From: an uncultured Fidelibacterota bacterium
GTDB lineage: Bacteria; Fidelibacterota; Marinisomatia; Marinisomatales; TCS55
Reading direction: 5' to 3'
Length of the DNA stretch: 33,428 bases
NCBI GenBank assembly: GCA_913009735.1
Contig: CAJVYU010000026.1
Coordinates: 1 to 33,428 of the forward strand
How positions within the stretch are numbered: position 1 is the first letter of the stretch; the number at the start of each line of letters is the position of its first letter. Below, piece by piece: positions 1 through 33,428 of the stretch. Position numbers and translations under genes: made by a program. The notes beneath the pieces were generated by a model. That model made no database searches. It had not been told where the DNA came from and was given only the letters and a program-made list of their open reading frames with translations.

Positions 1-1077
1 GAAAATAGTTTCAAACCTATCTATATCTTTTTCAAGAATTCTGTCCAGTTTTCCAAGTGATTCCACTTCATACTTTTTCACACCAAATTCAAAAAAGGTT
101 TCTTTCCAATAATCAACTAATACGGGTGGACAAATAATCAGTTTACCACCTGGCAATTGTTGTGCAAGCATGGCAGAAATATAGGTTTTCCCTAAGCCAA
201 CGACGTCAGCAAGAAAAACACCTTGGTAGGCTTCAAGGATTTTTTTTGCGGAAACGATGGCTTGCTTCTGATATTGAAGATTCATAAAACCTTCCGGCAT
301 ATCTATTTCAATTTCCTGATCCATATTTATGTCTTCTTTTAGGTATTCGTATAACATTTTTAGATATAATTCATATGGTGTAATGTCTTCATTCAACCAG
401 GTTTTAGTACAAACTGTATCCACATACTTTTCAGATATATCAACACCATCTTTCCATAATTCGTCGAATTGGTCTAAAGCGAAATCAACATCTCCCTTAT
501 TCTTTAATTCAACATTGAATTCACGGTTTGCGACTAGACCACTTTCCGAAAAATTGCTTGATCCGGTTATCACAGAACCATAAGAAACTTGTTCTTCTTT
601 GTATCTGGATATATATACTTTGGCATGAATATTACTACTGGGATAAGCCCGTAATTCAAGTTTTTTTCCATTACCACCATTTGCAACATCTTCTTCAATA
701 TTTACACAATCAGCGGTCAGAAACTCAATGAACTTTTTTATTCCAATTTCTGTATTATAATCATCGCTTGATGTATCTAATTCGGTAACCACAACTTCCA
801 TAGCTGCATTGCGAGTTTCTTTATGGGAAATGAAATCCAGATTTGTTTGAGTCCTAACTGTATCAATAATCTGAAATGTTTTTTGGTCAAGGTTTAGACC
901 AACAAGAATGCGAATTTTCTCTACATTTTCCAGACTATCAGAAAGTCTATAAAAACCGCTTGTCCGAAAATATCCAACCAATACATCAAAAAATTTTACT
1001 GCTTGTAGTGTTTGTTTAAAGCGATTTACTAATGTTGCACCCGGCTCATTGGTGAAAAATGTTAAATCTGTGTTCAT
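1..1077 (-). CDS. Phospholipase D-domain / SNF2-type helicase fusion, C-terminus beyond window
   Basis: The reading frame is open for 359 codons from an ATG at 1077 to base 1 and runs off the window. Residues 1-200 look like a PLD nuclease/phosphatase domain: an HxK pair (H151, K153) followed by GSSNF at 172-176, the usual single HKD signature. From about residue 265 a superfamily 2 helicase begins: a Q-like YQKQAI, Walker A ADVVGLGKT at 290-298 and motif Ia-like IICPP at 314-318. The DEAD/DEAH box and C-terminal helicase lobe lie outside the window. PLD domains fused or adjacent to SNF2 helicases are known in defence loci such as DISARM and in restriction-like operons, so a role in foreign-DNA handling is plausible but inferred. 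No partner gene is visible; any would lie to the left. It is transcribed divergently from tdh. Confidence 0.88.
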   Translation of the reverse strand, partial: MNTDLTFFTNEPGATLVNRFKQTLQAVKFFDVLVGYFRTSGFYRLSDSLENVEKIRILVGLNLDQKTFQIIDTVRTQTNLDFISHKETRNAAMEVVVTELDTSSDDYNTEIGIKKFIEFLTADCVNIEEDVANGGNGKKLELRAYPSSNIHAKVYISRYKEEQVSYGSVITGSSNFSESGLVANREFNVELKNKGDVDFALDQFDELWKDGVDISEKYVDTVCTKTWLNEDITPYELYLKMLYEYLKEDINMDQEIEIDMPEGFMNLQYQKQAIVSAKKILEAYQGVFLADVVGLGKTYISAMLAQQLPGGKLIICPPVLVDYWKETFFEFGVKKYEVESLGKLDRILEKDIDRFETIF

Positions 1078-1251
1078 AATCCTCTCATATATTTCAATAA
1101 TCTCTACTGCATTTTAACTCTATTCATCCTAACATTCATTTGAAAAATGATATTCATTGTATTCTGAATTAATTATGCTTTCTGTTTTACATAATTACGC
1201 ATTACACATTTTCTCCATTAAATTCTGACTTAACTATCATAAATAAAATCT
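1078..1251. other. Divergent intergenic region between helicase and tdh
   Basis: These 174 AT-rich bases separate two divergently read genes and must hold both promoters. I see no hairpin or convincing -35/-10 pair and no Shine-Dalgarno site before either start codon. Confidence 0.5.
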
Positions 1252-2274
1252 ATGAAATCCATTTGCAAATCCAAACCTGGACCCGGCCTTTGGCTGAAAG
1301 ATGTTCCCAAACCTAAAGTCGAAACAAATGATGTGTTAATCAAAATTCATAAAACGGCCATTTGCGGGACTGATCTCCATATTTATAAATGGGATGAGTG
1401 GTCTCAACGCACGATTAAAACACCTTTAGTCATTGGCCATGAATTTGTTGGTGAGATTGTCGAAATTGGCCCCGGCGTCACTCATTACAAAGGCGGAGAA
1501 CTCGTTTCCGGTGAGGGACATATTACGTGTGGTTACTGCCGAAATTGCCGGGCAGGGAAGCGCCATCTCTGCCACCGAACAGTTGGAATTGGTATTCATC
1601 GTGAGGGTGCATTTGCAGAATATCTTGTAATGCCCGAACAAAATGTGTGGCCTGTTCATCCGGAAATATCATCAGATATTGCTTCATTTTTTGATCCATT
1701 TGGGAACGCTGCTCACACAGCGCTCTCTTTTGAAATGGTAGGTGAAGATGTTTTGATAACCGGAGCAGGTCCAATTGGAATTATGGCCGTTGCCATTTGT
1801 AATTTTGTCGGAGCACGTCATGTAGTCATAACGGATATTAACGATTTCCGTTTGAACCTGGCATTAAAAATGGGGGCATCATTGGCTCTGAATGTCACAC
1901 ATGATAAGATTGAAGATTCTATTAAAGAATTGGGTATGTCTAATGGCTTTGATGTGGGATTAGAAATGTCCGGAAACCCTCAAGCTTTCAACGATATGCT
2001 TCATAACATGTATCATGGAGGACGGATTGCTCTATTAGGCCTTCTGCCTGAGTCCACAAAAATCAACTGGGATGAAATCATTTTCAAAGGATTACATATA
2101 AAAGGTATTTATGGCCGGGAGATGTTTGAGACATGGTACAAAATGACACAGATGCTTCGGAGCGGACTGGATATTTCCGGTGTGTTAACCCATCGCTTTT
2201 CAGTCGATGATTTCCAAAAAGGTTTTGACGTGATGGAATCGGGGAATTGCGGAAAAGTGATTTTAGAATGGTAA
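1252..2274 (+). CDS. tdh: L-threonine 3-dehydrogenase
   Basis: Cytoplasmic NAD- and zinc-dependent enzyme that oxidises L-threonine to 2-amino-3-oxobutanoate. The 340-residue protein aligns almost position for position with E. coli Tdh (341 aa). Catalytic zinc ligands are C38, H63 and E64 (in GHE); the structural zinc site is C93, C96, C99 and C107. A Rossmann NAD site GAGPIGI lies at 171-177, and the Tdh-specific stretch [14 protein letters not shown] is in the C-terminal part. The next gene, 91 bases on, is kbl, which takes the unstable product to glycine and acetyl-CoA, so the two form the classic threonine-to-glycine pathway. The ATG has no clear ribosome site, like several other genes here. 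A less specific medium-chain dehydrogenase is very unlikely given the identity in the signature regions. Confidence 0.96.
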
Positions 2275-2365
2275 TAAAAAATTGAATGGATGAATGACTG
2301 TGTGGATGATTGAACAATCTACAAATCAGCTAATCAGCCATGCGATTGATTAGATTTAGTAACAT

Positions 2366-3553
2366 ATGAGCAACTCTAAACAGATTTATCAAGATACCTT
2401 AAACCAAATCGAATCCGAAGGTTTATATAAAAAAGAACGCACTATCACCACACCTCAAGGCGTAACCATCCACACGCAAGAAGGAGGTGAAGTCCTAAAC
2501 TTTTGCGCCAATAACTATCTGGGGCTTTCCAATCACCCCGATATCAAAGCCGCTGCTCATCAAGCACTTGACGATCACGGATTTGGGATGTCATCCGTTC
2601 GTTTTATTTGCGGTACACAGGATATACACAAAGAATTAGAGAAAAAGATTTCTGATTTTTTCGGAACCGACGATACTATTTTATACACTTCCTGTTTTGA
2701 TGCCAACGGAGGATTGTTCGAAACACTTCTTGGTCCGGATGATGCGATCATTTCTGATGGATTAAATCACGCTTCTATTATTGACGGTGTTCGTTTATGC
2801 AAGGCTCAACGGTATCGCTATGCCAACAGCGATATGAATGACCTCGAAACACAATTACAGAAAGCCCGGAATGCCCGCTTGCGGCTGATCGCCACTGATG
2901 GTGTGTTTTCCATGGATGGCTATATTGCCAATCTGAAGGATATCACAGCATTAGCAGAAAAATATAATGCATTGGTTATGGTGGACGATTCTCATGCTAC
3001 GGGATTTGTGGGGAAGACAGGCCGCGGTTCAGCAGAATACCACAGCGTCATGGATAAAATTGACGTCTGGACTTCCACATTGGGAAAGGCACTGGGGGGA
3101 GCTTCCGGGGGATTTTCCACCGGACGGCAGGAAATTATTGATATGCTTCGCCAGCGTTCCCGCCCCTATCTTTTTTCTAATACAATGGCTCCTGCTATTG
3201 TTGCTGCGGGAATTAAAGTATTTGAGATATTATCCAAATCCACTGAATTACGGGATAAACTGGAAGAAAATACCCTGTATTTCAGAGGAAAAATAAAAGA
3301 AGCCGGATTTAATATTAAAGAAGGCGATCACCCTATTGTACCCATTATGCTTTTCGATGCTAAACTGGCTCAAAAGATGGCTTCGGCTTTACTCGATGAG
3401 GGTATTTACGTCATCGGATTTTTCTTTCCCGTTGTTCCTAAAGGTGAAGCCCGGATTCGTGTACAAATTTCTGCTGCTATGGAAAAGGATCATTTAGATC
3501 GGGCTATAGATGCATTTATAAAAGTTGGAAAAATTCTTAATATTATTAATTAA
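2366..3553 (+). CDS. kbl: Glycine C-acetyltransferase (2-amino-3-ketobutyrate CoA ligase)
   Basis: PLP enzyme of the alpha-oxoamine synthase family that cleaves 2-amino-3-oxobutanoate with CoA into glycine and acetyl-CoA. The 395-residue length matches E. coli Kbl. The PLP-binding lysine is K241 in STLGKALGG; the cofactor aspartate/histidine stretch is VDDSHATG at 206-213, and NHASIIDG lies at 134-141. The fingerprint [17 protein letters not shown] near residue 76 favours Kbl over the related 8-amino-7-oxononanoate synthase (BioF), as does the tdh gene just upstream. The spacing from tdh suggests co-transcription. No Shine-Dalgarno site is evident before the ATG. Confidence 0.95.
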
Positions 3554-3580
3554 TTTTTATTTCCCATCCATTTATAATCT

Positions 3581-4396
3581 ATGAATAAAGTATCATCTTT
3601 CCCAAAACCACGCCAACACGGAGCCTGGGCTATGTTTCTTGTCCCGGCTATAATGGCTGCCAGCCTGGCAGGTGGATGGAATTGGGCAGCCTTGTTTTTA
3701 ATTGCTTCATTCATTCTGATATTTCTTTCATATGAACCGGCCGTCAAAGTTGTTCGCAGGTGGAAAAATAAACACATTTTAAATAAGGAATCTCTGAATT
3801 GGGTATTCCTTTTTGCCGGGTTCGGAGCAATTATTGCAATTCTAATCTTTACAATGTATAAACAGTGGATTGCATTCTCATTTGGCGGTGTGGTTGCCGT
3901 TACACTGGTTATTCATTTATGGGTAACGGTTCAAAAACAAAATATGTCTATACCGGGAGAACTTATCGGTGTTTTTGGATTAACAGCATCGGCGCCGGTT
4001 ATTTATCTCTTCCTCCACGAAAGTTTGGATGCCCGGGGCTGGATTCTGTGGCTGATTAATTTCTTGTATTTTGCCGGTAGTATTTTCTATATCAAATTAA
4101 AATTACGTATTCAACCACAAATACCCGAACCAAATTTGATGTATAAAATCAAAATTGCTTTTCCTTTAATTACATATAATTTAATTCTCTTCATTTTCTT
4201 GTGGTTTACTATCTGGCTGCGGGATTACACGTGGCTGTTTCTTTTAGCATATGTACCTTTTATCATCAAATCAATCATCGGGATATTCACCTGGCAAACA
4301 AAATTAAATCTTCAACCCAAAAAAACCGGTTTTATTGAATTATTTCATGCCATTATTTTTCTCATTATCAATATTCTTGCATTTAATATCGGCTAA
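3581..4396 (+). CDS. YwiC-like integral membrane protein
   Basis: A 271-residue polytopic membrane protein with roughly eight hydrophobic segments. It begins with PKPRQHGAWAMFLVP, which resembles the P-x-x-HGAW opening of the YwiC-like family (named after B. subtilis YwiC). The family has no established biochemical function. The gene follows kbl after 27 bases and may be read through from the tdh-kbl unit, although nothing ties it to threonine use. The 82 bases that follow hold the secD promoter, so it is probably the last gene of its transcript. Family placement rests on the N-terminal motif and topology only. Confidence 0.72.
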   Translation: MNKVSSFPKPRQHGAWAMFLVPAIMAASLAGGWNWAALFLIASFILIFLSYEPAVKVVRRWKNKHILNKESLNWVFLFAGFGAIIAILIFTMYKQWIAFSFGGVVAVTLVIHLWVTVQKQNMSIPGELIGVFGLTASAPVIYLFLHESLDARGWILWLINFLYFAGSIFYIKLKLRIQPQIPEPNLMYKIKIAFPLITYNLILFIFLWFTIWLRDYTWLFLLAYVPFIIKSIIGIFTWQTKLNLQPKKTGFIELFHAIIFLIINILAFNIG

Positions 4397-4411
4397 CCAT
4401 CGTTAAATAGT

Positions 4412-4441
4412 TTGACACCTCTTTCACATGCTGGGTATATT
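4412..4441 (+). promoter_or_regulatory. Sigma70-type promoter of secDF
   Basis: A perfect TTGACA at 4412-4417 is followed after 18 bases by TATATT at 4436-4441 (five of six matches to TATAAT). This places a start site near 4448, about 30 bases before the secD ATG, and gives secDF its own promoter. It is the best consensus promoter I found in the window. Confidence 0.62.
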
Positions 4442-4478
4442 CCCAAGCTTTTTTCAAACCTAAAATATTTATTTCTAT

Positions 4479-6395
4479 ATGAAGAGTAAACTAACACCAA
4501 GATATATCATTATTGCCATCGTTCTGGTATGGGCTATTTACGCCATTTGGCCAACCATAAAATACCAGCTTCTTTCCGATGACGAAATTCAAACCATGCG
4601 GGAGGAAGGGACACTCCAGAATCTTGAAAGAAAGGCCATTAAACAGGGATTGGACTTAAAAGGCGGTATCTATATTGTTTTAGAAGTGGATTTACCAACC
4701 TTGATTAACAACCTGGCCATTAATAAAGATAATCGTTTTGAAAGTGTTCTAACGAATGTTCGTAATAAACTGGAAACAGATTCACAACTTGATTTTTACC
4801 AGGTATTCCAACAGGAAATAACCAATAGTGGTCTTCGTATCAATCGCTATTTTGATGTGGATTACGGCAGCGATATGGATGCAGTTATGTCCAGTCTCCG
4901 TGATGAAGGACGGGATGCTATTGATCGTGTATTAGAAATTCTGCAGAATCGTGTGGATCAGTTTGGTGTATCTGAACCTACCATTCAAAAACAGGGTAAT
5001 CGCAGAATTATAGTTGAGTTAGCAGGCATTCAGGATTCAGATCGTGCGCGTGATCTATTGCAAAGTACTGCTCTTCTGGAATTTGTGTTGGTCAAATCTC
5101 CTGATCTGACAAATGATATGCTTCTTCGCATTGATAAAGTAATCAAAGGAAGCGATGAACTGATTGAATTAACTGAATCCATCAGTGATAAGAAACCCAA
5201 AGAAGAAGCAACTGTAAGTGATGACGAGACTATTTCCGTCAGTGAATTATTCAGGGATCAATCTCTCCAAGCTGACACAGATTCAACAGATAACTCGGTT
5301 GTTGTTGATAAAAACCTGGTGGAGGACAGGCCTTTCTCTTCTTTACTCCGGGCATTAGGGAACGACATTGGTGTTCCGGAAAAGAATGTTTATATCATTA
5401 AAAAAATCCTGGAAATGGATGAAGTAAAAGCAAAACTTGATGCTGCTAATGGCCAGTTTTTATTAAGCAATGATATTGAAGACTTTGCTAATAATAATGG
5501 CGGCCACGAAAAAATGTATCGGATGTATTACCTGGAAGGGGAATCCGAACTCACCGGAGGAGTGGTAGAAACAGCCCGTGCAACCCTTGGTGGAACAGGC
5601 AGCTCTTCTTCAGGACAGTCCATCGTGTTATTAGACATGAATTCAGAAGGTTCTCGAGTCTGGTCAAGAGTTACCGGCGGAAATATCGGACGCCGGGTAG
5701 CCATCGTCTTGGATAAAAAAGTGCATATGGCGCCTGTTATTCGCTCCAAGATTTCAGATGGCGGAACTATGATTGAAGGATTTGACGATATGGACGAAGC
5801 AAAAGATATTGCCATTGTATTAAGAGCAGGTGCTCTGCCTGCACCAGTGGAAATTATTGAGGAAAGGATTGTGGGTCCTTCGCTGGGTGCTGACTCCGTA
5901 GCAAAGGGAACGCGGTCTGTGTTAATCGGTTTACTATTGGTGTTGATATTTATGGTTACATATTATAAATGGTCTGGATTAATTGCCGACTTTGCCTTGA
6001 TTTGGAATCTTGTCCTTGTGTTAGCAATCCTTGCCGTATTGGGTGCGACCCTTACTCTTCCGGGAATTGCCGCTTTGATATTAACGGTTGGAATGTCAAT
6101 AGATGCCAACGTGATTATTTTTGAGCGTATTCGAGAAGAGGGCCGCAAAGGTAAAACTCCTCGAGCTGCTATTGAAGCAGGATATAACCGGGCCTTAACA
6201 ACCATTATTGACGCCAACGTCACAACACTCATTGCTGCGTTGGTTCTATATCAATTTGGGACAGGTCCTATTCGTGGATTTGCAACTGTTCTTTTCTGGG
6301 GAATTGTCATTTCCATGTTTACAGCGATTTTTGTAACACGAACCATTTTTAATACCCTCACTGAACGCAGAGGGATGCAGAGTTTGAGCATATGA
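4479..6395 (+). CDS. secD: Protein translocase subunit SecD
   Basis: Inner-membrane RND-type subunit that uses the proton gradient to help pull secreted proteins through SecYEG. The 638-residue protein has an N-terminal membrane helix (about 8-25), the GLDLKGG motif at 57-63, the P1-domain block DQFGVSEPTIQKQG around 160-173, GALPAPVEI at 451-459, and five C-terminal membrane helices from about 475. The helix bearing GMSIDANVIIFERIREE (538-554) carries the conserved aspartate D542. An acidic, low-complexity insertion at about 230-285 (rich in D, E, S) sits inside the periplasmic region. It overlaps secF by four bases (ATGA), so translation is probably coupled. Confidence 0.97.
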   Translation: MKSKLTPRYIIIAIVLVWAIYAIWPTIKYQLLSDDEIQTMREEGTLQNLERKAIKQGLDLKGGIYIVLEVDLPTLINNLAINKDNRFESVLTNVRNKLETDSQLDFYQVFQQEITNSGLRINRYFDVDYGSDMDAVMSSLRDEGRDAIDRVLEILQNRVDQFGVSEPTIQKQGNRRIIVELAGIQDSDRARDLLQSTALLEFVLVKSPDLTNDMLLRIDKVIKGSDELIELTESISDKKPKEEATVSDDETISVSELFRDQSLQADTDSTDNSVVVDKNLVEDRPFSSLLRALGNDIGVPEKNVYIIKKILEMDEVKAKLDAANGQFLLSNDIEDFANNNGGHEKMYRMYYLEGESELTGGVVETARATLGGTGSSSSGQSIVLLDMNSEGSRVWSRVTGGNIGRRVAIVLDKKVHMAPVIRSKISDGGTMIEGFDDMDEAKDIAIVLRAGALPAPVEIIEERIVGPSLGADSVAKGTRSVLIGLLLVLIFMVTYYKWSGLIADFALIWNLVLVLAILAVLGATLTLPGIAALILTVGMSIDANVIIFERIREEGRKGKTPRAAIEAGYNRALTTIIDANVTTLIAALVLYQFGTGPIRGFATVLFWGIVISMFTAIFVTRTIFNTLTERRGMQSLSI

Positions 6396-7315
6396 GATTA
6401 ATTAGAGAAACAAATATTAACTTTTACGACCAAAGCCGATTCGCTTTTTTCCTGTCCGGAACGATTATTCTTGCTGGATTGGTTTCTTTGTTTTTGCAGG
6501 GAGGCCCAAGATTGAGCATTGATTTCAAAGGCGGAACACTTGTTGCCGTTCAGTTTACTGAAGATATGGATGTCAATAAAGTTCGCTCTGTAATGGGAAA
6601 TGTATCTATTGACGGACTCACCTATGATTTCAGCAAAGCAGAGATTAAACGCTTCGGTATCAGTAGAGATATTTCCGTCCGGTTACCGTTAATTGATGAA
6701 CAACCGGAAAACTTTCCACAATTGATTGTCAAGCACTTGTATGAATCATTTCCGGAAAATACTCCTGAAAATATAAACGATTTTATTTTATCTATCGAAA
6801 AAGTCGGTCCAAAGATTGGAGCGGAATTAAGCGGCAAAGCTGTTATGGCAATTATATCAGCCTTGATTTTAATTCTTATTTATATTTCCATTCGTTTTGA
6901 ATTCAAATTTGCAGTGGGAGCGATTGCCGCCCTAACCCACGACGTGGTCATTACATTGGGTATTTTCTCTATTATGGATTATGAGATTTCCTTGCCAATC
7001 ATCGCTGCATTTTTAACGATTGTTGGTTATTCATTAAATGATACAATTGTTATTTTTGATCGTGTAAGAGAAAATGTCAAAGCGATGAAACATGTAACGT
7101 ATAGTGAACTTGTAGATCGCAGTTTAAATGAATCATTAAGCAGGACGATTATCACGTCAGTAACGACATTTTTTGTTGTGTTTGTCCTTTTTATATTTGG
7201 TGGAGAAGTGATCCATTATTTTGCTTTTGCAATGTTAATCGGTGTAATTGTGGGTACGTATTCCAGCATCTACGTTGCCAGTCCTATTGTTATAGAACTA
7301 CATAAAAGGAATTGA
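6392..7315 (+). CDS. secF: Protein translocase subunit SecF
   Basis: Partner of SecD in the SecDF export motor of the inner membrane. The 307 residues show an N-terminal helix (about 17-36), IDFKGGT at 43-49, VGPKIGAEL at 138-146, and five C-terminal helices. GYSLNDTIVIFDRVREN at 212-228 corresponds to the SecD GMSIDANV motif. The start codon lies inside the secD stop (ATGA overlap), and a strong terminator follows 35 bases after the stop, so secD-secF is a closed two-gene operon. No yajC is present upstream. Confidence 0.97.
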   Translation: MRLIRETNINFYDQSRFAFFLSGTIILAGLVSLFLQGGPRLSIDFKGGTLVAVQFTEDMDVNKVRSVMGNVSIDGLTYDFSKAEIKRFGISRDISVRLPLIDEQPENFPQLIVKHLYESFPENTPENINDFILSIEKVGPKIGAELSGKAVMAIISALILILIYISIRFEFKFAVGAIAALTHDVVITLGIFSIMDYEISLPIIAAFLTIVGYSLNDTIVIFDRVRENVKAMKHVTYSELVDRSLNESLSRTIITSVTTFFVVFVLFIFGGEVIHYFAFAMLIGVIVGTYSSIYVASPIVIELHKRN

Positions 7316-7350
7316 ATTTTTCCATCACAACACCATTTTAAAAACAAAAG

Positions 7351-7373
7351 ACTCCGCAGCCGCGGAGTTTTTT
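7351..7373 (+). terminator. Rho-independent terminator after secF
   Basis: Stem ACTCCGC (7351-7357), loop AGCC, stem GCGGAGT (7362-7368), then further T residues to 7373. An A-rich tract precedes the stem. It closes the secDF transcript; the next gene starts only 11 bases later. Confidence 0.88.
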
Positions 7374-7384
7374 GTTTATATACT

Positions 7385-8257
7385 ATGAAAACAAAAGTTA
7401 TCATTTTATACACAGCGCTCTGTATGATCTGGGGAACAACCTGGGTCGTCTTAAAAAAAAGCCTGGTCGAAGGAACGCCTCCAATCTACGGTGTGGGACT
7501 CCGCTTCTTATTAGCCGGATTAATCCTGTTGAGTATTATAGTTCTTAAAAGGAAATCCATCCCACGATCGAAAGAAGCAATTAATATCTATATTTTATTT
7601 ACTCTACTGAATTTTGTCATCGCTTACGGACTGACATATTACGCTGCTCAATTCATTTATTCAAATCTGTCCTCTATTTTGTGGGCAGGATTTCCTATAG
7701 TTGTTGTTCTCATATCCCATTTTTATCTCCGTGATGACAAACTTACTCTCAAAAAAGTTATTTCAATATTTATTGGTACAACGGGTGTAATCCTCATTCT
7801 TACGCAAGGCAAAACAATGGGTGGAGATAGAGTATTGTTAGGGATGGGATTGACTCTAGTTGCCATTTTAGTCGCCGCCTGGCCTAATGTGTATTTAAAA
7901 AAACATATTGATAAAATTGATACGTTATCCATGAACGCCGTTTGTCAAACAGGCGCAGGTATCATTTTATTACTCATATCCAGCATTATTGAATCGGATC
8001 AGGCAATGAATTGGAGTTCGTTTAATATTTTTGCAATGATATATTTAACATTGTTTGGAACGGTAATAACATGGTTGATTTATATTTGGCTGTTTAAACA
8101 TTTATCAATGTCACAAATTGCTTACGTAGCATTTCCTCCTCCTGTTATCGCCTTTATGATTGGTTGGTATTTTTTAGGAGAAACATTGACCCTTATTTCC
8201 ATTTTAGGAGCTTTTATGGTCATTGGCGGAGCAGTAATTGTGAATTTGAAGCGATAG
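7385..8257 (+). CDS. EamA-family (DMT superfamily) transporter
   Basis: A 290-residue inner-membrane protein with about ten hydrophobic helices arranged as two EamA repeats (roughly 5-137 and 148-288). The opening helix with MIWGTTWVVLKKSL and the loop RFLLAGLIL are typical of drug/metabolite exporters of the RhtA/YdcZ type. Substrate cannot be read from sequence; amino acids or related metabolites are the usual cargo. The ATG lies just after the secF terminator, so its promoter must overlap that terminator or transcription reads through. The DNA-repair gene ogt follows after 61 bases. Confidence 0.88.
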   Translation: MKTKVIILYTALCMIWGTTWVVLKKSLVEGTPPIYGVGLRFLLAGLILLSIIVLKRKSIPRSKEAINIYILFTLLNFVIAYGLTYYAAQFIYSNLSSILWAGFPIVVVLISHFYLRDDKLTLKKVISIFIGTTGVILILTQGKTMGGDRVLLGMGLTLVAILVAAWPNVYLKKHIDKIDTLSMNAVCQTGAGIILLLISSIIESDQAMNWSSFNIFAMIYLTLFGTVITWLIYIWLFKHLSMSQIAYVAFPPPVIAFMIGWYFLGETLTLISILGAFMVIGGAVIVNLKR

Positions 8258-8318
8258 ATTCACAAGTAAAATACCTAAACGGTGTTTAAATTCTTCATTC
8301 AATTTTGAAAATAGAAAA

Positions 8319-8816
8319 ATGAAAACCATTACATTCGATACAGTGGAAACTCCTTTTGGAATCATAGGTTTAGCAATATCTGAAAAAGGACTTTGTCGTG
8401 TTTATTTCCCGGAAGATGCACCCTTTGATAGATCACTCCAAAGAGAATTTCCTAAATGCACGATTATTCAAAATGAAAAAGCATTACAAAATATTAAAAA
8501 ACAGTTTAAAGAATATTTTTCAGGGAAAAGGAAATCATTTGATATTGAATTGGATTTAAACGCTCCCCCATTTTATACAGACGCATTAGCTGAAGTGAGT
8601 AAAATCCCATTTGGTCAAACTGCAACGTACCAGGATATCGCTATAAGAGCCGGTAATCCGAGAGCCGTTCGGGCAGCCGGTTCTGCCAATGCAAATAACC
8701 CATTGCCCATCGTTATTCCATGTCACCGCGTTCTCAATACAGGAGGGGGGCTCGGTGGATACGGTGGTAAATTGGAACGGAAAGTCTTTCTCCTGGAATT
8801 AGAGAACTCATTATAG
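8319..8816 (+). CDS. ogt: Methylated-DNA--[protein]-cysteine S-methyltransferase
   Basis: Suicide repair protein that moves the alkyl group from O6-alkylguanine in DNA to its own cysteine. The 165-residue protein ends in the signature domain: PIVIPCHRVLN with acceptor C135, preceded by the recognition-helix stretch PRAVRAAGSANANNP and followed by GGYGGKLERK. The N-terminal half is the short ribonuclease-H-like domain seen in Ogt/MGMT; there is no Ada regulatory domain, so Ogt type is favoured. The next gene starts two bases after the stop, suggesting an operon with the DUF502 gene and plsY. Confidence 0.95.
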   Translation: MKTITFDTVETPFGIIGLAISEKGLCRVYFPEDAPFDRSLQREFPKCTIIQNEKALQNIKKQFKEYFSGKRKSFDIELDLNAPPFYTDALAEVSKIPFGQTATYQDIAIRAGNPRAVRAAGSANANNPLPIVIPCHRVLNTGGGLGGYGGKLERKVFLLELENSL

Positions 8817-8818
8817 CT

Positions 8819-9421
8819 ATGATGTGGACGCATATTAAACGAACGATTCTTGCGGGGATGTTTACCATCGTACCCCTGGCATTAACTATTTACATATTAC
8901 TGTTTATTTTTCGTTTTTTGGACAACATCTCCGCTCCGATTTTAAAGTATATAGGATTTCAGATACCTGGTCTTGGAATTCTGCTTACATTTTTAGTCGT
9001 CTACATTTTAGGATTAATCATTCGCAATGTTTTAGGGCGGCAGTTATTTACCTGGGGTGAAAAAATTCTCTTTAATATACCTCTTGTAAATACCATTTAT
9101 AAGACGATAAAACAGTTTATGAGCGCCTTTAGCGGAACTGCTGAAGGAAAAAACTTTCAAAAAGTAATTTTTCTTCAATATCCCAGATTAGGTGTCTGGA
9201 CGCTGGCCTTTGTTACCGGTGAATCTGTGGATGGAAATGGGATTAAATACTACCATATTTTTGTTCCGACAACACCAAATCCCACTTCCGGGTTTTTTAT
9301 TATTATACCTCAAAGCGATACAATGAGAACCGATATGACTGTGGAAGAAGGAATTAAAATGGTTATATCCGGAGGATTGATTGCACCGCTAAAAAATAAA
9401 TTACACGAATTCCCAAAATAA
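8819..9421 (+). CDS. DUF502 family membrane protein
   Basis: A 200-residue protein with two N-terminal membrane helices (about 10-32 and 45-67) and the family block GRQLFTWGEKILFNIPLVNTIY (shown in part) at about 74-95, followed by TIKQ. These match DUF502, a widespread family of unknown function in bacteria and plant membranes. The C-terminal half, with VPTTPNPTSGFF, is presumably soluble. It sits between ogt and plsY with gaps of 2 and 6 bases. Of the two adjacent ATG codons the first is used here. Confidence 0.87.
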   Translation: MMWTHIKRTILAGMFTIVPLALTIYILLFIFRFLDNISAPILKYIGFQIPGLGILLTFLVVYILGLIIRNVLGRQLFTWGEKILFNIPLVNTIYKTIKQFMSAFSGTAEGKNFQKVIFLQYPRLGVWTLAFVTGESVDGNGIKYYHIFVPTTPNPTSGFFIIIPQSDTMRTDMTVEEGIKMVISGGLIAPLKNKLHEFPK

Positions 9422-9427
9422 GTATTT

Positions 9428-10090
9428 ATGGTGAGCCCAATGTTTGAATTAATTCTAATATTATTTGCCAGTTATTTAACCGGTTCAATCCCCACCAGCA
9501 TTATCATCGGAAAAGCAGCCAAAGGTATTGATATCCGGGAACATGGCAGCGGGAATGCCGGCGGGACAAATGTCTATCGTGTTTTGGGCTGGAAATATGC
9601 TCTTGTTGTCGTGGCATTCGATGTGTTTAAAGGGTGGCTGCCGACAGCTGTTTATGCCACATCGCTCCAAAACCTGCCCATCCAGGATATAGGTGTCATT
9701 CAGATTTTATGCGGTTTCGCTGCTGTTCTGGGACATATTTATACCATTTTCGCCGGCTTCAAAGGCGGGAAAGGTGTCGGCACTGTCGGTGGAATGCTTA
9801 TTGCTTTATTTCCCACAGCAGTACCATTATGTTTAATCGTTTTCGTTATTACACTTATACTGACCGGTTATGTATCAGTGGGATCCATCCTGGCATCGAT
9901 TTCATTACCGATTTTTTTGTTCATACTACCGCCTTTAGGAATTGCAGACCCTGCACCGTTATCTCTACTCATATTTAGTTTATTGATTCCGTGGTTTATT
10001 ATTTTCACTCACCGCAGCAATATTTCTCGATTGCGCAACGGAAGTGAAAATCGCTTTGAAAAAGCGATGATATTTAAAAATAAGAAATAA
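9428..10090 (+). CDS. plsY: Glycerol-3-phosphate acyltransferase PlsY
   Basis: Integral membrane enzyme that moves the acyl group from acyl-phosphate to glycerol-3-phosphate, making lysophosphatidic acid. The 220 residues show about five helices and family motif 1 as GSGNAGGTN (40-48) and motif 2 as GHIYTIFAGFKGGKGVGT (102-119). Its substrate comes from PlsX, encoded at 24583-25656, so both halves of the acyl-phosphate route are in this window though not adjacent. An ATG four codons in is an alternative start. The stop codon directly abuts the stop of the convergent Omp85 gene with no spacer. Confidence 0.95.
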   Translation: MVSPMFELILILFASYLTGSIPTSIIIGKAAKGIDIREHGSGNAGGTNVYRVLGWKYALVVVAFDVFKGWLPTAVYATSLQNLPIQDIGVIQILCGFAAVLGHIYTIFAGFKGGKGVGTVGGMLIALFPTAVPLCLIVFVITLILTGYVSVGSILASISLPIFLFILPPLGIADPAPLSLLIFSLLIPWFIIFTHRSNISRLRNGSENRFEKAMIFKNKK

Positions 10091-11365
10091 TTAAAATTTT
10101 TGTCCAACGGCGAAATGGAAGGCTGATTCCACAGCTTTGCCTTCATAAAAAGACCAACCATAATCAAATCGCAGATTTCCTATAAGAGCCGCTGGTATCC
10201 TGATTCCGATTCCTGCGCCTAACATGGGTATCTCTTCTATCAAATCATTCCAATCACCCCCTGCGGTTCCTGTATCGACAAACAAAACAGCTTGGAGACC
10301 AAACTCAGTTTTCATTACACCAAAAGGTGTCTTCTTTTTCACAGAAAAGCGAGGTATTAATGTCTGTCGTAATTCAAAAGAAGATATAAACTGAAAAAAT
10401 CCAAAGCGATAACTTTGCTCTCCACTTTCAAATATTTCGCGTGTCCCTACTTTCCAACCCCGTATGGAATATGCTCCTCCAAGTCCCCTATACAATAATT
10501 CACGATGCAAATCACCATGAGTTGAATTCAGGGTGAAATTGAAACCTATAGTTGTCTTTCGTTTACCTTTTAATGGCGAAACATATCCACTGTATGATTG
10601 TTCCCAAACCGTGGATTGGCCATCTCGATTTAAAAAAGAATAAAACTGTAAGTAATGATTGATGTAAACCCCTTTTGATGGATCAGTGTAGATATCCCGT
10701 GTATCATAGGTCAGATTGGTCTGGGGTGCAAAATACTCAAATTCGACGGTAGTATTATCATCGACATAATTTTTTCTTTGAAATTCAATACCCACGTTAA
10801 CACGGCGTTCGTATCCAAAATACCTACCCATGTTTATTCCGAAAGATGATGTTTGTTCTTCATATGGTAAAAAAACATGATCAATAATATTTTTTCCCGT
10901 GTTCAGACTTATAGAAACATGGTCTCCAAAAATCCAGGGATTATTGAAATTTACACCATATGCATCAATTCCACCCACTAAAGCGCCAAGGGCAAGGGTC
11001 TCGTTTTGTCCACGAAAATTTTGTACAATCAGACCAAATAAAAACGACCACCCGGTTTCCTCTTCATATTGTGGGAAAAGTGCCGGGAAAATTCTGGATG
11101 ATTCAATCACATTATATTTGAGTCTAACCGTTCCATTTTCAAGCGGGACAGCCTGCCACTCGACAATACTGTAAATACCAAGATTCTCGATACGATCCCT
11201 GTCCTCCTGTGCCAATGAGCTGTCTATATTAACATTTACCGGATGCTGAATTTCTCGACGAATTACATGAACCTTTGTTATTTTATTTCCGGTAACGATA
11301 ATTTCTGAAACTTCTTGGGTACACAAAACCACAAAAAGAAAAAGAAAAACCAATATATGTTTCAT
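10091..11365 (-). CDS. Omp85/BamA-superfamily outer-membrane protein with one POTRA domain
   Basis: The 424 residues begin with a signal peptide (hydrophobic to about residue 16). A single POTRA-like domain follows at about 19-88, with the typical EIIVTGNKITKVHVI opening. The rest is a beta-barrel from about 105 to the terminal phenylalanine. The barrel carries DTRD (221-224), GGAYSIRGW (296-304, the Omp85 loop-6 RG motif) and a final strand ending in F, all hallmarks of Omp85 proteins. One POTRA rather than five argues against BamA itself. A TamA-like protein, a patatin-type barrel or a specialised exporter is more likely. It follows a lipoprotein gene by 12 bases on the same strand, and the two may form one envelope unit. 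Confidence 0.87.
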   Translation of the reverse strand: MKHILVFLFLFVVLCTQEVSEIIVTGNKITKVHVIRREIQHPVNVNIDSSLAQEDRDRIENLGIYSIVEWQAVPLENGTVRLKYNVIESSRIFPALFPQYEEETGWSFLFGLIVQNFRGQNETLALGALVGGIDAYGVNFNNPWIFGDHVSISLNTGKNIIDHVFLPYEEQTSSFGINMGRYFGYERRVNVGIEFQRKNYVDDNTTVEFEYFAPQTNLTYDTRDIYTDPSKGVYINHYLQFYSFLNRDGQSTVWEQSYSGYVSPLKGKRKTTIGFNFTLNSTHGDLHRELLYRGLGGAYSIRGWKVGTREIFESGEQSYRFGFFQFISSFELRQTLIPRFSVKKKTPFGVMKTEFGLQAVLFVDTGTAGGDWNDLIEEIPMLGAGIGIRIPAALIGNLRFDYGWSFYEGKAVESAFHFAVGQKF

Positions 11366-11377
11366 TAAATACAGTTT

Positions 11378-12097
11378 TTAAAGGTCAAATCCATCCATGA
11401 GCCGTTGCTTTCTTAACTCAATTCCTTCATCAGAATACATATCCTGAAGCGCCTGCTTTAATTTTTTCTCAACGACACGGCTTATCATTTGTACAGCTAG
11501 ATGCTTGTCATCAACTACCCTTACAGAAAATTTCGTATCTTTATCTTTATAATGGTGCCAGATCCCATCGAAATCATCCGGTGTGCCATAAACCATAAGT
11601 ACTTTGTGCCTTAAAACATCATCTGCTGTTAATTGCGGAAATCCTGTCCCCTTTAGTTCAATTGTTTTTAACACACCATCTAATTCGTAATGGGACGATT
11701 CATAGTTTGTAACACTGTATATATAATCGACATTAATAAATTGTAGTTCGATTATTTCGCTGGTGATACGTGTTTGGTTATAGAAAGTCACTTTCGCCCG
11801 TTTGAGGGGTAACTTAATTCCTGACTTTAAAGTCATTCCTTCTTCCCAAAATTCAGCAGTTGTATTCGTATCAAGGGAAATTCCCAACACTTCCGGCAAA
11901 CTGCTTTGCCAATCCGCCAACGTTTCCCGGTTTACACTCCAGCCTTTTGGCAAATTTTTCTTTGGTAAAACAACCGTTTCATTCGGATAAGGTACTTTGA
12001 TAGATGTTTCATTAATAATTTCTTCAGGGTCCGGCATTTCCGGGAACGTACAGGCCATCCATGCAAAACAACTGAATAAGATGATTTTTATTTTCAT
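11378..12097 (-). CDS. Predicted lipoprotein of unknown function
   Basis: I place the start at the ATG at 12097 because it gives a clean lipoprotein signal (MKIKIILFSCFAWMAC, lipobox cysteine C16) and has a CGGAG ribosome site about ten bases upstream. A longer in-frame start at 12142 would put 15 extra residues before the signal peptide. The mature 224 residues are mostly beta-type with a charged C-terminal helix; I recognise no family. It starts with an ATGA overlap after a 25-codon ORF and is followed by the Omp85-like gene, so it could be an outer-membrane partner of that protein. Confidence 0.75.
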   Translation of the reverse strand: MKIKIILFSCFAWMACTFPEMPDPEEIINETSIKVPYPNETVVLPKKNLPKGWSVNRETLADWQSSLPEVLGISLDTNTTAEFWEEGMTLKSGIKLPLKRAKVTFYNQTRITSEIIELQFINVDYIYSVTNYESSHYELDGVLKTIELKGTGFPQLTADDVLRHKVLMVYGTPDDFDGIWHHYKDKDTKFSVRVVDDKHLAVQMISRVVEKKLKQALQDMYSDEGIELRKQRLMDGFDL

Positions 12098-12171
12098 TTT
12101 TTGTGCTCCGGTTGTTTTTGTCCACAATGACAAACCCAGCAAGAAATTTCGTGCTTTTTCAATGGTTTCAT
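12094..12171 (-). CDS. Candidate 25-residue Cys-rich peptide coupled to lipoprotein gene
   Basis: An ATG at 12171 opens a 25-codon frame whose TGA overlaps the lipoprotein ATG by four bases (ATGA). AAAGG lies just upstream at ribosome-site distance. The peptide contains SCWVCHCG, which is both a CxxCH (haem c-type) and a CxxCxC pattern, followed by a lysine-rich tail. There is no signal peptide, so haem attachment is unlikely; a zinc-binding peptide or a leader ORF that couples translation is more plausible. It could also be chance. Confidence 0.35.
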   Translation of the reverse strand: MKPLKKHEISCWVCHCGQKQPEHKK

Positions 12172-12218
12172 AGTGCCTTTATTAATATTTATAACCATTT
12201 GCATCATTTCCCGGGTAA

Positions 12219-12362
12219 CTAATTTATGCTCATTTTCATGTATTTCATAATGTCTGCTTTTGTTTTATACGGTAATACCTTCACATTTTTTAATTCAATT
12301 CTTTCACCCGTTGTTAGTCGGTATGTGTTCTGTCTATAATCTAATGAATAAGAGGTATAATA
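12219..12362 (-). pseudogene. Possible gene remnant without a start codon
   Basis: A stop-free stretch ending in TAG at 12219-12221 reads as protein-like sequence, for example YRLTTGERIELKNVKVLP followed by YKTKADIMKYMKM. It has no ATG, GTG or TTG start at its beginning; its upstream edge runs into the terminator of the next gene. It may be the tail of a decayed gene. The rest of 12172-12410 shows nothing else apart from that terminator. Confidence 0.22.
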
Positions 12363-12391
12363 AAAAAGCCCCGCAGAAGCGAGGCTTTTTT
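12362..12391 (-). terminator. Rho-independent terminator of the small repeat-protein gene
   Basis: On the minus strand the stem GCCTCGC / GCGGGGC (one U-G pair) closes a four-base loop TTCT, with A-tract before and T-tract after. It lies 20 bases beyond the stop of the gene at 12411-12638. Confidence 0.87.
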
Positions 12392-12410
12392 AATCATCAT
12401 GGTATGTTGA

Positions 12411-12638
12411 TTATTTACGGCCTCTTGCCATAGGGGCACGAGCCACATCACCACTTTTATCGATGAAATACAAATAACCTGATTCACGTTGTACACCGGC
12501 GTCTGCTACTTTTTCTGCATTACCGCCACCTTTACCAGCGCGAGCCATCTTTGAACGCCAGACATTGCCATCTTTACCGAGGTAGTATAGATAACCTTTT
12601 TCCTTTGAAACGCCCGTTGTTTTTACTGTTTCAGCCAT
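12411..12638 (-). CDS. Small basic protein with duplicated GYLY repeat
   Basis: The start is the ATG at 12638, with AAGGAG four bases beyond ideal spacing upstream; a longer frame to 12851 would cross its promoter. The 75-residue protein is built from two copies of one unit: KEKGYLYYLGKDGNVWRSKM (about 12-31) and RESGYLYFIDKSGDVARAPM (about 51-70), each ending in MAR. The repeat looks like a paired beta-hairpin (GYLY strand, turn at DG or SG, V-x-R strand). The protein is rich in lysine, arginine and glycine, with no signal peptide or membrane segment. A nucleic-acid-binding or ribosome-associated role fits the charge but is only a guess. It has its own promoter and terminator, so it is a monocistronic, probably well-expressed gene. 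Confidence 0.8.
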   Translation of the reverse strand: MAETVKTTGVSKEKGYLYYLGKDGNVWRSKMARAGKGGGNAEKVADAGVQRESGYLYFIDKSGDVARAPMARGRK

Positions 12639-12694
12639 GTAACACTCCTTTTTATTGATTAAATGAAAATAAGCTTTTTGTCTCTCGACGGTGA

Positions 12695-12750
12695 AGTGTA
12701 CGCCCTCGAGGGTGAATAAGTCAAGATTTTTCTCGTCGGTGTCTCGTCGG
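12695..12750 (-). promoter_or_regulatory. Promoter with palindromic operator and upstream direct repeats
   Basis: Read on the minus strand: TTGACT (12719-12724), an 18-base spacer, then TACACT (12695-12700), about 57 bases before the small repeat-protein ATG. The spacer contains the perfect palindrome CCCTCGAGGG (12703-12712). Just upstream of the -35, CCGACGAGA occurs twice (12742-12750 and 12731-12739) with an 11-base period, one helical turn. This layout suggests a repressor site between the hexamers and an activator site above them. Confidence 0.55.
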
Positions 12751-12828
12751 GGAATATTTGTCTTATTTTTTGTGAAATTTGCTATTATTTCCTTCCGTCG
12801 AATTGTACTAATTTTGCAACCCATAAAT

Positions 12829-12892
12829 GCCCCGGTAGCTCCCGCCTGCACTACGTTACGGCGGACAGGCAGCTTACAGCTTCGCTACCGGA
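12829..12892. repeat. GC-rich palindromic element with partial copy of tRNA-Arg 5' end
   Basis: The element starts with GCCCCGGTAGCTC (12829-12841), identical to the first 13 bases of tRNA-Arg 79 bases downstream. It then holds the hairpin CCGCC (12842-12846) / GGCGG (12860-12864) followed by ACAGG. CCGGTAGC at its start is inverted as GCTACCGG near its end. The core matches the element at 12996-13021 in inverted orientation. Confidence 0.7.
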
Positions 12893-12907
12893 ATTGCTTT
12901 TTGATAT

Positions 12908-12981
<74 letters not shown>

Positions 12982-12995
12982 CAAAACCATGGTTC

Positions 12996-13039
12996 CCTGT
13001 CCGCCGAAGGCACGTAGGCGGGGAATCCTGTCCGGGGGA
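12996..13039. repeat. Inverted copy of GC-rich palindrome with partial tRNA-Arg 3' end
   Basis: CCGCC (13001-13005) pairs with GGCGG (13017-13021); on the minus strand the unit reads CCGCCT...GGCGGACAGG like the element upstream of the tRNA. It is followed by GAATCCTGTCCGGGG (13023-13037), an exact copy of 15 bases of the tRNA T-arm and acceptor (12965-12979). Confidence 0.7.
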
Positions 13040-13046
13040 CACCGTC

Positions 13047-13084
13047 AATAACCCCTGGTTTCCGTCATGAGATCAGGGGTTATT
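13047..13084 (+). terminator. Hairpin downstream of tRNA-Arg
   Basis: An 11-bp perfect stem, AATAACCCCTG (13047-13057) with CAGGGGTTATT (13074-13084), encloses a 16-base loop. The T-tract after it is short, so it is a moderate terminator candidate for the tRNA. From here to 13229 I see only AT-rich sequence, presumably holding the promoter of the next gene. Confidence 0.55.
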
Positions 13085-13229
13085 CTTTACATGGATAAAA
13101 TGCCAGGAGTTAACAGGAGTCGTCAGGAATGGACAAATCTGTTGCTTATTTTTTGCTTACTGATTACTGTAAATGTAATTGGGTTATATAAGGCAAAAAG
13201 AGTAAATTTCAGTAACTGGAGTAATTATA

Positions 13230-13463
13230 ATGCTTGAAAAGGAATTTCAATACTTTAAAGAGAATCAGGATACACTCGTAAATAAATACATGGGTAAAGT
13301 ACTGGTTATTGTTGGGCAAGAAGTAGTTGGCCAATACGATACAGAAATAAATGCATATTTTGAATCTTTAAAAAAGTTTAAACCAGGTGAATTTTTAATT
13401 CAGGAATGTTTATCTGGAAAAGAAGTTTATACACAACATTTTCATAATCTATCGATCTTTTAA
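13230..13463 (+). CDS. Small hypothetical protein paired with retropepsin-like gene
   Basis: A 77-residue soluble protein with GGAG eight bases before the ATG. It has an N-terminal amphipathic helix, then short strands around GKVLVIVGQEVVGQYD, an aromatic helix and the closing stretch GEFLIQECLSGKEVYTQ. This layout recalls DUF5678-type small domains, which from memory often sit beside retropepsin-like genes; I cannot confirm the match here. The next gene starts 15 bases downstream, and the pair forms a unit. It may be a regulator, chaperone or substrate of the protease. Confidence 0.68.
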   Translation: MLEKEFQYFKENQDTLVNKYMGKVLVIVGQEVVGQYDTEINAYFESLKKFKPGEFLIQECLSGKEVYTQHFHNLSIF

Positions 13464-13478
13464 CCTAATAATATATTA

Positions 13479-14006
13479 ATGCCAGGACCAATTATACCCC
13501 AACCGCGGTCCTTTACCGTTGAGTACCATAGAAGACAAAATATATTAACAACACCAGTTAAAATTTCTGAGGTATTTAAACCGGGATCATCCAAAACTCA
13601 AAATTTTGTTGAAACAGTCGGCATATGGGACACAGGCGCAACTGGTTCTGTAATAACAAAAGAAATAATTGATAGTTTAAAATTAAAACCAATTGGTAAC
13701 ATTGAAATGCGTGGTGTACATGGTTCCAAAATTGTTAATACTTATCTTATAAATATTGCTTTACCTAATGGTGTTGAAATTGTGGGTGTTAAGGCTACAG
13801 AGGCTAAACAATTGTCTGGAAATTTAGGAGCCCTTATTGGAATGGATATAATTAATCATGGAGATTTAGCAATTACAAACTGTGGCGGTAAAACGATAAT
13901 GACTTTCAGGGTACCACCTATTGAAAAGATTGATTTTAATAAAGACCGTCCATTGACCAGGCAGCAAAGAAGAAGGATCTTTAGAAAAAACCAAAAGAAA
14001 ATATAA
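13479..14006 (+). CDS. Retropepsin-like aspartic protease
   Basis: The 175-residue protein has one retropepsin half: IWDTGATGSVIT with the catalytic D51-T-G at 51-53, and GALIGMDIINHGDLAI at 117-132, where viral proteases carry the hydrophobic-hydrophobic-G-x-x flap-side motif. Retropepsins act as homodimers, each chain giving one aspartate, so a dimer is expected. A strongly basic tail (RQQRRRIFRKNQKK, 161-174) could bind nucleic acid or membranes. There is no signal peptide, so it should be cytosolic. The ATG lacks a Shine-Dalgarno site and is probably coupled to the gene 15 bases upstream. Substrate unknown. Confidence 0.84.
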   Translation: MPGPIIPQPRSFTVEYHRRQNILTTPVKISEVFKPGSSKTQNFVETVGIWDTGATGSVITKEIIDSLKLKPIGNIEMRGVHGSKIVNTYLINIALPNGVEIVGVKATEAKQLSGNLGALIGMDIINHGDLAITNCGGKTIMTFRVPPIEKIDFNKDRPLTRQQRRRIFRKNQKKI

Positions 14007-14010
14007 ATTT

Positions 14011-14070
14011 CACCCTATAGTACTCTCCATCCCTCGTATCCTTCTCTAAAGACCTCTACCGGTAAGCAAA
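14011..14070. repeat. Imperfect direct repeat, copy 1
   Basis: Aligns without gaps to 15501-15560 at about 41 of 60 positions; the best-conserved core includes CCTCG, ATCCTT and TAAGCA. The two copies sit on either side of the GMP reductase-like gene. Neither shows a convincing coding frame. Confidence 0.5.
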
Positions 14071-14145
14071 AAACTAATCATTTTTCTAAATTTATTTATC
14101 ATTTAATTTAACCAAGGCAGCTTACTCCTGGATCGTAACCAGCGG

Positions 14146-14165
14146 GGACAGCCGGCCCCCTGTCC
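14146..14165. repeat. GC-rich hairpin GGACAG/CTGTCC
   Basis: GGACAG (14146-14151) pairs with CTGTCC (14160-14165) across a GC-rich loop. Its CCTGTCCG resembles the palindromes around tRNA-Arg and it stands out in an AT-rich spacer. It lies between convergent genes and could also slow transcription. Confidence 0.45.
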
Positions 14166-14233
14166 GTCGTTAAAATCTAAATGCCGTTTGCACAAAAACC
14201 TCGCACACTTGCCGAATCATTATTTATTGGGAA

Positions 14234-15244
14234 TTAATTGTTTGTTTTAAATAGTTTCTGATCCAATGTATAGAGTACCCAATCGGTATTTTTCTGAAAT
14301 GAAACTAAATCATGTGCTCCCATATAACTGAATGAACTCCTGAGTCCCGCTTCAATTTCATTAATGATATTCTGGACACTTCCTTTATATTTTACAATCG
14401 TTTCATCCCCTTCAATAAAATTGGGATTTGCCTCATGTTTGGCCTGAACAGCAAAGGATGCTGATCCACGATACGCTTTATATAAAGTACCATCATATTT
14501 CAACACATTACCTTCAGCTTCTTTCGTCCCGGCGAACATTTTTCCCATCATGACTAAATCCGCACCTAACCCCAATGCCTTTGCAATATCTCCAACATTC
14601 GTCACACCACCATCAGCTATAATCAACGACGTTGAACCTGACGCATCCTTTTGATTCTTACACTCCTCCAAGGCAGTAACAATTCCCTGGCCAATGCCAG
14701 TCATAATGGATGTGCTGCACATGGACCCATTGCCAATGCCCACACGAATGGCATCTACTCCCAAATCCGATAAATATGAAAATCCTTCACAGGATGCAAC
14801 ATTTCCACAGATGATAAATGTATCTTCCCTGGATTTGATATTTCTAATCATGGGTTTGACTGAACTGTTAAATCCATTTGCCACGTCCAAGATAAAGTAT
14901 TTTGCACCTAACTGGTAAAATTGCGAAACAATATCTTCTTCATCCAGCCCAACGGCCACAATGACATCCATTTCATCGTTGATCAGAGAACGATATTCAT
15001 CCAATCTGTTTTCAATATTTTGAAAACGATGAATGATTCCCAACATATCATTTTCATAAAATTTCCGGCACATTTTAATACCGCAAATGGTGTCCATAGG
15101 AGCCGGTATTATTGGCATGCGTAATTTTTTTTTGAATTCTCCCTCACCAATTTGAATCGAAAGATCGATATCATATCTGGATTTCACATTAGATAAATGG
15201 CGGGGGACAAGAGAGATTGATGTATAGGTATAAGTAGGCTTCAT
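14234..15244 (-). CDS. IMP dehydrogenase/GMP reductase family protein, probably GMP reductase
   Basis: A TIM-barrel nucleotide oxidoreductase. From the ATG at 15244 it has 336 residues, a GMP reductase size, with no CBS domains. The catalytic loop is VGIGNGSMCSTSIMTG with the thioimidate cysteine C176. The phosphate-binding IADGG, the stretch GADLVMMGKMFAGTKEAEG and the late GLRSSFSYMGA are all present. GMP reductase would convert GMP to IMP plus ammonia using NADPH. The short form and missing CBS pair favour it over IMP dehydrogenase, but the AGTKEAEG segment is equally IMPDH-like. An in-frame TTG at 15352 would add 36 residues with no counterpart in the family. Diverged repeats flank the gene on both sides. 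Confidence 0.78.
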   Translation of the reverse strand: MKPTYTYTSISLVPRHLSNVKSRYDIDLSIQIGEGEFKKKLRMPIIPAPMDTICGIKMCRKFYENDMLGIIHRFQNIENRLDEYRSLINDEMDVIVAVGLDEEDIVSQFYQLGAKYFILDVANGFNSSVKPMIRNIKSREDTFIICGNVASCEGFSYLSDLGVDAIRVGIGNGSMCSTSIMTGIGQGIVTALEECKNQKDASGSTSLIIADGGVTNVGDIAKALGLGADLVMMGKMFAGTKEAEGNVLKYDGTLYKAYRGSASFAVQAKHEANPNFIEGDETIVKYKGSVQNIINEIEAGLRSSFSYMGAHDLVSFQKNTDWVLYTLDQKLFKTNN

Positions 15245-15500
15245 GTAAATTCTCGTTAAATTTGAACGGTATAATTTAGGCACCCAAATAGTTTGATTTG
15301 CATAAAATGACAAATCAAAATACTCCTTTAACTCAAACGCAAAAGTGTCCAAAAAGTATTAACGATAAATAACCTAAAATGCGTTGAAAATCAGAGTAAG
15401 GAAACCGGCAGAGAACTTGATAGTCAATTTTGGGACCGGCACCCGGAATATTTCCCTGAAAAACAAGAATATTTATTTTTATAAAGAACTCCTTTTATTA

Positions 15501-15560
15501 CACTTCGTAGCACCTTTCATTCCTCGCATCCTTGTATAAAACCCTCCACAGATAAGCATC
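15501..15560. repeat. Imperfect direct repeat, copy 2
   Basis: Ungapped match to 14011-14070 (see that entry). It lies in the 298-base spacer between the FKBP terminator and the GMP reductase-like gene; the rest of that spacer (15353-15500) is AT-rich with no feature I can support beyond the promoter it must contain. Confidence 0.5.
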
Positions 15561-15588
15561 AACTGACTATTATTGACATTAAGGTACA

Positions 15589-15626
15589 AAAAACCCCCGG
15601 TTTCTGATGAAATCCCGGGGGTTTTT
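15589..15626 (-). terminator. Strong terminator of the FKBP gene
   Basis: Twelve-base perfect stem: AAAAACCCCCGG (15589-15600) with CCGGGGGTTTTT (15615-15626), 14-base loop. It lies 25 bases beyond the FKBP stop codon on the minus strand, and the A/T tracts make it usable from both directions. Confidence 0.9.
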
Positions 15627-15650
15627 ATATTCTATACGGACAGAATTAAA

Positions 15651-16337
15651 TTATTCAATCCCCAATAGTTCCACTTGAAAAATGAGAGTGCTGTTTGGTC
15701 CGCCGGGACCGCGAGGTCCGTTTCCATACGCTAAGTTGGATGGAACAAATAATTCCCATTTTGAACCCACCGGCATCAATTGTAGTGCTTCGGTCCATCC
15801 TTTTATTACGCCGGTTACGCCAAATGTGGCAGGGGCTCCCCTTTTATAAGAACTGTCAAATTCTTCACCATTAATCAACGTACCGCGGTAATGAACGGAT
15901 ACTTTATCAGTATCTTTTGGTTTTTCCCCAAATCCTTGTTCAATAATTTTATACTGTAGACCACTCTCAAGAGTTACCACTCCTTCTTTTTTCGCATTTT
16001 CAGCTAAAAAGGCGTTTCCTTTTGTAAGGTTTTCTTCAGCTTGAACCTTTGCTTTTTGACGGGATTTTTCCTGTAGTTCTTCGCGGAAAGAGTTCAAAAC
16101 TGCAAGCATCTCTTGATCTGATAATTTTAAATCTTCACCATTATATGCTTTGCTCCAACCTTCAAAAAGTGCTTTTTCATTCATTTCCAGTTCTTGACTT
16201 TTCATACTTTTTCCAATATCAACTCCGATACTGTAGCTGACAGAGTCAACAGAAGAATCTAACGTCACATTTGACTGTTGATCAGAGCCGCAACCAATCA
16301 GAATCAGAATAGGAATAAGTGTAAATATATGTTTCAT
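15651..16337 (-). CDS. FKBP-type peptidyl-prolyl isomerase lipoprotein (FkpA/Mip-like)
   Basis: Folding helper of the periplasm that speeds proline isomerisation. The 228 residues begin with a lipoprotein signal (MKHIFTLIPILILIGC, C16), so it should be membrane-anchored. Residues 30-118 form an alpha-helical, charged N-domain like the dimerisation domain of FkpA/Mip. The FKBP fold spans about 125-228, with VSVHYRGTLINGEEFDSS, GVIKGWTEAL and the closing TLIFQVELLGIE. AAAGGA precedes the ATG as ribosome site. A strong terminator follows, so it is probably monocistronic. Confidence 0.93.
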   Translation of the reverse strand: MKHIFTLIPILILIGCGSDQQSNVTLDSSVDSVSYSIGVDIGKSMKSQELEMNEKALFEGWSKAYNGEDLKLSDQEMLAVLNSFREELQEKSRQKAKVQAEENLTKGNAFLAENAKKEGVVTLESGLQYKIIEQGFGEKPKDTDKVSVHYRGTLINGEEFDSSYKRGAPATFGVTGVIKGWTEALQLMPVGSKWELFVPSNLAYGNGPRGPGGPNSTLIFQVELLGIE

Positions 16338-16418
16338 GTCGTCCTTTCTTTTAAATATCCTTAAGATAATTTCGTGTTACTATTTAATTAATTCAATTGA
16401 TGAGTACAACGATAAATC

Positions 16419-16461
16419 AATTACCTGCACTCAGGTGATTAATCTCGAATATGCATATTCG
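16419..16461. promoter_or_regulatory. Two palindromes between ybjQ-like and FKBP genes
   Basis: AATTACCTG (16419-16427) pairs with CAGGTGATT (16432-16440) across a CACT loop, and CGAATATGCATATTCG (16446-16461) is a perfect 16-base palindrome. They lie after the YbjQ stop and about 100 bases above the FKBP start, both on the minus strand. The first could end the upstream transcript; the second looks like a dimeric regulator site. Confidence 0.45.
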
Positions 16462-16509
16462 TAAAAATGCCGCCGAATTTACAGCGCATGAATTGTCTAT
16501 GAAACAGTC

Positions 16510-16836
16510 TTAGTCAAATTTTGACTGGAGTTTAACTGCCGTCCCGTAAACCAACAATTCAGCTGTTGTCTGCATAATCATTGATGTTTGGAAACGGACA
16601 CCTACAATAGCATCGGCATCCAATTCCTCTGCGCGTTCAATCATTCGCTGGAGAGATTGTTCCCGGGCTTCAGCCAACATACCGGTATATTCTGTTATTT
16701 CACCGCCGATTAAACTGCGAAGGCCCGCAGCAATATCCTTACCAATATGCCTGGCCCGGATAGTATTTCCAATCACAATCCCCATTTGTTTAGAAATATT
16801 ATACCCGGCGACATTATCGGTCGTGGATATAATCAT
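16510..16836 (-). CDS. YbjQ family protein (DUF74, putative heavy-metal-binding domain)
   Basis: A 108-residue soluble protein of the YbjQ family, which forms pentameric rings in solved structures and is annotated as heavy-metal binding without firm function. Diagnostic blocks are GNTIRARHIGKDIAAGLRSL at 23-42, GEITEYTGMLAEAR at 45-58, and ELDADAIVGVRFQTS near 71-85. The length is standard. Its ATG overlaps the stop of the upstream small membrane protein by four bases, so the two are translationally coupled. Confidence 0.94.
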   Translation of the reverse strand: MIISTTDNVAGYNISKQMGIVIGNTIRARHIGKDIAAGLRSLIGGEITEYTGMLAEAREQSLQRMIERAEELDADAIVGVRFQTSMIMQTTAELLVYGTAVKLQSKFD

Positions 16837-17045
16837 TTGTCCACTCCTCTAAACGGCTCGTCTTTTTTCGCCTCTCTATTCTCTTTTACCATGTTAAATA
16901 ATATTAATATAACACCTGCGATAATGGCTAATGAGGCGAGGCCCAGAAGAGGGTTACTTACGATGAAGGATATGATTTTACTAATGAAAACCAGCGAAAA
17001 AATAATCACTCCTCCAATAATCAAATAGAGACCTGTGTCTTTCAT
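16833..17045 (-). CDS. Small two-helix membrane protein upstream of ybjQ
   Basis: A 70-residue protein with two hydrophobic segments (about 7-29 and 32-51), then a charged cytosolic tail (KENREAKKDEPFRG). AGGAG-like sequence precedes the ATG. It shares an ATGA overlap with the YbjQ gene, so it may anchor or recruit the YbjQ ring to the inner membrane; that is inference from position. I recognise no named family. Confidence 0.8.
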   Translation of the reverse strand: MKDTGLYLIIGGVIIFSLVFISKIISFIVSNPLLGLASLAIIAGVILILFNMVKENREAKKDEPFRGVDK

Positions 17046-17139
17046 AATTTTAAACTCCTATATTAGTGAACTAAAATAGTGCATTTATGCTATATTGAAA
17101 ATAAACTATCCCCTGATTAGAAACCGTATGATTTTATAA

Positions 17140-17281
17140 GACCTTTGCATAATTTATAGTGTGAAGAAAAAGAATTAAAATTTGTCTGATTAAGACGGTC
17201 TACCCGACTTTGCCCGCCCGGCCATGCCGTTCGGACGGGCCATTCAGGCGGGTTTATGCAATAGGTTATGTAAAAAGGTTT
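17140..17281 (+). repeat. Foldback repeat family, copy A (GC-rich core)
   Basis: A dispersed non-coding element related to 30994-31149. The block 17159-17196, from GTGTGAAG to GATTAAGAC, matches copy B (31130-31092, reverse) at about 34 of 39 positions. The right-end word TGCAATAGGTT (17257-17267) is identical to copy B (31015-31005). Both begin near an ACC(C)TTT end. The core here is a GC-rich hairpin, GCCCGCCCG (17212-17220) with CGGACGGGC (17232-17240), instead of copy B's AT-rich arm. The element ends eight bases before the next gene. The remaining bases from 17046 show nothing clear. Confidence 0.75.
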
Positions 17282-17288
17282 CTTTGTA

Positions 17289-17948
17289 ATGATAAATACA
17301 GATTTTTCAATTAATTCCTCAAAAGGCGGATATGATGATAATTTTCAGTATATTTTAACGTGTATACGCAGCAATGCCCAAATAGCAGTGGATGCAGCAT
17401 TACCTTTGGATACAGTAAAACCTTATTTAAATGGCTCATTTGTGGCAATGCTCATCACACATACCCACGGTGATCATATCGCTTTTATAGATGAATATTT
17501 AGAAGCATATCCAAAATTGTTAATTATTATACATGAACAATCTGCCGGGCGAATCAGTGCTGTGAATGTTCATTCGACTTATGATGGTGAACAAATTCTT
17601 ATTGGTGAACTCAATATCCATGTTTTGCACACACCGGGACATTTTCCCGATAGTTCATGTTACGCCCTGGAAAATATCGTTTTTACAGGAGATACATTGT
17701 TTGTAGGGAGAACAGGTCGAACCGTAGGCCAAGGCAGTCATACCGGGCAGCTATATCATTCTGTGTATGAAAAACTGCTGACCTTACCTCAAGATAGTGT
17801 AATTTACCCTGGGCATGATTATGGCCAATCACCTACAATATCTATAAGAAAAAATATTGAAATCAGCCCACTACTGCAGGCGACAAATGAACAAGACTTT
17901 ATTGAACGAATGGCTTCTTATGAAGCCAGCCGTAAACTATCATTATAA
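17289..17948 (+). CDS. Metallo-beta-lactamase-fold hydrolase (glyoxalase II-like)
   Basis: A 219-residue cytosolic metal hydrolase with the complete MBL set: THTHGDH at 57-63, HTPGH at 114-118, FTGDTLF at 132-138 and YPGHDYG at 173-179. The pattern (GDTLFVGRTGR, PGHDYG) is that of the hydroxyacylglutathione hydrolase/persulfide dioxygenase branch. The full GloB C-terminal substrate domain is short, so the thiol substrate is open. It is the first of seven close plus-strand genes. The ATG comes eight bases after a dispersed repeat and lacks a good ribosome site. Confidence 0.9.
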   Translation: MINTDFSINSSKGGYDDNFQYILTCIRSNAQIAVDAALPLDTVKPYLNGSFVAMLITHTHGDHIAFIDEYLEAYPKLLIIIHEQSAGRISAVNVHSTYDGEQILIGELNIHVLHTPGHFPDSSCYALENIVFTGDTLFVGRTGRTVGQGSHTGQLYHSVYEKLLTLPQDSVIYPGHDYGQSPTISIRKNIEISPLLQATNEQDFIERMASYEASRKLSL

Positions 17949-17963
17949 ACACAAGGAGTTCGT

Positions 17964-18278
17964 ATGAAAAAATCCATTATAAGTTTTATAATCGGCGTTA
18001 TAATAACGGCATCTTTCTTCGTTTTTGTGGGTGCTTCAGAGGCCAAAGACGATTCCCTCCGTTCCTTATTGTTGAAAATTGAGGAGTATATGGAAAACGA
18101 AATTGGGAAAAATGATGGTTCCGGCCGCTATCAATTACAGAGCTTCAGCATTGACCGCACTCACTGGCATTATTTACTCGATACTGCCACAGGTGAATTG
18201 TATCGCCTGGAACCCAGCCGGACCCCGGAGAACGGAAAATGGACTTTAATGTCAGCTGCTAATTTTGAAAAACCGTAG
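17964..18278 (+). CDS. Small exported protein of unknown function
   Basis: A 104-residue protein with a strong AAGGAG ribosome site and an N-terminal signal or anchor (MKKSIISFIIGVIITASFFV). After it come a charged helix and the block SIDRTHWHYLLDTATGELYR, which looks like a beta-rich domain with a turn at DTATGELYRL. I recognise no family. Gaps to its neighbours are 15 and 9 bases, so it is co-transcribed with the MBL protein and the lipoprotein. Confidence 0.78.
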   Translation: MKKSIISFIIGVIITASFFVFVGASEAKDDSLRSLLLKIEEYMENEIGKNDGSGRYQLQSFSIDRTHWHYLLDTATGELYRLEPSRTPENGKWTLMSAANFEKP

Positions 18279-18287
18279 GAGAAAATA

Positions 18288-18548
18288 ATGATCCGTAAAT
18301 TTTTCCCTTTAGTCCTCATCTTGGTATTCGCTTTGGTTGCGTGTCCGAATAAAGAAAAAGGTTGTGATGAGTGTGGAGGTACAATTCTGGACGGTTATTA
18401 TTTTAATAAAGTCACAGTTGAAGATCTGAGTGTTTTAGGTGAAATTGATGGAATTGAAATCGGAGCGTGCATCCGCTTTAAGCTGGATGGAACCGAATTT
18501 GATCTGGAAACAGTCAAAGTCGTTGACGACTGCTGCTGCGTAGAGTAA
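18288..18548 (+). CDS. Cysteine-rich predicted lipoprotein
   Basis: An 86-residue protein preceded by TAGGAG. The signal peptide ends in a lipobox (ALVAC, C19). The mature part has seven further cysteines, including a CDEC pair at 26-29, one in IGACIRF, and a CCC run four residues from the C-terminus. In the oxidising periplasm these would form disulfides or bind metal. No family recognised. It sits in the seven-gene run between the small exported protein and a predicted barrel protein. Confidence 0.75.
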   Translation: MIRKFFPLVLILVFALVACPNKEKGCDECGGTILDGYYFNKVTVEDLSVLGEIDGIEIGACIRFKLDGTEFDLETVKVVDDCCCVE

Positions 18549-18572
18549 AAATACATTTCTAGAAATTTAACA

Positions 18573-19169
18573 ATGGGTATTAGACGAATAATTCAATATG
18601 TCTTTTGGTTGATTTTATTCAGTTCTGTTAATGGACAAAGTGCACTTTTGAACAGAGGTGAAAGCGGATTTGGAATTGCGTATGGAGGAATATCAATAGA
18701 AGATTTCTCAAGTAACGGTACCACTGTAGGATTATCCATCAATGGAGTTGATCTTTCTATTGCAAAAATAAATACAGAAGGTGTGTCTTCCTATTCTCAA
18801 TCCATTTCATATTTATTTCCAAAATATGATAATGATATCACAGATTTTATGATTTCAGTTTCTCACAGTAAACAAGAGATTAAAACTGAAGTTAGAAACT
18901 ATGAACTTAATATTTTTGGTATTACAGCAAATAGTTTCGGTCAATTTAGGTTAAACACAAATACCAATTTATTTATAGGTACATCCTTTGGTGGAGCATT
19001 TAGTTCGGATAGTGGAATTTTATCTATTGGAATATTTGCAACATTATCAAGCCGAGGCTCAAATGGACCCGTTATTGCATTAACTCCTGAAATCGGTATG
19101 TTTTTTGCTAAAAAGAGAATAACATATTTGGGATTAGAATTTGCTCTTGTTGTAGGTGTAGGTGATTAA
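18573..19169 (+). CDS. Predicted exported beta-rich protein, possibly outer membrane
   Basis: The 198-residue protein has an N-terminal signal peptide (MGIRRIIQYVFWLILFSSVNG, cleavage near residue 21). The mature part has alternating polar/hydrophobic strands with repeated G-x-S and N-T patterns (FGIAYGGISIEDF, NLFIGTSFGGAF), as in small outer-membrane barrels. The final residue is D rather than F, which weakens the barrel assignment. No family recognised. Its last eight bases overlap the GTG start of the esterase gene. Confidence 0.68.
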   Translation: MGIRRIIQYVFWLILFSSVNGQSALLNRGESGFGIAYGGISIEDFSSNGTTVGLSINGVDLSIAKINTEGVSSYSQSISYLFPKYDNDITDFMISVSHSKQEIKTEVRNYELNIFGITANSFGQFRLNTNTNLFIGTSFGGAFSSDSGILSIGIFATLSSRGSNGPVIALTPEIGMFFAKKRITYLGLEFALVVGVGD

Positions 19170-19788
19170 TTATTTCCAAGACAGCGACACGCCCACTCGG
19201 GCGGTCATTGGCCTACATGGCTGGACGGGCGATGAACATTCTATGGTTCCTGTGGCCAGGTCCATGAATTTGGAAAATACAAAATGGTATATTCCGCGGG
19301 CGCCGTACAAATCTGATGCCAATAAGGGGTTTACCTGGTTTAGCGGCAATGATGAAATTGGCTGGAAATATGAAAAGACATTTGAATTAACGACTGCTCT
19401 GATTGCTCAAGTACTTAAAGATGGATTTGCACCAAAAGATATTTATTTAATTGGCTTTTCCATGGGTGCCGGATTGAGTTATTATGTTGCCTTGAGTTTA
19501 GATTTCCCAATCGGAGGAATTATTCCTATCGCCGGATTTATCAATAATCCTGATCGACTTTTTGCAAACGCGACTGAAGCCAGCCGGAAAACGCCAATAC
19601 TATTATTACATGGAACAGAAGATGAAATAGTCAAACCCGAATTAGGTGAAAAAGCTTATGAATTACTTGTTGAACATGGATACTCTGTCCGGTTAGAAAA
19701 ATATAATGCACCTCATAAAATTCCAACAATAGTGAATATATTAATCAAAAATTTTATTAATGATTATGATAAACATAATGGTTCATAA
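19162..19788 (+). CDS. Alpha/beta hydrolase, phospholipase/carboxylesterase type
   Basis: A 208-residue cytosolic serine hydrolase of the acyl-protein thioesterase/carboxylesterase family. The oxyanion region GLHGWTGDE starts at 18; the nucleophile is S100 in GFSMG (98-102), the acid D154 in HGTEDE, and the base H185 in APHKIP. The start is a GTG at 19162, needed to include the first strand; no ATG exists before the conserved HGW. It overlaps the preceding gene by eight bases and the following protease gene by up to 29, so translation is likely coupled. Confidence 0.9.
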   Translation: MINYFQDSDTPTRAVIGLHGWTGDEHSMVPVARSMNLENTKWYIPRAPYKSDANKGFTWFSGNDEIGWKYEKTFELTTALIAQVLKDGFAPKDIYLIGFSMGAGLSYYVALSLDFPIGGIIPIAGFINNPDRLFANATEASRKTPILLLHGTEDEIVKPELGEKAYELLVEHGYSVRLEKYNAPHKIPTIVNILIKNFINDYDKHNGS

Positions 19789-20914
19789 AAAGAAAGATAT
19801 CCATCCTCTCCTGGATGCTGAAAAACAGATCCAGGCCCAGAAATATGAAAAAGAAAAACGCCTTTTTGGTTTACTAGGTTCAGTGATTTCATTCGCATTT
19901 GTTCTTTGGTATTATTTTTCCGGTTTCAGTTTCCAAGTCGCTCACCTTGAATTTTCATTCATCTGGACATTTTTGATCTATGTTCTCATTTTTCAAATCA
20001 TTTCAACTGTAATCGGACTACCTTTGAGTTATTATTCCGGATATGTTCATGAGCATAAGTGGGGATTTTCTAATTATACTCATAAAACGTGGGCATTGGA
20101 TCAGCTAAAATCATTTTTAGTCGGTCTTGTTTTATTTCCACTACTTTTAGGATTGCTTTACTGGGTTTTTGCTACTTTTCCAGATATTTGGTGGTTGGTA
20201 GCCGGTGCAGCAACAGCGATTGTTTCTGTGATTTTTGCAACTCTTTTTCCTGTAGTCATTGCTCCCATTTTTAATAAGTATGATCCAATCGAAGATGTGA
20301 GCCTGGTAAACAAATTAACAGAAATATTAAAAAAAGCCGGACTTAAACCAGGCGGGTTTTTTAAACAGGATATGAGTAAACAGACAAAAAAAGAAAATGC
20401 ATTTTTGGCCGGACTGGGAAAAACTCGTCGGGTAGTCATGGCTGACAATTTACTGGAACACATGAGTGAAGGTGAAATATCGTCTGTAATCGCCCATGAA
20501 GTGGGACATTATAAATACAGTCACCTTCCAAAAAATATTGTTATAGGAACAACTCAACAGCTTATCATATTTTATTTATTAGATATGACTATGAAAAAAA
20601 TCTTCCCTGAATTTCTCACCTCAAATACTGCCAATCTGGCTCTCTTCCCCATGATCGGGTTGATTATGGGATTTTTATCCGGTTTCCTGTTTGGTCCATT
20701 AAATAACTGGATATCCCGCTATTTTGAACGACAGGCTGATCAAATATCGCTGGAATTATATTCTCAAAAAGATGATTTTTTAAGTGCCATGGCAGGTCTT
20801 GCAAACCGTAATTTATCTAACGCTTATCCAAGTGGGTGGGTAAAATGGCTATATTATTCTCATCCACCCATTGGTGAGAGATTGTCTTTTGCCGAGGAGT
20901 TTCAATATGATTGA
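19760..20914 (+). CDS. M48 family (Ste24/HtpX-like) membrane metalloprotease
   Basis: A 384-residue inner-membrane zinc protease resembling Ste24 CAAX protease 1. The zinc motif is HEVGH at 246-250 (in VIAHEVGHYKYSH), the third ligand glutamate is in FERQAD (322-327), and NAFLAGLGKTRRVV precedes them as in Ste24. About seven membrane helices are visible. Ste24 relatives in bacteria probably take part in membrane-protein quality control, as no prenylated CAAX proteins are expected. ATG codons at 19760, 19766 and 19778 are all possible; none has a clear ribosome site and the last gives least overlap. Confidence 0.9.
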   Translation: MIMINIMVHKKKDIHPLLDAEKQIQAQKYEKEKRLFGLLGSVISFAFVLWYYFSGFSFQVAHLEFSFIWTFLIYVLIFQIISTVIGLPLSYYSGYVHEHKWGFSNYTHKTWALDQLKSFLVGLVLFPLLLGLLYWVFATFPDIWWLVAGAATAIVSVIFATLFPVVIAPIFNKYDPIEDVSLVNKLTEILKKAGLKPGGFFKQDMSKQTKKENAFLAGLGKTRRVVMADNLLEHMSEGEISSVIAHEVGHYKYSHLPKNIVIGTTQQLIIFYLLDMTMKKIFPEFLTSNTANLALFPMIGLIMGFLSGFLFGPLNNWISRYFERQADQISLELYSQKDDFLSAMAGLANRNLSNAYPSGWVKWLYYSHPPIGERLSFAEEFQYD

Positions 20915-21563
20915 ACAAAGTACACTTGATTTTTTATCCAAACTCAAGCAAAACAATGACCGCGCGTGGTTCAATGACCACAAAAAGGATTACAAATCAG
21001 CATTGGCGAATTTTACGGATATGGTAGCAATACTACTCCATAACATTTCCGGATTTGACGAGTGCTTGATAGCTGTACAGCCAAAGGAATGTTTATTCAG
21101 GATATATCGCGACGTGCGATTTTCCAAAGACAAAAGTCCATATAAAACATGGTTTAGTGCGTCGATGAGCAGCCGTGGACGAAAAGGACTTTGGCCAGGA
21201 TATTACCTTCATTTAGAACCGGGGAATATTTATTTGGGCGGCGGCATTTGGCATCCGTCGAAAGAGGCTCTCCAAAATATTCGTGAATATATAGTTGACC
21301 ATTATGATGAATTAGAAAAAATTGTCCTCGGCAAAACATTTAAAAAGCATTTTGGTAAAATGGATGGTGAACAATTGAAAACAGCACCAAAAGGCTATCC
21401 CAAAGATCACCCACAGATTCAATGGCTTCGGTATAAGGATTTTCTAGCCGGCTGTTCAAAAAATAAGATCGATCTAACTTCAGAAAAGATAATTGCAGAC
21501 TTTACAGCTGACTATAAAGTTATGTTTCCGTTTATCCAATTTTTGCGAAAAGCAGTATTATGA
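20907..21563 (+). CDS. DUF2461 family protein
   Basis: A 218-residue soluble protein. The start at 20907 is fixed by GAGGAG-type sequence seven bases upstream and gives the family's usual opening (TLDFLSKLKQNNDRAWFNDHK). An upstream in-frame start at 20871 would lie inside the protease gene. The family block RIYRDVRFSKDKSPYKTW and the later GGGIWHPS are diagnostic of DUF2461, which has no assigned function. Its ATG overlaps the protease's last codons, and hairpins follow the stop, so it ends the seven-gene run. Confidence 0.92.
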   Translation: MIEQSTLDFLSKLKQNNDRAWFNDHKKDYKSALANFTDMVAILLHNISGFDECLIAVQPKECLFRIYRDVRFSKDKSPYKTWFSASMSSRGRKGLWPGYYLHLEPGNIYLGGGIWHPSKEALQNIREYIVDHYDELEKIVLGKTFKKHFGKMDGEQLKTAPKGYPKDHPQIQWLRYKDFLAGCSKNKIDLTSEKIIADFTADYKVMFPFIQFLRKAVL

Positions 21564-21607
21564 TTTTCTTCCACCTGCTATTTTCTACTTTTTCAGAGTA
21601 ATGTACT

Positions 21608-21691
21608 GCAGACATTCCCCGTCTGCCACATATGAAAAATAAGAAATGGGAGGCTGTCTGCAGAATGACAGACAAGAATGTCTGTCATTCT
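21608..21691. repeat. Two-hairpin element, copy 1, between convergent genes
   Basis: Hairpin 1: GCAGAC (21608-21613) / GTCTGC (21621-21626) with loop ATTCCCC. Hairpin 2: AGAATGACAGACA (21662-21674) / TGTCTGTCATTCT (21679-21691), a perfect 13-bp stem with loop AGAA. It lies between the DUF2461 stop and the convergent cold-shock gene stop, so it may also end both transcripts. A related pair lies at 24426-24468. Confidence 0.72.
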
Positions 21692-21694
21692 TTG

Positions 21695-21904
21695 CTATTC
21701 TGGTTGAACATTAATCGCCTTATCCCCTTTCATATCGAAATCTGTATCAAACTTTACACGAAAACCTTCCCGGAGGAATCCGGCCATACGCTGCATGCGC
21801 GGACTTAAACTTCCACCGTGGAAAAAATAGTCAACACCATCATCACTGCGGATAAAACCAAATTTCTTTTCACTGTCATAATGTCTAATAATTCCTCTTT
21901 CCAT
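21695..21904 (-). CDS. Cold-shock-domain protein
   Basis: A 69-residue single-stranded nucleic-acid-binding protein. It opens with ERGIIRHYDSEKKFGFI, where KFGFI (14-18) is RNP1; DYFFH at 25-29 is RNP2. The rest completes the five-stranded barrel, ending in KGDKAINVQP. The loop SLSPRMQRMAG is longer and more basic than in CspA. AAAGGAG precedes the ATG. It follows the membrane-protein gene by four bases, so it is the last gene of a three-gene minus-strand operon. Confidence 0.93.
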   Translation of the reverse strand: MERGIIRHYDSEKKFGFIRSDDGVDYFFHGGSLSPRMQRMAGFLREGFRVKFDTDFDMKGDKAINVQPE

Positions 21905-21908
21905 TTTT

Positions 21909-22376
21909 TTAACTCCTTTTTCTGAATCGATAAAAATATAGAATAATAATACCTGCCAGGTTTGGAAACCAAATCAGCGGGTGGGACCAGGGAATTCCGT
22001 TAATCGTAAAATCCGTCAATGGCCAAAGGAATTGAGTCGGGAAATATTCATTTGAGTGAAACGGTAAATCCATAATAATGTGCAAAGGCCATCCCAACAT
22101 GGCAAAAGCAATGTCTTTTCTTTTTGTTGCTATTAAACCGATAAACAGCAACGCCGGTATAAAACTGTGGGATAAATTATAGTTAAAAATTACCCAAGCA
22201 GGAATAATGTTCAGCGGAGGGGGTCCTATTTGAAAATTTCCTTCGAATAACCTTAAAATTCCAAAGAGACCAAAGGAAAAAAGATCTGGTAAAATACCAA
22301 AAAACACGGCAAGCCCGGGACGACCTTGATACCCGAACAATCCTCTACCCCATAACCCATGACTGAAAATGTCTAT
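21909..22376 (-). CDS. Polytopic membrane protein with apparent ATA start
   Basis: A protein of about 155 residues with about four hydrophobic segments and conserved-looking His/Asp positions (FSHGLWG, NLSHSF, HIIMDLPFH), recalling YdjM/YbcI-like membrane proteins annotated as metal-dependent hydrolases. No ATG exists in frame: the upstream TAA of the DUF4442 gene is only one codon before an ATA at 22376-22374. AAGGG lies seven bases above that ATA, and starting there keeps the IDIFSHGLW opening. A TTG at 22340 would cut off that motif. Non-AUG initiation or a base error are both possible. Confidence 0.72.
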   Translation of the reverse strand: MDIFSHGLWGRGLFGYQGRPGLAVFFGILPDLFSFGLFGILRLFEGNFQIGPPPLNIIPAWVIFNYNLSHSFIPALLFIGLIATKRKDIAFAMLGWPLHIIMDLPFHSNEYFPTQFLWPLTDFTINGIPWSHPLIWFPNLAGIIILYFYRFRKRS

Positions 22377-22379
22377 TGG

Positions 22380-22859
22380 TTAACCCTTATCTTTAATCGA
22401 TAACGTTAATGTGTATTTGGCAACCGGTTCATCTCCCGACTGGCTGGGAACAGTCACCGTAATATCTACCGGTACATTCTGACGTTCACCTGTTTCTGCA
22501 GCAAGTTGGACTGCCTCTCTCACTTTTATACCGTCATTGCAGGTGAAATAGGCATCTCCCTGAACACGCTTCAGATAATCTGCATGAATGTTTTTGAAAA
22601 TTAGGACAATCTTTTTTTCCGTTTTCTCAATATGCCGCATGGCCAATAGTCCACCCACCAAATCAGCTCCGACTGTAAGAGCACCAATATACATGGAATT
22701 CACATGGTTTTTTACTCTGCGTCTGAACGGAATTTTGATGACACATTTTTTATCGTTTATTTCATGAATTTTGGGACGACAAAAAAATATAAGCGGAATC
22801 TTGAAAAAGCCCAGTGTCCACAAAAAACGTTTTGCCTGTACGAGGTTTGATAATTTCAT
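22380..22859 (-). CDS. DUF4442 (hotdog-fold) protein
   Basis: A 159-residue protein resembling DUF4442, a hotdog-fold family related to acyl-CoA thioesterases. The central helix block MYIGALTVGADLVGGLLA (56-73) and the strands KIVLIFKNIHADYLKR and CNDGIKVREAV fit. Activity and substrate are not known. The following membrane-protein gene begins within a few bases, so translation is probably coupled. Confidence 0.82.
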   Translation of the reverse strand: MKLSNLVQAKRFLWTLGFFKIPLIFFCRPKIHEINDKKCVIKIPFRRRVKNHVNSMYIGALTVGADLVGGLLAMRHIEKTEKKIVLIFKNIHADYLKRVQGDAYFTCNDGIKVREAVQLAAETGERQNVPVDITVTVPSQSGDEPVAKYTLTLSIKDKG

Positions 22860-22860
22860 A

Positions 22861-22935
22861 TTAATTCAATTTCGAATCAATCCACGCGTCTATGTGATTT
22901 TTGATAATATCCAGGGTCAAATGTTCATCCTGCAG
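22861..22935 (-). pseudogene. Possible C-terminal gene remnant
   Basis: Twenty-four sense codons ending in TAA at 22861-22863 read as a coherent helix (HLTLDIIKNHIDAWIDSKLN), but the frame is blocked just upstream by TAG and has no usual start. It may be the tail of a lost gene. From 22936 to 23034 I see nothing else. Confidence 0.22.
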
Positions 22936-23034
22936 CTATGATCAGAAAAAATAATTAACTTGTTACGTTCGTTCATATTTACAATCAGTATCTTGTTTAA
23001 AAAATTTATTCAGAAAAAGTACCTGTGAATGTAA

Positions 23035-23078
23035 ACAATAAATCCCCGTCCCTAAAATTGGGACCAGGGATTTATTGT
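23035..23078 (-). terminator. Long hairpin downstream of lipocalin-like lipoprotein gene
   Basis: ACAATAAATCCC (23035-23046) pairs perfectly with GGGATTTATTGT (23067-23078); an inner GTCCC/GGGAC stem extends it after a small internal loop. It lies 21 bases beyond the stop of the minus-strand gene at 23099. The T-tract is weak. Confidence 0.68.
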
Positions 23079-23098
23079 AATAATTATGATAAAAAAAG

Positions 23099-23593
23099 TT
23101 ACTGCTTTATGTACACCGTAATGGAACAAGATGCTTCAACCCAATTATTTCCGGCTTCCCGGCATGATGTCGAATCTGCATGATCTGTTTCTTCGAAAGT
23201 ATTAGAATCCTTGCAAAATGCGTCCACTTCGTCAGTCATGGTAAAAGAACGACCAAAAGCATCCATGGAGAGCATCATACAGTCATCCAAACCCAGACAA
23301 AGTAAACCATCAGCGTTTTCCTCCCAGGTTCCTGTCTCTGTTGATGGAGAGCCAAACTCAGTCATGCTCATTTCATAGGAACCGTCTTTATTAAAGGTAA
23401 GAGATTTTTCAAAACCAAGGGCTTGTTTAAAATCCCAGCCGGAAGAATCAATTTCACCTGTACAATCAACGTTCTCATATTCGCCAATGAATGTGACATT
23501 CCAAGTCCCGACAAAGGGTGAAACATCTTTTTCTTTATTCTCACATGTGATGAAAATCATCAACGAGATAATAATTAATACCGTTTTTTTCAT
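23099..23593 (-). CDS. Lipocalin-like predicted lipoprotein
   Basis: A 164-residue exported protein with a lipoprotein signal (MKKTVLIIISLMIFITC, C17). The mature part begins SPFVGTWNVTFIG and continues with KSLTFNKDGSYEMSM and TETGTWEENADGLL, the GxW plus repeated strand layout of lipocalin-like domains. Several cysteines near the C-terminus (FCKDSN, TSCREAG, EASCSITV) suggest disulfides. Ligand unknown. A GAGGA site precedes the ATG. Confidence 0.75.
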   Translation of the reverse strand: MKKTVLIIISLMIFITCENKEKDVSPFVGTWNVTFIGEYENVDCTGEIDSSGWDFKQALGFEKSLTFNKDGSYEMSMTEFGSPSTETGTWEENADGLLCLGLDDCMMLSMDAFGRSFTMTDEVDAFCKDSNTFEETDHADSTSCREAGNNWVEASCSITVYIKQ

Positions 23594-23659
23594 TTTTTCC
23601 TCTTTGGTTAAATCCTATTCTTTTGAGTAGGGTTTAAAAACCAAGTATTATTTGTTTAA

Positions 23660-24148
23660 TTATTTTTCAATTAACGTAGCTTTAAATGGAAATGTACCAA
23701 ACTTTGAATCTACAAAATAGGTTCCATCTAAACGATAAACAGCTTTCTTTTTGAGAATAGAATTAAAAACAGCTTTTCCTACAGTTGTAATTTTTAACTC
23801 TGCTGTCTCCTCAAAAGTGAAATCACCTTTTTTGGGTATTTTTATCTTTTTGTCATTGTAAAATTTGGTAGCAAATTTATCATTGATGAATAATTCAAAT
23901 TCAATTCTATTGAGTTTCACACCAATTATATTAGGATTATTTCCTTCAAAAAGTATTTTCAGGATTAGTTTATTGGGCGATTTTAGCGGATTGTATTTTA
24001 CTTTTTTCACTTTGAAGTCTATTTTTAATGGTTTCACCTGTTCTTTTACGACTTTCAAAGCTTGCTTTTTCAGATTCTTAAACTGTGCAGATACCGGTAC
24101 CGGATTGATTAATAAAAGCGATATGATTAATACTATTGCCCGTTTCAT
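23660..24148 (-). CDS. Exported LEA14-like (WHy-domain) protein
   Basis: The 162 residues start with a signal peptide ending near VSAQF (about residue 22). The remainder is one LEA type 2/WHy-like domain: strands around PLKIDFKVKKVKYNPL, the NPN element in FEGNNPNIIGVKLNRIEF, and the closing strand FGTFPFKATLIEK. WHy domains occur in desiccation- and stress-related proteins and in bacterial exported proteins of unclear role. The lysine content is high. GAAGGAAG is a good ribosome site. The gap to the next gene downstream is 66 bases. Confidence 0.78.
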   Translation of the reverse strand: MKRAIVLIISLLLINPVPVSAQFKNLKKQALKVVKEQVKPLKIDFKVKKVKYNPLKSPNKLILKILFEGNNPNIIGVKLNRIEFELFINDKFATKFYNDKKIKIPKKGDFTFEETAELKITTVGKAVFNSILKKKAVYRLDGTYFVDSKFGTFPFKATLIEK

Positions 24149-24162
24149 TTCTTCCTTCTCGG

Positions 24163-24258
24163 TTAAATCAATTGCATGTTAACAGGTTGAATTTCTGGCT
24201 TGGTCTGCTCCTTAAAGGTCCAACGCCAGACGTTGTAATTGCCATAAGTAACAAACAT
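24163..24258 (-). CDS. Candidate 31-residue peptide upstream of the LEA14-like gene
   Basis: An ATG at 24258 with GAGGA eight bases upstream opens a 31-codon frame, stop 14 bases before the LEA14-like ATG. The peptide is aromatic (FVTYGNYNVWRWTFKEQ) and looks protein-like, but is too short to place. It could be a leader peptide or a decayed gene tail. An in-frame ATG at 24273 is an alternative. Confidence 0.3.
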   Translation of the reverse strand: MFVTYGNYNVWRWTFKEQTKPEIQPVNMQLI

Positions 24259-24425
24259 ATGTTCATTCCTCATAGTGGAATGTAAGAATTTTTACAGAAT
24301 ATTTTGTGCTGGAAACAAAAAACTCGTTGGATGCCGGCATTGAAATAGCTGAAAATAAGGAGAGTTTAATGGAAAAGGGTTACCTGCTGTTCTATAAGCA
24401 CGCTTTCGAGGTTTTCAGACGTAGT

Positions 24426-24468
24426 GCAGGCATTCCTGTCTGCATTCGACAGTTAAGAATAACTGTCG
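24426..24468. repeat. Two-hairpin element, copy 2, in the spacer before plsX
   Basis: Hairpin 1: GCAGGC (24426-24431) / GTCTGC (24438-24443) with loop ATTCCT. Hairpin 2: CGACAGTTA (24447-24455) / TAACTGTCG (24460-24468) with loop AGAA. Layout, hairpin 1 sequence and the AGAA loop match 21608-21691. The preceding CGTAGTGCAGGC is the reverse complement of part of the palindrome beside tRNA-Arg (12845-12856). The rest of the 434-base spacer 24149-24582 shows only the short peptide frame and AT-rich sequence that must contain the plsX promoter. Confidence 0.68.
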
Positions 24469-24582
24469 TACAAAGAACTCTAAAAAAAACTTTCCCATCT
24501 GTATTACAACTATCCCTTACAGTTAAATATCAATCTTAATGGAATTATTATGTTAAATACCTAACTTCAATGGCAAATTCTT

Positions 24583-25656
24583 ATGTCAAGTAATCCACAA
24601 ATTATAATTGCTTTGGATGCCATGGGCGGCGACAATGGGATTGAACCCAACGTAAAAGGTGCCGTCATCGCTGCAAACTCTCATCCGATTCGAATACTAT
24701 TAGTTGGGGATAAACAAAAACTCAATGAGTCATTAAAGGGCGAATCCTATCCTGATGGATCCATTGAGATTATTCATGCTTCACAAGCGATCGGGATGGA
24801 TGAATCTCCCCGAAAATCGATAGAAAAAAAACCGGATGCTTCTATTCTGGTCGCCGCCAGGTTAGTAAATGATGGAAAAGCAGATGCATTGGTATCTGCC
24901 GGCAACACCGGAACTGTTGTGCTTGCAGCAGCAAAATATTTATCACGGATTCTCGGAGTACGACGGACGGCCATAGCGACGGTTTACCCCACCATGAATG
25001 AATTTAAAAAAAATGACCACCTTGCCCTGATGCTGGATGTTGGCGCAAATGTACAATGCGGAGCGGAGGAGTTGGCTCAGTTTGCTATTATGGGCGCAGC
25101 GTATGTTGCTGATATACGCGGTGTGGAAAATCCATCTGTAGCTCTTTTAAATATCGGAGAGGAAGCCACCAAAGGCGGTGAAAAAATGCAAAGTGCTTTC
25201 CAGTTATTGAAAAATATTCCGAACCTGAATTTTATTGGTAATGTGGAAGGTAAGGATATTTTACGCGGTGTAGTAGATGTGGTAGTCACAGAAGGATTTG
25301 TGGGTAATATTGTTATTAAAACTCTTGAAGGAGCTGCCCGGAGTTTACGTCAGCTCACGAAAATGGCTTTCAAAGCCAGAGTCGCATGGAGATTAGGGCT
25401 TCTGTTTTTACGAAAAGGATTGAGCCTGCTTCAAGAGATAACAGATTATGCAGAATATGGCGGTGCTCCCCTGCTTGGTTTTGAGAAGATGGTTATTATT
25501 GCTCATGGACGATCCAGTGAAAAAGCAATTTCAAATGCTATCAAGGTTGCCGGGAAATGTGTAAGAGATGATGTATGCGGTCAAATCGGAAAATATATTT
25601 ATGAGTTAGAGGGCAAAGCCGGATTGGAATACGAACGGTTAAGCCGGGAACTTTAA
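24583..25656 (+). CDS. plsX: Phosphate acyltransferase PlsX
   Basis: Peripheral membrane enzyme that converts acyl-ACP and phosphate into acyl-phosphate, the substrate of PlsY (encoded at 9428-10090). The 357 residues show the family opening IIIALDAMGGDNGIEPNVKG, then DESPRKSIEKKPDAS, SAGNTGTVVLAA, LLNIGEEATKG, VTEGFVGNIVIKTLEG and the closing GAPLLGFEKMVIIAHG, all in order. In many bacteria plsX sits beside rpmF and fabH; neither is here. It is followed by a weak hairpin (AACCC/GGGTT near 25683-25699) and then minus-strand tRNA genes. Confidence 0.96.
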   Translation: MSSNPQIIIALDAMGGDNGIEPNVKGAVIAANSHPIRILLVGDKQKLNESLKGESYPDGSIEIIHASQAIGMDESPRKSIEKKPDASILVAARLVNDGKADALVSAGNTGTVVLAAAKYLSRILGVRRTAIATVYPTMNEFKKNDHLALMLDVGANVQCGAEELAQFAIMGAAYVADIRGVENPSVALLNIGEEATKGGEKMQSAFQLLKNIPNLNFIGNVEGKDILRGVVDVVVTEGFVGNIVIKTLEGAARSLRQLTKMAFKARVAWRLGLLFLRKGLSLLQEITDYAEYGGAPLLGFEKMVIIAHGRSSEKAISNAIKVAGKCVRDDVCGQIGKYIYELEGKAGLEYERLSREL

Positions 25657-25785
25657 AGGACTAAACCCGAACATAAAAACCCTTGTTGGGCAGGGTTATT
25701 AAATTTACTCATTAACTTGCTCCGTTATTCGCCAGCCGGCAGATCGTGATGCGCTATTAAGTTAAATCATGTTTAAAAAAAGAAA

Positions 25786-25815
25786 AACGGTCAGCATATT
25801 TCTACACTAACCGTT
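25786..25815 (-). terminator. Terminator of the tRNA-His/tRNA-Pro transcript
   Basis: On the minus strand AACGGTTAG (25815-25807) pairs with CTGACCGTT (25794-25786), one G-U pair, 12-base loop, followed by a long run of T with one C. It lies nine bases past tRNA-Pro. Confidence 0.88.
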
Positions 25816-25823
25816 CTTTTCTG

Positions 25824-25898
25824 TCGGGGTGAAAGGATTCGAACCTTCGACCCCCTGCTCCCAAAGCAGGTGCGCTAACCGGGCTGCGCTACACCCCG
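25824..25898 (-). tRNA. tRNA-Pro (anticodon TGG)
   Basis: Acceptor CGGGGTG / CACCCCG with discriminator A, D-arm with AGCGCAGCCCGGTTAGCGC, anticodon stem CCTGC / GCAGG around loop TTTGGGA (anticodon TGG), T-arm with GGTTCGAATCC. CCA is not encoded. It is downstream of tRNA-His on the same strand, and a strong terminator follows. Confidence 0.96.
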
Positions 25899-25920
25899 AA
25901 ATATTGGTAATTTGAAACTG

Positions 25921-25983
25921 GTAGCTGGTGAGTGGTACACTAATCTTTTAATTACTGTCCACCTATTACCGCTAACCAGCTAC
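25921..25983. repeat. Imperfect inverted repeat between tRNA-Pro and tRNA-His
   Basis: GTAGCTGGTGAGTGGTA (25921-25937) and TACCGCTAACCAGCTAC (25967-25983) form a 17-base stem with two non-identical positions and a 29-base loop. It lies inside the presumed tRNA-His/tRNA-Pro precursor and could guide processing. Confidence 0.6.
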
Positions 25984-25990
25984 TATTAAC

Positions 25991-26016
25991 CCCGCCAAAT
26001 AAAAGGCGGGCAGGCA
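25991..26016. repeat. GC-rich palindrome next to tRNA-His
   Basis: CCCGCC (25991-25996) pairs with GGCGGG (26005-26010), followed by CAGG. The plan, CCGCC hairpin then GGCGG plus (A/G)CAGG, resembles the elements on both sides of tRNA-Arg, and it again lies next to a tRNA 3' end. Confidence 0.55.
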
Positions 26017-26029
26017 GTCACCAAACAAG

Positions 26030-26104
26030 GGTGAGCGATGGGACTTGAACCCACGGCCTCCTGGGCCACAACCAGGTGCTCTAACCAGCTGAGCTACGCC
26101 CACC
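26030..26104 (-). tRNA. tRNA-His (anticodon GTG)
   Basis: Acceptor GTGGGCG / CGCTCAC with the histidine hallmark pair G-1 (26104) and C73 (26030). Anticodon stem CCTGG / CCAGG encloses loop TTGTGGC (anticodon GTG); the T-arm contains GGGTTCAAGTCCC. CCA is not encoded. Confidence 0.96.
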
Positions 26105-26223
26105 ATATGCTTTTATTTGCCTCAAATAAAGCTGGCAAAATTACTGGCGATTATTGACTCCTCCAAATGCTATTCACACCACTTCACCGTGCATTGTTCC
26201 TATGAACTTCCGTAAGTTTAACC

Positions 26224-27600
26224 ATGCGACTTTTGCCCCGCTATATTGTCAGAGAGCTTATTTTGCCCTTTGTATATTCATTATTGATAATTGTGTTTAT
26301 CTTATTTATCAATTTTTTCCTGCGAGCCATCGATCGTTTCCTGGGGAAAGGACTGGAATTAACAACAATTCTTGAATACCTTTTTCTCAACCTGGCGTGG
26401 ATTGTGGCTCTGGCGGTTCCTATGGCTGTTCTCATTTCAACATTGATGGCTTTTGGTCGATTATCTGAAGATAATGAAATTAACGCCCTGCGGTCATCCG
26501 GAATCAGTTATTTGACTATTCTTTATCCAGCGTTGTTATTCGGAGCAGCCGTGTGTGCAATATTGATCGTCTTTAACACCAAAATTCTGCCTGAAATGAA
26601 TTTCAATGCCCGCCTATTAGCCGGAGATATACGAAAAATGCGTCCCGGTCTGGATATTGAACCAGGACATTTTATCGATAATATTCCCGATTATTCCATG
26701 ATTATCCGTGGAAAAAATGGTGATATGATGGAAGATGTACGCATTTTCAGCAAAGAAAGTAAAAAAACACAAACCAGCATTTATTCGAAAACAGGTAAAC
26801 TATCAACAATCGATGATGCAATTATTCTGACTCTTTATGATGGAGAAATTCATGAACTTGATCTGGAGAATTACAATAATTACCGTCGGATCAGTTTTGA
26901 CAAACATGTGATTACCATTCCTGCAGATGATCTATTATTAAACCGCCGGGATACGGCCAATCGCTCTGACCGAGAAATGACCCTGGATGTTATGTATGAT
27001 AAACGAAAAAATTATGCAGAACGTATGCAACGAGTTGAAGAAAGACTTCGCAACACGATCAAAAAAGTGCTCGGTCAGGATTTATTACCAGAGAGTTTTA
27101 TTGAAACAGAAAAATTGCTGAATATTTATGAAGAACAGATCAAACAAGATACATCCCTGACCGCTGCACAACTTCGATTGAAAGAAAGACGCGTGCGCAG
27201 CCTGGGGCGACAAGCAAAAAATGAATTTCGATTAATCGAAACTTACAAACGAAACTGGAATAAGTATTCTGTAGAAATACATAAGAAATTCTCATTGCCT
27301 GTGGCATGTATTTTATTCGTTTTAGTGGGGGCTTCATTAGGCACACTCTCAAAACGTGGCGGCTTTACAGTTGCTATTACACTGGGGTTTGGATTTTTTC
27401 TTATTTACTATCTGTTTCTTATAGGCGGTGAAGAAATGGCAGACCGTAATTATATATCTCCTATAATTGGCATGTGGACGCCAAACGTATTACTCCTGAT
27501 ATTTGGAGGTTATCTTACCCTGCATGCCGTCCGTGAGCGGGCTCCATTTACCATTAAATTCCCCTGGCAAAAGAAAGAGAATGAAAATGATACCGAATGA
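26224..27600 (+). CDS. LptF/LptG family permease
   Basis: Inner-membrane permease subunit of the lipopolysaccharide exporter LptBFG. The 458 residues have the family opening MRLLPRYIVRELILPFVYSL, three N-terminal helices (about 13-34, 55-78, 98-118), a periplasmic beta-jellyroll region from about 120 to 240, and three C-terminal helices (about 357-375, 382-402, 420-436). The cytoplasmic coupling stretch SEDNEINALRSSGIS lies at 81-95. It is about 100 residues longer than E. coli LptF/LptG; the extra part (about 255-350) is charged and predicted coiled coil. LptF and LptG cannot be told apart from one copy. Its end overlaps the start of deoA. Confidence 0.92.
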   Translation: MRLLPRYIVRELILPFVYSLLIIVFILFINFFLRAIDRFLGKGLELTTILEYLFLNLAWIVALAVPMAVLISTLMAFGRLSEDNEINALRSSGISYLTILYPALLFGAAVCAILIVFNTKILPEMNFNARLLAGDIRKMRPGLDIEPGHFIDNIPDYSMIIRGKNGDMMEDVRIFSKESKKTQTSIYSKTGKLSTIDDAIILTLYDGEIHELDLENYNNYRRISFDKHVITIPADDLLLNRRDTANRSDREMTLDVMYDKRKNYAERMQRVEERLRNTIKKVLGQDLLPESFIETEKLLNIYEEQIKQDTSLTAAQLRLKERRVRSLGRQAKNEFRLIETYKRNWNKYSVEIHKKFSLPVACILFVLVGASLGTLSKRGGFTVAITLGFGFFLIYYLFLIGGEEMADRNYISPIIGMWTPNVLLLIFGGYLTLHAVRERAPFTIKFPWQKKENENDTE

Positions 27601-28864
27601 TATAATAACTGGAAAAAACAACGGTAAATCAATTCCTCCGGATGATCTTCAAGCATTTATCAGTGGTTATGTAAACGGCAGCATTGATGATGCAACAATG
27701 ACCGACCTGTTAAAAGCCATTTTTTATCATGGAATGACACATGAAGAAATATACGCCTTGGTGAACATCATGCTTCATTCAGGTAAACAAATGAATTTTG
27801 ATGATATCGATGAATATGTTTGCGATAAGCACAGCATCGGCGGTGTGGGTGATAAAACGTCATTGGTCATTGCTCCTTTGCTGGCCAGTGCCGGATTATA
27901 CCTGCCCATGATGGCCGGCCGCAGTCTGGGACACACCGGAGGTACGCTGGATAAACTGGAAACCATTCCCGGTTTTAATGCGGATATCCCAATAATCGAG
28001 TTTCAACAACTGGTGAAATCAAATGGGTGCGGAATCATGGCCCAAACCAGTGAAATCTGCCCGGCTGATGGAAAGATTTACGCCCTGAGAGATGTAACCG
28101 GGACTGTCGCATCCGTACCTCTGATTGTCGGTTCTATTATGAGCAAAAAAATTGCCGAGGGAATCCAGGGTTTGGTTTTAGATATTAAGGTTGGCAGCGG
28201 CGCATTTCTACCGACATTAGAAAAAGCCGCAGAACTGGCGGAAATGCTGAAAAATGTTGGAGAATATTTTGACGTAACAACGGATTTGATTTATACAAAC
28301 ATGGATCAACCTTTAGGGAAATTTTCCGGTATGTGGTGTGAAGTACAGGAAAGCATCGAATGCCTGCAAGGAAAGGGTCCGGAAGATACTATGGCGGTTT
28401 GCCTCAAATTAGCATCAAAGCTCATGATCCAATCCGGGAAAGCCAAAGATGAATTTGATTCAAATGCAATCTTAAATGAACTGATTGAGGATGGATCTGC
28501 ATATGAGAAGTTCGAAGAAATTGTGACGGCACAAGGTGGTGACTTATCAGCAGCTGATAATAAACCGGTTTATACAATGGATATATTTGCCGAAAGAAGT
28601 GGAATCATCCAATCCATGGATACAACCCAAATTGGCTGGGGGTTAGTAGACATGGGTTGCGGACGGAAGCATAAGGACGATATTTTAGACTCGACCGCCG
28701 GATTAGAGTGTCACCGAAAAATTGGTGATGAAGTCCAGGCAGGCGAAAAACTCTTCACTTGTTTTTGTAATAATAAAGATAAGCTTAAATCCGGTAAAGA
28801 AAAAATTGCCAACGCAATTAGCGTTGGCGCTGAACCGGTAGAATTATCTTTATTTTATAATTAA
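27587..28864 (+). CDS. deoA: Thymidine (pyrimidine-nucleoside) phosphorylase
   Basis: Cytosolic enzyme that splits thymidine or deoxyuridine with phosphate into base and deoxyribose-1-phosphate. I choose the ATG at 27587 (425 aa): GAGA lies about seven bases above and the family N-terminus aligns there; ATG 27581 is possible, and the longer frame from 27503 overlaps the permease. KHSIGGVGDKTS (81-92) binds phosphate, the family signature is GRSLGHTGGTLDKLE (111-125), and DIKVGSGAF follows. Bacillus-type Pdp is an alternative, but LETIPGF is closer to DeoA. Its stop codon overlaps the stop of the convergent PBP gene (shared TTAA). Confidence 0.92.
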   Translation: MIPNDIITGKNNGKSIPPDDLQAFISGYVNGSIDDATMTDLLKAIFYHGMTHEEIYALVNIMLHSGKQMNFDDIDEYVCDKHSIGGVGDKTSLVIAPLLASAGLYLPMMAGRSLGHTGGTLDKLETIPGFNADIPIIEFQQLVKSNGCGIMAQTSEICPADGKIYALRDVTGTVASVPLIVGSIMSKKIAEGIQGLVLDIKVGSGAFLPTLEKAAELAEMLKNVGEYFDVTTDLIYTNMDQPLGKFSGMWCEVQESIECLQGKGPEDTMAVCLKLASKLMIQSGKAKDEFDSNAILNELIEDGSAYEKFEEIVTAQGGDLSAADNKPVYTMDIFAERSGIIQSMDTTQIGWGLVDMGCGRKHKDDILDSTAGLECHRKIGDEVQAGEKLFTCFCNNKDKLKSGKEKIANAISVGAEPVELSLFYN

Positions 28865-30972
28865 TTTCTATGGACAGAACATAATTTTGTTGGTTCTGTT
28901 CCGGGAATAAATACTTCTGTTTCCACCGGACATGATTCCGTTGGTATTTTTTTCGTGACTTGGCAAATTTTCATTTCAATAATACGTTCAGGCCGTTCAA
29001 AATCCTTACGGTCATAACCAAGAGTATCATGACTGGCGCGCATAAACCGTGCCCATGCAGGGAGGGCTGCCCGGCTGCCGTCTGAACCTTTTCCCAGGCT
29101 TACCTGTGGATCATCCACACCAAACCAAGCCCCTGCAGCTATATATGGGGAAAATCCCACAAACCAGGCATCTGTCCAGCCTTGAGTCGTTCCGGTTTTA
29201 CCGGCAGCGGGATAGTAAAAATGATACTTCCATCGTGCAGATCCACCCGTACCTCGATCTAACACTGTTTGTAATAAACTCGTCATGATATATGATGTTT
29301 CCGCACTTAACACTTCTTCCTTACGGGGTTCGTATTCCCGGAGCGCATTTCCATATTTATCTTCAATACGGGTAATCCCATATGGCATTGAATGCACACC
29401 TTTATTCGCAAACGTAGCATATGCGCCCACTATTTCCAACAGATGCACTTCAGACGTTCCAAGGGCAATAGCATCCACAGCACGAATGTCAGTGGTTATG
29501 CCCATTCTGCGAGCCGTTTGCTTCACGGCTTCAGCCGAAACAACTTCCTGCACCATACGTACGGATATCAAATTCAGGGAACGCCTCAATCCTTCTCGTA
29601 AAGTGGTTAAACCTCCGGTACTTCCATCATAGTTCTGGGGCATCCATTTGGCCCACTCACCATCGGCATTTCTCACATTGAGGACTACCGGCTGATTTAA
29701 TAATTGTCTCGTAACCGGCACACCGTTATCCACGGCAGTTGTATAAACAAATGGTTTGAACACAGAACCCGGCTGACGTAACGATTGTGTTGCACGATTA
29801 AATTGGTCAGGATAATCCTTCCGACCGCCTACCATAGCCAGAATCGCCCCTGTACGTATGTCTAAAGCTATAAATGCACTCTGGACTAATAATTTATCCC
29901 GAAGATCTTCATATAATTCCATCTCTCCGGCCATCATGAGCTTGACTGTATCTTCAGGATAGATACTTAAATAGGCCAGCTTGGAAAATTCTTCTTCATC
30001 ATTAAATAAGCGTTTATTTAATCTTTCTTGATTTTCCTGAACGGATTTAAATACAGCATCTTCAGCGATTTTCTGCAACCTGGAATCCAATGTAGTGTAA
30101 ATCTTCAATCCATCTCGATAAATATTCACACCCAGATCGTCATCTTCCCGTTCCAGGAAACGGCGGACATACTCTGTAAAATAAGGAGCGGTTCCTCGGG
30201 TTTGCTCTTGTTGGATATTATCTAATGAATGTGCCCGGGCTTCGGCATACTCCTCCTGGGTAATGTAATTCTGGTCTCGCATAACACGGAGAACAACATT
30301 CCGTTTAGTCAACGCTCGATCGGGGTGCCGTACCGGTGAATACCGGGCTGGAGCCGGAAGCAGTCCCACCAGCAACGCACTTTCGTCTAAAGTCAATTCA
30401 TAAGCATTCTTGCCAAAAAATCGTTTAGCCGCCGCCTGCACGCCATAGGTTCCATGGCCAAAATGAACGCTATTTAAATACATTTCCAGAATTTCATCTT
30501 TGGTATATGTCCGTTCAATCTGAATGGCGGTAATGACTTCCTTGATTTTTCTCGTAATCGTTTTCTTGAAACCAATATTGTCATACAGGTTTCGAGCTAA
30601 CTGCTGTGTCAATGAACTAAAACCGGAGCTGTAACTCATGGTAACCGTATTAATTAAGATCGCTCTGAATACATCCCGAAGAGAAATACCCCAGTGATCA
30701 TAAAATCGTTGATCTTCTTTAGCTACTAACGCATTAAGCATATGTTGAGGAATCTGATCCAATTCAACAAATACGCGTTTTTCATAATAGAGTTCATTCA
30801 ACAGTTTCCCGTCCACAGAATAAATTCGTGTCACTAAATCCGGATCATAATTTTCCAATTGCTCAATAGAAGGAAGGTCAATGGATAGATAAAATATATA
30901 AGCTAACATAATAACCATGCCTGTGAAGACAATATAAATAGAATGTTTTATGATACGTGCCCAAGATTTCAT
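28861..30972 (-). CDS. Penicillin-binding protein 1A (bifunctional transglycosylase/transpeptidase)
   Basis: Builds and cross-links peptidoglycan in the periplasm from an inner-membrane anchor. The 703 residues contain a cytosolic tail, a membrane helix (about 11-30), a GT51 domain with catalytic E86 in KEDQRFYDHWG and the later RKIKEVITAIQIER stretch, and a class A transpeptidase with S403 in GSVFK (402-406), SLN at 465-467 and KTGTT at 592-596. The C-terminus has three cysteines (IC, SCP, LCS), as in many PBP1A proteins of this broad group. Typical length. It is convergent with deoA and preceded by the foldback repeat at 30994. Confidence 0.95.
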   Translation of the reverse strand: MKSWARIIKHSIYIVFTGMVIMLAYIFYLSIDLPSIEQLENYDPDLVTRIYSVDGKLLNELYYEKRVFVELDQIPQHMLNALVAKEDQRFYDHWGISLRDVFRAILINTVTMSYSSGFSSLTQQLARNLYDNIGFKKTITRKIKEVITAIQIERTYTKDEILEMYLNSVHFGHGTYGVQAAAKRFFGKNAYELTLDESALLVGLLPAPARYSPVRHPDRALTKRNVVLRVMRDQNYITQEEYAEARAHSLDNIQQEQTRGTAPYFTEYVRRFLEREDDDLGVNIYRDGLKIYTTLDSRLQKIAEDAVFKSVQENQERLNKRLFNDEEEFSKLAYLSIYPEDTVKLMMAGEMELYEDLRDKLLVQSAFIALDIRTGAILAMVGGRKDYPDQFNRATQSLRQPGSVFKPFVYTTAVDNGVPVTRQLLNQPVVLNVRNADGEWAKWMPQNYDGSTGGLTTLREGLRRSLNLISVRMVQEVVSAEAVKQTARRMGITTDIRAVDAIALGTSEVHLLEIVGAYATFANKGVHSMPYGITRIEDKYGNALREYEPRKEEVLSAETSYIMTSLLQTVLDRGTGGSARWKYHFYYPAAGKTGTTQGWTDAWFVGFSPYIAAGAWFGVDDPQVSLGKGSDGSRAALPAWARFMRASHDTLGYDRKDFERPERIIEMKICQVTKKIPTESCPVETEVFIPGTEPTKLCSVHRN

Positions 30973-30993
30973 GGGGTTGAATTTAGTAATGGA

Positions 30994-31149
30994 ACCCTTT
31001 GATAAACCTATTGCACAAATTAAAAAGGGTAAAATTCACCTGCTTTTCGTTAAAAAACTTACCCATAGCTCCGCTATTGGCTACGTTTCTTGTCTTAATC
31101 AGGTAAATTTTAACTTTTTTTTCTTCACACATAAGGTTTATTAAAGGGT
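30994..31149 (-). repeat. Foldback repeat family, copy B (complete palindrome)
   Basis: Arms of about 50 bases, 30994-31042 and 31100-31149, are imperfect inverted repeats. The outermost 16 bases differ at one position (ACCCTTTGATAAACCT against AGGTTTATTAAAGGGT). The exact centre is a small hairpin, ATAGC (31065-31069) / GCTAT (31073-31077), so the whole unit folds back on itself. It has no coding frame. It fills most of the 243-base spacer between PBP1A and fumC. A homologous element lies at 17140-17281. This is the plan of a MITE-like or foldback element. Confidence 0.8.
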
Positions 31150-31191
31150 GCTAATAGATTAGAAAATGTATATTGAGGAATTGAACGGTGT

Positions 31192-31232
31192 CGAGAAAAA
31201 ACTGTTCCAACCGGATCAGTTCTTTTTTCTCG
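31192..31232 (-). terminator. Terminator overlapping the end of fumC
   Basis: CGAGAAAAAACTG (31192-31204) pairs with CAGTTCTTTTTTCTCG (31217-31232, with a three-base bulge). The TGA stop of fumC (31216-31218) lies at the stem-loop border, so the upstream arm is coding sequence. On the minus strand it ends in TTTTTTCTCG. Confidence 0.6.
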
Positions 31233-32613
31233 GCTTTATCATTATTTCCGGCTTCACCAGCCTGTCAAAATCCTCACCGCTCATGTAACCCAATTCAATG
31301 ATGGTTTCCCGGAGGGTTTTGTTTTCCTTATGTGCTTTCTTGGCTACTTCCGCCGCTTTATCATAGCCAATGTGGGGATTCAACGCCGTCACTAACATGA
31401 GGGAATTATGCAGATTCTTATGTATCCGCTCCTCATTAGCCAAGATACCGTCCACGCAGTTTTCCGCGAATGAAACAGATACTTCAGCCATCAATCGAAT
31501 GGACTGGAGAATATTGAAAGCCAGTACGGGACGGTACACATTCAATTCAAAATTGCCTGAAGCACCGGCAATGGTTATGGTTACATCATTCCCAATCACT
31601 TGCGTACAAACCATGGTCACAGCTTCTGCCTGGGTAGGATTGACTTTACCCGGCATAATGGAACTACCCGGTTCATTCGTTGGCAGAATAATTTCTCCGA
31701 TTCCAGAACGGGGTCCACTCCCCAGCCAGCGAATATCATTTGCAATTTTATTCAGGGAAGCTGCAACTGTCTTCAGTGCTGACGATAATTCAACAATACT
31801 ATCCTGACCACCCAATGCCTCAAATTTATTGGGAGCTGTTACAAAAGGGAGCCCTGTCAGTTTGGCAATTTCTTCCGCGGATGCATCTGAAAATCCTTCA
31901 ACTGAATTGATTCCGGTTCCCACAGCCGTGCCGCCCATAGCCAGCTCATAACAGTGGTTGAGAGCATTTTTAATTCGAACAATACCGTGCTCAACCTGTG
32001 AAGCATATCCGGAAAATTCCTGACCTAAACTTAAAGGTGTGGCGTCCTGTAAATGGGTACGGCCAAGCTTGACAATATCTTTAAATTCTACCGTTTTTTT
32101 AACCAATGAATTTTGGAGCTTTTCCAGGGCCGGAATTAATTGATGGGTTGCGGATTCCACTGCAGCAATATTGATTGTAGACGGAAAAGTGTCATTGGTA
32201 GACTGGGACATGTTTACATGATCATTGGGATGAACAGGAACCTTACTCCCGAGTACGCCACCCAACATTTCAATAGCCCGGTTCGCAATGACTTCATTCA
32301 CATTCATATTTGTTTGGGTGCCGGATCCGGTTTGCCAAACCACCAGGGGAAAATGCTCGTCCAGTTTTCCTTCAATGACTTCATCTGCTGCCGTTCTAAT
32401 TATTTCAGCCAGTTTTGGATCAAGGTTTCCAAAAGATTCGTTTACAGTGGCGGCAGCTTTTTTCAATATTCCATAGGCACGAATAAAATCCCTGGGGAAA
32501 TGTTCACTGCCGATTTTAAAATTTTGAAGTGAACGTTGAGTTTGTGCACCCCAATATTTATCATTTGATACTTCTATTGGGCCTATGCTGTCTGTTTCAG
32601 TACGAGTAGACAT
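31216..32613 (-). CDS. fumC: Fumarate hydratase class II
   Basis: Cytosolic, iron-free fumarase interconverting fumarate and malate in the TCA cycle. The 465 residues match the family length. The signature [11 protein letters not shown] is at 316-326, [19 protein letters not shown] lies near 95-113, and the catalytic histidine region [10 protein letters not shown] is at 184-193. The opening [19 protein letters not shown] is specific for fumarase over aspartase or argininosuccinate lyase. The ATG lies one base after the korB stop codon, so the oxoacid:ferredoxin oxidoreductase and fumarase are one transcript. Confidence 0.97.
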
Positions 32614-32614
32614 T

Positions 32615-33331
32615 TTATTTTACCTCCCACGTGGCGCCTGAATTCAATAACTCCTGAATACTGCCCACACCCCGTGTTTTAATTGCTTTATTCACCTGTT
32701 GAGTAACCAAGTCCTCATACACAGGAGCATCAATTGAATACAATACTCCAATGGGATCCGGGAATTCTTTCTGATATGTAAAGTTGGCTAACATGGATGC
32801 GATAACATAATCTTTTTCATTATGAACTAAAACATCATCAATGGAATATTGCCCGTTCAAATCGATAATTTCCGGTATATATCCAACCAGACGTATTCCT
32901 TTATTTTTTTGAGGACCAAATAACATGGGTTTTTCATTTTCAAGCCACAGTACTTTATCCGCTTTTGTTACTTTATCTGTCATGGGGGCAAACGCACCAT
33001 CGTTGAAAATCAGGCAGTTTTGATAAATTTCTAAAAAGGATGTTCCGTTATGTTTATAGGATCTTTCAATCATAGACTGCAAATGTTTTGTTTCACGATC
33101 GATAGTTCGTGCAACAAATGTTGCATCTGCACCGAGAGCAAGGGAGACAGGATTAAAGGGACGATCCAGAGATCCAAGAGGGGTCGATTTCGTTATTTTT
33201 CCCACTTCAGACGTCGGTGAATACTGACCTTTGGTTAATCCATAAATACGGTTGTTAAACAACAAAACGTTAATATCCAGATTACGCCGCAATAAATGAA
33301 TAGTATGGTTACCACCAATAGATAAACCATC
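32615..33331 (-). CDS. korB: 2-oxoacid:ferredoxin oxidoreductase beta subunit, N-terminus lost
   Basis: The TPP-binding beta subunit of a two-subunit 2-oxoacid (probably 2-oxoglutarate) oxidoreductase, which makes acyl-CoA and reduced ferredoxin. The 238 genuine codons run from DGLSIGGNH to the stop. [35 protein letters not shown] and [16 protein letters not shown] are typical of KorB. The first ~100 residues, with the FeS cysteines and the start of the GDG TPP motif, are missing because the native sequence ends at 33331, where Illumina adapter begins. The frame continues into the adapter by chance to 33403 and must not be used. The alpha subunit would be expected upstream, outside the contig. 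Confidence 0.92.
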
Positions 33332-33389
33332 AGATCGGAAGAGCGTCGTGTAGGGAAAGAGTGTAGATCTCGGTGGTCGCCGTATCATT
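33332..33389 (-). other. Illumina adapter contamination
   Basis: From AGATCGGAAGAGCGTCGTGT at 33332 to CGCCGTATCATT at 33389 the sequence is the reverse complement of the Illumina universal (P5) TruSeq adapter. Translated on the minus strand it yields MIRRPPRSTLFPYTTLFRS, a known contaminant peptide in protein databases. It is not genomic. Confidence 0.98.
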
Positions 33390-33428
33390 AAAAAAAAAAA
33401 CAAAAGATGACAGTGACATAACAGTGTA
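33390..33428. other. Untrustworthy tail after adapter
   Basis: Eleven A residues (33390-33400) are followed by 28 bases with no recognisable content. Coming after a complete adapter, this is read-through noise or a chimeric fragment and should be trimmed. Confidence 0.85.

Follow-up and report, generated by a model that had tools for sequence, protein, structure and literature searches.

Bacterial MITEs derived from insertion sequences, exemplified by QMITE2 of Coxiella and Chunjie of Geobacter, are AT-rich, intergenic elements of less than 500 bp that have terminal inverted repeats, fold into a stable stem-loop, and whose flanking duplications fade with age (PMC10969869). The element described herein shares each of these properties, and the IS1111 insertion in the QMITE2 palindrome (PMC10969869) finds a counterpart in an IS110 insertion in one of its copies. 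Two other groups are comparable in part. IS5-family insertion sequences (NF033581) agree in transposase type and in the type of their ends with elements that we identified in G206, a genome from another family of the phylum, and with a fragment in the congener G001, and REP, Correia and RUP-type repeats are likewise short, dispersed, palindromic and intergenic.

The window, by which we mean the entire 33,428-nucleotide stretch of DNA analysed, which derives from an uncultured Marinimicrobia bacterium, contains a 160-bp repeat that we interpret, with a probability of approximately 0.92, as a MITE, a non-autonomous transposon, moved by an IS5-family DDE transposase. It lies between a fumarase C gene and a downstream penicillin-binding-protein (PBP) gene, approximately 20 bp ahead of the PBP start codon, contains no transposase gene, and has a G+C content of 33%, compared with 39% for the whole window. 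Its limits had been placed at 30994-31149; the palindrome itself stands, and its true extent is 2 bp greater on each side (Table 1). Strict mirror-register pairing gives 46 Watson-Crick pairs over 80 positions, relative to a mean of 22 (sd 3.9, maximum 35) in 2000 base shuffles, and compared with dinucleotide shuffles it folds stably both as RNA (-48.3 kcal/mol, z -6.7) and as DNA (z -4.5). The tip hairpin is off the exact centre by at most half a base, in line with the midpoint position originally noted. The claim that the arms are inverted copies over their full length was somewhat too strong, as pairing is uneven: it is near-complete in the outer 18 bp, which is the length of the terminal inverted repeats, and interrupted in the inner arms. 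Within these ends, helix 1 is paired in 92% of aligned cells.

Table 1. Coordinates of the two MITE copies in the window and of their component features.
Feature	Coordinates	Strand	Remarks
MITE copy, complete foldback (mirror-register) element	30992..31151	+	160 bp; terminal inverted repeat and target-site duplication analysis, and gapless 160-column family alignment
Left terminal inverted repeat, GAACCCTTTGATAAACCT	30992..31009	+	1 mismatch in 17 relative to the right end of IS5-type element L142
Right terminal inverted repeat	31134..31151	-	Minus-strand reading is GCACCCTTTAATAAACCT
Target-site duplication, left copy, TAATG	30987..30991	.	
Target-site duplication, right copy, TAATA	31152..31156	.	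4 of 5 positions equal to left copy; empty site in relatives
Centred tip hairpin, ATAGC-TCC-GCTAT	31065..31077	.	Folding; C-G/T-A double changes at the top pair in other copies
Second, diverged MITE copy, tip and inner right arm replaced	17138..17282	-	Flanks TTTAT/TTTGT, 4 of 5 positions equal
GC-rich palindrome nested in second MITE copy	17213..17252	.	

The homologue in opposite orientation that had been recognized at 17140-17281 is real, and its span is slightly wider than proposed (Table 1), with the GC-rich palindrome standing in place of the tip and inner right arm. Several genomes have MITE copies with similar GC-rich palindromic cassettes of approximately 34-45 bp, which occupy the same small number of internal positions (L074, 1501-1700; L075, 359-560; L076, 1579-1780; L129, 1358-1607; L243, 201-393), and in one orthologous pair the cassette is found in one copy, L243, and not in its partner, L022. 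An IS110-family (RNA-guided) element has inserted within a nested GC-rich palindrome of this kind, inside a MITE copy of G051 (L122, contig C108, 128-1900). Two further sites, L061 (contig C161, approximately 440-525) and L067 (contig C141, approximately 73-130), have in common a stretch, GTGAAGCAATTGTTTCCGCATATTGGC, that follows a MITE end and immediately precedes an open reading frame, a different one at each site; these are perhaps cassette-like recombination sites, and an attC-like reading of them is a guess.

The original prediction reasoned that two copies in approximately 33 kb suggested a high-copy family, and many copies were indeed found in this genome and its relatives. Among 98 first-look candidates in the own-genome assembly (a 3.42 Mb draft in 258 contigs), approximately 40 were scored as MITE copies, and the catalogue that includes relatives comprises 118 copies, 60 of which are exactly 160 bp. 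Searching with a covariance model detected the family in no fewer than 16 of the 130 genomes searched in the order and in 8 of 38 genera, frequently with a length of exactly 160 bp; the per-genome copy counts are lower bounds, as at most 22 candidates were scored in each. The 160-bp length is mostly fixed across several families of the order. The hosts of related copies recovered by a pattern scan are Candidatus Neomarinimicrobiota MAGs. Within the own genome, 35 of 43 copies are intergenic. Three copies, with conserved flanks, are common to both species of the genus, and some insertions are therefore old. Plasmid, phage and viral-contig collections were searched for the MITE and yielded no copy, and our literature search brought up nothing on transposable elements in Marinimicrobia with a bearing on the family. 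Illumina adapter-like sequence is present at two own-genome contig ends (L067, contig C141, 1-42; L062, contig C185, approximately 1-150) and is an assembly artefact.

That these copies arose by insertion is indicated by their flanks and by an empty site, both of which the original prediction had proposed to look for. Exact 5-bp duplications flank 67 of the 118 copies, compared with a mean of 5.3 and a maximum of 13 for shuffled flanks, and no other duplication length is in excess; a first set had given 42 of 83. The duplication consensus centres on TAWWA. The fumarase C and PBP genes are collinear in G002, G009 and G016, where the element and one duplication are missing. These three genomes are from another genus, the search of the congener G001 for this locus having given only MITE copies, and the window insertion therefore occurred later than the split from the neighbouring genus. 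We also identified solo 20-bp palindromes, such as GAGGGTTTTGCAAAGCCCTC, at several sites, 5 of 10 of which have exact 5-bp duplications. They look like near-precise deletion scars: as TTTGCAAA is present at both MITE ends, a deletion between these repeats would leave a 20-bp scar. A similar outcome in other transposons is termed near-precise excision.

Our survey of DDE transposases for a candidate mover identified a single locus, L142 in the congener G001, in which an IS5-family gene (NF033581, 5e-67) is followed by a MITE end, GAGCCCTTTGATAAACC. This element is truncated, lacks its left end and adjoins an IS110 element. Its homologues in G206, L173 and L175, encode transposases 55-58% identical to that of G001 and are both complete, with lengths of 1258 and 1266 bp, ends GGAATCTTTGCAAAACA/GGAACCTTTGAATAACC and GAATTCTTTGCAAAACC/GAGTACTTTGAAAAACC, and perfect 5-bp duplications AATAA and TTATA. 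Both 17-bp ends of the G206 elements resemble those of the MITE, with 3-5 mismatches, the match thus being partial. The transposase with matching ends that the original prediction anticipated, as an unseen agent moving the repeat, therefore exists, albeit outside the own assembly and with one matching end in G001 and both in G206. Searches of the own genome, a draft MAG from whose assembly multicopy insertion sequences may be missing, gave no homologue of this IS5-family transposase, and those of the 130 genomes covered in the order gave no intact partner transposase, their yield being the truncated copy of the congener and a single weak homologue. For a MITE of the IS5 family, an autonomous partner within the same genome is usual but not required. 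The MITE and the insertion sequences have nothing obvious in common beyond approximately 20 bp of their ends, and the best available link between them is the same kind of ends together with the same duplication length. We infer that the mover is probably an IS5-family insertion sequence acting in trans. To our knowledge, 5 bp is not among the duplication lengths of the described IS5 subgroups, and the source elements may therefore represent an undescribed subgroup; our literature search found no paper that gives duplication lengths of IS5 subgroups.

Several other loci were considered as the autonomous partner and rejected. The IS110 element lying between two MITE ends on contig C108 of G051 proved to be an insertion, with an IS110-family transposase, into a MITE copy, the end pair on contig C143 of G037 encloses ordinary genes, and L143 has a different transposase and other ends. 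Contig C31 of the own genome has a MITE copy that an IS1634-family element has apparently interrupted (L160, 952-2660). Since the own genome has several DDE transposases, and one of IS1634 type adjoins a MITE copy, movement by IS1634 or another of these DDE elements was weighed; we consider it very improbable, because no other DDE locus is bounded on both sides by MITE-like ends in the fetched flanks, even when up to 4 mismatches are allowed, and the copy on C31 resembles a MITE that was itself interrupted by the IS1634-type element.

The reading as a non-autonomous, MITE-like element, which the original prediction favoured, is supported by the copies, 5-bp duplications, empty site and IS5-type ends, all of which are observed directly, as are autonomous elements with ends of the same type and an equal duplication length. 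Under this model, the MITE would carry only the ends needed for recognition, while an IS5-family DDE transposase would come from an autonomous element whose ends are of the same type (GAxxxCTTTG[CA][AT]AAACC). The transposase would bind both MITE ends and move the element, and its joining to AT-rich, mostly intergenic T-A-W-W-A targets would leave the 5-bp duplications. At the locus in the window, the insertion came between the fumarase C and downstream PBP genes. The active partner may since have been lost from the own genome, or may be unassembled in it.

We next consider the coupling between the arms. Of the 47 pairs compared over 23 own-genome copies, 17 have changed on both sides, and covariation is 0.189, versus 0.081 in shuffles; most of it is gone when the partners are slid by one column. 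A tree of 60 copies, reconstructed by parsimony on short sequences, exhibits 35 branch-wise double changes compared with approximately 6 for random pairing, of which 17 fall on inner branches (1.4 expected) and 18 on terminal branches (4.5 expected), the latter being lengthened beyond the time since insertion by unsampled copies. Helices inside the terminal repeats give about half of all doubles. Changes on terminal branches mostly break pairs, with 85 going from paired to unpaired, 29 to G-U and 14 being compensatory doubles. This strong coupling, the stable fold and the mostly intergenic position are what would be expected of the structured RNA family that had been offered as an alternative, for example a regulatory RNA, terminator or 3'-end stabiliser, with host selection acting on each copy. 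However, an Rfam search of the window matched only tRNAs, the target duplications and empty site denote insertion, and the breaking of pairs on terminal branches means that the shape is not preserved in inserted copies: the arms covary as a set, while pairing decays in single copies. We therefore do not favour a structured RNA, which is largely refuted by the empty site and has very little remaining probability. Collectively, the pattern points to arms that are maintained in the transposing lineage and decay after insertion, as opposed to a host-selected RNA.

Why the palindrome of the MITE persists can be explained in two ways. First, the foldback may be needed in transposition beyond the terminal repeats, for example if a cruciform or hairpin serves to pair the ends, such that the mobile lineage is selected for foldback. 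The whole 160-bp palindrome would then be an inherited working part, with arms kept complementary across several bacterial families and a foldback that aids transposition by an IS5 subgroup not yet described, whose targets are 5-bp TAWWA sites. The length fixed across several families of the order, the inner-branch doubles and the share of doubles in terminal-repeat helices argue for this view. However, IS5-type DDE transposases are not known to require internal palindromes, and perfect duplications surround copies with large nested insertions, although these inserts may postdate transposition; on balance we regard the proposal, in its general and its specific form, as unlikely. Second, the coupling could be a by-product of mutation, in which template switching during replication uses one arm to correct its partner (quasi-palindrome correction), a process documented for hairpins (PMC8794818). 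Same-branch doubles at neighbouring pairs are consistent with it, as there are 4 relative to 0.42 in shuffles, 2 of the 4 assuming that equal leaf counts identify inner branches as one and the same. Mismatches on terminal branches mostly remain uncorrected, however, and correction would therefore have to be slow or limited to the active lineage. We tentatively entertain this second explanation.

The family is thus new, with a likely IS5-type source, while being of a kind already known. Relative to the described bacterial IS-derived MITEs, it differs in its IS5-type ends and 5-bp duplications, in the mirror register of the whole element with a centred tip and a length mostly fixed at 160 bp, and in its absence from the plasmid, phage and viral collections searched. 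From IS5-family insertion sequences it is distinguished by having no transposase, such that only the ends are common to both. REP, Correia and RUP-type repeats have TA duplications or Y1 transposases, unlike the clean 5-bp duplications, 18-bp ends and IS5-type partner found here. A largely uncultured phylum therefore gains a well-delimited MITE family, whose boundaries, empty sites and likely source are unusually clear for an element of this well-known kind. From covariation alone, such elements would pass wrongly for structured RNAs, and their many copies of differing age form a natural data set for asking whether selection in the mobile lineage or template-switch correction keeps them palindromic.
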